Assembly (NCBI GenBank): GCA_015233135.1
Contig: JADFYH010000013.1
Location: forward strand, 1 to 64,000
Direction of reading: 5' to 3'
Source of the DNA: Deltaproteobacteria bacterium
Lineage (GTDB): Bacteria; UBA10199; JADFYH01
DNA: 64,000 nucleotides
This document shows positions 1-64,000 of this stretch, piece by piece. Within the stretch, counting starts at the first letter, position 1. Every line of letters begins with the position of its first letter. A program made the position numbers and the translations under genes. The notes under the pieces were generated by a model. That model did not search any database. It saw only the letters and a program-made list of their open reading frames with translations, and was not told where the DNA came from.

Positions 1-127
1 AAGTTTGTCGAGAGAATTATTCGGGACGTATCTCCGCTTCAAAACTCCCCGCTCAAATTGAAATTATAGAGGTACGCAAGCAGGTTTCGCCCGAAGATAT
101 CAAAAGGCTCAAACTATTACAGAAGCG
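1..127 (+). repeat. Inverted repeat, left copy (pairs with 2846-2972)
   Basis: These 127 bases are an exact reverse complement of 2846-2972, position i pairing with 2973-i. The match starts at the first base of the window, so the true repeat may extend further left. It ends abruptly at base 127, where the sequence switches to transposase coding sequence. The repeat carries the middle of the unrecognised gene at 2737-3270. Confidence 0.93.
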
Positions 128-884
128 TCATGAGGAGTTCTACGATCTTTCCAAGTTCAAACGAATCAACGAGGAGCTGGCTGTTTTTGAAACGGAGCAT
201 GAAGGAGATCGCTGCCTCATCACCTGGTCAAAAGTAAGAGCGGAGCGAGACAGCAAGGCCAGGGCGGATATCCTGGCAAAGATATCCAAAAAGCTATCTG
301 CCAAAAAGGTCACTGCAAAAAACTTTGTTTCCAACTCCAATTATCAAAAATATCTCACAGGACTCAGTGAGGGAGAGACTCCCAAGCTCAACTCTACAGC
401 AATAGAACAAGCAGCGAAGAAGGATGGATTTTTTGGAGTGATTACTAACATCAAAGATAAGGCTGCCACGGAGCTTGTAGACCACTACAAGAGTTTATGG
501 ATCATCGAAGATGCCTTTGGTGAAATCAAAGGGAATCTGAGAGCCAGACCAGTGTTTCATTGGAGCGACAAAAACATTGTGGGTCATTTAACAATGTGTT
601 TTTTGGCTTATCTTTGTGAAGCGCTGATGACCAAAGCCCTCAGAGAAAAAAAGCTGATGTTGGAAAGCCCGGCCATCCAAAAAGAAACGATCAAACCGAG
701 AGCCCTCACAGTGGTAGAAGCGATGCGGGAACTTCAAGAAGTGAGAGCGATTCCTGTACAAATCAAGTCCAGCACTATGTGGGTAAGAACAGACATCAAC
801 GGTAACGCCGCTAAACTCTTCTCAGCCATTGGACTTAAAGTCCCTCCCAAACTCCTCAGTTTATCTAAAAAATCAAAAATGTAG
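3..884 (+). pseudogene. DDE transposase C-terminal part (IS4/IS1634-like) fused to foreign 5' sequence
   Basis: The frame is open from base 3 to the stop at 884. Its first ~42 codons are not transposase: they repeat the middle of the unrecognised gene at 2737-3270. From codon ~43 on, the protein resembles the catalytic C-terminal half of an IS4/IS1634-type transposase. Around codons 160-190 I see the Y-x2-L-x3-E-x6-K arrangement (YKSLWIIEDAFGEIK) that carries the catalytic glutamate, followed by RPVFHW and GHLTMCFLAYL, typical of this group. The N-terminal half with the two catalytic aspartates is absent, so the product should be inactive. It may be a chimera made by recombination, or an assembly join. 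Family assignment is from motif recall only. Confidence 0.65.
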
Positions 885-933
885 TGGCACAAGGAAACCC
901 TTCGCCTACAACAACTTGAAATATAAAACCTTT

Positions 934-2634
934 TTATTTTCTGGTGTCAAAGTCGGGAGGGATCTCCTTGGTTTTTAGGGAAGGCCTTCCTTCGGCTGGA
1001 AGGGAGATCGCTTCTCCTGGGTGATTTAAATGCGTCGTTTTTTCTTGCTGGGCATGTTTTTCAAAGAAAGCAGCATATTCGCTTGGGGAACGAATCAAAG
1101 AATGGGTCTGGATCAGCAGGGGAAAAGAAAGCTGGGTGGCTTGGGGAAATTTGGAATCTTGAGCTTGTTTTTTTTCTTGCTCCATTTTTTCTTCTTTTTT
1201 TTCTTCTCTCTCCAGACGCTCCAACAACTCCCTCACTGTTTTGCTGGATCTCACCTGATGGGAAATAGCCATCTCACAAGCCTTTTCAATCCGGGCTGCT
1301 GCATGCCTTTTCGCCAGTGAAAGAAGGGCCCGGATTCGTCTTTGCCCCAAGCGACCCTCTTCCTTGAAAAAAAGCTCGCACAACTCCAAAGTCTTGGGCC
1401 CCAGCTCTTTTGCCTGCAACAGAAACTGTTCGGTCATGCGGGAAGGATTAAAAATATGGTCGCCTTCCTCCATCTTCACAGTGCCAGCTCGGTAGCTTCT
1501 CGTGTGTCTGCGGATTAAAGTGAGCGTTTGCTTGTCGTAGATCTCGATCTCTAAATCGTAAATACGAACCAGCACTTCACTATAGAGTCTGGCCGGAAGG
1601 GCGGAGTAAAAAGACCCTTTCACCTCAATACAGCCGTCATCCCAAACCTTGCGCAGCCCTTGCTCAAAGTATCGAAACCCCTGCAAAGGAAGGGCTCTAA
1701 GAGAGGGTTTTTCTTCCATAAACATCTCCTCTACCTGTCTCTTGCTTCTCCCGTGGATGCGCTTGGAGGCCCAGTTTTCCTCCCAGTGTAGAAGGTACTC
1801 GTTTTGGGCTTCTATCGTGCCAAACTCTCTTCCTTTTAAAGCCGTGCTCTGGGTGTGCTGGATGGCATTCTCAACACTTCCTTTTCGGTCGGGATCTCTC
1901 ACTCGGGCAGGATCGGCCACCACCCCATAGTGAGAAAGCAGGGCCGCATAAACAGGGTTAAGTTCCACTTCATAGAGATCGGGCTTCAAAACCCCTTCTT
2001 TGAGATTATCCAAAACGATGTATTGGGGGCAGCCTCCAAAATATCGAAAGGCTTCTTCGTGTAATCTTGCCCAGCTTTCCTGGGAAGAGTTCCAGACGAC
2101 TTTACGAAAGGAACGGCGGGAGTAGCGCAGGGTCATTACAAACAAACGGGGGCGTCTTCTTTTACCAGTCTTTGGATGGAGGGTAAAAGCTCCCTGGCCA
2201 TAATCCACCTGGGCCTCTTCTCCGGGAAGAAACTCCAGGCGGTCGTATTGTTCGGGGTCTTTTTTTCTAAGACCCCGCACGTAACGTTTTACCGAGTTGT
2301 AGCGGAAACTAAAGGCAAACTGATCCACCAGATCCTGGTAGATGGCCGTCGCATTCCTTCCTTTGTTCACTTCTGCCACAATCCATTCGTGATAGGGCAA
2401 ACAAGCCGAACGGGCTTGCTTGGGAATGGAAGCCGGGGAAGCTTTCAAAAGCTCCTTCTGCGTCACAAAGCCGGTGGCCATGGGGGAATTTGAAATCTCT
2501 GAAGACTTCGACTTTTGATATTTACGGATGGTCTTCCGATCCACCCCGGTACTTCGGCAAATCTCGTGTTGGGACACCTGATTTTGAATCAGGGTGAGTA
2601 CGGTTGTTTTCTTAAATGCTTTCAAGACGTTCAT
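934..2634 (-). CDS. istA: IS21-family transposase IstA
   Basis: IstA is the DDE transposase of IS21 elements and works with the AAA+ helper IstB. The 566-residue product is close to full length. It has an N-terminal helix-turn-helix (EICRSTGVDRKTIRKY, residues ~24-39) and an integrase core with D144 in QVDYGQG, D209 in VLDN and E255 in GSVENA, the spacing expected of a DDE triad. The C-terminal ~100 residues include a Glu/Lys-rich stretch (EREEKKEEKMEQEKKQ) seen as a purine-poor run near 1170-1210. All three catalytic residues are present, so the protein may be active, but transposition would need IstB from elsewhere. Start ATG at 2634 sits just inside the left-end repeats. Confidence 0.93.
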   Translation of the reverse strand: MNVLKAFKKTTVLTLIQNQVSQHEICRSTGVDRKTIRKYQKSKSSEISNSPMATGFVTQKELLKASPASIPKQARSACLPYHEWIVAEVNKGRNATAIYQDLVDQFAFSFRYNSVKRYVRGLRKKDPEQYDRLEFLPGEEAQVDYGQGAFTLHPKTGKRRRPRLFVMTLRYSRRSFRKVVWNSSQESWARLHEEAFRYFGGCPQYIVLDNLKEGVLKPDLYEVELNPVYAALLSHYGVVADPARVRDPDRKGSVENAIQHTQSTALKGREFGTIEAQNEYLLHWEENWASKRIHGRSKRQVEEMFMEEKPSLRALPLQGFRYFEQGLRKVWDDGCIEVKGSFYSALPARLYSEVLVRIYDLEIEIYDKQTLTLIRRHTRSYRAGTVKMEEGDHIFNPSRMTEQFLLQAKELGPKTLELCELFFKEEGRLGQRRIRALLSLAKRHAAARIEKACEMAISHQVRSSKTVRELLERLEREEKKEEKMEQEKKQAQDSKFPQATQLSFPLLIQTHSLIRSPSEYAAFFEKHAQQEKTTHLNHPGEAISLPAEGRPSLKTKEIPPDFDTRK

Positions 2635-2715
2635 CTCCTATCCCTCCTTTTGCAGGAGGAATACACAAACGCCCTGTCGCTGGATCTTATTGGTATCCGC
2701 TACACCGCGGACAGA

Positions 2716-2761
2716 TGGGGGATTTTCAAGTGGCCACTACTGGGGGATTTTGGGTGGCCAC
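2716..2761. repeat. IS21 left-end direct repeats (putative IstA-binding sites)
   Basis: Two ~21-bp direct repeats, 2716-2737 and 2741-2761, share TGGGGGATTTT then 3-4 variable bases then GTGGCCAC. IS21 family ends carry several such internal repeats that bind IstA. They lie upstream of istA, in the place expected for the left end. No matching inverted copies are seen downstream of istA in this window. Confidence 0.7.
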
Positions 2762-3270
2762 CGGGGGGAAAAATCAGCCTGCTTAAAAAAATCAGTCTGT
2801 GGAGCATCAATTGCAATTGCGTAAGTAAGGATGGGAGTGCTCAAGCGCTTCTGTAATAGTTTGAGCCTTTTGATATCTTCGGGCGAAACCTGCTTGCGTA
2901 CCTCTATAATTTCAATTTGAGCGGGGAGTTTTGAAGCGGAGATACGTCCCGAATAATTCTCTCGACAAACTTTAGAAATCTCAATCAATTGATTGCGCTC
3001 GAGTTCAAATCGACGGGAGGGATTTTTTTCTGCATCGACGATACAGATCATAGAAAAACTCATCCCATCCGCCAAGGTCAGCACATAGTCACAGCTTGCA
3101 GCCAAGGCCTCCGCTTCGGGCACGCAAGTCATGCTATATCCTTTTTTTGCAATAAAGAGCTTGGCTAAATAAAGGGCGAAGGAGTCTGTAGTGTGAATTT
3201 GAGATTCTGTTTCTTTCGATGAATTTAGGTCTTGAGTCATAAAAGGTCCGAAGTACGCCTTAAACTTCAC
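2737..3270 (-). pseudogene. Unrecognised gene, 3' end probably replaced by IS21
   Basis: The frame encodes 177 residues, but the last ~12 codons (ending SPRWPPKIPQ) run into the IS21 end, so the native C-terminus is probably lost. I do not recognise the family. The start at 3270 has no clear competitor. Residues ~101-142 (from VCRENYSG to LLQKR) are the part duplicated in inverted orientation at 1-127. At base 2845 the two copies diverge, this one continuing LSTPILTYA. The protein looks soluble and has no signal peptide. It may be the N-terminal domain of a longer protein that was cut by the insertion. Confidence 0.5.
2846..2972 (-). repeat. Inverted repeat, right copy (pairs with 1-127)
   Basis: Exact reverse complement of bases 1-127 over all 127 positions. 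Identity stops at 2845, where this copy continues within the unrecognised gene and the other enters transposase sequence. Perfect identity implies a recent event, an active repeat or an assembly artefact. Confidence 0.93.
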
Positions 3271-3388
3271 AACGGCATTTCATTCTTATTCTAAAGACAT
3301 TTTTTTGGGGGCGACAAATCTGTTTGGTTTCTGCGTAAGGGGAGTGAAAATGAATCTTCCTCTGTCACCAATTGGATGTTCCAGATAA

Positions 3389-3715
3389 TCAGTTCAAAAA
3401 CAGTTCTATCCAATTACGACCCGGACTGGAAAAGTGAAGAATGGTTACCGTCTGTCTTACTTCCTCGAGGGTGTAAAAAATCAAATACCGTTTGTGTTCG
3501 ATAAAGCGGATTTCTTCAATCTCTTCATCTTCTTCTTCGAGAATTTTTATTCGGCTTCCTCGATTAGGAAATTGAGCGAGACTCAGGGCTTTTTTTTCCA
3601 GTTCCTTCACAAACTTTTTGGCTTGAGTGGGAGCCCCTTGAAAAATGAAGCGAAAGATTTGATCTAATTCATTAATGGCTTCTTTTTGAATTTTAACAGA
3701 GTAAAGATTACTCAT
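3389..3715 (-). CDS. ParE/RelE-type toxin of a toxin-antitoxin pair
   Basis: The 108-residue product has the size and layout of the ParE/RelE superfamily: an N-terminal strand (YSVKIQKEAINELDQI), two helices with KKFVKELEKKALSLAQFPNRGSR split around the usual P-x-x-G-x-R turn, then strands with EIRFIEHKRYLIFYTLE and VTILHFSSPGRNW. Family members poison DNA gyrase (ParE) or cleave mRNA on the ribosome (RelE). The sequence alone does not tell which applies here, though the RYLIFY strand is ParE-like. Its start overlaps the 3' end of the antitoxin gene by 8 bases, the usual arrangement with antitoxin first. Confidence 0.8.
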   Translation of the reverse strand: MSNLYSVKIQKEAINELDQIFRFIFQGAPTQAKKFVKELEKKALSLAQFPNRGSRIKILEEEDEEIEEIRFIEHKRYLIFYTLEEVRQTVTILHFSSPGRNWIELFLN

Positions 3716-3974
3716 TATATTTTTTGTTGAGCCGGCTAAAAACTGCTGCGACGTTTTCAGATTTATTTTTGTTTTTTAAGCGGTGTTGTAGCAGGTCTTT
3801 CAAGTTCTTGATTTGAACCGCAATCTCAAACGTTTCAAGGTCGCAGATTCCAAAATCAGGCTTGCCATTGTTGGTGATAAGGATGGGGGTTTTTTTAAGC
3901 TGTGTTTTTACTTTGTGTAAATCAGTTCTTAATTCGGACATAGGTAAAATTGATTTTTCAAAAGAAATACTCAT
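3708..3974 (-). CDS. Phd/YefM-type antitoxin
   Basis: The 88-residue protein precedes and overlaps the ParE/RelE-like toxin. Its N-terminal half (LPMSELRTDLHKVKTQLKK, then TPILITNNGKPDFGIC) has the Phd/YefM fold pattern: an SELR helix that binds operator DNA, then the short beta-hairpin ILITNNGKP. The C-terminal half is a charged helix likely to wrap the toxin. Such pairs normally repress their own promoter. The AT-rich stretch at 3975-4080 upstream is the likely promoter region, but I could not define an operator. Confidence 0.8.
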   Translation of the reverse strand: MSISFEKSILPMSELRTDLHKVKTQLKKTPILITNNGKPDFGICDLETFEIAVQIKNLKDLLQHRLKNKNKSENVAAVFSRLNKKYNE

Positions 3975-4098
3975 GGGAATCCTCTAAAAAAAAGGTAATT
4001 GTTACAAGTTAATTATGAATTTATTCTTTTTAAAGTCAATATTTCTCTATACGATGCCATCTAAGCCATCTAAAAATTAAAAGTGGACTAAAAACGAA

Positions 4099-4155
4099 TT
4101 CCCCTCTCCCCTTGGGGGGAAAATGTGGGAACATTTTCGGCAGGGTGAGGGGGAA
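4099..4155. repeat. GC-rich palindromic element (PLPLGEG-type), intergenic copy
   Basis: The element reads CCCCTCTCCCCTTGGGGGG, then an inner hairpin AAAATGT-GGGA-ACATTTT (4120-4137), then CAGGGTGAGGGGG. The same CCCCTCTCC...CAGGGTGAGGGG order occurs inside the E2 gene at 11098-11134, and the first arm recurs inside the RuBisCO-like gene at 15999-16023. It lies between the antitoxin promoter region and the stop of the gene at 4182. On either strand it could also act as a transcription-stopping hairpin. Confidence 0.75.
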
Positions 4156-4181
4156 ATGAGTACATTTTAGATTTTCTCATT

Positions 4182-4727
4182 TTACTCCTCAAACTTTTTA
4201 TCGCTCTTTTTATACTCAGATTCCTCAGCACAACTTTTTTCAAAATTTTCTATTTTGAATTGCGGTTCATTTTGGGAATTTAATCCTGAAAAATAAATCA
4301 CCGAAGCTAAAACGTAGGGTTGCTCAAAGCCTGCATCGCACTGGTCTTCATACACGGTTCCAAAATCTTTTACATAAACCAGTTTTTGATTTTCTACTTT
4401 TAAAAGATGTGCGGTTTCTACAGAAATGCCTTGGCCCGCGCCGCCACCCATTAACAAAATTTCGTTTTGCTTATCCTGATTTAAATCGACTACTCGCAGG
4501 GGCTGCCCGAAAAAGATCGCGTCCTCGTTCTCTTCCATAGGGTCTATCCAGGCTTCAAACACCTTCTTGTCTTTTGAAAAAATAGCCACCAGTTCTGGAT
4601 TCCAAACGGGTAATGAGCCCGAACAATTATCAATGGTAATGGAATAAAGAGTTTCTTCCATACCCGCTTGAGTGAAAGAGCCTTCCAGTTTTCCATTGAG
4701 AGTCGGCACAAATTGGCCACTTTTCAA
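4182..4727 (-). pseudogene. Unrecognised exported-protein gene, downstream part (frameshifted)
   Basis: The frame encodes 181 residues from a TTG at 4727, but it is open a further ~13 codons upstream and lacks an ATG there, which suggests it is the continuation of the gene at 4747-5022 after a frameshift near 4745-4775. The upstream residues include a CPKTPPDDYL stretch that would follow naturally from the upstream part. The body contains VVDLNQDKQNEILLMGGG, which resembles an FG-GAP/VCBS-type calcium-binding turn found in secreted beta-propeller-like proteins. No function is recognised. If intact it would be one membrane-anchored protein of about 280 residues with its bulk outside the cytoplasm. 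Confidence 0.55.
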
Positions 4728-4746
4728 ATAATCGTCTGGCGGAGTT

Positions 4747-5022
4747 TTAGGGCATTCTTGAGCTTAAATGTTTTTTAAAAAGTTCTGATTCTTTTTCAGC
4801 GCTCACTGTTTCAAATATGTTTTGGGGTTCTTCTGCTCTAAAATCAAAGAGAAGGTCTCCATTTTGAAGGGGATCTTTCTGGAGAGTTGGGGACAAATTT
4901 ATTACAGTAGCATTTTTAGGAATCCATTTATTCAATAGGCCAAACTGCGTCATAATTATTAGACCCAGAATAACAAGACCAAGAATAATGAGTGTGAAAG
5001 ATAATATTTTTTTTGATTTCAT
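4747..5022 (-). pseudogene. Unrecognised exported-protein gene, upstream part with membrane anchor
   Basis: The 91-residue frame begins MKSKKILSF and has a single hydrophobic segment (residues ~7-28), so it is an N-terminal anchor or uncleaved signal. The start codon overlaps the stop of the lyase gene by 4 bases (ATGA), so translation is probably coupled. The frame ends shortly after FKKHLSS and the next frame picks up similar exported-protein sequence, so I read the two as one broken gene. A pair of separate small genes is possible but less likely, because the downstream frame lacks its own credible start. Confidence 0.5.
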
Positions 5023-6413
5023 ACAGAACCCGTTACTTCGGTCAGCGGCAATAAATGAAACAGCTCTTCTATTTCTTCAGGGCTTAAAATATGCTGCTCG
5101 ATTAAAATGGCTCGCACATTTTTTTTACTGCGAATGGCTTCTTTAATCAGCTCCGCAGTTTTTGCATAGCCGAGTTTCGGGGCAAGGGCAGTGGCGATGG
5201 AAGTGCTGTTCTCGGCATAAAATAGACAGCGTTCGTTGTCCGCTTGAATTCCCTCAACGCAACGTTCTCCAAAAATTTTGAGGGCATTGGTGAGCAGGGT
5301 CACAGACCAAGGTAGAGAATAAGCCACGAGCGGCATCATGACATTCAGTTCCAGCTGACCAGCCTGTGAAGCGAGTTTGATCGATTCATCCAGCCCCAGA
5401 ACAAAAAAACAGGTCATGTTGAGCATCTCTGCGATGCTGGGATTCACTTTTCCAGGCATAATCGAGGATCCGGGTTGTACGGCAGGGAGTTGAATCTCCG
5501 CCAATCCGGTACGGGGGCCGCTGGCGAGCAGGCGTAAATCATTGGCAATGCGAATCAGATCCAAAGTTAAATTTCTTAAAGTGCCCGAGAGATGAGTAAA
5601 AGGCGCCAGGCTTTGCATGGCTTCGAAAAAATTGGAGGCAGGAACCAATTTCTCTCCGCTCAATTGACTCAATTTTTGCGCAATTTTTTTTCGATATTGG
5701 GGATGGGTATTCATTCCAGTTCCAACCGCTGTGCCTCCCAGGCCAATTTTTAGAAGGTCTTTTTTTGTGGCCTGAATTCTCTGAAGATGATTTTCCAGAC
5801 ATTGGGTATAACCTGAAAATTCCTGGCCCAAGCGGATGGGCGTGGCATCTTGCAAGTGGGTGCGTCCCGATTTGATCACCGAATTTAGCTGCTTGGATTT
5901 CTTTTTAAAAATTTGAATCAATTGGGTGAGGGTGGGTAAAAACTTTTGCAATTCTTGAAGAGCAGCCAAACGAATCGCCGTGGGAATCATGTCATTGGTA
6001 GATTGGCAGCGATTCACATGGTCGTTGGGGTGTATCGGCGAATAAGTGCCTCGAGCAGTTCCCAAAATTTCATTGGCGCGATTGGCAATCACCTCATTCA
6101 CATTCATGTTATGGCTAGTGCCCGCACCGGCTTGAAACACATCCACGACAAATTGATCCCGCCATTTACCTTTCAGAATTTCGTCACAGACTCTTGCAAT
6201 AGTTTTGGAAAGTTTGGGGGGAATGAGCCCCAGCTGGGCATTGACCAAGGCCGCGGCTTTTTTAACAAGGATTGTGGCTTCCAAAAAACCGGGATGAGCC
6301 GTCCATCCACTGATGGGAAAATTCTCCAAGGCGCGTGCTGTCTGCACACCGTAATAGGCCTGGGAGGGAATTTTCTTGGATCCTAAGGAATCTTTTTCTT
6401 GGCGATGGTTCAT
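5019..6413 (-). CDS. Aspartase/fumarase superfamily lyase (aspartate ammonia-lyase more likely)
   Basis: The 464-residue protein belongs to the class II fumarase/aspartase superfamily, which eliminates ammonia or water to give fumarate. The signature GSSIMPGKVNP, the substrate loop GAGTSHNMNVNEVIANRA and the HPNDHVNRCQSTND segment are all present. LQDATPIRLGQEF and AGQLELNVMMPL look more like aspartase, while GKVNP and MNVNEV are shared with fumarase C, so I leave the substrate open. I chose the ATG at 6413 over the longer frame because it lies one base after the stop of the serine hydrolase and starts at the conserved N-terminus (KIPSQAYYGVQT follows). Confidence 0.85.
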   Translation of the reverse strand: MNHRQEKDSLGSKKIPSQAYYGVQTARALENFPISGWTAHPGFLEATILVKKAAALVNAQLGLIPPKLSKTIARVCDEILKGKWRDQFVVDVFQAGAGTSHNMNVNEVIANRANEILGTARGTYSPIHPNDHVNRCQSTNDMIPTAIRLAALQELQKFLPTLTQLIQIFKKKSKQLNSVIKSGRTHLQDATPIRLGQEFSGYTQCLENHLQRIQATKKDLLKIGLGGTAVGTGMNTHPQYRKKIAQKLSQLSGEKLVPASNFFEAMQSLAPFTHLSGTLRNLTLDLIRIANDLRLLASGPRTGLAEIQLPAVQPGSSIMPGKVNPSIAEMLNMTCFFVLGLDESIKLASQAGQLELNVMMPLVAYSLPWSVTLLTNALKIFGERCVEGIQADNERCLFYAENSTSIATALAPKLGYAKTAELIKEAIRSKKNVRAILIEQHILSPEEIEELFHLLPLTEVTGSV

Positions 6414-6414
6414 G

Positions 6415-7512
6415 TCATTTGTCCAACTTAAAGCCCTCGGCCAGCAAATCATGAATCTTGGGGCGAAATTCTTTAATCGCCTCGTTTTTTCCTTCGGGAT
6501 GTACACGATTGGTCAGCAGAATAACGTAGAATTGTTTAGCCAAATCAACCCAGATTGAAGTGCCAGTAAATCCTAGGTGCCCGATACTTTGCTTGGAGAA
6601 ATGTTTGCCGGCTTGGGAACCCTCGAGTTCGGGTTTATCCCAGCCCAAGGCAGGTTTGCTTTGGGTAAACTGCTTCCAGGTCCTGGGGCTGATAAAATTG
6701 CTTTTACCATTTTCAATTTTCAAAATTTCATCGGCCATTTTAATGAGATCTTCCAGATTGGAAAATAATCCGGCATGACCTGCTACCCCTCCCAAAACCC
6801 AGGCGTGTTCATCGTCTACTTCGCCTGCCAGCACCTTGCGTCGTAATCGGCATTTGCGGGTACTGGCAAAATCCGTGCGAGGAAGTTTTTTTCCTTTTGA
6901 GAAATGCCGGATAAAAAAAGTATGGTTTAGCTTTAAGGACTTGGCGATCAGTTCGGCAAAAAGTTTGTCCAAGGTTTTAGAGGTAACTTTTTCTAAAATG
7001 AAACCCAGCAACATGAAACCCAGGTCGCTATATACCCGCAGCTCACCCGTATTGTATTCCAGTTTTTCCACCAGAATTTTTGCGGTCAGACTTTTTTGAA
7101 TTTCTTCCAGGTCTTCTTTTCCGGCTAAAAGACCCGGAATAAGGTCTTCGTAGTAGGGTCTGTAGGCGGCTAGGCCCGAAGTGTGTTGCAGTAAATGTTT
7201 GAGAGTGATGACATTGTAAGGCTCTTTTTTCCAGCGTGAAAAAAATTTGGAGACGGGATCTTCCAGGTTTAATTTCCCTTCGTCCACTAGCCTCATACAG
7301 ATAAAGGCCGTGGAAAGGGGTTTGGTGAGTGAGGCCAAATCAAAATAAGTTTTTTGAAAAAGTTTTCTTTTGAGAGGCAGTGTTTCCGCAAGACCATACA
7401 CTTCTTTCATCCATAGTTTCTTCGCAGTGCCCACTGCTACCGCGGCACCTGGGAAGATGCTGGCGTTTAAGGCTTCTTCAAAGGCGTGATCAATTTTTTT
7501 GCTAGGCGGCAT
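6415..7512 (-). CDS. Beta-lactamase-family serine hydrolase (class C-like)
   Basis: The 365-residue product belongs to the penicillin-binding / class C beta-lactamase fold family. The catalytic SxxK is SLTK (residues ~61-64), and a YSD at ~160 stands where the Y-x-N motif lies. VAGHAGLFSN is a typical later segment of esterase/peptidase-like members. No signal peptide is evident, so it may be cytoplasmic or a D-aminopeptidase/esterase rather than a drug-resistance enzyme. It overlaps the LD-carboxypeptidase gene by 11 bases and precedes the lyase by one base, so the three form one transcript. With the carboxypeptidase it suggests muropeptide recycling. Confidence 0.85.
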   Translation of the reverse strand: MPPSKKIDHAFEEALNASIFPGAAVAVGTAKKLWMKEVYGLAETLPLKRKLFQKTYFDLASLTKPLSTAFICMRLVDEGKLNLEDPVSKFFSRWKKEPYNVITLKHLLQHTSGLAAYRPYYEDLIPGLLAGKEDLEEIQKSLTAKILVEKLEYNTGELRVYSDLGFMLLGFILEKVTSKTLDKLFAELIAKSLKLNHTFFIRHFSKGKKLPRTDFASTRKCRLRRKVLAGEVDDEHAWVLGGVAGHAGLFSNLEDLIKMADEILKIENGKSNFISPRTWKQFTQSKPALGWDKPELEGSQAGKHFSKQSIGHLGFTGTSIWVDLAKQFYVILLTNRVHPEGKNEAIKEFRPKIHDLLAEGFKLDK

Positions 7513-8416
7513 GGAGAGCTCCTTCTAAAAATTCAATGCGGCTTTCGTTTGAATCCAATTCTAGCTCAACACCAAAAGGGATGGTCAGCATGTTGTTCAG
7601 ATGCCCGGATGGGAAATTATAGACCACTGGAATTTTTAATTTACCAAAGTGTTCTCTTAAGATGGATACATAGACCTCTTCTTCGGAGGCCTTAGAATGA
7701 AAGGGGCCAGAGATCACTCCTTTTAGTCCCTCAAATTTGCCTGCCAAGCTCAGGTGAGTCAGCATGCGATCGATTTTGTAAGGAGCTTCATTTATGTCTT
7801 CTATAAACAAAATTTTGTTTTCACAATCGAGTTCCCAGGGAGTTTTTAGGCTGGAAATAAGTAAAGACAGGCAGCCTCCAATCAGGATTCCTCTTGATTT
7901 TCCGGGGAGGATAAAATGCTGTCCCTCGTTGGAAATGGGGCCCAAGGCAACTTTTTGAAGAAAGGCCCTCAGGAGAGAATTTTTCCCTCGATCTGAAAAA
8001 TTCTCTCCCAGGCCTTTTGCTACCACTGGACCGTGAAACACCGTCCAGCCGAGCTTTTGCAAATAGAGTAATAAGGAGGTGAGATCCGAGTATCCTAAAA
8101 CAATCTTTGGTTTTTTTTCAAACAAATCTTTTTTTAACAAGGGAAGTATACGGCTTGTACCCCATCCTCCCCGGGCAAACAAAATCGCCCTTACCTCTGG
8201 GTCGGCAAGATGTTGATTCAACTCCTCTGCCCGTCGTTCATCAGTGCCGGCAAGAAAAGCTCTTTTTTCAAAGATGTCTTTGCGATAAGTAACTCGAAAA
8301 CCCAACTCTTTTAGAGTCACCAGCCCTTTTTCAAATTCCGGCACGTCAAAAGGCGAGGCCGTTGCGGCTACTGCGATCAAATCGCCTTTTTTCAGAGCTA
8401 AGGGTTTAAGAGCCAT
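7502..8416 (-). CDS. ldcA: LD-carboxypeptidase, peptidase family S66
   Basis: LdcA removes the terminal D-alanine from recycled murein tetrapeptides in the cytoplasm. The 304-residue protein shows the family blocks: FARGGWGTSRILPLL, then GYSDLTSLL with the nucleophilic serine, FIEDINEAPYKIDRML with the catalytic glutamate, and PSGHLNNMLTIPFG with the histidine. The frame is open upstream to 8503, but that extension is not conserved-looking, and the ATG at 8416 (MALKPLALKKGD) fits the family N-terminus. It is the first gene of the minus-strand run and is divergent from the dehydrogenase cluster. Confidence 0.9.
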   Translation of the reverse strand: MALKPLALKKGDLIAVAATASPFDVPEFEKGLVTLKELGFRVTYRKDIFEKRAFLAGTDERRAEELNQHLADPEVRAILFARGGWGTSRILPLLKKDLFEKKPKIVLGYSDLTSLLLYLQKLGWTVFHGPVVAKGLGENFSDRGKNSLLRAFLQKVALGPISNEGQHFILPGKSRGILIGGCLSLLISSLKTPWELDCENKILFIEDINEAPYKIDRMLTHLSLAGKFEGLKGVISGPFHSKASEEEVYVSILREHFGKLKIPVVYNFPSGHLNNMLTIPFGVELELDSNESRIEFLEGALHAA

Positions 8417-8604
8417 TGACTTTTTCACTATATTCAATTTTTGGAACTCGTCAATGCTAAGCTTTAAGCATATTTTGACGCGTTGCAATAGAAAAATTAG
8501 CATTTTTGGCCTATTATTTTCAAATTTTATTACGCAGTTTTTACTCCTTTTACCGATTGTTTTTTCTTCTCACATAACAGGGCCGACTTTGCTATCATCT
8601 AGGT

Positions 8605-9579
8605 ATGAGACATCAGCCCTCCCTCTTGCTTGGAATTTATCAAGCCCTCAAAAGAACAAGGGTGCTTGAAGATCAAATCTATTATCTCTACCATCATCAA
8701 AATCCAGAAAAGCCTCTCATTATCGGTAAAGGCTATTTGTCTACGGGACAAGAAGCCATTTCGGTAGCTTCCGCTTTTGCCCTACAGCCTCAGGATTGGG
8801 CCGCTCCTTCCCATCGGGATATGGGTTTGCATTTGGCTCGAGGCATCACCTTCAAAGAAATCTTTGCCCAATATTTTTGTCGGACCACGGGCTTAACTCG
8901 AGGGCGGGACAGTAATGTCCATTTTGGTTCTGCGGAACGAAAGATTGTGGGTTTTATCAGTCACATGGGGGCCGCTTTGCCCATTGCGAATGGTTTGGCT
9001 TGGGCTGCCAAGTACAAAAAAGAAGATTATGCCGTCGTGACAATGTTTGGTGATGGGGCCTCCAGTCAGGGCTGTGTACATGAAGCCATGAATTATGCTG
9101 CGGTGTTCAAACTTCCCGTCGTCTTTGTCTGTAATTTTAATCGTTGGGCGATTTCCACTCCGGTGAAAGATCAAATGGCCATTGAAAATCTTGCTACGCG
9201 TGCGGCGGGTTATGGTTTTGAAGGTATTACGATCGATGGCAATGAGGTGCTCCAAGTTTACGAAACGGTCAAAGCCGCTTTAGACAAGGCCCGTAGCGGA
9301 GGGGGGCCCACATTGGTGGAATGCAAGACTTTTCGAATGGGGGGACATGGTACGCATGACCCTTCGCCGTATATTCCTCAACAAGAGAAAGATTATTGGA
9401 AGATGCGAGATCCCGTTTTGCTCCTAAGAAAGTTTTTGGAAGAAAAGCAGCTTTGGGATGAAGAAAAAGAACAGGTCTTAATCGCAGGCATCGATCAGGA
9501 ATTGCATGAAGCCATTCGCTGGGCGGCTGAGCAGCCGGTGCCAGAGGCTAGGTCGGTGTTGGAGGGAGTGTTTACTTAA
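8605..9579 (+). CDS. 2-oxoacid dehydrogenase E1 component, alpha subunit
   Basis: This is the thiamine-diphosphate-binding alpha subunit of a heterotetrameric E1, which decarboxylates a 2-oxoacid. The 324-residue protein has the ThDP motif GDGASSQG at ~149-156 ending near FVCNFNRWAIS, the SHRDMG active-site segment (~69-74) and GHGTHDPSPY, which corresponds to the phosphorylation-loop region. The substrate could be pyruvate, acetoin or branched-chain oxoacids. The gene order E1 alpha, E1 beta, E2 with separate E1 subunits fits any of these. It starts the cluster after a 188-bp divergent intergenic region. Confidence 0.9.
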   Translation: MRHQPSLLLGIYQALKRTRVLEDQIYYLYHHQNPEKPLIIGKGYLSTGQEAISVASAFALQPQDWAAPSHRDMGLHLARGITFKEIFAQYFCRTTGLTRGRDSNVHFGSAERKIVGFISHMGAALPIANGLAWAAKYKKEDYAVVTMFGDGASSQGCVHEAMNYAAVFKLPVVFVCNFNRWAISTPVKDQMAIENLATRAAGYGFEGITIDGNEVLQVYETVKAALDKARSGGGPTLVECKTFRMGGHGTHDPSPYIPQQEKDYWKMRDPVLLLRKFLEEKQLWDEEKEQVLIAGIDQELHEAIRWAAEQPVPEARSVLEGVFT

Positions 9580-9581
9580 AA

Positions 9582-9678
9582 TCCCTCCCCTTAAGCTAAG
9601 GGGAGGTTAGGAGGGGTTATGTCCATTGGATCCAATTGCCATAACGCCCCCTGACCCCCTCTTAGCTTAAGAGGGGGT
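9582..9678. repeat. Palindromic element between E1 alpha and E1 beta (MITE-like)
   Basis: About 97 bases form an imperfect inverted repeat with ~47-base arms around the centre ATTGGATCCAAT. Each arm carries its own small hairpin, CCCTTAAGCTAAGGG on the left and CCCTCTTAGCTTAAGAGGG on the right, and then GGTTATG / CATAACG. It fills nearly the whole E1 alpha-E1 beta gap. It should form a stable RNA structure in the message and might set the ratio of the two subunits. A half-copy follows E1 beta at 10662-10703. Confidence 0.85.
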
Positions 9679-9685
9679 AAAATAA

Positions 9686-10660
9686 ATGCCTATTCTTAGC
9701 TACGGAGAATCCATTCGATCTGCCCTTGCGAGCGAAATGCGACTCGATGAGCGCGTGTATGTGTTTGGCGAAGACATGGCCGGTTATGGAGGTGTGTTTG
9801 GAGTCACCCAAAAACTACTGGAAGAATTTGGCAATACGCGCGTGCGCAATACGCCTTTGTCCGAGGCAGCCATCATGGGAGAGGCGATAGGGGCGGCTTT
9901 GGCGGGGCTCCGACCCGTGCCGGAAATTCAATTTTCAGATTTTATGACCACGGCCTTTAGTCAGATAATCGATGCAGCAGCCAGCTATCATTACCGATTC
10001 AACACCTCGCTTCCCTTGACGCTACGGGCACCGCATGGTGGAGGCATGCGTATTGGAAATTTTCATTCCAAATGTCCGGAGGCCTATTATTTTCATACAC
10101 CCGGGTTAAAAATCGTCTGCCCTTCCACCCCTTATGAGGCCAAAGGCTTGCTGATTGCGGCGATTCGTGATCCCGACCCGGTGATTTATTTTGAAGAGAA
10201 AAAACTCTATTGGGAAATCAAGGGCGAAGTGCCCGAAGAGGCCTACGAGCTCCCTTTGGGCAAGGCCGACCTCAAACGAGAAGGAAAAGATATCACCCTC
10301 GTCACCTACGGAAGCATGGTGCATCTGGCTTTGAAGGCCGCCCAAGTATTGGAGAAAGAAAAGATTGAACTCGAAGTGCTGGATCTGCGCAGTCTGACTC
10401 CGCTGGATGAAGCAGCGCTGTTTCAATCCTTCAAAAAAACGAATCGGGTCATCGTGCTGCACGAGGCCGTTCAGCGGGGTGGCATTGGCGGAGAACTGGT
10501 GAGCCTTATCGTCGAAAAATGCTTTGATGATCTGGCTGCGCCCCCTTTGAGAATTGCGTCAAAGTTTTGTCCCGTGCCCGTGGCGCCTACTTTGGAGGAT
10601 GCCTATCTCCCTAGCCTTCAGGATATTCTGGAGGGGGCGAGAGGGTTAATGAGATATTAA
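9686..10660 (+). CDS. 2-oxoacid dehydrogenase E1 component, beta subunit
   Basis: The beta subunit completes the ThDP site and holds the transketolase pyrimidine-binding and C-terminal domains. The 324-residue product shows the family landmarks VFGEDMAGYGGVFGVT, the RVRNTPLSEAAIMG block with the catalytic glutamate, FSDFMTTAFSQI, RAPHGGGMRIGNFHS, and LRSLTPLD in the C-terminal domain. The start at 9686 lies directly after the palindromic element, whose right arm ends within ~8 bases of the ATG, so ribosome access may depend on that structure. Confidence 0.92.
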   Translation: MPILSYGESIRSALASEMRLDERVYVFGEDMAGYGGVFGVTQKLLEEFGNTRVRNTPLSEAAIMGEAIGAALAGLRPVPEIQFSDFMTTAFSQIIDAAASYHYRFNTSLPLTLRAPHGGGMRIGNFHSKCPEAYYFHTPGLKIVCPSTPYEAKGLLIAAIRDPDPVIYFEEKKLYWEIKGEVPEEAYELPLGKADLKREGKDITLVTYGSMVHLALKAAQVLEKEKIELEVLDLRSLTPLDEAALFQSFKKTNRVIVLHEAVQRGGIGGELVSLIVEKCFDDLAAPPLRIASKFCPVPVAPTLEDAYLPSLQDILEGARGLMRY

Positions 10661-10661
10661 A

Positions 10662-10703
10662 CATAACTCACCCCAACCCTCTCTTACCTTAAGAGAGGGA
10701 GAT
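10662..10703. repeat. Half-copy of the dehydrogenase-cluster palindrome
   Basis: The segment from CATAACTCACCCC to the hairpin CCCTCTCTTACCTTAAGAGAGGG matches the right half of the element at 9582-9678. It lies between the E1 beta stop and the E2 start, so both gaps of this operon carry the same element family. Confidence 0.75.
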
Positions 10704-10724
10704 CAAGGTGTCTTACGAAATTTT

Positions 10725-12005
10725 ATGCAACTCTACCTCACCCTACCCAAACCTGGTGAAACCATCCGCGAAGGGCTTATTATTCAGTGGCTCAAAAAAG
10801 AGGGCGAATTTGTGAATGAGAAAGAGCCTTTGGTGGAACTGGAAACCGAAAAGGCGGTGTTTACCTTTGAATCTCCTTTTCGGGGGGCGCTCAAAAAAAT
10901 TCTGGTTTCCGCTAATGAAAACACTCCCGTGGGAACCAAGATTGCCTTGTTTGAGGTGAATGCCGAAGATGGAGCGAAGTATGAGATGTTGGGAGTGGGG
11001 ATTGTGAGGGGGGAGGGGAGGGAAGAGGGAAGAGGGGAGAGGGAAGAAGGGGAAAGGAAGAGGCCCGAGGAAAGTAGGGCCGAGAAGGGAGAAGAAGTTC
11101 CCCTCTCCTTGGGGAGAGGGCAGGGTGAGGGGGGCCTGCATTCGGAGTTGTTATCCCCCTACCTCCGAAAACTCATTCAAGAAAATCATCTGAGTGAAGA
11201 AGAAGTTTCCAAAATTCCTCACAGCGGTTTTGAAGGAAGATTGAGTAAAGAAGATGTGTTGAAATATTTATCCCCCAAACCGCCTCACTCTTCACTCTTC
11301 ACACTTCACGTCCTCAGCCCCATCCGCCAACGCATTGCAAAACACCTTACCGAATCCATCCACGAAATTCCGCAGGCCGCTACCTCGGTGGAGGTCGATT
11401 TGACTGCAATCATGGAATTTCGAAAACTCAAGTCCGAAGAGTTTAAAAAAAACCAAGGTTTTAGTCTAAGCCCCTTTTTATTCTTTGCCTGGGCGGTGAA
11501 GGACTTACTTCAAAAACTTCCCCGCTGGAATAGCCACTTGATTCAAGAAAATGCCTCACTAAAAATCAAACAATTTCACCGTATTAATCTAAGTTTTGCC
11601 GCTTCCACCCCTCAAGGTTTGATGACACCGGTATTACAGAACGCACAGAATTTAAGCTTCCTTCAGCTGGCTCAAGGCATCAAGGCCTTGGAAGAAAAAG
11701 CGAGATTAGGTCAATTGAGCGTTGATGAGCTTTCGGGTGGAACTTTTCTCATGAATAATCCCGGTGCCTTGGGAGGAAACCGATCCCATCAACTTTTACC
11801 CAAACCTCTGGTAGGAATTGTGGCGCTGAATAAAATCCAAAAAAGGCCTTGGGTACTGGACGAAGGAATTCATATCCGCGAAATCAGCACCTTAGACCTA
11901 AGCTTCGATCATCGGGTTTTTGATGGGGCAGAGGCCATTCAATTGATTGAGGCTTTGAAAGGGTATTTGGAAAATTTTCCATTCGATCTGGTGGAAAGTT
12001 ATTAA
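10725..12005 (+). CDS. 2-oxoacid dehydrogenase E2 (dihydrolipoamide acyltransferase)
   Basis: E2 is the core acyltransferase of the complex. The 426-residue protein has one lipoyl domain (1-80) with lipoyl-lysine K43 in ETEKAVF, a peripheral-subunit-binding domain (~142-182, SPYLRKLI to LSKEDVLKYL) and a catalytic domain (~197-426) ending in the DHRVFDG motif at 395-401. The first linker (~95-138) is unusual: a run of Arg, Glu and Gly encoded by purine-only DNA, followed by VPLSLGRGQGEGG, which is a translated palindromic element. E3 is not nearby, so a dihydrolipoamide dehydrogenase must be encoded elsewhere. Confidence 0.92.
   Translation: MQLYLTLPKPGETIREGLIIQWLKKEGEFVNEKEPLVELETEKAVFTFESPFRGALKKILVSANENTPVGTKIALFEVNAEDGAKYEMLGVGIVRGEGREEGRGEREEGERKRPEESRAEKGEEVPLSLGRGQGEGGLHSELLSPYLRKLIQENHLSEEEVSKIPHSGFEGRLSKEDVLKYLSPKPPHSSLFTLHVLSPIRQRIAKHLTESIHEIPQAATSVEVDLTAIMEFRKLKSEEFKKNQGFSLSPFLFFAWAVKDLLQKLPRWNSHLIQENASLKIKQFHRINLSFAASTPQGLMTPVLQNAQNLSFLQLAQGIKALEEKARLGQLSVDELSGGTFLMNNPGALGGNRSHQLLPKPLVGIVALNKIQKRPWVLDEGIHIREISTLDLSFDHRVFDGAEAIQLIEALKGYLENFPFDLVESY
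11098..11134. repeat. GC-rich palindromic element inside the E2 linker
   Basis: CCCCTCTCCTTGGGGAGAGGG followed by CAGGGTGAGGGGGG matches the order seen at 4099-4155. It is translated in frame as residues ~125-137 of E2, between the lipoyl and subunit-binding domains, where flexible sequence is tolerated. The purine-only stretch upstream (11007-11060) is low-complexity and may have grown beside it. Confidence 0.8.
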
Positions 12006-12044
12006 TTTGCTGATTTCGGGGTTAGCGTCTCTTATAAGCAGATT

Positions 12045-12356
12045 TTAAGTACCCAATTTTTTTTTGAGCTCCCCACGTTCCAACATCTCGGTCACGATGT
12101 CGCAACCACCTATGAATTCTCCATTGATGAAAACTTGAGGAAGGGTGGGCCAATTGGTGAACTCTTTGATGCCTTGCCGGATATTCGGATCGGCCATGAC
12201 GTTAATTCCCTCAATTTTCTGGGCCCCAGCTTCCCGCAAGGCCCTTATCGATTGGGCTGAAAAGCCGCACATTGGGGACTCGGGTGTGCCCTTCATGAAG
12301 ACCACTACTTTGTTATTTTGGATCACGTTTTGGATTTGGGTTTGGATATCGGACAT
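12045..12356 (-). CDS. grxD: Monothiol glutaredoxin Grx4
   Basis: The 103-residue protein has the CGFS active site in SPMCGFSAQSI, the WPTLPQVFINGEFIGGCDI block that binds glutathione, and the family length. Monothiol glutaredoxins of this type hold a [2Fe-2S] cluster, often as a heterodimer with a BolA protein, and deliver it to target enzymes. The bolA homologue lies immediately upstream with a 14-base gap, which supports this pairing. A good ribosome site, AAGGAG, precedes the ATG by 8 bases. Confidence 0.93.
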   Translation of the reverse strand: MSDIQTQIQNVIQNNKVVVFMKGTPESPMCGFSAQSIRALREAGAQKIEGINVMADPNIRQGIKEFTNWPTLPQVFINGEFIGGCDIVTEMLERGELKKKLGT

Positions 12357-12370
12357 AAATAAATCTCCTT

Positions 12371-12619
12371 TTATTTTTTATTCCACTGGTCTGGGGTAAA
12401 GGTTTTTAAAGCTAAGGCATGGAGCTGATCTTTAAACACGTCCTGAAGAGCGCCATTTACGAGCTGATGTTGCTGCAGTAAGCTTTTACCGACAAACAGT
12501 TCGGAAATAACCGTGGCTTGTAGATGATCGCCATCTCCCACTAAATCCACCACTTGAACTTGGGAGCCAGGCAAGGCCATTTCTATTTTCTTTTGTAGCT
12601 CCTGAAGATCCATGGGCAT
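12371..12619 (-). CDS. BolA-family protein
   Basis: The 82-residue product has the BolA fold signature: VQVVDLVGDGDHLQATVISELF, then LLQQHQLVNGALQDVF with the conserved histidine, and a C-terminal LHALALKTFTPDQW. It is probably the BolA partner of the glutaredoxin encoded next to it, acting in iron-sulfur trafficking. A GGAAGG site lies 7 bases before the first ATG. The pair is convergent with E2 and divergent from the Rieske gene. Confidence 0.9.
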   Translation of the reverse strand: MPMDLQELQKKIEMALPGSQVQVVDLVGDGDHLQATVISELFVGKSLLQQHQLVNGALQDVFKDQLHALALKTFTPDQWNKK

Positions 12620-12702
12620 TAAAGAGCCTTCCTTTCTTTTTTAAAAATGAGTATGACAGTCTCTCCTATCGATTTTAAATCCATGCCGTCAAGAGGCTTA
12701 CT

Positions 12703-13176
12703 ATGCAGGATAAAAAGCAGAACAAAGATGCCCAATTCAATGCCCTGGAGGGGCATGCCGGATTTGGGGTGGACTATATTCCAAAATCTAAACGTAGCCC
12801 TGTCGTGGACGGAAAAATTTTTGCGGGCAAGGTTTCCGATTATGAAAAAGACAGGGCCAAAACTTTTCATCTCGACCGATTTACGGTCGCGGTGTTCCGC
12901 ACGGGAGATGAATTTTACGCGATTAAAGATGCCTGTCCCCATGCAGACTATCCCCTGTCTCTCGGTAAGCTGGTATCTCCCTATGTCGTGATGTGTTTTT
13001 CACACAACTGGCGCTTTGATATTCGGGATGGTCGTTGCGTCAAAATCGGTAGATGTGGGCATGTAGGCAGGGCCTTAAGAGTGAGAAATTTTCCTTTGGA
13101 AGTCATCCAGGATGAAATTTGGGTAACGGTGGAGAATCTTCCGCCTCAGGAGGAGGTGGCGGAACCGGAGGGGTAG
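12703..13176 (+). CDS. Rieske [2Fe-2S] protein (ferredoxin-type)
   Basis: The 157-residue protein carries one Rieske domain at ~35-145. The cluster ligands are visible as C78-P-H80 and C98-F-S-H101, followed by W and a C-terminal strand IWVTVENL. It resembles the small subunit of nitrite reductases or ring-hydroxylating dioxygenase ferredoxins and lacks a membrane anchor or twin-arginine signal, so it is a soluble electron carrier. No partner oxygenase or reductase is adjacent. Its position beside grx4-bolA may reflect iron-sulfur biology rather than a pathway. Confidence 0.88.
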   Translation: MQDKKQNKDAQFNALEGHAGFGVDYIPKSKRSPVVDGKIFAGKVSDYEKDRAKTFHLDRFTVAVFRTGDEFYAIKDACPHADYPLSLGKLVSPYVVMCFSHNWRFDIRDGRCVKIGRCGHVGRALRVRNFPLEVIQDEIWVTVENLPPQEEVAEPEG

Positions 13177-13264
13177 CCCAGGTCCATTTTTCGAACCCTT
13201 GTTTGAAATTCAAACCACTTTTTCACACCCTGCGTCAAAAAACCTTTAAATTTCCTCCTTTTCT

Positions 13265-13283
13265 CACTGGCATGATTCCTGTA
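13265..13283 (+). promoter_or_regulatory. Weak -24/-12-like site before the twin-FHA activator
   Basis: CTGGCATGATTCCTGTA has a good -24 half (TGGCA) and the right 12-base spacing, but the -12 half has GT where sigma-54 promoters nearly always have GC. It lies ~50 bases before the start codon at 13333. I list it as a possibility only. Confidence 0.2.
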
Positions 13284-13332
13284 TTTGTTGTTAGGCCTAG
13301 ACTAACCTCAACTTTTTTTCGAAGGATTTTTT

Positions 13333-14961
13333 ATGCCCGAACTTATTTTTTCTAAAGGTGGACAATCCCTTTTACGCTTTCCTTTAGACTCGACAAGCAC
13401 TCGGATAGGACGAAGCGGCGACTGCGAAATTACACTGACAGAAGACCAAATCTCTCGTGAACAAATCGCCATTTATTTTGTGGAAGGCATTTATCTTTTG
13501 AAGAATATTGGCAAAGCCCCTCTTTATTACGATTCCAAACCCATACAATCTAAGCCTCTCAAGCCCAGCGACCGCTTTCATTTATTCGATTGGGAGATTT
13601 TATTTTCAACTGAAAATACCGAAGAAAATTTCGATGAGACCTATGTGTCGGTGGCGGGAGAGGGCACTCAGGTGATGGAACTCGCACAGGCCAATGGCAA
13701 ATGCATTTCCTCTTTCTTTGAATTTTTGATTCAAGAACCTGGAAAAAATTCCAGAACTTTCCGTTTGAGTCAAGAGGTTACCACAGTCGGTAAAAAACGT
13801 TCTTGCGATTTGCTGCTCGAAGATTCTTTTTGCTCGGAAGTGCACGCAAAAATTATTCTGCGTCAGGGAAAGATCCGTGTTTTGGATTTGGGTTCAACGA
13901 ATGGAACTTTTATCAACGGTGTGAAAATAAAAGAAGCAGAACTCGAAGACGATGCACGCTTGAAGCTAGGCCAAACGGAGCTTTCGCTCAATCAAGTGCT
14001 CAAAGAAGAAAAAATCAGGCCTTTGGAAGTTTCGTCTTTTGGTCCCATGGTTGGGAAATCCAACGCCATGCGAGAGCTTTACGCCATGATTCAGCGCGTG
14101 GCGGCCACCGAGGCTACGGCCTGTGTACTGGGAGAAACCGGGGTTGGAAAGGAGTTGGTAGCAAGGGCCGTTCACGATTTGTCGGGGCGTCGCCTGAAAC
14201 CTTTTGTCGCCCTCAACTGTGGCGCTATTTCCCGCGAGCTGATTGAAAGTGAGCTTTTTGGACATGAAAAGGGCTCCTTTACTGGGGCGCAACAACAACA
14301 CCACGGCGTTTTCGAACAGGCCAATGGCGGCACTTTATTTTTGGATGAAATGGGTGAACTCCCTCTCCATTTACAACCTTCCCTGCTTCGAGTGTTAGAA
14401 ACGGGCAAGATCCGCCGCGTGGGCGGAACCCAGGAAATTCCGGTGAATGTTCGCATCGTCTGCGCCACCCATCGAGATTTGACTCAAGCGGTGAGGGAAG
14501 GAAGATTTAGGGAAGATTTATTTTTTCGTTTGTATGTTTTTCCTTTGCTGATTCCTGCTCTACGCGAACGACGCGAAGACATTTCTCTCATTGCCGCCCA
14601 CTTTGTCAAACAGATGTCTCCTCCTGGAAAATCCCTACAACTCGCTGCCTCAGCGAATTCGTTTTTAGAAATCCAAAATTGGCCAGGGAATGTACGAGAA
14701 CTTAAAAATGTAATCCAACGCGCTGTGGTTTTATGTGCGGGAGATCTGATTCAGGCAGAAGACCTCAAATCTTTTGGCTTCGCCTCGGCTACTTCTTCCT
14801 CGAATCCTGTTCCCAGCTCTGCCAGTCTGCAGGAAATGGAGAAACAAGCCATACTTCGAGAGCTAAAAAGCAATGGCAATAATAGAACGGCAGCTGCTCG
14901 AGCCTTGGGAATAGCGAAGTCTACTCTGTATGAAAAGTTGAGATTGTATGAGATTTCTTGA
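13333..14961 (+). CDS. Sigma-54-dependent transcription activator with two FHA domains
   Basis: The 542-residue protein has two N-terminal FHA domains (about 12-90 with [11 protein letters not shown] and ISREQ; about 140-222 with [18 protein letters not shown] and STNGTFING), an AAA+ sigma-54 interaction domain (about 238-470; Walker A GETGVGKE at 267-274) and a Fis-type helix-turn-helix at the C-terminus ([19 protein letters not shown]). There is no receiver domain. FHA domains bind phosphothreonine, so the input is probably a Ser/Thr kinase. The sigma-54 contact loop is GSFTGA (314-319) rather than GAFTGA. The second FHA keeps the key Ser/His/Asn residues, while the first looks weaker. Targets are unknown. 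Its 3' end overlaps that of the RuBisCO-like gene by 41 bases. Confidence 0.93.
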
Positions 14962-16237
14962 AAATGGCAGGAGAAGGCCATTCTTTCAAAGCCTCATCCA
15001 AAGCCCTACAGCCGTTTTCTTTAGCCTTCTCTTCTAAAGATTTTTTTTCTATGATTGCTTCCCAGGCCTGATGTAGACTTTGCGCGCCGGCGCGGGGGCC
15101 AGCAGGATGAGAAAAAACTCCGCGACCTGGAATGAGACCAAAATCCATGTGCCCTAATTTTTGATAAATGGAAGGGAGGGTGCCCGCCCAATCACTCCCG
15201 CCGGGCACAGGAAGTGCTGCCTTTAATTTACCCCAGGGTTTTAAGCAGGCTTGAGTATTTGCAATCACCTCCTGCTCGGACGTGTGCATGCGCGGTCCAA
15301 AACCGGCAAGCACAATAATATCCGCCCCGGCAAGGCGTTGCAGCTTGGTATAAACGAGGGAGGAAATTCCAAAATTGGGCATTCGTGACAAGGCTGCCAT
15401 TCCCGTAAAATGAGACACGAGTGGAACTTTTGAATAACGTCGCAACATGCGCAGTGCCGAAGGCCCCATCCAGATGGTGTTGATCATCACCATCCCCGCC
15501 CCTTCGCGGACGGCCACATCATGCAGGCGCAGCATTTGATCGACTTCATCGGTGATGGAAGCGAGATATATTTTGGGATGACCTGTTTCCTTTTCTGCCT
15601 GTTTGCAAAGCTTGGCACAAGCGCGGGTTCTTTCCTGCAACGGCGACCAGGCCACATCCGCCAACATCTCGTCGTCTTTCGCGATATCCAAACCGCCCAT
15701 CCAGGCTTCGTAGGCAATATCCGCAAAATCTTGGGGAGCCAGGCCTATATTGGGTTTCACGACACCGATAAAAAATGGCCTCTCGTACACCTTGAGCAAA
15801 TCACGCAGCGCTTTTACCCCAAATTGAGGGCCCTCGAATTGATTCAGGAAGGAAGCGGGTGCATCAAAATCAATCCATTTGATGTAAGTAATCCCGGGAC
15901 AGTAGAAAGGACCTTCCCCCGCTGCAGCCGAAAGAATATTGGGAATTTTCGCCTCAAAGTTTTTATGCGGATGAGCCACCACCACTTCAAAAATACGTCC
16001 CCTCTCCCCTTGTGGGAGAGGGGTCAAATCAATCACCTTCGCCGCAAACTCCGGCCGATAATCCTCTTGTACCCCAGGCCTGGCCCATTGCGCGGTAGAC
16101 TGTTCACTGCAAAGCTGAGCTGCGGCAAGTTTTGGATTGATCTCTGTTTCAAATAGATAAGTGAAAGTTACATACTCATCGAGTTTGATTTTTTGGGGAT
16201 CTGCAAAAAAATGGGGGATGTCTTCTTCGGAGAGCAT
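14921..16237 (-). CDS. RuBisCO-like protein (form IV)
   Basis: The 438-residue product aligns by eye with the RuBisCO large-subunit family, closest in its C-terminal half to the form IV proteins of green sulfur bacteria ([55 protein letters not shown]). The metal-binding cluster KDDE is kept (K187, D189, E190), and K161 sits at the place of catalytic Lys175. However, Lys177 is Asn, and the loop-6 lysine is missing, so it should not fix CO2. Form IV members act on sulfur-containing sugar phosphates or are of unknown role. Residues 71-80 ([10 protein letters not shown]) are an inserted palindromic element. It is the last gene of the xseB-ispA-yjbQ run, 12 bases after yjbQ. Confidence 0.9.
15999..16023. 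repeat. Palindromic element inside the RuBisCO-like gene
   Basis: CCCCTCTCCC (15999-16008) and GGGAGAGGGG (16014-16023) form a perfect 10-bp stem with a 5-base loop. It is translated in frame as about residues 71-80 of the RuBisCO-like protein. The arm sequence is the same as in the intergenic copy at 4099 and the E2 copy at 11098. Confidence 0.85.
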
Positions 16238-16249
16238 AAAAAACCTGCA

Positions 16250-16681
16250 CTAATTTTGAAAAAAACTCAGCTGAATTTTTCTTTCCTTACGAGGGCCATC
16301 CAGCTCCACTAAAAAAATGGACTGCCAAATGCCTAATTGAATTTCCCTTTTCTTGATCACTAAGGTTTGACTGCTCGGTAACAACATCCCCAACAAATGG
16401 CTATGAGTATTGGGACGGCCGTCGATAGCGATTTTATCGTGGCGATATTCAGAGACTTGGGGAGGGGTCAAACGCTGCAAAAAATCGAGCATATCTTTTT
16501 GAAGATGTTCACAGCGCTCGTTGATTATGAGAGCACAAGTGGTATGAAGGCTGGCTAAATGCAGTAAATCACAATCTCCGCCATTACTTTCCTGAAAAAC
16601 CCACTGGACCTGGGTGCTGATATCAATGATTTGAAGCGGTTCCGTTGTTTCAAAAACCAACTCCGCATATCTTGCAGGCAT
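16250..16681 (-). CDS. YjbQ-family protein (UPF0047)
   Basis: The 143-residue protein matches the YjbQ/UPF0047 family: LLHLASLHTTCALIINE, the RHDKIAIDGRPNTHSHLLGMLLPSS segment (shown in parts here) and LGIWQSIFLVELDGPRKERK. Members are small trimeric proteins; some complement thiamine phosphate synthase mutants weakly, and the true role is unsettled. I chose the ATG at 16681, one base after the ispA stop, because the longer frame overlaps ispA and the family begins near this point. Confidence 0.85.
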   Translation of the reverse strand: MPARYAELVFETTEPLQIIDISTQVQWVFQESNGGDCDLLHLASLHTTCALIINERCEHLQKDMLDFLQRLTPPQVSEYRHDKIAIDGRPNTHSHLLGMLLPSSQTLVIKKREIQLGIWQSIFLVELDGPRKERKIQLSFFQN

Positions 16682-16682
16682 A

Positions 16683-17576
16683 CTAATTTTTCCTTTGGAT
16701 AATATAGAGGGCCAAGGCTCGAAGCGGTTCGGCTTTTTCATCAAAAATGGTTAAACACTCTAGGGCCTCTTCGATGAGCTTTTGTGCTAATTTTTTTGAG
16801 GCTTCCATTCCCATCAGACGCGGATAAGTGGCCTTGTCTTTTTCGAGATCGGAGCCCACATCTTTTCCAATTTCCTCGCCCCCTTCGATATCCAAGATGT
16901 CGTCGGCAATTTGAAAGGCAAGGCCAATACATTCTCCATACTTACTGAGAGCCGCCAATTGATCTGGTTTGGCCCCAGCCAATTTTGCTCCCGATTCAAG
17001 GGATACCTTGATGAGCCTACCGGTTTTGTGACGGTGTAATCGCTCTAAATCCTGCAAACTAATTTGCTGATGCTCGCTTTCCAAATCGGCCACTTGCCCG
17101 CCCGCCATTCCTTGAGAGCCAGAGGCATCAGCAATCTCTTCCACCACTTCGAGTAAGGTTGCCAATTGAATTTGAGGATGTCGAAAGCGCGTCATGATGC
17201 GAAAGGCCTCGGTGAGCAAGGCATCGCCCGCTAAAATGGCAATGGCTTCTCCAAACATTTTGTGATTGGTGGGTTTCCCACGGCGTAAGTCATCGTCATC
17301 CATGGCCGGCAGGTCATCGTGAATTAACGAATAGGTGTGAATCATCTCCAAGGCGCAAGCGATAGGCATCACCCATTCGGGTTTTCCTCCCAGGGCCTCG
17401 CAAGCTGCAATCGTCAAGATCGGTCTCAGCCTTTTTCCGCCTGCCCGAATGCTATAGAGCATGGCCTCGTGAAGTTTATAGGGCCAAAGCTTTTCTCCGG
17501 GCAAAAATTCTTCAAGGGCAGCTTCGACAGAAGCTCTCTTTTCGACCAGATATTTTTTAAGTTCAAAAGTAGACAT
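16683..17576 (-). CDS. ispA: Polyprenyl (farnesyl/geranylgeranyl) diphosphate synthase
   Basis: The 297-residue trans-prenyltransferase condenses isopentenyl diphosphate with allylic diphosphates. The first aspartate-rich motif is in HDDLPAMDDDDLRRG, the second is DDILDIEG, and GGKRLRPIL and FGEAIAILAGDALL are standard blocks. Chain length is not certain. The residues before the first motif (HTYSLIHDD) fit a short-chain, farnesyl-type enzyme. It follows xseB by 7 bases, a pairing common in bacteria, but dxs, which often comes next, is replaced here by yjbQ and the RuBisCO-like gene. Confidence 0.92.
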   Translation of the reverse strand: MSTFELKKYLVEKRASVEAALEEFLPGEKLWPYKLHEAMLYSIRAGGKRLRPILTIAACEALGGKPEWVMPIACALEMIHTYSLIHDDLPAMDDDDLRRGKPTNHKMFGEAIAILAGDALLTEAFRIMTRFRHPQIQLATLLEVVEEIADASGSQGMAGGQVADLESEHQQISLQDLERLHRHKTGRLIKVSLESGAKLAGAKPDQLAALSKYGECIGLAFQIADDILDIEGGEEIGKDVGSDLEKDKATYPRLMGMEASKKLAQKLIEEALECLTIFDEKAEPLRALALYIIQRKN

Positions 17577-17583
17577 GGCTGAA

Positions 17584-17823
17584 TCATTCCGACAAAAAGG
17601 CTACCCTGGTTTTGTTGCCATTTTGATCCTTCACCAATATTTCAATCTTCCCCTGGGCTTCCTGCAAGGCCTTTTCACAAAATTGACCCAGCTTGCTGCC
17701 TTCCTCAAAAAGTTTGAGAGATTGATCAAGAGTTAAATTCCCTTGTTCCATTTTCTTAACGATTTCCTCCAACTGCGCCAAGGCCATTTCGAAATTAATT
17801 TCTTTAGATTCTTTTTTGGGCAT
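17584..17823 (-). CDS. xseB: Exodeoxyribonuclease VII small subunit
   Basis: The 79-residue protein has the XseB pattern: FEMALAQLEEIVKKMEQGNL, then LDQSLKLFEEGSKLGQFCEKAL, ending in a basic-acidic tail. XseB forms the helical arm of exonuclease VII with XseA. xseA is not in the window. It opens the xseB-ispA-yjbQ-RuBisCO-like run. The 108 bases upstream separate it from the PTS operon. Confidence 0.9.
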   Translation of the reverse strand: MPKKESKEINFEMALAQLEEIVKKMEQGNLTLDQSLKLFEEGSKLGQFCEKALQEAQGKIEILVKDQNGNKTRVAFLSE

Positions 17824-17931
17824 TTAAGCCCTTTAGGATAAAGCCATAGGGAAAGTCTATTTGAAAGTTTTGACACTATTTTTGGGCCGAGCGTCTGGTG
17901 AAAAATAGGAACTCAAATTTATAGGGCACCT

Positions 17932-19728
17932 CTATATCCTCGAAATCTTCAAGGCATCTACATCCACTAACCGCTTGAGTTCTTTACGCACAAAACTTTC
18001 CAGATCTTGCTCGTATTCAAAAGTAAGGGCGTGTTCAAAAACCGCCTTGGCTTCACGAAAAGAAAGTGCGCGTATCATTCCTTTCACTCGAGGGATAGAC
18101 AGGGCATTCATCGACAATTGACTGAAGCCCAAGCCTAGCAGGATTAAAATATACCAAGGACTGCTGGCCATTTCGCCGCAGACTCCTACTGGGATGTGGG
18201 CTTCCTGAGCGGCTTGTACAGTCATCTTCATGAGACGTAAAACGGTAGGATGCAAGGGCTTATAAAGATGGGCAACGCCTTCGTTGATGCGATCTACAGC
18301 CAGGCTGTATTGAATCAGATCGTTTGTTCCGATACTCAGAAAATCTACTTCACGGGCAATTTCGCGAGCAAGAATAACCGCGGAAGGGGTTTCCACCATC
18401 ACCCCCAAGGGCAGATGAGGATCATAATCGATTTTTTTGGCGGAGAGTTCTTCCTTGATTTCTTCAAGAAGTTTTTTGACTTGAGCCACTTCCGAAAGCG
18501 AAGAAATCATGGGAAGCATGACCTTCAGTCGTCCAAAAACGCTGGCTCTCAAAAGGGCCCGCAATTGGGCTTTAAAAAGAGTTTTTTCCTTCAGACAAAA
18601 TCGTATGGCCCTTAAACCCAGAGCAGGATTGGGTTCGCTCTTATATTTGTGCTGGGTAGGAATCTTGTCTGCCCCAATATCCAGGGTACGAATGGTGGCT
18701 GGTAGGGGATAAACCGACTCTACTACCTTTTTGTAGATCTGGAATTGTTCTTCTTCCGAAGGGGCCTGCGCACGATTTAAAAATAAAAATTCGGTGCGAA
18801 ACAGGCCTATTCCCTCGGCACCCTGCATTTTGAGAGAATCGATTTCCTCTACCAATTCGATATTGGCCAACAAATGAAGACGAAAATGATCAAGCGTCTC
18901 TGTAGGAAGATGAATTTGCTTGAGCAGTTTTTTGTCGGCCTGCACACTTTCTTTTTGCAAAGATTGATAGTGAGCCAGCTCCTCGGGGCCAGGATGTAAA
19001 ATTACAATTCCCGCTTCACCATCCAGGATGAGGGTTTCCCCATTTTTTATTTTTTGGGTAATTTGCTTACAACCCAATACCGCCGGTAAATGCATGGCAC
19101 GGGAGACAATGGCCGTGTGGGAAGTTTCTCCCCCCACTTCGGTGACAAAACCTTTGATGCGGTATTTGTGAAGCTCCGAAGTTTCTGCAGGAGACAAGTC
19201 CTGTGCGACGAGAATGGAATTGAGAGGGAGATTGGACATGGGTTCCTGGGTGTTTCCCACCACCAGATGTTCAATGATCTTTTGGCCGATATAATCGATG
19301 TCGGACTGGCGTTCCCTAAAATAAGACTCTTCGAAGTTTGAAAAAACGCTCTTGATGCGTGTGAGAGTTTTTTGCAGGGCCCATTCTGCATTAATGTGTT
19401 CACTTTTGATATGATCAATGGTGTTTTGGACGAGGAGTTCATCCTGCAAAATCATCCCATAAGATTCCAAAATATGAATCTGTGCTTGGCCCTCATATTT
19501 GCAGAGCCTTTCTTTGATTCTCAGAAAATCTTCATTAATTTTGAGAATGCTTTCCTGAAAGCGCTGAATCTCCGAATTCAGTTCTTTGACGGGAATCCAG
19601 TATTGCGGAATTTGGAGTGGGCTTTTCTCCAGGACAAAGGCTTGTCCCATGGCAATTCCAGGAGCGGCAGCGATTCCCTTCAGGTGAAGGGATTTCCGAA
19701 TAGGTTTTTCTCTGCCTTTTGTGTTCAC
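17932..19728 (-). CDS. ptsI: Phosphoenolpyruvate-protein phosphotransferase (PTS enzyme I)
   Basis: Enzyme I takes phosphate from PEP and passes it to HPr. The 598-residue protein has the phosphohistidine site in GGETSHTAIVSRAMHLPAV, the PEP-binding FLFLNRAQAPSEEEQF and LDIGADKIP blocks, and the active-site cysteine in PVGVCGEMAS. I chose the GTG at 19728 (4 bases after the ptsH stop, with GGAG about 10 bases upstream) over an ATG frame extending to 19806, because the family begins near KSLHLKGIAAAPGIA and the extension overlaps ptsH. There is no N-terminal GAF domain, so it is an ordinary EI and not the EI-Ntr form, although the operon is of the Ntr type. Confidence 0.92.
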   Translation of the reverse strand: MNTKGREKPIRKSLHLKGIAAAPGIAMGQAFVLEKSPLQIPQYWIPVKELNSEIQRFQESILKINEDFLRIKERLCKYEGQAQIHILESYGMILQDELLVQNTIDHIKSEHINAEWALQKTLTRIKSVFSNFEESYFRERQSDIDYIGQKIIEHLVVGNTQEPMSNLPLNSILVAQDLSPAETSELHKYRIKGFVTEVGGETSHTAIVSRAMHLPAVLGCKQITQKIKNGETLILDGEAGIVILHPGPEELAHYQSLQKESVQADKKLLKQIHLPTETLDHFRLHLLANIELVEEIDSLKMQGAEGIGLFRTEFLFLNRAQAPSEEEQFQIYKKVVESVYPLPATIRTLDIGADKIPTQHKYKSEPNPALGLRAIRFCLKEKTLFKAQLRALLRASVFGRLKVMLPMISSLSEVAQVKKLLEEIKEELSAKKIDYDPHLPLGVMVETPSAVILAREIAREVDFLSIGTNDLIQYSLAVDRINEGVAHLYKPLHPTVLRLMKMTVQAAQEAHIPVGVCGEMASSPWYILILLGLGFSQLSMNALSIPRVKGMIRALSFREAKAVFEHALTFEYEQDLESFVRKELKRLVDVDALKISRI

Positions 19729-19732
19729 AATT

Positions 19733-20008
19733 CTATTCTTCTCCAAATTTATTTTCGAATAGGTAAACCAACGCCTCCAAGGCTTCTTTTGCATCCTCTC
19801 CTTCAAAAAAAGCTTTTACGGAGGTCCCCTTAGAAGCAGCGAGCATGAGTACCCCCATAATTGATTTAGCATTTACTTTCTGGCCGTTCGCCTCCAGTTG
19901 AACTTCACAGCGAAAACTATTCAATGTTTTTACCAGCTGTGCGGCGGCTCGTGCGTGCAAGCCTAATTTATTTTTAACGACCAGGGTTTTTTCCAATTTT
20001 GGATTCAT
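19733..20008 (-). CDS. ptsH: HPr phosphocarrier protein
   Basis: The 91-residue HPr has the active histidine H18 in NKLGLHARAAAQ and the regulatory serine S49 in NAKSIMGVLMLAASKG. Both phosphorylation sites are present: the histidine accepts phosphate from enzyme I and the serine is the target of HPr kinase, which is encoded three genes upstream. This makes it the hub that connects PEP flow to HprK control. Confidence 0.94.
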   Translation of the reverse strand: MNPKLEKTLVVKNKLGLHARAAAQLVKTLNSFRCEVQLEANGQKVNAKSIMGVLMLAASKGTSVKAFFEGEDAKEALEALVYLFENKFGEE

Positions 20009-20058
20009 AGGGGTCCTTTATCAAAGACTTATCCTGCGCGGTTGCCAGGGGTTCAGAC

Positions 20059-20463
20059 TCAAGGAGTCGGGCACTGTCGTGTAGGACAAAAAATATGTTT
20101 TCTTCCGTATTCTGTTAAAAAGAGAAGTAATTCCTCTAAACTTAAGTTTTGTTGTATCTGACTCAACTTCAGAAGCATGGGCAGATTGTAACCAGAAATC
20201 AACTCCACTTCACCCTTTTTAAGCAGACCCAAGCACAAATTACTGGGGGTTGCGCCAAAGAGGTCACTTAAAATCAAGACCCCGTCCCCCCGCTGGGCCT
20301 CTTTTATAGCCTTTTCCAGCTCTTTTCTGATGCCTTCGGTGTGATCTGAATCTTCCACATCCACACATAAAAAGGAAGACTCCTCCCCTCGGATGAATTC
20401 TATCACTTTTTTGATCTCGCTGGCCAGTGTAGCATGACTGATCAGAACAATTCCAATATTCAT
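20059..20463 (-). CDS. PTS mannose-type EIIA domain protein
   Basis: The 134-residue protein is a stand-alone EIIA of the mannose family: NIGIVLISHATLASEI with phosphohistidine H10, then VLILSDLFGATPSN and VELISGYNLPMLLKL. It should take phosphate from HPr. No EIIB, EIIC or EIID gene is nearby, so it is more likely regulatory than part of a transporter. Its start ATG overlaps the rapZ stop region by one base, so the two are coupled. Confidence 0.9.
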   Translation of the reverse strand: MNIGIVLISHATLASEIKKVIEFIRGEESSFLCVDVEDSDHTEGIRKELEKAIKEAQRGDGVLILSDLFGATPSNLCLGLLKKGEVELISGYNLPMLLKLSQIQQNLSLEELLLFLTEYGRKHIFCPTRQCPTP

Positions 20464-21332
20464 TATCGCTCCAAATCACGATGTTCCAAGCTTACCGGAT
20501 GCCCCTTATTATGAAAAAAACTTTTAAAATATTCAACAAAGCTTACAGAACGATGCTTACCTCCCGTACAACCAAAAGCGACGGTTAGATAGGATTTGCC
20601 TTCTTGTGAATAGCGGGGGCTTAAAAAAGCAAATAATCCTTGTAGCTTACGAATCATTTTTTGGCTTTCGGAATTCGAAAACACAAAGTGTTGTACCGCT
20701 TTACCGGTCCCATCTTTATTCTTAAGAGTTTTTTCAAAATAGGGGTTAGGCAAAAAACGAAGGTCAAACACTAGATCGCTGTAGGAAGGGAGACCAAATT
20801 TAAAACCAAAAGAAATGAGATGAATGGGAATTTTTTTAGATTGGCTCTCCACGAATAAAGATTGCTTGAGCAGTTTTTTCAGCTCGTGGACGTTCAGCCG
20901 AGAGCTATCGATGATCCGATCTGCCAGTTGTTTGATGGGTTCAAAAAATTGGATTTCTTTTTGAATTCCCGCCTGAAGATTTCCTTTTTTTGCCAAGGGA
21001 TGCAGATGCCGTGTTTCGGAAAAACGTCGGGTAAGCACCGATTCAGAAGCGCTAAAAAAAAGAATTTTCAGTTCAGGAAATTCCTTTTTCAAGAGGGGAA
21101 TTTTTTCTTCAAAAAATGAAAAAAAATCGGGGTCTCGAGCATCCATATGAATGGCCAATTGGCTGAATTTTTTCTTTGGAAATTCTTTTTGAAGCAAGGG
21201 AAGCACCAATGCCGTAGGAAGATTGTCGATGCAGAAATAACCCCAGTCTTCTAGAAAGCTCATTGCGGTGGATTTCCCGGCACCCGAAAGTCCGGTAATG
21301 AGTAAGAGAGATTGGGGTGTGGTTTTGGTCAT
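20463..21332 (-). CDS. rapZ: RapZ-family nucleotide-binding protein
   Basis: The 289-residue protein has the Walker A GLSGAGKS (~14-21), the YFCIDNLPTALV block, and the C-terminal FGCTGGKHRSV segment, all standard in the RapZ/YvcJ family. In enterobacteria RapZ binds small RNAs that control glucosamine-6-phosphate synthase; in others it has roles in competence or unknown roles. It lies in the PTS operon directly downstream of hprK with a 1-base gap, the linkage usual for this family. Confidence 0.93.
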   Translation of the reverse strand: MTKTTPQSLLLITGLSGAGKSTAMSFLEDWGYFCIDNLPTALVLPLLQKEFPKKKFSQLAIHMDARDPDFFSFFEEKIPLLKKEFPELKILFFSASESVLTRRFSETRHLHPLAKKGNLQAGIQKEIQFFEPIKQLADRIIDSSRLNVHELKKLLKQSLFVESQSKKIPIHLISFGFKFGLPSYSDLVFDLRFLPNPYFEKTLKNKDGTGKAVQHFVFSNSESQKMIRKLQGLFAFLSPRYSQEGKSYLTVAFGCTGGKHRSVSFVEYFKSFFHNKGHPVSLEHRDLER

Positions 21333-21333
21333 T

Positions 21334-22302
21334 TTATTCCAATGAATTCCATAGAAACTGGTTCAAATGTTCCTTTTTGAGAATTTCACGTTGCAGCCGA
21401 TCTTGAAATTCCCGGGCGGAAAAATGGCCTTTGATTTTGAGCAAATGGTTTCTGGCTGCCACTTCGATGAGCGTTGTCATGTTTCTTCCGGGTCGCACCG
21501 GAATTTTCAAATGAGGGATTTTGACTTCCAAAATATTGTAGTTTTGTTCATCGATACCCAACCTGTCGTATTCTTCCTGAGGGTTCCACTCGACCAGCTC
21601 CACCACCATCTCAATGATTTTTTGATCACGCGTGGAAGCGATGCCAAATAAATCCTTGATGTTGATGATGCCCAGCCCCCTGATTTCCATGTGATGTTTA
21701 ATCACCCCGGATCCTCTTCCAGAAAGGGTTGCAGGAGGTTTTTTCTTAATTTCCACCACGTCGTCAGCCACCAGGCGATGTCCGCGTAGCACCAGATCGA
21801 GGGCGCATTCGCTTTTTCCCATACCACTTTTTCCAACGATGAGTACACCCACTCCCAAAACATCTACCAGTACCGCATGCATGGAAGTGGTGGCGGTGAG
21901 TTTATCTTCCAAAAATTTGGTAACCCGATTAATAAAAGTGCTGGTAAGTAGCTGAGTGGAAAAAATTGGAATTTGCTTTTTTTCGGCTTCTTCAGACAAG
22001 GCGACAGGAACTTTATTCCCCCGACTCACCACAATACAGGCAAGTTCCACTGCGCAAATCTTTCCTAAAATTTCCCTTACTTTTTTAGGGTTCAAGGAAT
22101 TGAGATAGGCAATTTCAGATTTTCCAAACACCTGGACACGCCCGGAATGCAGGTTAGAAACGTCACCGGTCAAGGCAAGTCCGGGCTTTTGAATGCGCGG
22201 AATATTTATTTTTTTATGAAGACCTTTCTTTCCCGAGACCAGACTAAGCCCTAATTGATAATCATGGTCTTGAAGCAGGTCTCCAACCAATATGCCAATC
22301 AT
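21334..22302 (-). CDS. hprK: HPr kinase/phosphorylase
   Basis: The 322-residue enzyme phosphorylates and dephosphorylates the regulatory serine of HPr. It has an N-terminal regulatory domain (1-~130), the P-loop GKSGMGKSE (157-165) where the usual motif is GDSGIGKSE, His142 in SMHAVLVDV, and the HprK signature EIRGLGIINIKDLFG. The C-terminal helix region is complete. Finding it beside rpoN and ptsN is typical of Gram-negative regulatory PTS loci. The palindromic element at 22333-22436 fills the gap before it. Confidence 0.94.
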   Translation of the reverse strand: MIGILVGDLLQDHDYQLGLSLVSGKKGLHKKINIPRIQKPGLALTGDVSNLHSGRVQVFGKSEIAYLNSLNPKKVREILGKICAVELACIVVSRGNKVPVALSEEAEKKQIPIFSTQLLTSTFINRVTKFLEDKLTATTSMHAVLVDVLGVGVLIVGKSGMGKSECALDLVLRGHRLVADDVVEIKKKPPATLSGRGSGVIKHHMEIRGLGIINIKDLFGIASTRDQKIIEMVVELVEWNPQEEYDRLGIDEQNYNILEVKIPHLKIPVRPGRNMTTLIEVAARNHLLKIKGHFSAREFQDRLQREILKKEHLNQFLWNSLE

Positions 22303-22332
22303 GTGTATTTCCGTAACCTGATTTCACTCTGC

Positions 22333-22436
22333 AACCCTCTCTCCCTTAAGTGGAGAGAGCTGGAGAGAGGGTGGAACTATAAGTACACTCGGAATCACCC
22401 TCTCCCTGACCCTCCCCCCTCAAGGGGGAGGGGAAT
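22333..22436. repeat. Palindromic element between ptsN and hprK
   Basis: About 104 bases form an imperfect inverted repeat: CCCTCTCTCCCTTAAGTGG...GGAGAGAGGGTGG on the left and CACCCTCTCCCTGACCC...CCCCTCAAGGGGGAGGGG on the right. It belongs to the same family as the element between E1 alpha and E1 beta. In the ptsN to hprK message it should fold strongly and could lower expression of the downstream genes. Confidence 0.8.
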
Positions 22437-22461
22437 TAGCGGGAAGCAAAGCTTGTTAAGC

Positions 22462-22923
22462 TCAAAATGACTCTTCTTCTTGTGAAAACAGTTCAAAAAG
22501 TGCGGCCTTATCGTTTGCTTGCAGCAAGGCGGTTCGAAAGTTTTTTTCTTTTAACAGACGGGAAAGTTTAGCCAATATCTTCAGATGCATCCCTGCTGCA
22601 TTTTCAGGGGCCAGGATGGCAAAAAACAGGTGAACCAGTTCGCCATCCTGGGCCTCGAAATCAATCCCAGCAGTGCTGCGAGCAAAGCAGGCGACGATTT
22701 TTTTTGCCTCGGCCAATTTACCATGGGGAATGGCCACCCCCATTCCAATACCGGTGCTCCCCAACTTTTCACGCTCCATCAATACGGAGAGGATCTGTTC
22801 TCTGTGCAGACCACTTTCCAAACCGGCCAATTTCGTCGCAATCTCACCCATGGCCTCGTTTTTGGATTTGGCCTTCAATTGAGGGAGGATAGATTCTAAA
22901 CTGAAAATTTGGGTGAGTTTCAT
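22462..22923 (-). CDS. ptsN: PTS IIA-Ntr regulatory protein
   Basis: The 153-residue protein has the EIIA fructose/Ntr fold with active-site H67 in GMGVAIPHGKL, REKLGSTGIG before it, and HLKILAKLSRLLKE after it. EIIA-Ntr links PTS phosphorylation to potassium uptake, nitrogen and envelope stress in other bacteria. It follows hpf by 9 bases in the conserved rpoN-hpf-ptsN order. Confidence 0.93.
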   Translation of the reverse strand: MKLTQIFSLESILPQLKAKSKNEAMGEIATKLAGLESGLHREQILSVLMEREKLGSTGIGMGVAIPHGKLAEAKKIVACFARSTAGIDFEAQDGELVHLFFAILAPENAAGMHLKILAKLSRLLKEKNFRTALLQANDKAALFELFSQEEESF

Positions 22924-22932
22924 GGGCCTACT

Positions 22933-23268
22933 CTAATTTTCTGACAGCAAAGGGGCGGCTTCATGAGTGGGAAGGGCTCGGTGATCTTTTACTTTTTCTT
23001 TATGTTTCACTAAATGCCGCTCCACTTTTGAAGCCAGCTTGTCGATGGAGGTGTACATGTCTTCCGATTCTTCTATCCCATGAAAATGAAAATGTTTGGC
23101 TTTTATCGTCACCTCCGCCACTTGATGGATTTTTTTCTGAACTGAAAACACCAAATGAACCTCGATGGGCTCATGAAGATATTTTTTGAATTTTTCCATT
23201 TTCTTGTCCGCATGGTCGCGAAGGGCCTCCGAGGTTTCTAGATGTCTAAAAGTTACGTGGATCTGCAT
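22933..23268 (-). CDS. hpf: Ribosome hibernation promoting factor
   Basis: The 111-residue protein is a short-type HPF/RaiA protein: MQIHVTFRHLETSEALRDHADKK is its start, followed by LHEPIEVHLVFSVQKK, and VEVTIKAKHFHFHGIEESED in parts. HPF inactivates 70S ribosomes in stationary phase. I chose the ATG at 23268 because a strong GAGGAGG site lies 7 bases upstream and the longer frame overlaps rpoN by 110 bases and has no family similarity. Confidence 0.92.
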   Translation of the reverse strand: MQIHVTFRHLETSEALRDHADKKMEKFKKYLHEPIEVHLVFSVQKKIHQVAEVTIKAKHFHFHGIEESEDMYTSIDKLASKVERHLVKHKEKVKDHRALPTHEAAPLLSEN

Positions 23269-23281
23269 AAGAGCCTCCTCT

Positions 23282-24748
23282 TTAGAAGAGTTGTTTACGT
23301 TTTGATGAAGGGAGAATTCCCAGCATCTCTCTATATTTTGCAACCGTACGACGTGCCAAATCCATTTTAGATTGCTTGAGCAATTCCACAATGTGCTGAT
23401 CCGAATAAGGAGATCGAGGATTTTCCTGCTCGATAATTCGCTTCAACTTGTTTTTGATCGATTCGCTTGCAATAGAATTGCCCTCTTCATTGGAGACTCC
23501 GTTATTAAAAAAATATTTCAATTCAAAAAGACCACGAGGTGTATGTAGATACTTATTGGTGGTGACCCGAGAAACAGTCGATTCATGCATTTCAATTTCT
23601 TCGGCGATATCCTTGAGTACCATGGGTTTCAGATACTCCACTCCTTTTTCCAGAAAATCACGCTGAAACTTAAGAATAGCTTTGACAACCTTATACAAGG
23701 TTCGCTGGCGTTGATGGATGCTTTTGATCAACCACACGGCGGAACGCAGCTTATTTTGGACGTAATCTTTGGCATCTCCCTTGGCTTGCTCGGTATGGGC
23801 GAGTTTTTTATAGAAAGAGGAGACTTGCAGCTTGGGCAGACCATCTTCATTGAGTACCACGACCCATTCTCTTCCAATCTTGTAGATGTAGGCATCCGGG
23901 GTGATATATTCCGCTGAACTATCGGAGAAAGACCGGCCTGGTTTGGGTTCTAATTCGTGGATGATCTTAGCCAGCTCAATCACCTTGTCGAGACTGATCT
24001 TCATGTTTTTTGCGATGTTGCGATAATCTTTGCGTTCGAGTTCGTGGAGGTGATTTTTAACGATGTGTTCCAGAGCCTGTTTTTCGTAACCAAAATAACG
24101 AATTTGTAGCAAGAGACATTCCTGGACTGTTCGGGCCCCTACTCCGGGGGGATCAAATTTTTGTACTTTCTCCAAAACGGTTTCCAGGGTTTCAACGGCA
24201 CAGTTTGCCTTATCTGAAAGTTCTTCCAGGCTATCTTGTAGATAACCGTCCTCGTTGATAGAGGAGATTAGCAAAGCGGCCAAATTTTCCTGCTCAGGAT
24301 CAAAATTAGAGAGCTGCAATTGCCACATCAGGTGCTCGTTCAAGTTGCTTTTTTGGGAAAGTGTGCTTTCAAAGGTGGTTGCATCCTCTGGAGGAGAGGA
24401 AAACCCTTCCGAGGAATTATTGTAGGTATTAAAGTAGTTTTCCCAGTCAAAGTCTTTGGGTTCTTTAATTTCCCCCTCTTTTTGATTCATTACCTCAGCG
24501 CTGGGGGCCTCCGGGTTTTTCTCCAAAGGATTTTCGTTCTCCTGAAATTCCTCTACAGGATTATGCTCTACCTTTATTTCTTCCCCTTCAGAGACTTCTT
24601 CCAACACGGGATTTTCTAAGAGTTCTTCCCGAACGGTTTCGAGTAATTCTAAACGCGTAAGCTGAAGGAGTTTGATGGATTGTTGTAATTGCGGAGTAAT
24701 TACAAGGCGTTGAGAAAGTTTTAAATTTTGTCGAATCTCTAGGGCCAT
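23282..24748 (-). CDS. rpoN: RNA polymerase sigma-54 factor
   Basis: The 488-residue protein has the Gln/Leu-rich region I (LSQRLVITPQLQQSIKLLQL) that holds polymerase in the closed complex, an acidic region II (~50-125) rich in Glu, the core-binding and helix-turn-helix segments (EIEMHESTVSRVTTNKYL), and the RpoN box ARRTVAKYRE at 465-474 that reads the -24 element. It heads the operon. lptB, commonly just upstream of rpoN, is absent. The two activators at 13333 and 41048 and the promoter at 45670 are its likely partners in this window. Confidence 0.96.
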   Translation of the reverse strand: MALEIRQNLKLSQRLVITPQLQQSIKLLQLTRLELLETVREELLENPVLEEVSEGEEIKVEHNPVEEFQENENPLEKNPEAPSAEVMNQKEGEIKEPKDFDWENYFNTYNNSSEGFSSPPEDATTFESTLSQKSNLNEHLMWQLQLSNFDPEQENLAALLISSINEDGYLQDSLEELSDKANCAVETLETVLEKVQKFDPPGVGARTVQECLLLQIRYFGYEKQALEHIVKNHLHELERKDYRNIAKNMKISLDKVIELAKIIHELEPKPGRSFSDSSAEYITPDAYIYKIGREWVVVLNEDGLPKLQVSSFYKKLAHTEQAKGDAKDYVQNKLRSAVWLIKSIHQRQRTLYKVVKAILKFQRDFLEKGVEYLKPMVLKDIAEEIEMHESTVSRVTTNKYLHTPRGLFELKYFFNNGVSNEEGNSIASESIKNKLKRIIEQENPRSPYSDQHIVELLKQSKMDLARRTVAKYREMLGILPSSKRKQLF

Positions 24749-24858
24749 AAGAGTAAACCTGGGGAAATGTTAGTGGCCTGGTTCTTGAATGTCAATGACT
24801 ACTAAGGGGCAACGGATCTTGCCGCTTATCCCAAAAATATGCAGAACTTTTTTCTGGG

Positions 24859-25653
24859 TTAAGACGAAATTTTTTGCAGAATGAAGGAATGAATTTGATT
24901 ATTACTCGCTATTGTTTTTGTTCCGTGATCATAGATCGCTTTTTCTAGGTCATATTTCAACTCGTTGCCCTCCCAAGTGCTAAACACTCCCCCTGTCTCC
25001 TCCAAAATAATCTGGGGGGCCACCGTATCCCAATAGCTGACGGAATGATGATTGAGGTAAATGTCACCGATCTGTCGAACTAATAAGCCGACCTTGATGC
25101 CTACGCTGTTGATGGGAGGGATGAGCGGACCGGTCAGCTTTTGACGAATTTCATTCAATTCGTTTTCAGGAAATCCGGGTGAGAGAATGAGCGGCATTTG
25201 TTGGATGAGATTTCTCGAAGAAACTCGAAGCCCTTGTTTTCTACCTTTCCAGGTATGCGAGGCTCCCTCTCCCTTTACCGCGGCATACAGATGCCCTTCC
25301 AAGGGATCTTTCACGATACCCAGATAGGGTTTTCTATTTTTCAAAAGGCCTATCATCACCGAATAACCCGGAATCCCTTTGGCATAGGCCTTGGTGCCAT
25401 CCAGAGGATCAATCACCCAGACATATTCGGAGTTTATATTTCCACTCAGCCCCGTTTCTTCGCTTAAGATGGCATGATCCGGAAAGGCCTTTTGCAAGCC
25501 TTCGACAATGATCTGGTTCGCGATAAAATCCGCTTCGGTCACAATCGAATGGTCGGCCTTGCGTTGGTCTTTAGTGGAATTTCGAGTGAGTTGTGTAATT
25601 GCCAAAGCGGCTTGTTCAGCGAGGGGGATGGCGGTGTGGAGGAGGATATTCAT
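24859..25653 (-). CDS. Inositol-monophosphatase-family phosphatase (CysQ-like)
   Basis: The protein (264 residues from the ATG at 25653; an ATG at 25671 would add six) has the metal-binding motifs of the family: [22 protein letters not shown] and [17 protein letters not shown]. The last segment resembles CysQ, which removes the 3'-phosphate of PAP in sulfate assimilation, but inositol phosphatase activity cannot be ruled out. It is separated from rpoN by 110 bases. One of the two direct repeats that flank the restriction remnant lies directly upstream of its start. Confidence 0.85.
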
Positions 25654-25660
25654 ATCGAGG

Positions 25661-25737
25661 CTCTTGCACAATTGGTGACAGCTTTGAAGTAGATAAACAA
25701 TTGAATTTGAATTTCAGGAAGTATAGGTCGGTTCTAG
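25661..25737. repeat. Direct repeat, left copy (pairs with 27222-27299)
   Basis: The core GCTTTGAAGTAGATAAAC, then ATTGAATTTGAATTTCAG (25681-25717), recurs at 27242-27278 with one base changed between the two blocks. Weaker similarity extends over ~75 bases, up to a degenerate copy of the bioA start region (TTCTAGCAAACT against TTCTATGAAACT). The two copies bracket the hsdM-rhuM insert. Confidence 0.85.
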
Positions 25738-25787
25738 CAAACTGGGGTTTCAATGCAGATTACTTGATCGTATGCCATGCGCCATGG

Positions 25788-26018
25788 AATGAGTATCAAG
25801 ATATAAAAGGCTTTTGTAAATCAGCCAGCATCGAAGAAGTCGCTAAGCTCGATTACGTCTTAACCCCTGGGCGTTATGTGGGTTTAGAAGATGTGGAGGA
25901 TGATTTTGATTTTGCCGAACGCTTTAGCCAATTGAAGGCCGAGCTTGAAGATCAAATGAAAGAAGAAACAATATTGAATAAAAGGATTCTAGAAAATCTG
26001 GAGCGAATTCAATCGTAG
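25788..26018 (+). pseudogene. 3' remnant of a type I restriction methylase gene (hsdM)
   Basis: The reading frame ends with residues typical of the HsdM C-terminus: [17 protein letters not shown], then [17 protein letters not shown], and a coiled tail ending LENLERIQS. The catalytic N6-adenine methylase domain is absent, so only the last ~75 codons remain. Upstream, the frame runs without similarity through the direct repeat. hsdR and hsdS are not present in the window. It is followed 11 bases later by rhuM, a gene often found inside type I restriction loci. Confidence 0.75.
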
Positions 26019-26029
26019 AAAAAAACTTT

Positions 26030-27076
26030 ATGACCCAATCCCTTTCAAAAACAGATGCTCAAGGTCAACTTCTCTTCTATCAAACTGAGGATGGGCAAAC
26101 AAAACTTGAGGTGAAGTTAGCCGAGGAAACGGTGTGGCTTACTCAAATAGGCATGGCGGAATTGTTTCAAACCACGAAGCAAAACATCAGTCTACATCTT
26201 AAAAATATATTTGAAGACAACGAGTTGGATGAGTTTCGAGTTGTCAAGGATCACTTGACAACTGCCGCGGACGGAAAAAATTACCAGACGAAATTCTATA
26301 ATCTTGAAGCCATTATCTCCGTAGGCTACCGGGTTCGTTCTTCGAGAGGCACTCAATTTCGCCGCTGGGCGACTGAGCGTTTGAACGAATACGTCGTCAA
26401 GGGTTTCACTATGGATGATGACAGATTGAAGCAGGTCTCCAATATCGGATCGGATTATTTTGACGAGATGCTGGCGCGGATTCGCGATATTCGTTCCAGC
26501 GAGAAGCGCTTTTACCAAAAAATTAGGGATATCTACAAACTGGCTGCGGATTATGATCCCAAGGCTGAAGAAACACTGGAATTCTTCCAGATTGTCCAGA
26601 ATAAGCTGCATTTCGCGATATCGGGAAAAACCGCGGCAGAGCTGATTTCTGAAAGGGCCAACGCTTCCAAAGCGAACATGGGATTGACCTCTTGGCAAGG
26701 CGCTAAAATTCGCAAGATCGATGTCACTATCGCTAAAAATTATCTGAGCGAGGAAGAAGTATCCCAACTCAATCGTATTGTGACTATGTATCTAGATTAT
26801 GCCGAGGACCAAGCCCGTCGCCATAAACAAATTTTCATGAAAGACTGGCGCGAAAAGTTGGACGCCTTTCTCAAATTTAATGAACGCGATATTCTGAATA
26901 ACTCTGGAAAAGTTGCCAAGGCTGTTGCCGATCAACTGGCACTGCATCAATACGAAATTTATCATCAAAATCGCTTGCTTCAAGAATCGAAACAAGAGGC
27001 CTTTGAAGACGACAAAGACTTGAAGGCTATTGAAACTAAGGTGGGTAAGAGCAGAAAACCTATTACTAAAAAGTGA
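26030..27076 (+). CDS. rhuM: RhuM-family protein (virulence RhuM)
   Basis: The 348-residue product matches the RhuM family: TVWLTQIGMAELFQTTKQNIS and HLKNIFEDNEL near the N-terminus (a helix-turn-helix-like region), YNLEAIISVGYRVRSSRGTQF and RRWATERLNEYVVKGF in the middle, then a helical C-terminal half with MYLDYAEDQARR. The family is named from a Salmonella island gene, is often embedded in type I restriction-modification loci, and its biochemical role is unknown. Here it is intact beside an hsdM tail, inside a segment bracketed by direct repeats. Confidence 0.85.
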   Translation: MTQSLSKTDAQGQLLFYQTEDGQTKLEVKLAEETVWLTQIGMAELFQTTKQNISLHLKNIFEDNELDEFRVVKDHLTTAADGKNYQTKFYNLEAIISVGYRVRSSRGTQFRRWATERLNEYVVKGFTMDDDRLKQVSNIGSDYFDEMLARIRDIRSSEKRFYQKIRDIYKLAADYDPKAEETLEFFQIVQNKLHFAISGKTAAELISERANASKANMGLTSWQGAKIRKIDVTIAKNYLSEEEVSQLNRIVTMYLDYAEDQARRHKQIFMKDWREKLDAFLKFNERDILNNSGKVAKAVADQLALHQYEIYHQNRLLQESKQEAFEDDKDLKAIETKVGKSRKPITKK

Positions 27077-27182
27077 TCCGTGTAAATTGCTTAAGAAGGT
27101 GGTTTGAATACTCCACGTCATTTTCAACACGGGCCTGTTGTTCAAACTCCCCGTGAAGCTTTACAATTATCTCCTTTTCCAT
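27066..27182 (-). pseudogene. Possible 5' remnant of a dinD-like gene
   Basis: A 38-codon frame starts at an ATG preceded by GAGGAAA and begins MEKEIIVKLHGEFEQQA, which resembles the start of DNA-damage-inducible protein D (a DinD-type start reads roughly as a hydrophobic strand, LH, then FE). It stops after ~20 further codons without the conserved downstream part. It overlaps the rhuM 3' end by 11 bases on the opposite strand. The similarity is short, so this is a suggestion. Confidence 0.3.
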
Positions 27183-27221
27183 ATTTTCCTCATTTGTTTC
27201 GTTGCTAAATAATAGTCTCAG

Positions 27222-27299
27222 TTCTTACACAATTGCAGGTTGCTTTGAAGTAGATAAACGATTGAATTTGAATTTCAGTAAAGTATAAGGGCAGTTCTA
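27222..27299. repeat. Direct repeat, right copy (pairs with 25661-25737)
   Basis: This copy ends at the bioA start codon, so it is the native upstream region of bioA, and the left copy upstream of the phosphatase gene is probably the duplicate. The two copies lie ~1.56 kb apart and could recombine to delete the insert. I looked for a BirA-type operator here and did not find a convincing one. Confidence 0.85.
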
Positions 27300-28630
27300 T
27301 GAAACTCCAAGATAACGAAATCCGCGACGTTATCAAATGCCAAAACCTGAAAAATCTCGATCACGAATGCCTCTGGCATCCCTTTACACAAATGAAGGAA
27401 TACGAGGCCGAAGATCCTCTCATTATTGAAAGCGGTGAAGGAAACTGGCTCATCGATATTGAAGGTAAAAAATATCTGGATGGGGTTTCGTCTCTGTGGG
27501 TGACGGTGCATGGGCATCGTAAGAAGGAATTGGATGAGGCCTTAAAAAAACAGATTGATAAAATTGCGCACTCTACTTTGCTGGGGCTTTCCAATACCCC
27601 TGCACTCTTGCTGGCCGAGGCCTTGTTGAAAATTGTTCCGCAGAATTTAAAGAAGGTGTTTTATTCCGATTCGGGTTCTACGGCCGTGGAGATTGCCCTG
27701 AAGATTGCCTATCAATATTTTCAGAATAAGCCCGAGACCCAAAAGAAAACGCAATTTGTCACGCTTGAAAACGCCTATCATGGGGACACGATTGGTTCGG
27801 TGAGTGTGGGAGGGATTGATCTCTTTCATTCGGTCTACAAACAACTCTTGTTTCAGTCCTATAAAATAAAGAATTTTGATCTGGTCTGGGCCGAAAATCT
27901 CTTGAAAGAAAAGGCCCAGGAGATTGCAGCGGTGTTTATAGAACCTCTCATCCAAGGGGCGGCAGGCATGCTTTTGCAGCCCCCAGGATTTCTTGAAAAA
28001 CTGCGGAAGCTCACTCAAAAATATGGGGTTTTACTGATCGTGGATGAAGTGGCTACCGGTTTTGGTCGCACGGGAAAGATGTTTGCCTGCGAACATCAGC
28101 AAGTCCAACCCGATTTGATGTGTGTCGCCAAAGGGCTTACCGGTGGCTATTTGCCGCTGGCAGCCACGCTAGCGACTCCGGAAATTTATGAGGGGTTTTA
28201 TACCGATTATGTGCAACTCAAGACTTTTTTCCATGGCCATACCTATACCGGTAATCCTCTGGCCTGTGCCGTGGCCTTGGCCAATCTGGAAATTTTTAAA
28301 AAAGAAAAAACCATCGAGGCCCTTCAGCCAAAAATCAAATTGTTTCAAGAGCTGCTTGCGGATTTTCCGAACCATCCCCATATCAAAGAAGTGCGTCAAA
28401 TGGGCCTCATGATAGGAGTAGAGTTGATCAAAGATAAAAAAAATAATCAAGAATATGAACTCGCCGAACGCATCGGGAACCGCGTCATTTTACAGGCCCG
28501 AAAAAAAGGAGTGGTGATACGACCCTTGGGTTCCGTCATCGTCTTGATGCCGCCCTTGTCGATTACGGAAGAAGAAATCCATTTGTTGGTGAAGGTTTTA
28601 AAAGAATCCATCGACGAGGTCTGCGGATGA
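27299..28630 (+). CDS. bioA: Adenosylmethionine-8-amino-7-oxononanoate aminotransferase
   Basis: BioA makes 7,8-diaminopelargonic acid in biotin synthesis, using PLP. The 443-residue class III aminotransferase has WHPFTQMKEY near the N-terminus, DGVSSLWVTVHGH, SDSGSTAVEIALKIAYQYF, the YHGDTIGS loop, DEVATGFGRTG with the PLP-nitrogen aspartate, and the Schiff-base lysine in CVAKGLTGGYLPLAATL. The WHPFTQ start and the linkage to bioD (4-base ATGA overlap) fix the identity. bioB and bioF are not in the window. Confidence 0.94.
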   Translation: MKLQDNEIRDVIKCQNLKNLDHECLWHPFTQMKEYEAEDPLIIESGEGNWLIDIEGKKYLDGVSSLWVTVHGHRKKELDEALKKQIDKIAHSTLLGLSNTPALLLAEALLKIVPQNLKKVFYSDSGSTAVEIALKIAYQYFQNKPETQKKTQFVTLENAYHGDTIGSVSVGGIDLFHSVYKQLLFQSYKIKNFDLVWAENLLKEKAQEIAAVFIEPLIQGAAGMLLQPPGFLEKLRKLTQKYGVLLIVDEVATGFGRTGKMFACEHQQVQPDLMCVAKGLTGGYLPLAATLATPEIYEGFYTDYVQLKTFFHGHTYTGNPLACAVALANLEIFKKEKTIEALQPKIKLFQELLADFPNHPHIKEVRQMGLMIGVELIKDKKNNQEYELAERIGNRVILQARKKGVVIRPLGSVIVLMPPLSITEEEIHLLVKVLKESIDEVCG

Positions 28631-29325
28631 AATCTCTTTTTATTACGGCCACCGATACGAACGTAGGCAAGACCCTGGTGGGGGCAGCGATTGCGGCTTT
28701 CCTCCGGTCAAAAAAAATAAATGTGGGCGTTTTTAAGCCTTGTGAATCGGGTTGTTCCAAAAATGAACGGGGCGAATTGATCCCTGCCGATGCCCTGTTT
28801 CTCAAACAAATGTCCGCCTCGTCCGATTCCCTTGAAGAGATTAATCCCTATCGCTTTGCAGCGCCTTTAGCACCTGGTCTGGCGGCTCAGTTGGAGAACA
28901 AGGAAATCGATTTAGAAAAAATTAAGAGACAATTTTTAGAAATAGAAGCGCGCCATGAAATCACCTTGGTGGAAGGGGCGGGCGGCTTGATGGTGCCGTT
29001 GGGTAAAGCACAAAATAATGTCCACCTGATTCAAAAGTTAGAAATCCCGGTATTGTTGATTGTTCGCAATGGACTGGGAACCCTGAATCACACGCTTTTA
29101 AGCCTGGCGCACTTGGAAAGAGAAAAGGTGGAGGTGTTGGGGCTGATCTTGAATCAAACTCAGGCGGAAGTGGATACTTCCGCTGTGTATAATCTAGAAA
29201 CCTTAAGAGAATGGACCTCAGTTCCCGTACTGGGCGTTTTTCCTTTTATCCAAAAACCTTTTCGAGTTTCTGTGCTTGCGGAGGAGGCAAAAAAAATTCT
29301 TTTAGAACATTCCTTCTGGAGTTAA
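28627..29325 (+). CDS. bioD: Dethiobiotin synthetase
   Basis: The 232-residue ATPase closes the ureido ring of dethiobiotin. It has the P-loop TATDTNVGKTLVGAA, FKPCESGC, PYRFAAPLAPGLAA, VEGAGGLMVPL and the purine-binding region around LILNQT. Its start overlaps the bioA stop (ATGA), so translation is coupled. Its stop overlaps the amrS stop by 4 bases tail to tail. Confidence 0.94.
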   Translation: MKSLFITATDTNVGKTLVGAAIAAFLRSKKINVGVFKPCESGCSKNERGELIPADALFLKQMSASSDSLEEINPYRFAAPLAPGLAAQLENKEIDLEKIKRQFLEIEARHEITLVEGAGGLMVPLGKAQNNVHLIQKLEIPVLLIVRNGLGTLNHTLLSLAHLEREKVEVLGLILNQTQAEVDTSAVYNLETLREWTSVPVLGVFPFIQKPFRVSVLAEEAKKILLEHSFWS

Positions 29326-30428
29326 CCCGCCTCGTATAGCAACACCCTTTTCCTTCGCGCTCCCCAATTTTCCGGGGCGCGATCAAAAAAACCTGCGCAC
29401 CTTGTTCCGCAGTTCTGGCATTTTCCCTGGGGGTCCAGATTCCAGGAAGTGAGCTGGTACCCATTTCTCCCGATGAGTTTTGTGTGACATTGCGAACAAT
29501 AGGTCGATTGGCCCTCTTCGTCTTGTACATTTCCTGTATAGACATAAAAGAGGCCATTTTTTTGGGCAATTTCTCTTGCCTTGCTTAGGCTTGTTTGAGG
29601 CGTATGTATTTTATCCCTCATTTTATAATCGGGATGAAAGGCCGAAACATGTAAGGGAACTTCCGGGCCCAGATTTTCATAAAACCACTGGGTCATTTCT
29701 TCCAATTCTTCCTCCGAATCATTTTCTCCGGGAATAAGCAAAGTCGTAACTTCCAACCAGACGCCGGTCTCTTTTTTTAAGTAAACGAGGGTATCCAACA
29801 CAGGCTGCAGATCTCCCTTGGTCAGCTCCCTGTAAAAACGAGAGGTGAAACCCTTCAAATCCACGTTGGCGGCATCAATATATTGATAGAACTCTTTTCG
29901 GGGCTCCGCACACATATATCCTGCGGTCACTGCAACCGATTTAATTCCCTGTTCCCGACAGGCCTGCGCGACATCCATGGCATATTCCATAAACACCACC
30001 GGATCATTGTAAGTAAAGGCCACGGAACGACAACCCAGCTCCTTGGCACTTTGGGCAATTTTCTCCGGCGAGGCCTCATCCTGCAGGGTATCCATCTCGC
30101 GCGATTTGCTGATGTCCCAATTCTGGCAGAACTGGCAGGAAAGATTACAGCCCGCGGTTCCAAAGGAAAGGATGGAACTTCCAGGGTAGAAATGATTGAG
30201 TGGCTTTTTCTCAATAGGATCCACGCAGAAACCGCTGGATCGACCATAGGTTTTTGAAACAATCTGCTGTCCTTCGCAGGCTCGCACAAAACACAGGCCC
30301 CGTTGGCCCTCTTGCAGTTTGCAGGCCCGGGGGCAAACGTCGCATTGCACACGCCCATCCTCCAGGAGATGCCAATATTTTGTGGGCCATGAAGAAGTGT
30401 CCCTTGATTTTGTCTGAAGAGTTGCCAT
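29322..30428 (-). CDS. amrS: AmmeMemoRadiSam system radical SAM enzyme
   Basis: The 368-residue protein has the radical SAM cluster motif CNLSCQFC, preceded by GSSILSFGTAG. An N-terminal cysteine cluster (CDVCPRACKL and GLCFVRA) is typical of the group related to pyruvate formate-lyase activators, and a C-terminal CSQCHTKLIGR ... CQNCG pair is an extra zinc-ribbon-like feature. AmrS is one of three proteins that co-occur across archaea and bacteria with unknown function. I chose the ATG at 30428 because the longer frame would overlap the divergent amrB start, and its extension is a hydrophobic stretch without family similarity. Confidence 0.92.
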   Translation of the reverse strand: MATLQTKSRDTSSWPTKYWHLLEDGRVQCDVCPRACKLQEGQRGLCFVRACEGQQIVSKTYGRSSGFCVDPIEKKPLNHFYPGSSILSFGTAGCNLSCQFCQNWDISKSREMDTLQDEASPEKIAQSAKELGCRSVAFTYNDPVVFMEYAMDVAQACREQGIKSVAVTAGYMCAEPRKEFYQYIDAANVDLKGFTSRFYRELTKGDLQPVLDTLVYLKKETGVWLEVTTLLIPGENDSEEELEEMTQWFYENLGPEVPLHVSAFHPDYKMRDKIHTPQTSLSKAREIAQKNGLFYVYTGNVQDEEGQSTYCSQCHTKLIGRNGYQLTSWNLDPQGKCQNCGTRCAGFFDRAPENWGARRKRVLLYEAG

Positions 30429-30473
30429 GTTTGGCAAGATAAGAAGCAAAAGACAAAAAACAAGGGAGATTTT

Positions 30474-31292
30474 ATGATTAAAATTCAAAAAGCCTCGGTC
30501 GCGGGTTCTTTTTACCCTGCCCAAAGTGAAGAATTAAGGGAGGAGTTGGGTCATTATTTTCAAGTGGCCCCTGACAGCACAGCAAGGCCCAAGGCCATGA
30601 TTGTTCCTCATGCAGGCACCCTTTATTCGGGCCCCATTGCTGCTTCGGCCTATAAAACCTTGTTTTCCCTCTCTCATACCATTCAACAGGTAGTGCTTTT
30701 AGGGCCGGCACACCGTTTGGGATTTGAAGGCCTGGCCATCCCCAGTGCCGATTATTTCGAAACTCCTTTGGGGCGTATTGGTATCGATCAGGAAAAGCTG
30801 AAACTGATTCAAAATCTTCCGCAAGTAGTTCGCTTGGACGAGGCCCATCAGGGAGAACACAGCCTGGAAGTGCAGCTTCCCTTTTTACAAATGGCCTTGG
30901 GAGATTTCAAGCTGACGCCGCTGGTGGTGGGTTGGAGCAGCCCCGAAGCCGTGGCGGAGGTTTTGGAAAAATTATGGGGGGGAGAGGAAACTTTAATTGT
31001 AGTGAGCTCCGACTTGAGTCATTATCTGGATTACGCAAGCGCTCAAAAAATAGATCGTGCCACGGCGGATAAAATTGAAAAACTGGATTGGAGACGACTA
31101 CAAGACGATCAGGCCTGCGGATTTTTCCCACTTCGAGGGCTATTACTGGAGGCTCAAAAAAAACATCTCCAGGTAAAAACCCTGGCCCTGAGAAATTCGG
31201 GCGATACCGCGGGGGATAAAAATCGGGTGGTAGGATATGGAGCCTTCTATTTCTATGAAAACGAAAATACTTACTCTTGCAACAATTCTTAG
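30474..31292 (+). CDS. amrB: AmmeMemoRadiSam system protein B (Memo family)
   Basis: The 272-residue protein belongs to the Memo/AmrB family, related to extradiol dioxygenases: SVAGSFYPAQSEEL at the start, IVPHAGTLYSGPIAASAYKTL, LGPAHRLGFEGLAIP, EHSLEVQLPFL and VVSSDLSHYLDY carry the conserved histidines, Asp and Cys positions of the putative metal site. It is divergent from amrS across 45 bases that must hold both promoters. Its 3' end overlaps the first codons of a decayed secreted-protein gene. Confidence 0.92.
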   Translation: MIKIQKASVAGSFYPAQSEELREELGHYFQVAPDSTARPKAMIVPHAGTLYSGPIAASAYKTLFSLSHTIQQVVLLGPAHRLGFEGLAIPSADYFETPLGRIGIDQEKLKLIQNLPQVVRLDEAHQGEHSLEVQLPFLQMALGDFKLTPLVVGWSSPEAVAEVLEKLWGGEETLIVVSSDLSHYLDYASAQKIDRATADKIEKLDWRRLQDDQACGFFPLRGLLLEAQKKHLQVKTLALRNSGDTAGDKNRVVGYGAFYFYENENTYSCNNS

Positions 31293-31550
31293 CTTAACCC
31301 TTTTGAATACAGGCTATTCAAAAGAAAACGTCGCCACTTAAACTGCCCCTTCAAGTTCGATCAATTTGCCCAGGGCAAAATCTCCCACAGGGGCCAAGAT
31401 ATTCATTGTAGAACCCGCCAATGGCGCTACAGTCAGCAATCCCGTCGTCGTGAAATTTGGAATTCAAGGAATGGAACTGGCCCCCGCATTATCTTCTGGT
31501 CGATGTCCTTAACTACTCTGATGAAATAATGACGCATGTCTAAGTTTTCT
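31255..31550 (+). pseudogene. Decayed periplasmic protein gene (DUF4399-like)
   Basis: A frame starting at the ATG at 31255, inside the amrB end, encodes a clear signal peptide (MKTKILTLATILSLTLL, then NTGYSKENVAT) and stops. In a shifted frame the next bases encode TGAKIFIVEPANGATVSNP, then VVVKFGIQGMELAPA. In a third frame HYLLVDVLNYSDEIM follows. Read together these follow the order of DUF4399 proteins: a signal peptide, a PANGA-type strand, FGxxGM, and a histidine-rich strand with D and NYSDEI. At least two frameshifts and an internal deletion separate the parts. The family call rests on recall of this pattern. Confidence 0.55.
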
Positions 31551-33747
31551 TCTGAGCACTTCTGATTAAATGAAAATATTCAATTTCCTCGTGAAAATCA
31601 AATTTTGAATATCTTAGATGATCTCCCATATTATTTATAAACGTTTTATCTGTTCCTCGAGTGTTTACAAGATGCTTCGTTATATCAAAGCGTTGTTCTT
31701 GTTGAAGTTGGGAAAAAAAATGCATAAACGGTGCTTCCTTCTCTTTTTGAAAAGGAGTCTCAAAGAGTTCGCCAAAAAGATCAAATCCTTTAGGATCTCT
31801 CAGCTGAGAGAGGGCCCAAGCCAGACATCTTTTTATCATGGGATCGTCCCTAAGCGCTGAAGAACTGAGCTGAGCTACCTCCTTTTTGAAACGGAAGTCT
31901 TTTACTTGTCCGATGATATATAAAACAGATCCGAGCAAATCGGGTGTTTGTTCTTTTAAAGTTTTTTGAACAAAATTTAAATACAGTGAGTACGTGCTTC
32001 TGAAGCGTGCCAAGCCCATGTAGGCATTGGCTTTCACTCGGTTATTAGAGGAAGAGAGATGCTTTTTAAAATAAGGGATAAGGGACTTGTCGTTATAAAG
32101 ACTAAGAGTTTCAAGTGTGTTGGCGATGAGGCGCTCATCCGAATCTTCCAACCCATTTAATAAAAAGGGGATGGCTTTTTTTCCATACATATTGACCAAG
32201 AGTGCCGTAGCGTTGAGGCGTACACGGAGGGATTTTACTTTCTCTTGGGCTAATATTACGTTGATCATGAATTGAACGGCCCCATACTGTTGGGAGACAC
32301 TCAATGCATCTAGAACAGCAATTTGAATCTCTTCTTTGTCTGAGCGAAATTCTTTCATTATATTTTCCAGAGAATCTTCATGCTGGGAATAACCAAGTCC
32401 TAAGATAATTGTTTTTCGAAGTAATTTTTTGGGATTTCCTTCCAACAAGTTTTTCATTTTTTTGAGATAACTTTTTGGGCGTAAAAAAGATAAAGCCTGA
32501 ACCGCAATAATGGCCGCTGTTTTATGTCCTGCTTCCACGAATTGATACATGGTTTGGATAAATCTTCGTCTAAATCGCAGGACAGCAAGAAAAACAAGAA
32601 TCAGACACGCGAGAATAATTCCTAAAATGAATTTTCTTTGATGCAAAGGAGCCAACTGTTGTGCGTAAGGAAGGATGAAAAAGAAAGGAATTCCCGCAAC
32701 GGTATAGTAAAAAAAACTTTGTAAAGAACGAAGCTTGTTTCTGAAATGACCTACAAAAGAAAAAAGAATCATTTGGTTGGAAGGGAGGTAAAGGCAATTT
32801 TCAGTTACCCGTTTGGTGATCTCAAGGAAAATAAAGGCATAAAACGACTGCGTGACTAAGGCAAGTACGCTCACCATTAAAAAGCTAAAAATTTGAATGT
32901 GAAAGAGTTGAATAGGTGAAACACGTTTTCTTTGGATTAAACGCCCTGTGGTTAAACTGGCAAGAATGACAAGGGCACTTGCAACAAAGATATAATCCAT
33001 CGTCATATTTTTAATGGCTTCAAAAGAATGCAACTCCTGTTTTAAAACCAACTTTACCAAATATTCTTCCGAAATTTTAAGCGCGCCAAACCCAAGTGAA
33101 ACCACTAGGAATACAACTTTTAAATGCTTGAAAATATCCGTTTTTAAAATGGGTGCCTCATCCATTTTTTTTGAAAATTTAATTTCAATATTTTTGGTCG
33201 GATAAAATTGAAGCGCTGTAAAAAAAAGTAGGCTCAGGCAAATACAAATTTCCGTGAGAATCATCTGGTCCGGTGTCAGGGATAATTTGGATAGCTTCAA
33301 AAAAATGATAACCAACAAGGCTCCAATTTCAAAAGAGCTGGCAAGGTAGGAAAAATAGGGCTGGGATCTTGCGGGATCCAAGTGATTCATCACCAGTTCG
33401 GTGCCTATCCACCGAAAAAATGCGATCCCATAACAGGCAAGAAAAAACCAAATAAGGGCTTTCAAAAAAGGAGAGTGAAAAACGAGGATAAGTAAAAGAA
33501 GTGCTAACGAGTAAATAAAAATGGAAAAAATGGAAAAAGTGGCAAATTTCATTTTTTTTAATCGAAAATGCGCCAAAAAAAATGAAAGAGAAATCCCCGA
33601 GAAAATACTGATGTGAAAAGTATAAATAGGTTCCGTAACACTGAGGAGAAAGGCTTGTGAACCAATGAGGTTGAGGGTAAACGCCGCCCCAGCAATTATA
33701 CCAAATAGAATAATAGCGAGCCGATTGTTGATAGGCATAAGTTCCAA
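31540..33747 (-). CDS. Multi-pass membrane protein fused to HEAT-repeat domain (ADP/ATP-carrier-like)
   Basis: The 735-residue protein has about 11-12 hydrophobic segments in residues 1-~400 and then a soluble helical-repeat region (~415-700) with HEAT-like units, for example IQIAVLDALSVSQQYGA, LIANTLETLSLYNDKSLI and RVKANAYMGLARFRS. The layout resembles bacterial ADP/ATP-carrier or MFS-like proteins with a C-terminal HEAT domain. Substrate unknown. The second methionine, MPINNRL, would be an equally good start. It lies between amrB and amrA on the opposite strand. Its last codons overlap the decayed gene by about 11 bases. Confidence 0.75.
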   Translation of the reverse strand: MELMPINNRLAIILFGIIAGAAFTLNLIGSQAFLLSVTEPIYTFHISIFSGISLSFFLAHFRLKKMKFATFSIFSIFIYSLALLLLILVFHSPFLKALIWFFLACYGIAFFRWIGTELVMNHLDPARSQPYFSYLASSFEIGALLVIIFLKLSKLSLTPDQMILTEICICLSLLFFTALQFYPTKNIEIKFSKKMDEAPILKTDIFKHLKVVFLVVSLGFGALKISEEYLVKLVLKQELHSFEAIKNMTMDYIFVASALVILASLTTGRLIQRKRVSPIQLFHIQIFSFLMVSVLALVTQSFYAFIFLEITKRVTENCLYLPSNQMILFSFVGHFRNKLRSLQSFFYYTVAGIPFFFILPYAQQLAPLHQRKFILGIILACLILVFLAVLRFRRRFIQTMYQFVEAGHKTAAIIAVQALSFLRPKSYLKKMKNLLEGNPKKLLRKTIILGLGYSQHEDSLENIMKEFRSDKEEIQIAVLDALSVSQQYGAVQFMINVILAQEKVKSLRVRLNATALLVNMYGKKAIPFLLNGLEDSDERLIANTLETLSLYNDKSLIPYFKKHLSSSNNRVKANAYMGLARFRSTYSLYLNFVQKTLKEQTPDLLGSVLYIIGQVKDFRFKKEVAQLSSSALRDDPMIKRCLAWALSQLRDPKGFDLFGELFETPFQKEKEAPFMHFFSQLQQEQRFDITKHLVNTRGTDKTFINNMGDHLRYSKFDFHEEIEYFHLIRSAQKKT

Positions 33748-33883
33748 AAGTCTATCATAATTCGTATGACAAAAAGGTATGTTTTTTTATGACAGGCGAA
33801 ATTGGATTATTTACTTTTTATTTTTTTCCTGTTTTATCCATCCCTGCGGAGCTGGTTAACCCCTTTTCAGTCTTGAAGGATTT

Positions 33884-34426
33884 ATGAATAAAAATACTCT
33901 TTTGGACATTGCCAAAAAATCCATTGCTCATGGCCTCGAACACGGAAACCCGCTGGCTGTGAAGCTCCAAGATTTTCCCCAGGAACTCCAGGAAATCCGC
34001 GCCACCTTTGTCACCCTGCATCTTCAGCAACAGTTGCGAGGCTGCATCGGCATGCTCGAGGCCCTTCGTCCTCTGGTGGTGGATGTGGCCGAAAATGCCT
34101 ATGCCGCCGCCTTTCAAGATTCGCGCTTTGAACCCGTCAGCCCTCAAGAATTTCCTTTGCTTGAAATTTCCATTTCCATTTTGTCTGTCCCCATCCGCAT
34201 GCACTTTGAATCAGAAGAAGCCTTGCTCCAACAAATTCGGGTAGGAGTAGACGGACTTATTTTAAGCGAAGGAAGAAGACGAGGAACTTTTTTGCCTTCG
34301 GTTTGGGAGCAGATTTCAAACGCGAAAGAATTTTTAACCCAGCTCAAATTCAAGGCAGGCCTACCTCAAAATTATTGGTCGAGCAGTCTGACGGTGCATC
34401 GCTATACGGTGGAGGAGATTAGGTAA
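33884..34426 (+). CDS. amrA: AmmeMemoRadiSam system protein A (AMMECR1 domain)
   Basis: The 180-residue protein is an AMMECR1-domain protein: IRATFVTLHLQQQLRGCIGML carries the conserved LRGCIG motif, then NAYAAAFQDSRFEPVS, LLEISISILSVP, GVDGLILSEGRRRGTFLPSVWE and a C-terminal KAGLPQNYW. With amrS and amrB it completes the three-part system in one 5-kb region. AMMECR1 is linked to human disease but its molecular role is undefined. It is transcribed alone, with a 136-base upstream gap. Confidence 0.93.
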   Translation: MNKNTLLDIAKKSIAHGLEHGNPLAVKLQDFPQELQEIRATFVTLHLQQQLRGCIGMLEALRPLVVDVAENAYAAAFQDSRFEPVSPQEFPLLEISISILSVPIRMHFESEEALLQQIRVGVDGLILSEGRRRGTFLPSVWEQISNAKEFLTQLKFKAGLPQNYWSSSLTVHRYTVEEIR

Positions 34427-34442
34427 CGGGTCAGTATTTAAA

Positions 34443-34739
34443 TTAAGTATAAATATCCAGGGTTCTCAAATAGGGGAATTTTAATTTCAGGATTTTTTGA
34501 TAAAGTTTAAGTAATTTAGAACTAGAACTGGATCCGTAAAATAGGGAATAGCCTTCGGCGTCTTCCTGATCTTCCGCGGCCATTTCAAAATAAAGTTCAT
34601 CTTCGCTGAACACCTTGGCGACAAGGCTGCTTTCTTTATTTTTGTCTACTGAAGTAATCTTGTTTTGCCTTCTTCGAACTAGGGTTCTGGAAAGTCTGAC
34701 AATGGGGCTGCTTTGGATGGGAATAATCTTCATCTCCAT
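34443..34739 (-). CDS. Unrecognised small protein downstream of flagellin
   Basis: From the ATG at 34739 the frame encodes 98 residues: a basic N-terminal part (SRTLVRRRQNK) and an acidic middle (SEDELYFEMAAEDQEDAEGY), then a Ser-rich and basic end. The frame is open upstream through the flagellin gene in another phase, but that is an overlap artefact. It follows the flagellin terminator, so it probably needs its own promoter or read-through. No family is recognised; a flagellar role is guessed from position only. Confidence 0.5.
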   Translation of the reverse strand: MEMKIIPIQSSPIVRLSRTLVRRRQNKITSVDKNKESSLVAKVFSEDELYFEMAAEDQEDAEGYSLFYGSSSSSKLLKLYQKILKLKFPYLRTLDIYT

Positions 34740-34780
34740 AATCTGAACAACGGATTTTTTAGGATGAAACTGAAATAAAA

Positions 34781-34810
34781 AAACGGCATTCCATTTCTGG
34801 AATGCCGTTT
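34781..34810 (-). terminator. Rho-independent terminator after flagellin
   Basis: A perfect 13-bp stem, AAACGGCATTCCA (34781-34793) with TGGAATGCCGTTT (34798-34810), and a 4-base loop. On the minus strand it is followed by a U-rich run (complement of 34773-34780). It lies 20 bases after the flagellin stop, as expected for a highly expressed gene. Confidence 0.92.
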
Positions 34811-34830
34811 TGTTTCTAAGAACTACGCGC

Positions 34831-36330
34831 TTACAGGTTCTTGAGCAGTTCGAGTGCAATTTGAGGCAGACTATTTGCCTTCGCAAGTACCTGCGTGCCA
34901 GCTTGCTGCAAGACTTGGGCGGAAGTAAGGTCTGCGGTTTCTTTGGCGATATCTGCATCGCGGATAGTCGATTCCGCGGTGGTAAGATTTTCCTTACGGG
35001 TTTGAATTTCCGCCAGGGCGGTGTTGAAACGGTTCACCTTTGAACCGACGTCGGTTCGCCTTGTCTGAAGTTGTTTAATGACGTTATCGAGAATAAACAG
35101 GCCCGTTTGAGCATTGCTGACACTGCTAACGTTTAGGGTACTCAGAGTCAATGCTGAGGTGAGTGAAACGGTTAATGCCGAACCTGATGTTGATAGCAAT
35201 GCGCTGGTAGCATCAGTTATAGTAAAGGAACTATCAGCGGATAATCGAACGCTGGAACGGAATCCAATATTGCTGGCCGAGCCTTGCGACAAGATAGTAA
35301 CACCCATGAAGTTAGTGGCACTATCATTAGCGTTGTTTGAGTTTATATATTGGAAGTCAATATTTCTTCCGTCAGAAGCATTAAGCACTATAGTATTTGC
35401 AGTGGTATCAATCGTAGCCGAGACACCGGTTTGGATGGAAACGCTATTGATGGCATCCGTGACTGTCTGGGCATCTCCGTCTGAGTTGCTGATGCCTCCT
35501 GCCAGACCTAAGCTTACCCCATTCAATTTCACCAAGCTATAGGTTCCACCAAATGCGGCGCTGATAGTGTTGGAATAATTTAAAGTGACGACGTTAGCTA
35601 ATGCGGTTGCAGTTACACCTGTAGCGGCCCCAGCAACTGAGTTGATGGCATTTGCAACGGCGATGGCACTGTTGGTACTTTCAACGTTGGATACACCATC
35701 TGAAGAAAAGGATGAAACCCCAATGGCAGTTGAGCCAATCGTAATTGTTGTAATATTGGTAAAATCTACTGCGACGGCAGTCATCTGAGAGAAAGCAGCA
35801 ATAGTCTTTATGGCTATTTGACCAATGTAAGAACTGGCTGTGTTTGTAATACTGGTGCTAATTTGATCTGCAGCTCCAGATCCCACTTGGAAGGCCTTGT
35901 TAGTGAAAGTTCCATCTAGGAGTTTGATTCCATTGAATGATGACGCGGCTACTAAGCGGCTGTATTCGCTCAAGAGATCGTTAATGGAAGTAGTAATGTT
36001 TGAACGGTCTGCAGAGGAAATGGTAGCATCGGCCGCCTGAACCACTTTTTCACGAATGCTTTGAGTGAGGTCTGTCAGCTGAGCAAGACCCCCTTCAGCA
36101 ACACCCAATAGGTTGGAGGCACCGGAAATGTTCTGTTCGGCGACGGTGATTCCTCGGATATTACTACGTAAGCCTTCCGACTTGAACAGACCTACCACGT
36201 CATCAGCTCCGCGGTTGATTCTAAGACCTGTAGAAAGTCTTTCCATCGTGGCACTTAATTTTTTGCCGGTTTGAGCCAGATTGTTCTGAGCTCTGAGGGC
36301 AGATACGTTTGTATTAATTCTTAATCCCAT
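34831..36330 (-). CDS. fliC: Flagellin
   Basis: The 499-residue filament protein has the conserved flagellin N-terminus (MGLRINTNVSALRAQ, then SATMERLSTGLRINRGADD, and ISGASNLLGVAEGG) and C-terminus (TRRTDVGSKVNRFNTALAEIQ in part, then TTAESTIRDADIAKETADL and LAKANSLPQIALELL). The Ser/Thr-rich central region (~180-400) forms the surface domains and could be glycosylated. A strong AAGGAG site is 8 bases before the ATG. A single flagellin gene is present here. The sugar cluster at 57-64 kb may modify it. Confidence 0.95.
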   Translation of the reverse strand: MGLRINTNVSALRAQNNLAQTGKKLSATMERLSTGLRINRGADDVVGLFKSEGLRSNIRGITVAEQNISGASNLLGVAEGGLAQLTDLTQSIREKVVQAADATISSADRSNITTSINDLLSEYSRLVAASSFNGIKLLDGTFTNKAFQVGSGAADQISTSITNTASSYIGQIAIKTIAAFSQMTAVAVDFTNITTITIGSTAIGVSSFSSDGVSNVESTNSAIAVANAINSVAGAATGVTATALANVVTLNYSNTISAAFGGTYSLVKLNGVSLGLAGGISNSDGDAQTVTDAINSVSIQTGVSATIDTTANTIVLNASDGRNIDFQYINSNNANDSATNFMGVTILSQGSASNIGFRSSVRLSADSSFTITDATSALLSTSGSALTVSLTSALTLSTLNVSSVSNAQTGLFILDNVIKQLQTRRTDVGSKVNRFNTALAEIQTRKENLTTAESTIRDADIAKETADLTSAQVLQQAGTQVLAKANSLPQIALELLKNL

Positions 36331-36774
36331 GACAATTCTCCTTGTTAAATTCTGTTTTTATTTTTTGAGAAAATTCGTTTTCTATGATCCGATATTTTTC
36401 TCGCTTCACTCCAATTGGACGGAACAAGTGCGATAAACTTTAAGTTTATTTTTGTGCGGGTGCTGCGTTTGATTCAAAGCGGCCTTGTTTTTTTCTTTTT
36501 ATATAGTAAGGAGGAGAGCACCTCTGTACGGGAAGCTATTTGTTTTTTTCAAAAATTATTGATCAGTTGCATTCTGCGGACATAGACTGAAAGCCTTGTT
36601 AAGCCCTGTTAAATAAAGTGGGAATTCAGAAAATAAAAATAATAATTTTGTACATTATTTCTTTTTTTTATCCCCAACAACTTGTTACAATAATCAAATA
36701 AATTCATCTTTGTTGAATTTTAGCTAAATATTTAGTGAAAGATGCCGTTCGGGAAAAATGAAGGAGAAAATAAT
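36331..36774. other. 444-bp divergent intergenic region between flagellin and fliD
   Basis: No gene is visible. It holds the flagellin leader, a candidate sigma-28 promoter on the minus strand (36415-36442), a perfect 12-bp palindrome CTAAATATTTAG (36724-36735) close to fliD, and a fliD ribosome site AAGGAG at 36761-36766. I found no sigma-54 site with correct spacing for fliD. Confidence 0.6.
36415..36442 (-). promoter_or_regulatory. Candidate sigma-28 promoter for flagellin
   Basis: On the minus strand TAAAGTTT (36442-36435) matches the sigma-28 -35 box exactly. Eleven to twelve bases on, CCGTCCAA only half matches the GCCGATAA -10 box. The predicted start lies about 75 bases before the flagellin ATG. 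Presence of flgM in the window implies sigma-28 in the cell. Confidence 0.35.
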
Positions 36775-38253
36775 ATGGCCGGAACAGTTACAGGGACGGG
36801 AACAAGTACGACTCCAACTACGACTCCAACTCCAAGTGCGGGTGCAACGACAGGGACAGGAGTCATCAGCTTCAATGGGCTTTCCTCAGGCCTTGATACT
36901 CAGACAATCATTACGCAACTCACTCAGGCGCGGCAAACTCAATTAATGAGTGGACCTCAAAGTACCCTGGCAAGCGTGCAGGCAAAGAAATTGGCTTTGA
37001 GCACCCTTTCTACTTCCATGAATGCCTTTACTTCAGCGGCTCAGGCCTTAAAAGATCCCACCAATACCGCCTACAACGTCAAGAAGGCCACTTCTTCCTT
37101 AGATAGCGCAGTTTCTGTAATCAGCGTCGATTCGAGCAAGGCCGTCAATGGAACCTATAATATCACAAACATTAGCCAACTGGCTCAGCCGGATCGGGTT
37201 ATTTTTAGTGGGGTGGCTGATACTTCTACGACCCAGTTTGGGACAGGTACTCTGGCTATTACTTATAAAGGGGGTACGACCAACATCACCCTTGATGCCT
37301 CCAACAACACCCTCGATGGAATCAAAGCTGCCATCAACAATGCAAATGTGGGTGTGACGGCAACTATCATCAATGATGGAAGCACGAGCCCTTATCGATT
37401 GGTGCTTACTTCTAAAAATACGGGTAGCGACACAGCCATTACTCAAAATCTGGCTTCGATTACGAGTTTAACGGTAGATGCGGTGGCATCTGCTGCAGCT
37501 GCCAATCAACCTCAAAACGCCCTCTATAAATTAAATGGGGTAGATTTCACCAGTAAAACCAATACGGTTAGCTCTGCGATCTCTGGGGTTAGCTTCAGTT
37601 TGTTAGGCACCAACACCACGGATACGATTCAAGTAAGTGTGCAGTCGGACACTGCAGCCATTATTTCCAAAATTACCGCCTTTACCACGGCCTACAATAC
37701 CCTTCATTCCACCCTACAGTCTTTGGTCGCCTACGATCCCAGTACTCAAAGCTATGGCCCTTTGGGTGCAGACATGAATCTGGAGACCATGGATAGTCAG
37801 CTTCACAGTATGATGTATAGTTTTACTTCTGGTTTTGCGGGGCATAATTACAAGTCGCTCGCGCAGGTAGGTGTTTCTGCCGATTCGAGTGGTGCGCTAA
37901 CCGTAGATTCCGCAAAACTGACTGCTGCCTTGCAGTCCAATCCCACTGATGTACAGCTCTTGTTGCAGGGCGATACGAACACTCAAGGTGTTGCCAAGAA
38001 GATCTATAATTACATGGACGCCGCCACCAAGGTGAATGGGACCATGTATCTGCGTCAACAGATCTATGATGAGCAGATTACCAATCTCAATAAGCTTATC
38101 GCAGAGAGGCAAACAACACTCGACAGTTATACTGCACAGCTCCAGGCGAAATTTAATAATCTGGAAATTGTCATGAGCAAATTGAAGTCTCAGCAAAGTG
38201 CCGTGGATGCCTTTACTACAAGCTATTCGAGTAGTGCTAACCAGCTTTTGTAA
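36775..38253 (+). CDS. fliD: Flagellar filament cap protein FliD
   Basis: FliD caps the filament and folds incoming flagellin. The 492-residue protein starts at the ATG at 36775, preceded by AAGGAG, and not at the in-frame ATG at 36742. After a Thr/Gly-rich leader, the N-terminal domain starts at VISFNGLSSGLDTQTIITQL. The middle has the repeated beta domain, and the C-terminus ends with LNKLIAERQTTLDSYTAQLQ, then FNNLEIVMSKLKSQQSAVDAF in part, the coiled-coil region. The ~25-residue Thr/Pro leader (TPTTTPTPSAGATT in part) is unusual for FliD, which normally begins close to the FGLxSGLD motif. Confidence 0.93.
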   Translation: MAGTVTGTGTSTTPTTTPTPSAGATTGTGVISFNGLSSGLDTQTIITQLTQARQTQLMSGPQSTLASVQAKKLALSTLSTSMNAFTSAAQALKDPTNTAYNVKKATSSLDSAVSVISVDSSKAVNGTYNITNISQLAQPDRVIFSGVADTSTTQFGTGTLAITYKGGTTNITLDASNNTLDGIKAAINNANVGVTATIINDGSTSPYRLVLTSKNTGSDTAITQNLASITSLTVDAVASAAAANQPQNALYKLNGVDFTSKTNTVSSAISGVSFSLLGTNTTDTIQVSVQSDTAAIISKITAFTTAYNTLHSTLQSLVAYDPSTQSYGPLGADMNLETMDSQLHSMMYSFTSGFAGHNYKSLAQVGVSADSSGALTVDSAKLTAALQSNPTDVQLLLQGDTNTQGVAKKIYNYMDAATKVNGTMYLRQQIYDEQITNLNKLIAERQTTLDSYTAQLQAKFNNLEIVMSKLKSQQSAVDAFTTSYSSSANQLL

Positions 38254-38272
38254 CCCTTGATCAGGAGGAAAT

Positions 38273-38650
38273 ATGGAGTATCTGGCAAGTTATCAGAATG
38301 TGCTTCGAGATCGTATCTTGAGTGCAAAACCCGAGATGTTGATGGTGATGCTTTATGAGGGGATGATTACCCGTGTGAAGCAGGCCCAGGAATATTTTCG
38401 GACCGCCCAGACCATCCGATGCAAAGAGGCGGCGATTAAGGCCATGAATATTGCTTCGGCTTTGATGGACCACTTGAATCTTGAAGAGGGAGGGGAGCCC
38501 GCCAAAAATCTGGAACGACTCTATGCCTACATTGTATCGGAATTGGTTCAGTCTACTCGGGTGTCTGATCCCAGCAAACATTTTTTAAACGTTTTGTCTG
38601 TTTTGAGCCCTCTGCACGAAAGCTGGCAAAAGCTTGCGGAAAGAAACTAA
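38273..38650 (+). CDS. fliS: Flagellar chaperone FliS
   Basis: The 125-residue protein is FliS, the export chaperone of flagellin: YLASYQNVLRDRILSAKPEM, then LMVMLYEGMITRVKQAQEYF, AMNIASALMDHLNLEEGGEPAKN, and LERLYAYIVSEL, the usual four-helix pattern (given here in parts). A GGAGG site precedes the ATG. It follows fliD by 19 bases and overlaps the next gene by one base, so fliD-fliS-FliT-position-PilZ is an operon. Confidence 0.93.
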   Translation: MEYLASYQNVLRDRILSAKPEMLMVMLYEGMITRVKQAQEYFRTAQTIRCKEAAIKAMNIASALMDHLNLEEGGEPAKNLERLYAYIVSELVQSTRVSDPSKHFLNVLSVLSPLHESWQKLAERN

Positions 38651-39021
38651 TGAAAAACTCTTCTCTTCATGTAGCGGGAGATCTTTTGAACGAGATGGAA
38701 ACCTATTATATTTTGGGCCTACAGTTTTCCTGCGAAATTCAACAGCGTCCCATTGAAGAGTTAATGCAGTCGTGGAAACAACTCGAAGAGATTGCTGGGC
38801 ATTGTGAATTGAGTATGGAAAAATTGGAAAAAAATCCGGTGCAAGATAAACTTCTCAATGAAAAGTTGCTGGAACAGGCGAGAAAGAATTCGAACTTGAT
38901 GAGGGCCTTGAGCAAAACCTTAGAGAAAGAAAAAGAGAAGGTGGCCTCCCAGTTGTCTAAACTCTCTCATGTTTTAAAGTTTTATTCTCCCTCCGATTCC
39001 AGTTTTCAGATGTCTTTATGA
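38650..39021 (+). CDS. Small helical protein in the FliT position
   Basis: The 123-residue product is entirely helical in appearance with heptad-like Leu and charged residues (LLEQARKNSNLMRALSKTLE). Its place directly after fliD-fliS is that of FliT, the FliD chaperone, and length fits, but sequence similarity to FliT is not obvious. It overlaps fliS by one base and the PilZ gene by four, so all are translated together. Confidence 0.6.
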   Translation: MKNSSLHVAGDLLNEMETYYILGLQFSCEIQQRPIEELMQSWKQLEEIAGHCELSMEKLEKNPVQDKLLNEKLLEQARKNSNLMRALSKTLEKEKEKVASQLSKLSHVLKFYSPSDSSFQMSL

Positions 39022-39593
39022 GTCCTGAAAAGCGACAAGAGGATCCAAATAATCGCCAATATTTCCGGGCGCAGGGTTATGTCTATCTTCGTCTGGAAAA
39101 ATTGGACAAGGATAAGCGTATTTTTAGCTTTCCCGGAGAGGAACTTCCGGAATCCTTAGATCCTATCGAATTGAAGTTCATGAATTTTCGCTCGCGCCTG
39201 CAATATCAAAAACCCGCACAGGAAGAATTTTTTGAAGAGTTGCTGATGGTTATGGAAGCAGTGTACAGCGAACAAAGCAAAAAGCGAAAGCTCCCTCGTT
39301 CAAAAAAAGAATGGGTCCACATCTCGGCTTCAGGCCTAGATCTGGAAACCGATCACCCTTTTGAAAAAGGGGAGAAGTTGATCTGCCTGATGACTTTTCC
39401 GGATTACCCTTTTGAAAGTGTCTCCCTTCTCTGCGAAGTAATTCACTGCAATCCTCATAGCATCCGCGAAAATTACTACCTTTTGGGAATTGCATTTCAT
39501 AATGTCTCAGAACCCTCTCGGCAGAGTCTGATTAAATTTGTAAATCAGCTTCAAAGAAAAAAAACTATCAAGAAGACTGTCCCAGCAGATTGA
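39018..39593 (+). CDS. PilZ-domain c-di-GMP-binding protein
   Basis: The 191-residue protein has the PilZ signature split in the usual way: NRQYFRAQ near the start (RxxxR) and HISASGLDLETD around residue 100 (D/NxSxxG), followed by strands including EKLICLMTF and LGIAFHNVS. Binding of cyclic di-GMP is expected. In a flagellar operon it could slow or stop the motor, or act on export. Its 3' end overlaps that of the kinase-like gene by 26 bases, tail to tail. Confidence 0.8.
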   Translation: MSPEKRQEDPNNRQYFRAQGYVYLRLEKLDKDKRIFSFPGEELPESLDPIELKFMNFRSRLQYQKPAQEEFFEELLMVMEAVYSEQSKKRKLPRSKKEWVHISASGLDLETDHPFEKGEKLICLMTFPDYPFESVSLLCEVIHCNPHSIRENYYLLGIAFHNVSEPSRQSLIKFVNQLQRKKTIKKTVPAD

Positions 39594-41022
39594 ATAGGTC
39601 TTCGTCCCGGATTGGAGAAGAGAGCAAGGCGTCAAAGCCTTCGTCTTTTGGTAAGGCTCCTTTTCTGCTGAGCCCGATAATGGGGGTTCGCTGGTTTCTG
39701 GCAATACTTCTCAGGTCAGAAATCCTAAAGCCCTCTTCCAACGATTCGAAGTCGATCAGAATCAAATCATAGGCTGTCTGTTTGAGTTTGGAGGGAAGTT
39801 CGTTAGAGTCTTTCAATTCGTGAAGGGCGTGCCCCTGTTTTTTGAGCTGCATAAATTTTTCACGGTTTTTTTCTCTTGGATCCCAGACCAGGATTTTAAA
39901 GTGTCTATCTCGTTCAAGCAAAACATGTCGTGTTAGAAGTGGGCTGGAGGCCGTCTTGCCCTGATTCAGCAAATGTTGCAACACCTCCCACAACTCTATG
40001 CCATGGAGGGGTTGTGTCAAGTAGGCCTGGATTCCATGTTGAATACAAAGGGCGGCGTCGCCCCTTTCAGGGCTGGAGGTGATGAGGATGAAGGGTATAT
40101 TTTTTCTTTCGGTCGATTTTTCCAGAAGCCACTCAAAGGCGGACTGCCCCAGCAATTCTTTTTCGACGATGACAAAATCTAGCGGAGGGCCTTCTTGGGT
40201 AGATCTTGAGAGGACCTTTCTGGCTTCCTCAGGCAGTGGGGTATAGAGGACTTCTAGCTTCCAGGATTCTATGAGTTGGGAAAGGGTCTGAAGAGATCCT
40301 GAAGGGGAGTCGATTACCAGTACTTTTTTGCCCGCTAGACTAAAGCGTCTTTGTTCAGGTTCTTCCACAAGCGGATGAATTTTTACCGGCAATTCCAGAT
40401 GCAGTTTAAAAGTATTTGGGCCACTTTCAATCCAGTTTCTTCCCCCCATTTTTTTAACCAATTTTTGATAGAGAAAATTTTCCAGACGAAGCGTGTCCAA
40501 TTTGAGGTCCATTTCTTTTCCAGGTATTTCCAATATGAAATGGAGGGATTCTTTCTGCGTTTGCTCTTCCTGGAGAGTGCCGTACACAGGGCCCTTGCAG
40601 ACAAGTCCCTGAGCGAAAAACAGGCTCACGATTCTTTTGAGTTGAGCGGGAGATCCCAGTAAAGTGTCGGGAATAAGTGGAGGAATCAAAAATTCAAAAC
40701 TTCCCTGATTCTCTGAAAAAAGATGGGAGTAGAGTTGGATGATTTTGCCCAGGCTGGTTCTCAGGCTAAAAGGGATTTCTTCATTGGCCGGATTGTCCTT
40801 CTCCAAAAAATCCATCAGGGAATGTGTGGTTGCCAGCAGCGAATCTGAAAGCTCCTTCATTTTTTGAAATTCAATCTGATCTTGTGGCAGCGAGGATTGT
40901 TCCAATAAATATTGATGAAGGGGTTCCAATTTTCCTAAACCACGGCGTACCTGTTTGGCAAAGAGTAAAAGGATCTCTGAATCTTGCAGGTCTTCATGAG
41001 TTGTGAAAAAAGAGTTTAGCAT
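39568..41022 (-). CDS. Degenerate hybrid histidine kinase-like protein with two receiver domains
   Basis: The 484-residue protein has a helical N-terminal part (~15-75) where the phosphoacceptor helices should be, an ATPase-like region (~85-215) and two receiver-like domains (~232-352 and ~376-484). The signature residues are mostly lost: no H-box with ELRTP, no N-box asparagines (SPAQLKRIVSLFFAQ stands in), no clear G-boxes. In the first receiver the phosphoacceptor is E287 (VIVEKEL) and the conserved lysine is Q337. The second keeps D424 (LILIDFES) but has Ser where the lysine belongs. It is the last gene in the minus-strand run with the FlrC-like regulator. It may be a signalling scaffold. 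Confidence 0.75.
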   Translation of the reverse strand: MLNSFFTTHEDLQDSEILLLFAKQVRRGLGKLEPLHQYLLEQSSLPQDQIEFQKMKELSDSLLATTHSLMDFLEKDNPANEEIPFSLRTSLGKIIQLYSHLFSENQGSFEFLIPPLIPDTLLGSPAQLKRIVSLFFAQGLVCKGPVYGTLQEEQTQKESLHFILEIPGKEMDLKLDTLRLENFLYQKLVKKMGGRNWIESGPNTFKLHLELPVKIHPLVEEPEQRRFSLAGKKVLVIDSPSGSLQTLSQLIESWKLEVLYTPLPEEARKVLSRSTQEGPPLDFVIVEKELLGQSAFEWLLEKSTERKNIPFILITSSPERGDAALCIQHGIQAYLTQPLHGIELWEVLQHLLNQGKTASSPLLTRHVLLERDRHFKILVWDPREKNREKFMQLKKQGHALHELKDSNELPSKLKQTAYDLILIDFESLEEGFRISDLRSIARNQRTPIIGLSRKGALPKDEGFDALLSSPIRDEDLFNLLGQSS

Positions 41023-41047
41023 AATACATTAATTGTACTAAAAACAA

Positions 41048-42514
41048 TCATTCTCCAAAATTTAAGGAAGAGGCCTCTTCATTTTCCAAATTTGTCTCAT
41101 TCTCTTCCAGGTTGAGGTGATCCGGCAGCGAATGGCCTTCCTCCCGATAGAGTTTCAGCTTGTTTCTTAAGGTTCTTACACTCACCCCCAAAGAACTTGC
41201 TGCCTTGATCCGGTTTCCCTCAAAGTGTTCCAGGGCTTTGTAGATCATCTGACGCTCGATCTCCTTGATACTACTGACGGGAACGTTAAAACCTTCAAAA
41301 CTGGAACTGGTTTCCGATTTTTCGTTGAATCTTGCTTCAGGCCTCATTTCCAGGCCGTTTCCTTCATCCCCCTCATCAAAGCAAATATTCTCAATTGTTT
41401 TTCCAGAGCTGAGATAGATGCTTCGGATCAAAATATTTTCCAGTTCACGGATGTTTCCAGGCCAAGGGTATTGCATGAGCTGTTTCTGTGCAGAAGGGGA
41501 AAAGTAAAGCCGCCGGTCCTGGTGTTCCGAATTGTAGCGGTTCAAAATATGCTCTGCCAACACAGGGATATCTTCGGGTCTTTCCCGAAGGGAAGGGATG
41601 CGCACAGAAATAACATTGAGTCGATAATATAAATCTTCCCGAAACGCCTTATTTTTCACCGATTCTTTTAAATCCCGGTTGGTAGTTGCAATGAGACGAA
41701 CATCCAGGCGAATTTTTTGATGTCCCCCCACGCGGTAAAGTTCTTTTTCCTGGATGACACGTAGCAGCTTGCTTTGCAGCTGTATGTCCATTTCGGTAAT
41801 TTCATCCAAAAGCAAGGAGCCTTGTTGGGCCATTTCAAATTTACCGATGCGCTTGGCAATGGCACCTGTAAAAGCTCCACGTTCATAACCAAAAAGTTCA
41901 GATTCGAGCAGATTGCCTGGGATGGAAGCGCAGTTGATTCCCACAAAAGAATTGTTTTTGCGACGGGAAAGTCGATGCAGCGTCCTGGAATAAATCTCTT
42001 TTCCGACACCCGATTCCCCCGAGATGAGCACCGTAATATCGCTGTCTGCCACTTGTAAAAGAAAGCCTACCGCCTTTTTCATGGCCGGATTCCTTTGTAC
42101 ACTGGGCAGCGTGGTGATGTCGTAATATTTTGAAGTTTCTTCTTCTTTTTTTTCACCGCCTTCTTCGGAGAGTAAGTTTTCTAGGAGCTGGTTGCTTTGT
42201 TTCTCGTCAAAAGGTTTGTACAAGATTTGAATTTCCCTGTTCTTCAATTCCTCTTCACAATTTTTGAGATCCTCCGGATAGGCCAGTAACACCACTCTCA
42301 GCTGGGGTTGTTCGAGATTGATTTTTTCGAGGGCCTGAAAAATGTTTTTGTCCAGCAGACTCACATCCAAAAAAAGCAAGTCTGCTTCCTGCTGGAGTAA
42401 AATTCCAAGACCTGGGGCATCCGATGCCTTCAAAACCGTGAAGGGATATTTCTCCAGATTGCTCAGGAGGATGCGTCGTGTAATTTTTTGACTGTCAGCG
42501 ACTAGAATTTTCAC
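41048..42514 (-). CDS. Sigma-54-dependent response regulator (FlrC/FlgR-like)
   Basis: The 488-residue protein has a receiver domain (1-120) with phosphoacceptor D50 in LLFLDVS and the lysine in LYKPFDE, an AAA+ domain (~140-370) with Walker A GESGVGKE and an intact GAFTGA loop (GYERGAFTGAIAKR), and a Fis-type helix-turn-helix (EGNRIKAASSLGVSVRTLRNKL). A Glu-rich tail follows (~470-488). Position in the flagellar region and the -24/-12 promoter before flgF make it the best candidate for the activator of the middle flagellar genes. It is encoded 25 bases upstream of the degenerate kinase. Confidence 0.9.
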   Translation of the reverse strand: MKILVADSQKITRRILLSNLEKYPFTVLKASDAPGLGILLQQEADLLFLDVSLLDKNIFQALEKINLEQPQLRVVLLAYPEDLKNCEEELKNREIQILYKPFDEKQSNQLLENLLSEEGGEKKEEETSKYYDITTLPSVQRNPAMKKAVGFLLQVADSDITVLISGESGVGKEIYSRTLHRLSRRKNNSFVGINCASIPGNLLESELFGYERGAFTGAIAKRIGKFEMAQQGSLLLDEITEMDIQLQSKLLRVIQEKELYRVGGHQKIRLDVRLIATTNRDLKESVKNKAFREDLYYRLNVISVRIPSLRERPEDIPVLAEHILNRYNSEHQDRRLYFSPSAQKQLMQYPWPGNIRELENILIRSIYLSSGKTIENICFDEGDEGNGLEMRPEARFNEKSETSSSFEGFNVPVSSIKEIERQMIYKALEHFEGNRIKAASSLGVSVRTLRNKLKLYREEGHSLPDHLNLEENETNLENEEASSLNFGE

Positions 42515-42568
42515 AGCCTTCCCCTAGTATGATCTTAAAATTTTATTCAATAGTTAAAAACAGAACCG

Positions 42569-44794
42569 TCAAGCACGAGGAATCAATTCCAGATCCCCAA
42601 AAAAGTTGAGCAGCTGCGGGTATTCGGGATTCAGGATCTTCGCCCAATCGCCCTGAGTCTTATCGCTATAATTTTTCCACAACTCCATTGCCTGATCATT
42701 TTGGCCATTTTTTTGATAGGCCCGCAGTAGTTGAAAAATGGTATCCAGCGGGATATCCTCGAGCCTGATTTTGGGTTTTAGTTTTTCGTATTCCGCCAGG
42801 GTTTCTGCAGAGTGGTTTTGGTCCACCTGAAGGCTCAGTTTTTCAAAGTAGGCCCTTTTTTGCAGGGCTTCCAATAGCCTGGAAACAGAAGTTGGATTGG
42901 TTTCAGGTGTGGTTTCATCCCAGATACTGGGATCTGTCGGGAGTAGAGAAAGGAAACGTTCCGCCTGAGCGAGCGATCCCGCATATCGGGCGCAGGAGGT
43001 TCCCTGAATGGCATACTTGTAAAGTTCGTAGGCGCTCAATTTTATTTTTAATAAATGATCAAAGCTCTGACTACACTGCAGGTAGTTCCCTTCACTCAAA
43101 GCCAAGGCGGCCTGGTTCAGGAGATAAAGTTTCTGGCTTCTTTCCTGGCTGGGAATGTCATGGACGTAGGAAAGAATTTGGGCAAGCAAATCGAATTCTC
43201 CCAGCAAGGCATAGTTCCTTCCCAGCTCCAGGGCTAATTCCACTTTTAAATCTGGGCTGAGGTCATATTCGAAGAGCATCCTTTGCAAAAGACGACTGGA
43301 CGAGGTGATCATTTCAATTTCGGTGTAGGCATTCGCTGCAGCAAGAAGGAGTTTTATTTTATTTTCTGTGGCCGGAGCAATTTCGACAATGGGTTCCAAA
43401 CTGTCCAGCAGAGAGAGGAGGCGGGTGTATTCGCCATTTTCTCTGTATCCTTCCGATTCCTTGAGCAAAAGGTTTACTATCTGTTCGGACATTTCTGAAA
43501 CCAGCTTGTCCTTTGCATCTTGAAAAGAGTGGCTATGAGCCAAGTTTTTCCAGGTTTCATAGACCACTTCTTTTTGATTGCTTTTCCAACGAAGCAGGCT
43601 TTGTAAAAACAAGGCCTCCTCCCTGTAGTTTTCAGAACCTTCTTTGGTAAGGATTTTTTCCATTTTCTCGATAGAATCGGGGTAGTATTTTTCCAGTCCT
43701 AACTTCAGCACTAGACGGGCGGATTGCACCGCGAGGGCTTTTTCCAGATTGGAGGAAGGGGCCACGGGATGGAAGTCTCTAAATTTATCCTCATAAAGGG
43801 CCAGTTGACCTGTGTTCTTCAATTCCATTTGGAGGATATGATATTCGATGTAGTCTTTGACCGATTGATGAAAAGGGGCTTCTTGAATTTCCTTGAAAAT
43901 TTTTAGGGCTTGTTCCGATTCCCCTATTTGAAACAAGGCTTCTGCATAATAGAGTTTCGAATAGGGAACAATGGAACTTTCTTTTGAATCGAGAAATCTT
44001 TCTGCATGTTTGTACCATTCTACAGCCTTCGAAAATTGCTGTTGCATAAACAGGCAATCTCCATAGCGTAGGGCAAAATCTGCGGTCAGATCTTCTTCAT
44101 TGATTTTGGAAGAGACGACCCAAAAAAAATCTTCAGCACGGATAAATCGTTTTCTTAGAAAGTAAGATTCCATGAGGACGGTCCGAAAAGCAACGGACCA
44201 TTCTTTGATGGGAGTCCATTTTTCTTCCTGGCGATTCACCAGAAGAGTGGCTTCGCGGTACTCTTTCAGCTTTATCAGCAAAACGCAAAGATGGTAAGTT
44301 CCCAGCAGGGATTCGCTGGATTCAGGAAAATTCGAGAGGGCATCGATGTAAGCATTTCTGGCTTCAAGTGCCAGGGGGCTATCTTCTCGTCCAGACTCCA
44401 TGTTGCTTAAGGCATGAAGCAGATTCGCTTTGAAAAAATAGTGGTTAATTTTTAAACTGGGGTCGTGTTTTTCAATGAGACTATTGATGCGTTCAATGAG
44501 GTTTTCGTAGACCTTTGCCTGTTGTTTATTCGGGTAGTAGGTGAAATCAAACTCTACCAGGCCCAACTCTTTCCAGTCGTAAGAAGGCATGAATATTTTT
44601 AATCGAGCAGGATAAAGTGGATAATCCTTAGCCAGAGGGGCATCCTGGTTGGGTGAGACGGAAGAAATTTCTTCTTGTCCTTTCAGGATGGGGATCAATG
44701 AAAAATCTGCTCGCTCGGCCCCCCAGGCTTTATTCGGTAGGGATAAATTTGAAAGAAAAACGATAAAGACAAAAAAAGAAATGAAAAAATTCAT
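42569..44794 (-). CDS. Large exported tetratricopeptide-repeat protein
   Basis: The 741-residue protein begins with a signal peptide (NFFISFFVFIVFLSNLSLP, cleavage likely after ~AWG) and is then almost wholly helical, with TPR-like pairs such as DFALRYGDCLFMQQQFSKAVE and LYYAEALFQIGESEQALKIF (each given in part). It probably sits in the periplasm as a scaffold. It lies between the lytic transglycosylase and the sigma-54 regulator in the same run, so a role in flagellar assembly is likely; no family member is recognised. Confidence 0.7.
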   Translation of the reverse strand: MNFFISFFVFIVFLSNLSLPNKAWGAERADFSLIPILKGQEEISSVSPNQDAPLAKDYPLYPARLKIFMPSYDWKELGLVEFDFTYYPNKQQAKVYENLIERINSLIEKHDPSLKINHYFFKANLLHALSNMESGREDSPLALEARNAYIDALSNFPESSESLLGTYHLCVLLIKLKEYREATLLVNRQEEKWTPIKEWSVAFRTVLMESYFLRKRFIRAEDFFWVVSSKINEEDLTADFALRYGDCLFMQQQFSKAVEWYKHAERFLDSKESSIVPYSKLYYAEALFQIGESEQALKIFKEIQEAPFHQSVKDYIEYHILQMELKNTGQLALYEDKFRDFHPVAPSSNLEKALAVQSARLVLKLGLEKYYPDSIEKMEKILTKEGSENYREEALFLQSLLRWKSNQKEVVYETWKNLAHSHSFQDAKDKLVSEMSEQIVNLLLKESEGYRENGEYTRLLSLLDSLEPIVEIAPATENKIKLLLAAANAYTEIEMITSSSRLLQRMLFEYDLSPDLKVELALELGRNYALLGEFDLLAQILSYVHDIPSQERSQKLYLLNQAALALSEGNYLQCSQSFDHLLKIKLSAYELYKYAIQGTSCARYAGSLAQAERFLSLLPTDPSIWDETTPETNPTSVSRLLEALQKRAYFEKLSLQVDQNHSAETLAEYEKLKPKIRLEDIPLDTIFQLLRAYQKNGQNDQAMELWKNYSDKTQGDWAKILNPEYPQLLNFFGDLELIPRA

Positions 44795-44861
44795 AAAAAA
44801 AGGAGTCGTTTTTGAATTATTTTTTATAATGTCGATCCGTTAGCGAGAATGAATGTAACGT

Positions 44862-45482
44862 CTAGGCTTTTGGGATGCAATCTTTCATTATCTTTGCAAC
44901 GTATTTTTGTGTTTCTTTATAGGGGGGAATTCCACCATGTTTTTTGACCGCACCAGGGCCTGCGTTATAAGCGGCTAGAGCCAGTTGCACATTTTGATCA
45001 AAACGATCCATCATGTTTCTCAAATATTTTGCCCCTCCCCGAACATTCTCTTCAATACTATAAATGTGTTTTACCCCCATCTCCTTGGCCGTTCCAGGCA
45101 TCAGTTGCATGAGCCCTTTTGCCCCTGCCGGAGAACTTGCCCTGGGGTTAAAATTCGATTCTGCCTTAATGACGGAGTGAAGCAGGGAGATGGGCAGAGA
45201 GAAAGCCTGGGCGGCATCTTCCACCGCTTTTTGAATTTCTGCCTTTACTGGAGTTGTATTCCCTTGGGAGGCATTCTCAAGCTGAAGGGCTTGCTCGAAA
45301 TTTTTTATCTCCTTTTTGCCATTAAGTCCTTCTGCTTTGTCTTTATGGGGTTGCACATTTCTTACTGGCAGAGCCTGGGCCCAGTAATCTTTCAGGGTCA
45401 TGTTTTTTGGTAGCGAGTTCATCATAATGCAATGAATTAGCAATGATAGTGCCAAGGTGAATGGCCTAAGTCCCCTGGGCAT
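44862..45482 (-). CDS. Lytic transglycosylase (SLT domain)
   Basis: The 206-residue protein has an N-terminal hydrophobic segment (residues ~8-20) that could be a signal, a spacer, and an SLT domain from ~95: AESNFNPRASSPAGAKG with catalytic E108, LMQLMPGTAKEMGV, and ALAAYNAGPGAVKKHGG. Such enzymes open the murein for the flagellar rod. This is likely here because the FlgJ in the next operon carries a different hydrolase domain. It opens the minus-strand run that includes the TPR protein and the regulator. Confidence 0.88.
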   Translation of the reverse strand: MPRGLRPFTLALSLLIHCIMMNSLPKNMTLKDYWAQALPVRNVQPHKDKAEGLNGKKEIKNFEQALQLENASQGNTTPVKAEIQKAVEDAAQAFSLPISLLHSVIKAESNFNPRASSPAGAKGLMQLMPGTAKEMGVKHIYSIEENVRGGAKYLRNMMDRFDQNVQLALAAYNAGPGAVKKHGGIPPYKETQKYVAKIMKDCIPKA

Positions 45483-45499
45483 CTTTTTACTTTCTTATG

Positions 45500-45530
45500 C
45501 AGTTTTAAACGAGGCTTTCATTCTGCCCTT
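45500..45530 (-). promoter_or_regulatory. Weak candidate sigma-54 site for the transglycosylase run
   Basis: On the minus strand GGGCAGAATGAAAGCC has GG and GC 12 bases apart, with the -24 half close to TGGCA. The -12 half reads AAGC instead of TTGC. It lies ~20-30 bases before the start at 45482 and would be divergent from the strong site at 45670. Listed as a possibility. Confidence 0.25.
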
Positions 45531-45669
45531 TTGCGGGGAAAATATTTCCCTGCTTTCAGGGAAAAAAAGTAACTCAGAAATTTTGGGTTTCTTAAATCCT
45601 TATTTCATCTTCATAAAATAAATTATGAATTATAAATGCTTAGCACCTCATTGGTTGAAAAAAACAAAA

Positions 45670-45686
45670 TTGGTCTGGGCTTTGCA
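45670..45686 (+). promoter_or_regulatory. Sigma-54 (-24/-12) promoter before flgF
   Basis: TTGGTCTGGGCTTTGCA has the GG (45672-45673) and GC (45684-45685) dinucleotides exactly 12 bases apart, with TTG before the first and TTTGCA around the second. Transcription would start near 45697, 15 bases before the flgF ATG, leaving room for the AAAGGA ribosome site. It is the best sigma-54 site I found in the window. Confidence 0.75.
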
Positions 45687-45711
45687 CAGATAAGCGCTGA
45701 AAGGAAAAATT

Positions 45712-46428
45712 ATGAGCTTAGGAGTACAAGCAGCAATTGAGGTGATGGGGATGAAGGAGCGTCAGTTAGAGGCTCTGTCTCATAACATTGCCAATGCAAA
45801 TACCACTGGCTTTAAAGAAGAGCAGTTGCGTTTTGAAGCCAAGCTGGAAGAGGCCTTAAAGAAAGATCCTACTTATGTTCCCCAAACCGAAAAGGTGATT
45901 GATTTTAGTCAGGGGGCCTTGGTGCCCACCAACAATCCCTATGATGTGGCACTCCAGGGATCAGGGTTTCTAGAAGTTCAAAATGAACAGGGAACTTTTT
46001 ATACGCGTAATGGGGCCTTGACCACGGATGCAGCGGGGAATTTGAAAACTGCTGCGGGTGCACAGGTGATTGGGCAAAGTGGACCGATACAAATTACCAA
46101 GGATGGAAAGGTTGATATTTCGAAGATCGGAGAAATTACCATAAACGGAGAATCCATCGCCAAGCTGAAGGTAGTGGATTTTGACGATAAAAGTAAGCTC
46201 TCTTCAGTGGGAGCCAGTCTCTACCAGGCTCCAAACGGTACTCAGCCGAAAGTACTTCAAAATCCTTTCGTGGTTCAGGGAAGTCAGGAAAGTTCGAATG
46301 TGAATACGATCAAAAATTTATCACAATTGATTGAAGTGAATCGGCAATATGAGGCCTATCAACGTGTGGTCCGAATGCAGGATAAAATGAATCAGGATGC
46401 GCCCGCAACCTTAGGGCGTCTCAGTTAA
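45712..46428 (+). CDS. flgF: Flagellar rod/hook-basal body protein (FlgF-type)
   Basis: The 238-residue protein has the axial-protein N-terminal motif LSHNIANANTTGFKEEQ, the middle NPYDVALQGSGFLEVQ and TRNGALTTDAAGNL, and a C-terminal helix ending in YEAYQRVVRMQDKMNQ. The order and size before flgG indicate FlgF. It could also be named FlgG-like, because the paralogues are hard to separate by eye. It is the first gene after the sigma-54 promoter. Confidence 0.88.
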   Translation: MSLGVQAAIEVMGMKERQLEALSHNIANANTTGFKEEQLRFEAKLEEALKKDPTYVPQTEKVIDFSQGALVPTNNPYDVALQGSGFLEVQNEQGTFYTRNGALTTDAAGNLKTAAGAQVIGQSGPIQITKDGKVDISKIGEITINGESIAKLKVVDFDDKSKLSSVGASLYQAPNGTQPKVLQNPFVVQGSQESSNVNTIKNLSQLIEVNRQYEAYQRVVRMQDKMNQDAPATLGRLS

Positions 46429-46438
46429 AGGAGTCTTT

Positions 46439-47227
46439 ATGTCTCTCAATGCTTTATATGCTGCCGCCACCGGGATGGACGCCCAGATGACGAAGATGAA
46501 TAATATCTCGAATAACATCTCGAACATGAACACGAGTGGCTACAAGGCTTCCAAAGAGAGTTTTGAAGATTTGATGTATCAGGACCTAAAAGCGCCCGGG
46601 ACAAAAAATGGGGCCAATACTATTTCTCCAGTGGGAATACAGCTTGGAAGCGGAACACATCTGACGGGTGTTTATAAAAATTTCACCGAAGGCGAATTGA
46701 CTCAGAGCAACCGCGAATTGGATATCGCTATTCAAGGCAATGGTTTTTTTGAAGTGACACAGGATAATGGAGATAAGGCTTACACCCGTGATGGAAGTTT
46801 TCGAGTGAATGCCGATGGTGTGATTGTCACCAATGCCGGCTATGTGGTGCAACCCTCCATTACTATTCCCAACGATGCAACTTCTGTCACGATTGCCAAA
46901 GATGGTACCGTAACCGCGATATTGGCGGGCAGTACCGCCGCCCAGGAAATTGGAAAAATGCAAGTGAGTCTGTTTCGAAATCCTTCCGGCTTAAAGGCCT
47001 TGGGCGGAAATTTGCTCATTCCCTCCGATGCCTCGGGAACAGCCACAGCGGTCACTCCGGGACAAACAGGTTCGGGAACGCTCAACCAGGGATTTCTGGA
47101 AAGCTCGAATGTCAATATTGCAGAGGAATTGATCAACATGATTGTGGCGCAAAGAACCTATGAGGCCAATTCAAAGGTCATGACCACTGCGAATGAAATG
47201 ATGAAAACATCGACCAATATTATTTAA
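46439..47227 (+). CDS. flgG: Flagellar distal rod protein FlgG
   Basis: The 262-residue protein starts MSLNALYAAATGMDAQ, then ISNNISNMNTSGYKASKESF and FTEGELTQSNRELDIAIQG with GNGFFEV, and ends in ESSNVNIAEELINMIVAQR and TYEANSKVMTTANEMM. These are classical FlgG segments. It follows flgF by 10 bases with an AAAGGAG site. Confidence 0.94.
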   Translation: MSLNALYAAATGMDAQMTKMNNISNNISNMNTSGYKASKESFEDLMYQDLKAPGTKNGANTISPVGIQLGSGTHLTGVYKNFTEGELTQSNRELDIAIQGNGFFEVTQDNGDKAYTRDGSFRVNADGVIVTNAGYVVQPSITIPNDATSVTIAKDGTVTAILAGSTAAQEIGKMQVSLFRNPSGLKALGGNLLIPSDASGTATAVTPGQTGSGTLNQGFLESSNVNIAEELINMIVAQRTYEANSKVMTTANEMMKTSTNII

Positions 47228-47233
47228 TTTTTT

Positions 47234-48178
47234 ATGAAAAATTCATTTCTAAAAATCCAAATATTTTCATCGCTGCTGCTTTTTGGCTCTGCCCTACACG
47301 GTGCCGAAAACTGGAATCTTTCTTTAAGCTCCTCGACCCTGGGGGATCCTCAGCGATTATTTTTTAAGGAAGTAGTGGATAAGCAGAAAACCTCTCCCGC
47401 TCTTCTGGAGAAATATGGGAATCTGGTTTTGCCTCCGGTGAGCACGTCGGGCCTTCAAGCTGCTCAGGTCATGGTTTTTTTGGGGAAGGTAGGGGCGCCC
47501 TTGAACAAGATTCAATTGATTTCTCCACCGGGACAAAAAGTCTCCTTGAGTCCAAAGAGTGTGGTTTTGCAAAAAATTCGGGAGGCCGTGATTCAAAAGG
47601 CCGCAGAAATGCACCAAGTAGAACCCAAATCCATTCTGCTGGAAATTAGTGAAGTTCCCGAAGACTTGCCGGCCCCAGACGGTTTTTCTCGCCTGCAAGT
47701 GGAACTGACTTCTCCCTATGTGAAGGCCAATTTTCTGGGTCAAAACGGGGAGATTTTGAAGAGTTCCCAATTCACTGCAAAGGTTTTGATTCGCAGTTCG
47801 GTGCTTCTTGCCAAGAAGGCGCTGATGCCTTCTCAAAGTATTGGCCCCGAAGATTTTGAAGAAAAACAACAAGACCTCGAAAGTATACAGGGCTTGGTGA
47901 GAGGCTTGTCCGAATTAAAAGATGCCCATTGGAATTTGTCTCAAGGTCTCGAAGTGGGATCACTTTTACGGCGGGAATATCTGCAAAAGGCAACGTCTCT
48001 GCAAAAAGGAGCCTTGGTCAGCTTGGTCAAGCGTAGCCCCCAGTTTCAAATCCAAACCTTGGCGCGTGTGAAAGAGGTGTTGGGAAATGGGGAGATGGTG
48101 CTGGTCGAAAATCTGGATACTAAAAAAGAAATTACTGCAAAAACATTGAGTTCAACCGAAGTTGAGGTGGTTCAATGA
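47234..48178 (+). CDS. flgA: Flagellar P-ring assembly chaperone FlgA
   Basis: The 314-residue protein has a signal peptide (LKIQIFSSLLLFGSALHGA), a middle domain and a C-terminal SAF-type domain (about 190-312) with RSSVLLAKKALMPSQSIG, SLLRREYLQKATSLQKG and AKTLSSTEVEVVQ. FlgA guides P-ring (FlgI) assembly in the periplasm. It is longer than the ~220 residues of enteric FlgA. Its stop overlaps the flgH start (ATGA), so the two are translationally coupled. Confidence 0.88.
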   Translation: MKNSFLKIQIFSSLLLFGSALHGAENWNLSLSSSTLGDPQRLFFKEVVDKQKTSPALLEKYGNLVLPPVSTSGLQAAQVMVFLGKVGAPLNKIQLISPPGQKVSLSPKSVVLQKIREAVIQKAAEMHQVEPKSILLEISEVPEDLPAPDGFSRLQVELTSPYVKANFLGQNGEILKSSQFTAKVLIRSSVLLAKKALMPSQSIGPEDFEEKQQDLESIQGLVRGLSELKDAHWNLSQGLEVGSLLRREYLQKATSLQKGALVSLVKRSPQFQIQTLARVKEVLGNGEMVLVENLDTKKEITAKTLSSTEVEVVQ

Positions 48179-49110
48179 TGAAAAAAATATTCAAAGCGTC
48201 GCCTCCAGTAGGGGAATACGTACGTCCTGAGAGTTCTTTAGCAACTGTTCTCTCAGAGCCTGCTCCCAGGAAAACTATTCCCCTACTTTTTTTAGATAAA
48301 ACGCCGCAAAAGTTCATGTCCGCCGCGCTCCTGAGGCTTTTTCGACATTTTATTCCCACTTGTCAAATATCGGGGAGCAATCTCTCCTTTGTCCTCTTTT
48401 TGTCAAGTATGCTCATTCTTCCAGCCTGCGGGGTGGAAATGCAGAAGGCTCCCTTGACGGCCCAGAATCTGGGACGGAGTGCAGAGAATCAGCAGGGTTA
48501 CTTTAATGGGGACAAGGCAAGAGAGACCCAAAAAGATCATGAAAAAAAACAGGGTTCGCTTTGGGTAGACAGTTATTCTGCACGTCTCTATGAAAATATC
48601 CATCGTGCGTCGCGAGTGGGTGATACCGTCACCATCATTGTCTCCGAGCAATCCAGCGGAAAAGATACGGGGAATACGAATACCAGCAAGAAGAATGATC
48701 AGCTCAACACGATTGGTGGCTTGGGTGGACTCTTTACCAAATTGACCACACTGGCCTCGATCTTTAATCCTAGCAATTTAATTCAGGCAAAAACGGATAG
48801 CAAGTTTGAGGGAAAAGGAACGACCGAACAAAAAGGCGAATTGTACGCCAAACTGACGGCAACCGTAACCGAGGTACTTAACAACGGAAATTTGGTCATC
48901 CGGGGAGACAAGCATATTCGTGTGAACAAGGACGATCAGATCCTTGTGGTGGAAGGGGTGGTGCGCCCCTATGACATCGCCGCAGACAACACGATTGCTT
49001 CGACAGCCATAGCGGATGCACGAGTGACTTATTCGGGATTTGGTGTGGTGGCTGAAAGACAAAAACCAGGTTGGTTGACTCGGGCCCTGGATTATATCTG
49101 GCCCTTTTAG
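48175..49110 (+). CDS. flgH: Flagellar L-ring protein FlgH, with inserted N-terminal element
   Basis: FlgH is the outer-membrane L-ring lipoprotein. The lipobox LILPACG places the lipidated cysteine near residue 88, and the FlgH body follows: GSLWVDSYSARLYENIHRA, VGDTVTIIVSEQSSGKDT, RGDKHIRVNKDDQIL, VEGVVRPYDIAADNTI and IADARVTYSG. The normal signal peptide should begin within ~20 residues of the start, but here ~60 extra residues precede the hydrophobic core. About 27 of them are encoded by the palindromic element at 48207-48287. Translation might start at the ATG at 48316 instead (MSAALLRLFRHF), but the ATGA coupling with flgA favours 48175. Confidence 0.88.
   Translation: MMKKIFKASPPVGEYVRPESSLATVLSEPAPRKTIPLLFLDKTPQKFMSAALLRLFRHFIPTCQISGSNLSFVLFLSSMLILPACGVEMQKAPLTAQNLGRSAENQQGYFNGDKARETQKDHEKKQGSLWVDSYSARLYENIHRASRVGDTVTIIVSEQSSGKDTGNTNTSKKNDQLNTIGGLGGLFTKLTTLASIFNPSNLIQAKTDSKFEGKGTTEQKGELYAKLTATVTEVLNNGNLVIRGDKHIRVNKDDQILVVEGVVRPYDIAADNTIASTAIADARVTYSGFGVVAERQKPGWLTRALDYIWPF
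48207..48287. repeat. 81-bp palindromic element inside the flgH start region
   Basis: Perfect 12-bp outer arms, AGTAGGGGAATA (48207-48218) and TATTCCCCTACT (48276-48287), enclose an inner 7-bp stem, CTGAGAG (48227-48233) and CTCTCAG (48250-48256). Length is 27 codons with no stop in the flgH frame. It resembles in-frame palindromic elements such as those of Rickettsia. I found no second copy in the window. Confidence 0.85.
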
Positions 49111-49120
49111 TGTAAACAAA

Positions 49121-50248
49121 ATGAATAAAATATTTTTTAAAAAAACAAAATTTGTAGCCACTCTTGCACTGCTTCTGCTTTCTCAATTTCCTTTCTCTGC
49201 ACAGGCTTCACGCATCAAGGATATTTCCAATTTTAAAGGCGTTCGAAACAACCAGCTCATTGGTTATGGTTTGGTGGTGGGTCTGGATTCTTCTGGCGAT
49301 AGTACCAGTTCCGAGGTGGTGAGGAAAAGCATGGGAGAGGTTTTGGCTAAGATGGGAATTGGGACAGACGTGTCGCGTTTTCAATCCAAAAATGTTGCGG
49401 CAGTGATGGTGACGGCCACCTTGCCTGCTTTTTCGAAGATGGGATCCACAGTGGATGTGGTGGTTTCCTCCATTGGAGACGCCAAGAGTCTTCAAGGGGG
49501 AACCTTGCTCATGACGCCTTTGCGCGGGGCTAATCAGGAAGTTTATGCCGTGGCCCAGGGACCTATTTCGGTGGGAGGCTATACGGCCGAAGCCCCGGCC
49601 GGGGGATCGGTGGTCAAGACCAATCATCAAACGGTCGCCAAGATTACTGGGGGAGCGATTGTCGAAAAAGAAGTCGATTTCGGCCTCGATAAAAGTACCG
49701 AGTTGGTGTTGGCCCTCAATCAACCCGATTTTACGACGGCCACACGCGTTGCCCAGAAAATAAATGAAAATCTCAAAGGGAAATATGCCAATGCAGGAGA
49801 TTCAGGTTCTATCAGTATCCAGGTGCCTGGGGAGTATCAGGATAAAGTCGTTGGGCTTATAGCAAGACTGGAGAGCCTGGAGATTCAGCCCGATAGCACT
49901 GCTCGCGTGGTTTTGAATGAGCGCACAGGGACGGTGGTGATGGGTGAAAACGTGCGCATCTCCACCGTGGCAGTTTCTCATGGCAGTCTGAATATTCGGA
50001 TCGATCAAAGTTATCAGGTGTCTCAGCCGAATGCGCTGAGTCAGGGAGAGACCGCCATCATTCCCCAAAGCGACATCTCGGTTTCGGATGACAAAGAAAG
50101 AAAATTGGTGATTGTTCCCCAGGGAGTGAGCATTGGAGAAATTGTGAAGGCCTTGAATTCGATGGGGGTAAGTGCCCGAGACCTGATTTCAGTCTTACAG
50201 GCGATCAAGGCAGCTGGGGCTTTGCAAGGGGAGTTGGTGTTGATTTAA
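49121..50248 (+). CDS. flgI: Flagellar P-ring protein FlgI
   Basis: The 375-residue protein has a signal peptide (FVATLALLLLSQFPFSAQA), then SRIKDISNFKGVRNNQLIGY, GLVVGLDSSGDS, FQSKNVAAVMVTATLPAFSK and PLRGANQEVYAVAQGP, with the VVLNERTGTVVMGENVRIST segment and a C-terminus ending LQAIKAAGALQGELVLI, all strongly conserved in FlgI. It follows flgH by 10 bases. Confidence 0.95.
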   Translation: MNKIFFKKTKFVATLALLLLSQFPFSAQASRIKDISNFKGVRNNQLIGYGLVVGLDSSGDSTSSEVVRKSMGEVLAKMGIGTDVSRFQSKNVAAVMVTATLPAFSKMGSTVDVVVSSIGDAKSLQGGTLLMTPLRGANQEVYAVAQGPISVGGYTAEAPAGGSVVKTNHQTVAKITGGAIVEKEVDFGLDKSTELVLALNQPDFTTATRVAQKINENLKGKYANAGDSGSISIQVPGEYQDKVVGLIARLESLEIQPDSTARVVLNERTGTVVMGENVRISTVAVSHGSLNIRIDQSYQVSQPNALSQGETAIIPQSDISVSDDKERKLVIVPQGVSIGEIVKALNSMGVSARDLISVLQAIKAAGALQGELVLI

Positions 50249-50249
50249 T

Positions 50250-51005
50250 ATGCTTACGAAACTTAACGAAATTTCAAATTCTGTAGCCGCAAATCCTCTC
50301 GTGGATAAGGAGAAATCTTCTACAGAAGCTAATACGGAGCAAGCCTGGAAGGCGGCCAAAAAGTTCGAGGCTTACTACATGGGTTTCGTTTATCAAAAGG
50401 GCATGGATTCTATTCCCAAGTCCGAAGATTTTGGAAATTCGGTGAATCAGGAAGTTTATCAGAATTTTTTCAGTCAGGCGATTAGTGATCAGGTGGAAAA
50501 ATCACCGCATGGAATTGGACTGGCTGAAATGATCGTGAAGGGGAAAAAACCGATGACCCCTTCTTTGACTCAGGACTTTAAGCCTCTTGCAGCGCCCGTG
50601 CTTAATAATCCCGAATTTTATCTACCGGCGGCCCGAGTGACTTCCGGGTTTGGGTTTCGGGGAGATCCCTTAGAAGGCGATCAGCGATTCCATCAGGGAA
50701 TGGATCTGGCTTATCCAAAAAGGACCCCGATTCAAGCGGCTGCAGAGGGTAAGGTGGTGTTTAGCGGGAAAAAAGGGGGCTATGGGAATGCAGTGATGAT
50801 CCAACATGATCAAGGTTATACAAGTTTATACGGCCATGCGGATGAAAATTTGGTGAAGGTGGGAGCTCGGGTGAAAAAAGGCGAAGTGATTGCCTATTCG
50901 GGGTCAACAGGTCGCTCAACGGGTCCTCATCTGCATTTTGAGATAAGAAAAGATGGAAAAGCTGTGGATCCCAAGAAGTTGGTGTTTTTTAAAAATAATA
51001 CTTAA
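50250..51005 (+). CDS. flgJ: FlgJ-type rod-binding domain fused to M23 peptidase
   Basis: The 251-residue protein has an N-terminal FlgJ rod-binding domain (~30-98; KKFEAYYMGFVYQKGMDSIP, then VNQEVYQNFFSQAISDQV and HGIGLAEMIVKG) and a C-terminal M23 metallopeptidase domain (~125-245) with HQGMD (148-152) and HLHF (227-230) zinc ligands and HADENLVKVGARVKKGEVIA. Classical FlgJ ends in a GH73 glucosaminidase; here the murein hydrolase part is an endopeptidase instead. It starts 2 bases after the flgI stop, so it is tightly coupled. Confidence 0.9.
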   Translation: MLTKLNEISNSVAANPLVDKEKSSTEANTEQAWKAAKKFEAYYMGFVYQKGMDSIPKSEDFGNSVNQEVYQNFFSQAISDQVEKSPHGIGLAEMIVKGKKPMTPSLTQDFKPLAAPVLNNPEFYLPAARVTSGFGFRGDPLEGDQRFHQGMDLAYPKRTPIQAAAEGKVVFSGKKGGYGNAVMIQHDQGYTSLYGHADENLVKVGARVKKGEVIAYSGSTGRSTGPHLHFEIRKDGKAVDPKKLVFFKNNT

Positions 51006-51063
51006 GTTTTTTAGGTATCCTCCGTTATGAACCTATGAGAAGGAATGTAAACTGGAGGCCCCT

Positions 51064-51369
51064 ATGAAAATAAATGACGTTGAACTTCCTGCGACACCCA
51101 AGGAGGTCAAGACCCGAAAAAGTGAGAACGCAAAAAGTCGTTCCAGTTCTCGCTCAGGTGGGATTGACTCTTCAGGAGGTAAGCGGGATCAAATAAATAT
51201 ATCGGTGGCGTCGCAGCAGATGCAGACGCTAAAAGGCAATTATGATTCTCTTCCGGATATTAAAGTAGATCGCGTCAGCTACCTGAAGCAGGCGATTGAA
51301 TCGGGTGAGTACAAGCCTGATTATCACGAGGTGGCCGGTGCCTTACTGAAATATCTGCAGGGAGAATGA
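51064..51369 (+). CDS. flgM: Anti-sigma-28 factor FlgM
   Basis: The 101-residue protein has a basic, disordered N-terminal half and the FlgM sigma-binding half: VDRVSYLKQAIESGEYKPDY, then HEVAGALLKYLQ. FlgM holds sigma-28 until the hook is complete. Its presence implies a fliA gene outside the window and a late-gene class such as flagellin. Confidence 0.88.
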   Translation: MKINDVELPATPKEVKTRKSENAKSRSSSRSGGIDSSGGKRDQINISVASQQMQTLKGNYDSLPDIKVDRVSYLKQAIESGEYKPDYHEVAGALLKYLQGE

Positions 51370-51391
51370 GCAGATTAAAGTTAAGGAAAAT

Positions 51392-51901
51392 ATGAATTCT
51401 ATAATTCAACAAGAATTTACAGGTCTTCTGGAAGAATTGAAAATGGAACTCGTTGCTCTTGTTGATGCCCTGCGGGAAGAACGTGAGGCAATTATAGATT
51501 TTGATCTCCAGAAAATTAAGGATGTGTACACTTTAAAGAATGACAAACTCATTCGAATTGAAGCCTTGGAGAAAACTCGACAATTGAAACTCAAGGAATT
51601 GGCTTCAAGCATAGGTGAACCCCAACTTGCAAAACTAGAATCGATCCTCGAGAAAATCGACGACACCGCTTGGGTAGAAAATATTCAAAATTTAACCTCT
51701 TGTATTCGCTCCATTGCCCAAGCGGCAAAAGAATTTAATGAAACGCAACAATTGTATCTAGTTCATTCTTTAGCCAACATTCAATCGTCGTTGATGTTGC
51801 TCGATAGTTTGCAAGGAAAGGGGCAGTTCCAGTGTTATGATCGTCAGGGTGGAATCCTCAATGATTCCAACTCCCGTGTGACACTGGATCGCAACGTGTA
51901 A
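51392..51901 (+). CDS. flgN: Flagellar export chaperone FlgN-like protein
   Basis: The 169-residue all-helical protein lies between flgM and flgK, the usual place of FlgN, which escorts FlgK and FlgL to export. FLQKIKDVYTLKNDKLIRIE-type segments (residues ~35-55: DLQKIKDVYTLKNDKLIRIE) match the FlgN pattern of a long helix followed by a conserved K/N-rich turn. Sequence similarity is weak but context is strong. Confidence 0.8.
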   Translation: MNSIIQQEFTGLLEELKMELVALVDALREEREAIIDFDLQKIKDVYTLKNDKLIRIEALEKTRQLKLKELASSIGEPQLAKLESILEKIDDTAWVENIQNLTSCIRSIAQAAKEFNETQQLYLVHSLANIQSSLMLLDSLQGKGQFQCYDRQGGILNDSNSRVTLDRNV

Positions 51902-51919
51902 GCGTTGCATTAATTACCT

Positions 51920-53323
51920 ATGGCTGATTTTAATGTATTTGAAACCGCGATTAGCGCTCTAAACGCTAACGCCAAAGCCCTCAGTGTGGCTTCTCAAAAT
52001 ATTGCTAACGCGAATACTCCCGGGTATTCACGCCAGCGGGTCGTTATCCAGTCCAACGAGTCACAGATTGTTGGAGGGATTGAAATAGGTCGCGGGGCCA
52101 GTGTGACCAGCGTGGAACGCGTTGTGGATAATTTTGCTGAGCTTCGCTTGCGGGATACCAGCTCCACGCAATCGGAAAGCAAGGTAACCTCAGATTCCAT
52201 TGCGCAGGCGGGAACACTGTTCAACGAACTGAGCAGTGATGGCCTTTCCACTTACCTCTCAAATTTTTTCAGCAGTTTTCAGGATGTCGCCAATGATCCC
52301 CAAGCCTCGGGAGCCCGTCAGGACTTACTCAGCAAGGCTTCCATCATGGTTGATCGTTTTCACAGCCTCTCACAAGGGCTGAAAGATATACGCACTTCTC
52401 TCGATACCCAAATCAAAGACAATGTTGATAAAATCAATACGCTGGCCCAGGATATTTATAAGTTGAATCAGAAAATTAATGATGCGCCAGACGCATTGAC
52501 GCTTAAAGACGAGCGTAATGCAAAGGTGCAGGAGCTTTCGGGACTGACCGATGTAAGCACCGTGGAGAATGGAAGTGGAACCTTTCAGGTTTACATTGCC
52601 AATGGCATGTTGCTGGTGAACGATACGGGCACCGCTACTTTATCCACCCTGCCCAACGCGGGGAATGCTGGTTTGTCGGATATTAACTTCACCCCCTCCC
52701 CAGGCGCTGCGTCTACCAATATCAGCAGTCGCTTCCAAACAGGTGCCATCAAGGGATTGATGGATGTGCGCGATACAAATATTCCTGCTTACCAAAGCAA
52801 CCTGGATGAATTGGCCTACCGGCTGAGTGGTGCCGTGAATACCTTGCACACGACGGGTTATGATCTGGATGGGAATCACAACCAAAGATTTTTCACCAAT
52901 CTGGCAAGCAGCACGGATGCTGCGGCTTCGATTGCTTTAGATCCCGTGGTCGATGGGCATCCCCGGGCCATTGCGGCGTCAGGAAGTTCGGGGGGAGTAC
53001 CGGGTGGAAATGATATGGCCTTACAATTGTCTGCGCTCAGCAGTTCAAACGTTGCTTTTGGTAGTGGAAGTACAACCTTTGGGGCCTTTTATGGAAATCT
53101 TTTGGCTCAGGTAGGAAGCGATGGGAAAAGTGCCCAGTCCAATGCCCAGTTTTCCGATGATGTATTTCAGCAAGCCCAGGCGCAACGAGACCAAATTTCT
53201 GGGGTATCGATGGATGAAGAGCAGACAAATCTCCTCAAATATCAGGCAGCCTTTCAGGCGGCTTCACGTTTGGTGTCCATTGCCAGTACTTTGTTTGATA
53301 CCCTCATTAACCTAGGAAAATAA
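51920..53323 (+). CDS. flgK: Flagellar hook-associated protein FlgK
   Basis: The 467-residue hook-filament junction protein begins FNVFETAISALNANAKALS, has VASQNIANANTPGYSRQRV and VERVVDNFAELRLRDT, and ends with VSMDEEQTNLLKYQAAFQAA, then SRLVSIASTLFDTLINLG, the conserved D0 coiled-coil ends. It lies directly before flgL with a 1-base gap. Confidence 0.94.
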   Translation: MADFNVFETAISALNANAKALSVASQNIANANTPGYSRQRVVIQSNESQIVGGIEIGRGASVTSVERVVDNFAELRLRDTSSTQSESKVTSDSIAQAGTLFNELSSDGLSTYLSNFFSSFQDVANDPQASGARQDLLSKASIMVDRFHSLSQGLKDIRTSLDTQIKDNVDKINTLAQDIYKLNQKINDAPDALTLKDERNAKVQELSGLTDVSTVENGSGTFQVYIANGMLLVNDTGTATLSTLPNAGNAGLSDINFTPSPGAASTNISSRFQTGAIKGLMDVRDTNIPAYQSNLDELAYRLSGAVNTLHTTGYDLDGNHNQRFFTNLASSTDAAASIALDPVVDGHPRAIAASGSSGGVPGGNDMALQLSALSSSNVAFGSGSTTFGAFYGNLLAQVGSDGKSAQSNAQFSDDVFQQAQAQRDQISGVSMDEEQTNLLKYQAAFQAASRLVSIASTLFDTLINLGK

Positions 53324-53324
53324 T

Positions 53325-54227
53325 ATGGCTGTCAGTCGATTAACATTCAATACCTTCAATCTGTCTATTGCGAATAACCTTGCCAAGGTCCAGCGCGAGT
53401 ATGAACAGGCCTCCGTTCCTGTTCAGACGGGGTATCGCCTCAATAACCTGTCGGATGACCCCACCAGTATCTCGCGTCTGTTCTCCCTGAAACAGGATGT
53501 GAACAACAATGATCAGTATCAGCGTAACCTGACAACGGCGAAATTAAAACTTTCCTTCGCCGATGATCAATTGACGAGTGTGAACGATTTGATGTCGCAG
53601 GTGAAGGACATCGCCCTGCAGGCCAACAACTCCACCATCTCTTCTTCGACGCTTAATCAATTGTCAACACAACTGGGCAATTTAAAGACCCAACTTGTGG
53701 GATATGGAAATGCCCAGTATGACAATCAGTACATCTTCGGAGGGACGGCAACGAGCACGCTGCCTTTTTCGGGGGTTCCCACAATTTTCAATGGCAACTC
53801 GACGGCGATAAATGTTCAGGCGAATAGTACTTTGCAAGTTCAAGTGAATTCGGATGGGGCAAAAATTTTCACCGGAACGGGAGGGGGGCAGAATCTTTTT
53901 GCTCTCCTGGATAGCCTGCAAACGGCGGTGGGTGCAGGAGATCTAACAGCCATCACGTCGCTTCTGCCCCAACTTGATTCGGGGCTGGATCAGATCAATC
54001 AGGCCCGTGCAGACATAGGGGCACGCACCCAACAAATCGATTTAGTGGAGTCTTCCTTGTCTCAAGACAGGCTGAATACCCTGTCTAGTTTATCGGATGT
54101 TCAGGATGTCAGTATTGACCAGGCCACCACTAATCTGATGACCAAAGAAACCGCCTTGAGATTGGTTTATGCCAGTTCCAATCGTTTATTTTCTATCATT
54201 GGGACCTTAACTCTTGATGGAAAATGA
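53325..54227 (+). CDS. flgL: Flagellar hook-associated protein FlgL
   Basis: The 300-residue protein has the FlgL/flagellin-like ends: VSRLTFNTFNLSIANNLAKV, QTGYRLNNLSDDPTSISRLF, and the C-terminal VESSLSQDRLNTLSSLSDVQ and DQATTNLMTKETALRLVYAS. The QYIFGGT segment (residues ~138-144) is the FlgL hallmark. It completes the hook-junction pair with flgK. Confidence 0.93.
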   Translation: MAVSRLTFNTFNLSIANNLAKVQREYEQASVPVQTGYRLNNLSDDPTSISRLFSLKQDVNNNDQYQRNLTTAKLKLSFADDQLTSVNDLMSQVKDIALQANNSTISSSTLNQLSTQLGNLKTQLVGYGNAQYDNQYIFGGTATSTLPFSGVPTIFNGNSTAINVQANSTLQVQVNSDGAKIFTGTGGGQNLFALLDSLQTAVGAGDLTAITSLLPQLDSGLDQINQARADIGARTQQIDLVESSLSQDRLNTLSSLSDVQDVSIDQATTNLMTKETALRLVYASSNRLFSIIGTLTLDGK

Positions 54228-54236
54228 TAGATTCTT

Positions 54237-54740
54237 ATGAAAGGGAAAACATGCACCCGTCGCGTCTTCCTTTCTTCTCCTTCCTGGAAAGAGGACTTTA
54301 ACTGGTTTCTCCAAAACTATACCAAGGCCTTGGCCGAAGAGAATCATCATCATCCCCTGCTTGCCTGGCGGAAAATAGATCCTTCGCGCATTGAGGAATT
54401 GAGGTTTTCCCTAGAAACACTCCTCGCTCAAACGGAAGAGGCTTGTCTCCTCCTTGCAGAATGGGAGGGAATTCAAATTGGATATTTTCTAGGTCTGCTA
54501 AAAACCTGTTTGGCAGAAGATCCCTCGCGTATCGGTTATCTGAATGGGCTTTATGTCTCTCCCGAGTTTCGTCAAAAAGGCGTAGGAAAATCCCTTTATC
54601 AGGAAGGTCTGGCCTGGTTTAAAAGTAGGGGTTTGAATGCTATTGAACTCTACCTGGCCGAAGGAAATTCAATGGGGCTCAAATTCTGGGAGAAACAAGG
54701 TTATGCGGTGGCGGAAAAAATTTTGGTGAAGAGAATTTGA
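54237..54740 (+). CDS. GNAT-family N-acetyltransferase
   Basis: The 167-residue protein has a GNAT fold: YLNGLYVSPEFRQKGVGKS carries the acetyl-CoA-binding Q/RxxGxG/A motif, and LNAIELYLAEGNSMGLKFW, then EKQGYAVAEK, is the C-terminal part. The substrate is unknown. It follows flgL by 9 bases and so is in the flagellar operon, where csrA/fliW are often found, which makes a flagellar substrate (protein or sugar acetylation) worth testing. Confidence 0.85.
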   Translation: MKGKTCTRRVFLSSPSWKEDFNWFLQNYTKALAEENHHHPLLAWRKIDPSRIEELRFSLETLLAQTEEACLLLAEWEGIQIGYFLGLLKTCLAEDPSRIGYLNGLYVSPEFRQKGVGKSLYQEGLAWFKSRGLNAIELYLAEGNSMGLKFWEKQGYAVAEKILVKRI

Positions 54741-54840
54741 GACCACTCGCTTTCCTTATCTTCCCCCAAAAAAAAACTCAAGATCCCACAAAAACTACCG
54801 TCTACCCTAGGTAAGCATCTTTTTATGGAGAGGTTTCTCT

Positions 54841-55635
54841 ATGGATCTAGCGACTATTATCGGTATTGTACTTGCGTTAGCAGGTATTGTGGGGGGCCTT
54901 CTCATAGAAGGTGGGAATATAAAGCAGATCCTGCAGCCCACTGCGGCGATGATAGTCTTTGGGGGAACCTTTGGAGCGCTGCTTGTTTCATTTCCACTCG
55001 ACGTATTTATTCTTGCGATGAAAGGCTTCATAAAGATTGTCAGGCCAGACCCCATGAAGCCCGAGGCGATTATTGAAGAAATCATCAAGCTGGCGACAAA
55101 GGCCCGTAAAGATGGTGTGGTCTCGCTGGAGGCCGATGCCAAGAACATTCAAGACCCCTTTTTTAAAAAAGCCATCATGATGGCCGTCGATGGTGCGGAT
55201 CCTAAGGAATTACAAAAACTTCTGGAGATGCAGCTTTCTTACATGGAGGAAGATGAGGCCAAGATCCCCAAGGTCTGGGAAAGTGCAGGGGGCTATTCTC
55301 CCACCATTGGAATTATCGGAGCCGTTATGGGGCTCATCCAGGTTATGGGGCATCTCGAAGATATCCAGGAAGTAGGGCGTGGAATTGCGGTGGCCTTTGT
55401 TGCCACCATTTACGGTGTGGCAGCTGCGAACATCGTTTTTTTGCCTGCTTCCGGAAAGCTTGCCCTGCAAAACAAGAAAAACATGGTTATTAAAGAAATG
55501 ATTTTGGAAGGAGTCATGCTCATTGTCGAGGGGGTCAATCCTCGTGTGATTCAGGATAAACTTTCAATCTTCTTTGGAGAAAAAACTGAAGAAGCCAAGC
55601 CACAAGCTGCAGCAACAGGCGAAAAGGCAGCCTAG
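54841..55635 (+). CDS. motA: Flagellar motor stator protein MotA
   Basis: The 264-residue proton-channel protein has four membrane segments: IIGIVLALAGIVGGLLIEGG, AAMIVFGGTFGALLVSFPLD, then TIGIIGAVMGLIQVMGHLED and VAFVATIYGVAAANIVFLPA, with the cytoplasmic loop between. Charged loop residues that contact FliG are expected in KPEAIIEEIIKLATKARKDG. A 100-base gap separates it from the GNAT, so it may have its own promoter. Confidence 0.94.
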   Translation: MDLATIIGIVLALAGIVGGLLIEGGNIKQILQPTAAMIVFGGTFGALLVSFPLDVFILAMKGFIKIVRPDPMKPEAIIEEIIKLATKARKDGVVSLEADAKNIQDPFFKKAIMMAVDGADPKELQKLLEMQLSYMEEDEAKIPKVWESAGGYSPTIGIIGAVMGLIQVMGHLEDIQEVGRGIAVAFVATIYGVAAANIVFLPASGKLALQNKKNMVIKEMILEGVMLIVEGVNPRVIQDKLSIFFGEKTEEAKPQAAATGEKAA

Positions 55636-55638
55636 AAT

Positions 55639-57105
55639 ATGGCTAAAAAGAAAAAACATGAAGAGCATGTCAATCATGAAAGGTGGCTTATTTCTTATGC
55701 CGACTTCATTACTCTTCTGTTTGCTTTTTTCGTCGTACTTTTTTCTGCCTCACAGGTAGATCGCAGTAAAACCAAGAAAATAGCCCTGGCGATTGAAGCA
55801 GCCTTTTCCACCTTTTCTCTTTTTAACCAAACGAGTGGACAACTCAATCTTATAGCCGATCCCGCGGTATCCAATGCCCCTGTAAAAAAGACCAAAATTG
55901 GGATAGAGGAAGGAACCCCCATCTTTATGGCTCCCTCCGTACTGATTGGAGTAAAAGATGAGCGACCCGATCTACCCTTGGGAAATCCCGAGTTGAATGA
56001 GGGAACCGGGGTTCCAACCGAAGAACAAAATGCGATGGAGCGGATTCATCAAGAAGTCATCGAGATGCTGAAGATCCACAAGAGGGGGGGAAATGTAAAA
56101 GTGAATGTGGGTTTGGATGCCCGGGGTATTGTGATTGGTGTGACCAGTTCCGGAGCTTTTGAGGCAGGATCAGATCGTCTTACACCCGCCGCCATGGGGG
56201 TGCTGAAGGACATTGGAGAAATTTTGCAGCGCGAGGGGAATTCGGTAAGGGTGGAAGCGCATACCGACAATCGGGGAGATTCACGCTCCAACTGGCACCT
56301 TTCCACCTTGCGTGCAGTGAGTGTTATTCAAGAATTTGTGAATCATCACAATTTGGATCCTGCGCGTTTTGAGGCCGTGGGTTTTGGGGAGTACCATCCG
56401 ATTGCCTCCAATGATACCGAAGAAGGCCGCGATAAAAACCGCCGAGTGGAAGTGGTTCTGCTTCCTCCCAAACCCAAAGAGACTGAGGAAAATTCACAAA
56501 CTCCTCAATTAAAGCCTGCCGAGGAAATTGTGCCCAATGGGGCAGAAGAGTTGAAGGAAAAGCAGGAACAGAAGTCTCAATTAGAAAACGACTCCATCTT
56601 TCAAGGGGATGCGGAGACCGATTCTTTTGAATTGGAGAAGCTGAAAAATGAGAAAGCCCTGGCTGAAAAACTACAGCCCCAATCCAAAAATATTGAGCAA
56701 AATACCCAGTCTAGTCAATTGAAGGCCGTTGAGCAGGTTATTCCCATTGAGAATGAACAAACGATAAAAAAGCAGGAGGAGCCACAGCCGCAACCTCAAT
56801 TTGAGGACAAGTCGATCTTTCAAGGAGATGCCGTCGATTCTTTTGAATTGGAGAAGTTGAAGAATGAGAAAGTCCAGGGTGAAAAAATACACTTCCAACC
56901 CAGAAACGTTCAGGAAAATACTCAAGCTACTCAATTAAAAGTTGCAGAGCCAGTGGCCCCTGTTGAGGATGAAAAAGCGAAGGGAAGGCAAGAACTGAAG
57001 TCTCAAATGGAAGCCCAGTCTATTTTTCAAGGAGATGCGGAGGGTGATTCTTTGGAGTTGGATAAGCTGAAAAATGAGAAGGCACAGGCTGGGAAAGGGC
57101 ACTGA
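55639..57105 (+). CDS. motB: Flagellar motor stator protein MotB with a C-terminal repeat extension
   Basis: The 488-residue protein has a short cytoplasmic head, one membrane helix with the proton-binding aspartate D22 (SYADFITLLFAFFVVLF), a linker and an OmpA-type peptidoglycan-binding domain (~135-275; VRVEAHTDNRGDSRSNWHLS then RAVSVIQEFV and VGFGEYHPIASNDTEEGRDK in parts). Normal MotB stops here. A further ~210 residues follow as three ~65-residue repeats, each ending SIFQGDAE-x-DSFELEKLKNEKA or similar. The tail is Glu/Gln/Lys-rich and probably disordered. It starts 3 bases after the motA stop. Confidence 0.92.
   Translation: MAKKKKHEEHVNHERWLISYADFITLLFAFFVVLFSASQVDRSKTKKIALAIEAAFSTFSLFNQTSGQLNLIADPAVSNAPVKKTKIGIEEGTPIFMAPSVLIGVKDERPDLPLGNPELNEGTGVPTEEQNAMERIHQEVIEMLKIHKRGGNVKVNVGLDARGIVIGVTSSGAFEAGSDRLTPAAMGVLKDIGEILQREGNSVRVEAHTDNRGDSRSNWHLSTLRAVSVIQEFVNHHNLDPARFEAVGFGEYHPIASNDTEEGRDKNRRVEVVLLPPKPKETEENSQTPQLKPAEEIVPNGAEELKEKQEQKSQLENDSIFQGDAETDSFELEKLKNEKALAEKLQPQSKNIEQNTQSSQLKAVEQVIPIENEQTIKKQEEPQPQPQFEDKSIFQGDAVDSFELEKLKNEKVQGEKIHFQPRNVQENTQATQLKVAEPVAPVEDEKAKGRQELKSQMEAQSIFQGDAEGDSLELDKLKNEKAQAGKGH
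56470..57105 (+). repeat. Three tandem ~65-codon repeats in the motB tail
   Basis: The repeats start near codons 277, 345 and 417 and each contain an NTQxxQLKxxE-type start and the block SIFQGDAxxDSxELxKLKNEK near the end. DNA similarity is high in the blocks (for example TCTTTCAAGGNGATGC) and lower between. Copy number differences between strains would be expected. Confidence 0.85.
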
Positions 57106-57113
57106 GTTACATC

Positions 57114-58133
57114 TTATATGGTGCCTCGTTGAATCTGTTCTTGAATCCAGGGAATGATTTCTTCAACTACAGATTCCAAAGGGGTGTTTGCTTCAAATCC
57201 AAGGATTTGTTTTGCCTTGTGAGTCGCTGGAACCCTTTTTTGCACATCATGGGGATAGGCTTGATCGGACTCAATTTGTAGCACTTCACCTGGACGTATC
57301 TTTTTCCAAATCAATTCTGCCAATTGCCTAACTGTTGTGGATTCTGTGGTTGAGAGATTAAAATCATTGTTGAATACTTGGTCAGATTCTATACAGAGTC
57401 GAATGCCTCGTGCCAAATCTGCTCCATAAGTGTAATGTCTAATTTGATTACCATCCCCCAAAATATGTAGAGGTTTTTGTCCCTTGAGTAACTTTTGGAC
57501 CAGATCGGGAAGCACGTGGCTCATGGCCATTTCAACATTTCCACTCATTATTTTCTTGGAGGAGAGGGCTTTTTTCTCGCCGATTCCGACGCAATTGAAA
57601 GGTCGAATAATGGTATAGGGAAGTTTGTATTGTTCCCAAGCCGCTTCAGCAAAGTATTCACAGGCGAGTTTCTGAAATCCATAAGAAGAAAAGGGAGGAG
57701 GGCATTCTTTTTGATGACCTTCAGGAGTCGGGAATACGGTCGCTTTTTCGAATACCATGGAAGAAGAAAGCACATTAATCTTTTTTAATTTTCCCTTCTG
57801 AAAGGCGTGGATGGCTGCATCAAAAGTACTGGCTAGAATTCTTTCGTTTTCAGCAAGCAGGTCATAGGCAAATTCATGAAAATAGGTGATCCCCCCAATT
57901 TTGGCGGCACCGGCAAGAATTTGATCACAATCCGATGCAAGTTCCTTCATCACCCTGACATCCTTGGCATCTCCCTCGATGAATTGATAATCCTTGGAGT
58001 CAAAGACATCGGTGTTGATTTTTCCATATTTTGAGAAGTTGTCGATGCCAACGACTTGGTGCCCGTGTTCAATCAACTCGCGTACGACGTAATTTCCGAT
58101 GAACCCCGCAGAGCCGGTATAGAGAATTTTCAT
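57114..58133 (-). CDS. NAD-dependent epimerase/dehydratase (extended SDR)
   Basis: The 339-residue protein is an extended short-chain dehydrogenase acting on nucleotide sugars: the dinucleotide motif GSAGFIG near the N-terminus, VLSSSMVFEK with the catalytic serine region, YGFQK with the catalytic Tyr and Lys, and IRPFNCVGIGE. Substrate and product cannot be told from sequence; epimerase and 4,6-dehydratase are possible. It is the last gene of the minus-strand sugar run and overlaps the dehydrogenase stop by 4 bases. Its end is 8 bases from the motB end. Confidence 0.88.
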   Translation of the reverse strand: MKILYTGSAGFIGNYVVRELIEHGHQVVGIDNFSKYGKINTDVFDSKDYQFIEGDAKDVRVMKELASDCDQILAGAAKIGGITYFHEFAYDLLAENERILASTFDAAIHAFQKGKLKKINVLSSSMVFEKATVFPTPEGHQKECPPPFSSYGFQKLACEYFAEAAWEQYKLPYTIIRPFNCVGIGEKKALSSKKIMSGNVEMAMSHVLPDLVQKLLKGQKPLHILGDGNQIRHYTYGADLARGIRLCIESDQVFNNDFNLSTTESTTVRQLAELIWKKIRPGEVLQIESDQAYPHDVQKRVPATHKAKQILGFEANTPLESVVEEIIPWIQEQIQRGTI

Positions 58134-59326
58134 GGTATATGATTCCAGATATCAATTAATGTTTTACCGGAATAATTCAAAGATTGATAACCTTCATGGG
58201 GTGCGCCGATGATGACAATGTCGCACTGTTTTAGCAATTCCTCTTTGCTCAGAAATTCATTCGGCTCTACAAAGCGGTCTCCCTTCCAATATTCGTCGCT
58301 ACAATAAACCTGTGCTCCCTCAAACAACAGAATTTTCCGGAGCTTAAAGGCAAGGGATTCGCGCGTGTCGTCCATATTGCCTTTAAAGGTCATCCCCAAA
58401 ATTCCAATCTTCTTTTTTCGAAGACTTCCCTGTTTCTTCAGTTGGTCGCGAATGTAGTCGGGCATTCCTTCGTTAACCAACATGGCTGCATGTCCCAAAA
58501 AGAAATTGTGATTGTAGAAACTGGCAAGCTGCATGGTATCTTTGAACAAGCAGGGTCCTGCGGCGAAACCGGCCTTTGGAAAATCCTGGGCTCGCGGATA
58601 GTCTTCGCGCATGGCCTGCCAGATTTTATAGAACTTGGCCCCGCTGCTTTCCGCCATTTGATAAAATTGATTGGCAATTGAAAATTTGATATAGCGCCAG
58701 GTATTGGTGAAGAGCTTTGCCAGCTCTGCTTCCAGGGGGTTCAGGGGAATTATTTTCTCAGTGAGTTTTCTAAACAGCAGGGAAGCCGTTTCCAAGCCGC
58801 GTCCATCAAAAGAACTGACAATTTGGGGGAGCGATTTCAGTTCTTCCAAGGCTTTTCCTTCAGCCAATCTTTCCGGACAGAAGCACAGCGAGACGCCTTT
58901 CTTTTTTTCTTCAAAGAAATTGCGAATGTTTTCCATGGTGCCAGGGAATACCGTGCTGCGCATGATCAGAGTTTGAGAATCCTTCAATAAGGGCTCTACC
59001 TCACGGATGAATTTCATCAAAGGTGTAAATTGAGGATTGATATGCTCGTCGATCGGGGTTCCAATGGTGACTATCACGGCAGGGGCCTGCTGAAGAGCCT
59101 TTTGATCGGCAGAAAGAAAAAAAGTTTTTTCCAAAACTTTCGGGAGCGAAGTTTCCATCCCATTTTCGACAAAGGGAATTTTACCCGATCTGATCTCCTG
59201 AATTACCTGTTGATTAATATCATAGGCACAGACTTTGAGCCCTGCTTCGGCAAAGGAAACTGCCAAAGGCAAACCGGCATGGCCACAGCCTCCAACGATG
59301 ACAAGATCATAAGAGAAATTATTCAT
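58130..59326 (-). CDS. UDP-glucose/GDP-mannose dehydrogenase-family protein
   Basis: The 398-residue protein oxidises a nucleotide sugar to the uronic acid. It has the Rossmann motif VGGCGHAGLPLA, TIGTPIDE, the FCPERLAEGKALEELKSLPQ block in part, and the catalytic cysteine in AGPCLFKD, followed by the C-terminal domain with GMTFKGNMDDTRES. I chose the ATG at 59326, 10 bases after the SIS gene stop, since the longer frame lacks family similarity and overlaps that gene. Substrate unknown. Confidence 0.88.
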   Translation of the reverse strand: MNNFSYDLVIVGGCGHAGLPLAVSFAEAGLKVCAYDINQQVIQEIRSGKIPFVENGMETSLPKVLEKTFFLSADQKALQQAPAVIVTIGTPIDEHINPQFTPLMKFIREVEPLLKDSQTLIMRSTVFPGTMENIRNFFEEKKKGVSLCFCPERLAEGKALEELKSLPQIVSSFDGRGLETASLLFRKLTEKIIPLNPLEAELAKLFTNTWRYIKFSIANQFYQMAESSGAKFYKIWQAMREDYPRAQDFPKAGFAAGPCLFKDTMQLASFYNHNFFLGHAAMLVNEGMPDYIRDQLKKQGSLRKKKIGILGMTFKGNMDDTRESLAFKLRKILLFEGAQVYCSDEYWKGDRFVEPNEFLSKEELLKQCDIVIIGAPHEGYQSLNYSGKTLIDIWNHIP

Positions 59327-59336
59327 TAACTGTCCT

Positions 59337-59951
59337 TTACAAAGTCTCCACCAATCCATGTAACAAGGCCCCATGCCCGGTTTCCACAATTCCATAAAGC
59401 TTAGAATCCAGAAAGAAAGAGGCTTCACAGGAAATTTTAAAGAGAGGATTTGTACTTTCAAAACCGGAGAATCCTACTACCTTTAGATGCTTGTCTTGGG
59501 CCTTTTCGATGGCTTTCAATATATTTTTTGATTTTCCAGAACTGGAAATAGCAACAAGAATATCCCCTTCTTTTGCAAACACATCCAGCATCCGCGCATA
59601 GGCATCTTCGTAACCAAAGTCATTGGCCTGACAGGTGAGCATAGCGGCATCGGTAAAAGCCATCGAGCGAATGCGATGTTTGTTGAAAAGATCCTGGGCA
59701 AAATGCGAGGCCAAACTCACACTGCCTCCATTGGCTGCCCACCAGACGGCATGGTCATGGGCCTTGGCTTCATGAAGCAAAATACAAACCTCACGAAAAG
59801 CCTCCATCAAAGAGCAGCTTTGCCCAAAGCTCTTGGCTTGCGTATCTTCTAGTGTATTATTTAAAAGTCCTAGCCATTGAAGGGCATTGATTGATTTTAA
59901 GGTGGGCTTTGAATTTGGCAGAAATTGAGTGTCTGTAGTCAATATTTCCAT
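59337..59951 (-). CDS. SIS-domain protein (phosphoheptose-isomerase-like)
   Basis: The 204-residue protein has a sugar isomerase (SIS) domain like GmhA: AVWWAANGGSVSLASHFAQD, TCQANDFGYEDAYARML, AISSSGKSKNILKAIEKA and a C-terminal ETGHGALLHGLVETL. GmhA converts sedoheptulose-7-phosphate to heptose-7-phosphate. Next to a HddC-like nucleotidyltransferase this points to a GDP-heptose route. I chose the ATG at 59951, which has GAGG 6-8 bases upstream. Confidence 0.82.
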   Translation of the reverse strand: MEILTTDTQFLPNSKPTLKSINALQWLGLLNNTLEDTQAKSFGQSCSLMEAFREVCILLHEAKAHDHAVWWAANGGSVSLASHFAQDLFNKHRIRSMAFTDAAMLTCQANDFGYEDAYARMLDVFAKEGDILVAISSSGKSKNILKAIEKAQDKHLKVVGFSGFESTNPLFKISCEASFFLDSKLYGIVETGHGALLHGLVETL

Positions 59952-59999
59952 TTTTAACCTCATTGAGAAATGGCACTGCTATAAAAAAGCACCCATTGG

Positions 60000-60116
60000 C
60001 TAAAAGTGCAGATTTTGTGCCACTTGGAGGGTTTCATAAGAATCGATATTCAAACGGTTTTTTTTCAGGGGATAGGCGAAGAGGGCCTCTTGCCCGGCAA
60101 TTTTTGCATGGATGTC
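60000..60116 (-). pseudogene. 3' remnant of a nucleotidyltransferase paralogue
   Basis: This piece encodes the last ~38 residues (HAKIAGQEALFAYPLKKNR, then LNIDSYETLQVAQNLHF, stop) and matches the 3' end of the gene at 63392 with only a few changes at the DNA level over ~115 bases. No start or upstream part is present. It records a duplication and later loss. Confidence 0.88.
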
Positions 60117-60122
60117 CTCATG

Positions 60123-60232
60123 TTTGATATGCTCTTAGCTTGGGAAGTTCTTCTGTATAGTCAATTTCGTATTGGATATTTCCACATTGATAAAAAATTT
60201 GGCTCTTACGTTCAAAATCAAATTTGGTTATT
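60123..60232 (-). pseudogene. 3' remnant of a DUF2920-like hydrolase paralogue
   Basis: The segment encodes QCGNIQYEIDYTEELPKLRA, then YQT and a stop, and matches the C-terminus of the hydrolase at 62097 (RCRNIQYEIDYTEGLPRLKT). It lies directly upstream of the nucleotidyltransferase remnant in the same orientation. So a paralogous hydrolase-nucleotidyltransferase pair once stood here and only the tails remain. Confidence 0.82.
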
Positions 60233-60242
60233 GCCCAAACTC

Positions 60243-61997
60243 TCACATAATTTTCAGCAGTTTTTTTATATAATTCCTCTGAGCAAATTTGGATTCTTGA
60301 ATCTTAAAATTGTCGTAATTTTTACGGACGAAGCGTTCAAAACACTCAAATATTCTTTGAGAGTTCTCAGATAAATAGGGCATCAGTAATTTCTCAAATT
60401 GTTGCTGGCTTTTTTGTGTTGCGTCTTCGTAAGTTAAATAATTTGGTAGAGCTTCAGAAAAGATGGCTTCCTCGGTTTCCTGAGTACAAATGGCATTAAA
60501 ATTCTTCAATTGCTTGCGAGACGTGGAGATTTCTTCTTGATGATCCTGGAGTATCGTATGAATACCTTTTATTTTTTGGTTCATCTCTTCAAAAGTAGAA
60601 AATTCCAAATGCTTAAACCCTGAAGTTTGCTCATCTTGAACAATAGAAGGAAAAGAGAGGTAAGGGTAGTTCATATTCAATACCTCCCCAAAAACAGGAT
60701 TATTTTCATAATAGGAATAATTGAATGCAGGTATTAGATACAAGTAGTCGCCGGTTTTAATGAGCTCTTTTCTTTCTAGGGGTTTAATATATTTGTTTTG
60801 ATAATATTGAGGAAAAAGTTCTGCCCACCCCTCGTCGCCAAACAGTTCTATTTTCCCGTCAAAATTGATATTTTCTAGTAGCTCATACTTCATAAGATTA
60901 ACGATATTGTAATAAGCCTTGCTGAGGTTATAGGAGAGTTCCAGCTTTTGAATTGTTCCTCCATTGAATTCGAAGTGAAGTAAATAATAGAGGGCATGAA
61001 AGAGGAATTGAAAATCATATAAGAGGTTATTGCTGTTGCTATATTCTAGAAGGAGAAGAGCAGGTTTCAAATGTTGAATGACTTCTCGGATTCTGGAATG
61101 AGAAGTGAGAATAGCTTTAAAGTCAGGATTGAGCGAATGCATTTCGCTTTGCATGGGTTCTAGATGATTTAAAGAATGGTATCGAACAGGAATTTTAAAA
61201 TAATCATCCCAAGGTTTATCGAGGTGAGGTAGACAGGAGAATCTTTTTGAATCTTCAATACCCAAAAAAAGTTTAGTATAATAGCCTCCGCCGAGGTTTT
61301 CATTATGGGTGTCACAATCCAAGACCGTATAATTTATTCCTGCCCATTTTAAGACGGCAGGAAGGTAGATTTTTTCTAATTTTAAATGATGAGAAATAAA
61401 AATGCTTGTTCTAAAATAAAGGTGCTTCACTCCATTTTTTCGAATAAAATCCAGTAATTGTTGAATGTTAAAGCAGTCAAATTCTTGGTTTCCCAAGTAT
61501 TTCATGTCATGAAAAAAAGCCCTACCGCCGAATTTTTCCTGACATTTTTCAAATAATCTTGAAAGTTGTGAAGGGTCTCCATTGTTGATGAAGAGATGAC
61601 CATTAAAGTTTTGATCGAGGGCTATCAAATTTTTCCATTTCTTTTTTTGAGCCTGGGTGACCAGAACAATGTCAGCAACAAACTTCCAAATTTTCTCAAT
61701 ATCGATAGAGGGGGGTACGTCTATATATTGTATAGTTTGGAAGACAATTCCAGCATCGGGTTCTGAATGGATAAATGTAGATTTCAAACAAGTGATCAGC
61801 CAAGCGCTAAGGATAGGATAAGTGACTTTCCCTTGATCCATTTGAAGAGAGTAGCTTTCAAGAGGCTGGTTTTGTGAAGAGACAGTGACTTCGAGCCCTT
61901 GAGTTGTCCCATTCACTAAAAGTTTGACGGATCTAGTTGCTATGTTATTCCTATCAAAATTTTGGACAGGTTTAGAGATGTGCATTTTTATACCCAA
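60243..61997 (-). CDS. Unrecognised large protein, possible CgeB-like glycosyltransferase
   Basis: The 584-residue protein is AT-rich in coding compared with the flagellar genes and lacks a signal or membrane segment. I do not recognise it surely. The C-terminal half has the feel of a GT-B glycosyltransferase of the CgeB kind: KIELFGDEGWAELFP, then YYQNKYIKPLERKE and FGEVLNMNYPYLSFPSIVQD followed by KHLEFSTFEEM, where such enzymes hold the sugar-binding turn. Its neighbours are sugar-nucleotide genes, so transfer of a sugar to flagellin or a surface polysaccharide is a reasonable guess. Confidence 0.5.
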   Translation of the reverse strand: MGIKMHISKPVQNFDRNNIATRSVKLLVNGTTQGLEVTVSSQNQPLESYSLQMDQGKVTYPILSAWLITCLKSTFIHSEPDAGIVFQTIQYIDVPPSIDIEKIWKFVADIVLVTQAQKKKWKNLIALDQNFNGHLFINNGDPSQLSRLFEKCQEKFGGRAFFHDMKYLGNQEFDCFNIQQLLDFIRKNGVKHLYFRTSIFISHHLKLEKIYLPAVLKWAGINYTVLDCDTHNENLGGGYYTKLFLGIEDSKRFSCLPHLDKPWDDYFKIPVRYHSLNHLEPMQSEMHSLNPDFKAILTSHSRIREVIQHLKPALLLLEYSNSNNLLYDFQFLFHALYYLLHFEFNGGTIQKLELSYNLSKAYYNIVNLMKYELLENINFDGKIELFGDEGWAELFPQYYQNKYIKPLERKELIKTGDYLYLIPAFNYSYYENNPVFGEVLNMNYPYLSFPSIVQDEQTSGFKHLEFSTFEEMNQKIKGIHTILQDHQEEISTSRKQLKNFNAICTQETEEAIFSEALPNYLTYEDATQKSQQQFEKLLMPYLSENSQRIFECFERFVRKNYDNFKIQESKFAQRNYIKKLLKIM

Positions 61998-62096
61998 GTC
62001 GATTTGATGACATCCGGTTTTTGTTGAAAGATTTGCTCATTTTCGTTGTACAATCATCCACAGTTATTTTTACAGCTTACCGAGTTTTCATTAGCG

Positions 62097-63320
62097 TCAT
62101 ACTTGATATGTCTTTAGCCGTGGCAGCCCTTCTGTATAGTCAATTTCGTATTGAATATTTCTACATCGATAAGAAATTACACTCTTGCGGTCAAAATCAG
62201 ATTTAATGATTCGGGTAGGCTGTAAGTTTTCTGCTGTGATGAAATCGTAGATTAGCCCCTTAAAGCTTGTTTTATCTCCCTGAAGTAGAGAACGGTAAGG
62301 AGTATTTTCTGGAGGATTGAGATAAGATTTCAGATTAAACCCAGCCACATTCATTTGTAAGATTAATTCTTCTTTTTCTGCCCGAGGGTGCCTTTCGTCG
62401 TTTATTTGTTGAGTCATAATAAACAGCGGACCAGACCCTTCTTGTTGCTGTTTCCACTGCGATAGCTGATCTTGACTATTTTGAGTACGAATCTGTAATC
62501 GACCTGGGGAAAGAAAAAAAGGATGATCGGCTTCCAATCTCCAGTAATTATCAATAAATGTAACAAATGAGATCCCACCCAGTTCTTTGTGATGGCCATT
62601 ATCTTCTCGGAGCATCCACGGCAAATAAGGTTTCACCCAACCATATCCATTCACAATGAGCGAAAAAGTATTGGGGGCAAAGCGCGCGCATTGTGTTGCT
62701 AAATATCCACCATGACTTAGTCCTGCTGCACTCAAGCGAGACCAATCAATATTAGGATGGAGATCCATGGCGACTTTGACGGCCCAAAGGCAATCCAAGG
62801 TCTGCACTACTCCAAAATCATAATGATCATCTAGAAAACGTGCTGAGATGCAGGGAATAGGCCTTAAAGGAGAGTTTAATTTGAGAGGTAAGGATTTTAG
62901 TAGCTGGATTAAGACCTGCAGAGGATTCTTCTCTTTCAAAACATTTCGAGAAATAGGAGGCATGCCCTGTAATCTTAAATTATAGTTGGTTTCTTTGAGA
63001 GACCATTCATCCAATAGAATATGCGTGGGGTTTCCTGAACGAAGCAACTTGAGCCCCAAATATTCTACTGAAATGACTAGGGCATTCAGTTTTTGACTTA
63101 CACTTTCATGCAAAGATTTTAGATAGGCAGATTGGCCCATCTCTCCATGGCCATGTAGGGCTAAGATGGGTATCGTGTTTTCATTCACCCCCTCTGATGG
63201 GGTACTTACATAAAATGTGAGAGGGGATCTCTTGAAGGCAGGGATTTCGGGAGGGTGTGGGGCTGAAATCTTGAATTCTGTCAAGTTTACTTTAGAGTTT
63301 GGGAGCGGAGTAGTTTTCAT
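62097..63320 (-). CDS. DUF2920-like alpha/beta hydrolase
   Basis: The 407-residue protein has an alpha/beta hydrolase core with LALHGHGEMGQSAY, the nucleophile elbow GLSHGGYLA, and a C-terminal region with TRIIKSDFDRKSVISYRCRN. I associate this layout with the DUF2920 proteins of Campylobacter flagellar-modification loci, which would fit the sugar genes around it, but the assignment is from memory. Reaction unknown; an esterase or deacetylase of a nonulosonate or heptose is possible. A paralogue tail lies at 60123-60232. Confidence 0.65.
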   Translation of the reverse strand: MKTTPLPNSKVNLTEFKISAPHPPEIPAFKRSPLTFYVSTPSEGVNENTIPILALHGHGEMGQSAYLKSLHESVSQKLNALVISVEYLGLKLLRSGNPTHILLDEWSLKETNYNLRLQGMPPISRNVLKEKNPLQVLIQLLKSLPLKLNSPLRPIPCISARFLDDHYDFGVVQTLDCLWAVKVAMDLHPNIDWSRLSAAGLSHGGYLATQCARFAPNTFSLIVNGYGWVKPYLPWMLREDNGHHKELGGISFVTFIDNYWRLEADHPFFLSPGRLQIRTQNSQDQLSQWKQQQEGSGPLFIMTQQINDERHPRAEKEELILQMNVAGFNLKSYLNPPENTPYRSLLQGDKTSFKGLIYDFITAENLQPTRIIKSDFDRKSVISYRCRNIQYEIDYTEGLPRLKTYQV

Positions 63321-63391
63321 TTTTGTTCTCAGTTTCTGTTCCGAAAATTACGAAAAAAATTGTCACATATCGGGAATAGAAAGTTCTGAAA

Positions 63392-64000
63392 TTAAAACCG
63401 CAGATTTTGTGCCACTTGGAGAGCTTCATAAGAATCGATATTCAAACGGTTTTTTTTCAGGGGATAGGCGAAGAGGGCCTCTTGCCCGGCAATTTTTGCA
63501 TAGATATCTCGTGGGAGGTCACAGGGGAGCAAGTCTGGAATGTATGAAAAAAAATGGGTAGAAAGGATTTGTATTCCCCCATTGACGAATAATGGTCCCG
63601 GATTTTGCTGATAAATTTTTTCTGCAAAATGGGCTTCAGGGCGTTCGTAGAAAAACTCAATTTTGCCATCCAGATTTCTTTTTACGATGCTGTTGTCTCT
63701 TCCTTCATAAACCAGAATGGTGGCGAGGGCTTTTTTTTCACGATGAAAATTTTGTAGGGCCAAAAAGTCTTCATTGCAGAGCAGATCTCCATAGATCACG
63801 AGAAATTCTTCTTCAGACTTTTTTTGGGTAAACCAGCCTTGCAAGGCCTTCACCGTCCCCGCTCCTCCTAGCAGCTGAGCCTCCTCAAAATATTCGACAG
63901 AGAGATTCCACTTTTCTCCCTTTTGACAATAATCTCGAATCTGTTCCCCTTTGCAATGCAGGTTGATCATTACCTCGCGGATTCCCAGTCCGCTCAAGTG
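63392..64000 (-). CDS. Sugar-phosphate nucleotidyltransferase (HddC-like), 5'-partial
   Basis: The visible 203 codons run off the right edge, so the N-terminal G-x-G-T-R-x-x-P signature is missing. The remainder fits the NTP-transferase fold: YFEEAQLLGGAGTVKAL, FLVIYGDLLCNED with the metal-binding Asp, FYERPEAHFAEKIYQ and GPLFVNGGIQILS. Family members make GDP-heptose or GDP/dTDP-sugars. Together with the SIS protein, HddC (heptose-1-phosphate guanylyltransferase) is the best guess. Its 3' end is duplicated at 60000-60116. Confidence 0.8.
   Translation of the reverse strand, partial: HLSGLGIREVMINLHCKGEQIRDYCQKGEKWNLSVEYFEEAQLLGGAGTVKALQGWFTQKKSEEEFLVIYGDLLCNEDFLALQNFHREKKALATILVYEGRDNSIVKRNLDGKIEFFYERPEAHFAEKIYQQNPGPLFVNGGIQILSTHFFSYIPDLLPCDLPRDIYAKIAGQEALFAYPLKKNRLNIDSYEALQVAQNLRF

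Follow-up and report, generated by a model that had tools for sequence, protein, structure and literature searches.

In the stretch of DNA analysed here (64,000 nucleotides, hereafter the window), flgH is located between flgA and flgI, and its first candidate start shares bases with the TGA stop codon of flgA (Table 1). Read from this start, FlgH begins with MMKKIF, its hydrophobic core does not appear before about residue 68, and the Cys of a lipobox-like LPAC motif is residue 85 (48427-48429). The 72 N-terminal residues have no other match in the same genome. The gene following flgI (50250-51002) encodes a rod-binding (FlgJ-like) N-terminal domain fused to an M23 peptidase domain, which takes the place where a muramidase domain would be.

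An 81-bp hairpin lies in frame close to the start of flgH. A preliminary description, made from the letters of the window, had placed perfect 12-bp outer arms and a nested stem at 48207-48287, and these coordinates are right: the arms form terminal inverted repeats that are complementary at 12/12 positions and spaced by 57 nt, and RNA folds show the nested stem. The 27 stop-free codons that it had reported were also confirmed, the flgH frame being open through the whole element. The minimum free energy of the RNA is -33.0 kcal/mol on the plus strand (z -4.27) and -37.3 kcal/mol on the minus strand (z -4.34), and in either case none of 200 shuffled sequences folded as well (0/200). The run of seven T residues after the 3' arm is absent from the preliminary description.

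Table 1 Features at the flgA-flgH junction (positions in the window).
Feature	Position	Strand	Basis or remark
flgA	47234-48178	+	ORF list; Pfam ChapFlgA, E 2.5e-14
Shine-Dalgarno-like GAGGTGG for starts 48175/48178	48163-48169 (approximate)	+	anti-SD duplex -8.5 kcal/mol
flgH ORF, longest frame, 311 aa	48175-49110	+	ORF list; Pfam FlgH, E 3.5e-56, residues 124-310
Extra segment, edges approximate	48190-48384	+	missing from flgH of three flagellated relatives in the class; codon statistics poor
81-bp hairpin element	48207-48287	+	arms 12/12; z -4.3 on both strands
5' arm AGTAGGGGAATA	48207-48218	+	sequence
Nested stem TCCTGAGAG (48225-48233)/CTCCCAGGA (48263-48271) with loop	48225-48271	+	RNA folds
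Alternative nested stem CTGAGAG/CTCTCAG	48227-48233/48250-48256	+	favoured by DNA fold
3' arm TATTCCCCTACT	48276-48287	+	exact reverse complement of 5' arm
T7 tract, terminator-like	48287-48293	+	directly 3' of stem; first T pairs with A48207
Alternative ATG start and 37-residue leader to lipobox-like Cys	48316-48429	+	in-frame start list

The extended N-terminus of FlgH

A recognisable FlgH was found in only three other members of the class; these proteins are 51-54% identical to that of the window and come from other families, and the comparison is blind to whether the extra DNA arrived in one step. The flgA end and the first flgH start (MMKKIF) have the same position in the window as in the three relatives. 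In all three (3/3), flgH starts at or over the flgA stop codon, which in G023 requires a TTG start codon, and the hydrophobic core follows a few residues on. Compared with these proteins, FlgH of the window has an excess of about 60-65 codons (~180 bp), of which the hairpin accounts for 27; with the 81 bp removed, some 57 residues would still precede the lipobox-like Cys, against leaders of about 20-25 residues in the relatives. A clean 81-bp gap in the relatives' flgH, proposed earlier as a check on the element, was not found, the missing DNA amounting to ~180 bp (48190-48384). Orthologues with the same N-terminal sequence, named earlier as what would make it ancestral, were not found among the three relatives, and as far as these show the sequence is not ancestral. 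The FlgH N-termini of two of the three relatives, G019 and G044 (L022 and L024), have a leader without a clear lipobox Cys, and lipid anchoring of the L-ring protein may vary across the class.

The codon score of 48190-48384 is -0.07, compared with 0.19 for the rest of flgH and with means of 0.21 for in-frame and -0.18 for off-frame gene windows. About 99% of in-frame gene windows score higher, and the value is nearer to those of off-frame windows; gene starts are generally less typical, and 7% of first-65-codon windows score lower. The flgH frame is open across the segment, and each of the other five frames contains 1-4 stops. About 65 extra codons without a stop argue for translation of the stretch, now or in the past. 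It is possible, and we put it forward tentatively, that most of the extra ~180 bp at the junction is not conserved as protein-coding sequence.

The sole strong Shine-Dalgarno sequence at flgH belongs to the starts 48175/48178, with a predicted anti-SD duplex of -8.5 kcal/mol versus -0.4 kcal/mol at 48316; flgA and flgI likewise have no Shine-Dalgarno sequence. Initiation at the ATG at 48316 would yield a FlgH leader of normal size, its 37 residues resembling the 35-residue leader in the distant FlgH of L028. The LPAC motif carries Pro at position -2, which is disfavoured by the usual lipobox patterns. The signal peptide had been thought to be pushed about 60 residues inward, which holds for translation from 48175 when compared with the short leaders of the three relatives. 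The effect on FlgH export that had been expected to follow is unsupported as stated, and export need not suffer because the ATG at 48316 would supply an ordinary leader.

Rarity of the hairpin

A first-order Markov model for the window predicts, per 64 kb, 0.15 inverted repeats that have perfect 12-bp arms 30-60 nt apart; one is observed. The z-score of the 96-nt segment from 48193 ranks 15th among 2,663 across the 64-kb window, which is uncommon, not extreme. Genome-scale hairpin counts were drawn from 451 kb of the 2.6-Mb assembly. This part contains 18 inverted repeats whose arms are 12 bp or longer and 25-70 nt apart; most are pairs of REP-like repeats or intergenic. Judged on pairing alone, the hairpin is notable yet not extreme.

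The feature that raises it above chance is the T-tract immediately 3' of the arm. T6 occurs at just 0.3% of positions, so chance placement right behind the stem is unlikely. On both strands of the 451 kb, eight matches combine a perfect stem of 11 bp or longer with a T-tract behind it. Six of these (five loci) are intergenic short-loop terminators and another is a long-loop hairpin in L060 extending a little way into the 5' end of another gene, the hairpin at 48207-48287 being the only one wholly within an ORF.

These figures bear on the view that the N-terminus of FlgH is an ordinary, fast-evolving, lineage-specific extension or spacer grown by drift, with a palindrome that arose by chance and a hairpin that has no role. 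Such palindromes are not very rare, the fold z-score has only the rank given above, and the N-terminus of FlgH varies within the class, with a clear lipobox lacking in two of the three relatives; nevertheless, this one site unites perfect arms with nested pairing and a T7 that follows immediately, and we regard drift as a somewhat unlikely explanation.

Copy number and resident repeat families

The 2.6-Mb assembly contains the 81-bp element once, with only the self-match rising above background, and the DNA of 48180-48310 gave no other convincing match in its own genome. A search of the genome for the arms, suggested in the preliminary description, revealed no second element, since arms with one mismatch occur at control level (12 matches versus 17 for a mirrored control pattern). 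A lone arm has one further exact copy, at C8:73781; it adjoins a REP-like hairpin, has no partner arm and was attributed to chance. A search of the 45 other genomes from the class did not recover the element, and neither its arms nor its whole sequence matched viral contigs, phages or plasmids. Searches with FlgH recovered only distant FlgH proteins from genome contigs and no match from viral contigs, and no Rfam 15 family exceeded its gathering threshold over the element.

The genome contains an abundant REP-like palindrome, CCCTCTCC...GGAGAGGG, mostly with a one-sided GGGTGAGGG tail (~36 matches in 451 kb; window positions 11102 and 16001, and L044-L063), which sometimes occurs as inverted pairs of 85-93 bp. 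In this genome, the Y1 transposase family PF01797 has a single match (C11:24113-24361), barely above the cut-off, which could be a REP-associated transposase. A further repeat family, GTAACTACTCAGGTA-CCCTTCCAATTGCTGCGGAACTCGC (L068-L076), is often found near a terminator-like CCCCCGAGAAATCGGGGG hairpin.

The preliminary description had set the 81-bp hairpin apart in sequence from the GC-rich repeats of the window, and indeed no similarity was found. Kinship with the REP-like repeats or with a second hairpin family (core GCGGAACT-GCTCAGACAGTCCTCG) was rejected, the best shuffle P being 0.03 in 14 uncorrected comparisons. The pattern AGTARG-N60-84-CYTACTTTTTT matches only the hairpin at 48207-48287 and a 93-bp hairpin at C5:67780 (AGTAAG...CTTACTTTTTTAG); the likeness between the two was dismissed, as their interiors do not match. 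The latter hairpin (L060:7780-7872) and another at C16:5682-5726 (L067) have a common core, GCGGAACTYGCTGCYGCTCAGACAGTCCTCG, but the inverted arms of one are unrelated to those of the other, as though supplied by the site rather than by the element.

There is no evidence for the 81 bp as a mobile or repeated element, and no mobile family can be demonstrated because the hairpin is single-copy, absent elsewhere and unrelated to the REP-like repeats. It shares with the latter the character of a short palindrome, but those repeats are abundant and have no sequence similarity to it. Rickettsia palindromic elements are in-frame palindromes of ~150 bp present in many copies (PMC10969869). Like these and other in-frame MITEs, the hairpin is palindromic and stop-free in frame and would add residues to its host protein; unlike the Rickettsia elements, it is 81 bp long, single-copy and without a family.

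It is unlikely that a MITE-like mobile palindromic element entered flgH in frame near codon 6, leaving a ~180-bp insert that holds the hairpin and a FlgH that bears an extra peptide. Inverted arms, a length divisible by three, an open frame and absence from orthologues would all fit such an event, and AAATAT direct repeats at 48185-48190 and 48365-48370, with a spacing of 180, would bound an in-frame insert; reading across the 180 bp between them gives MMKKISGSNLSFVLFLSSMLILPACG, a standard lipoprotein-like leader. However, a shared 6-mer at the edges of the insert is expected by chance in about 55% of cases, so the AAATAT repeats are not significant, searches of the genome, the class and the viral, phage and plasmid sequences yielded no second copy, and the resident REP-like families show no similarity.

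A terminator-like hairpin at the flgA-flgH junction

The hairpin looks more like a terminator-type structure than a mobile element. As in intrinsic (Rho-independent) terminators and attenuators, a stable stem, G+C-rich in its middle (GGGG/CCCC), is accompanied by a T run on the coding strand and lies between genes of an operon; two of the defining features, the stable G+C-containing stem and the T7 directly 3' of it, are present. In contrast to the short loop of such terminators (~3-10 nt), 57 nt with internal structure separate the outer arms, and the hairpin is situated within an open frame; termination here is putative. The long loop weighs against a firm terminator claim, and the hairpin was not called by a terminator scan. 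No sigma-70-type promoter was found near it, only weak sigma-28/sigma-54 matches, and among the class genomes searched no relative has the sequence.

Tentatively, we favour an explanation in which the flgA-flgH junction has expanded in this lineage and carries a putative terminator/attenuator-like hairpin or the relic of one. The junction would have gained ~180 bp in this lineage, including the 81-nt hairpin and its immediate U-tract. The hairpin may act, weakly or conditionally, as an intercistronic terminator-like structure, making transcription of flgH, flgI and the M23/rod-binding gene lower or conditional, or it may be a relic. Ribosomes from 48175/48178 would run through in frame and melt the hairpin, allowing read-through, and FlgH with a working leader would come from the ATG at 48316 or from a processed long form. 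It is improbable that the hairpin is a translation-sensitive attenuator in the flgH leader frame, melted by flgA-coupled ribosomes so that flgHI are transcribed and ring-protein synthesis follows FlgA translation.

In practical terms, the observation serves mainly as a warning that the annotated start of FlgH may be wrong (48175 versus 48316). An in-frame insertion, if true, would be a further instance in which a signal-peptide region has tolerated selfish DNA. If the hairpin terminates or attenuates transcription, it would represent a small case of control at the boundary of a flagellar chaperone gene and the ring genes downstream of it.
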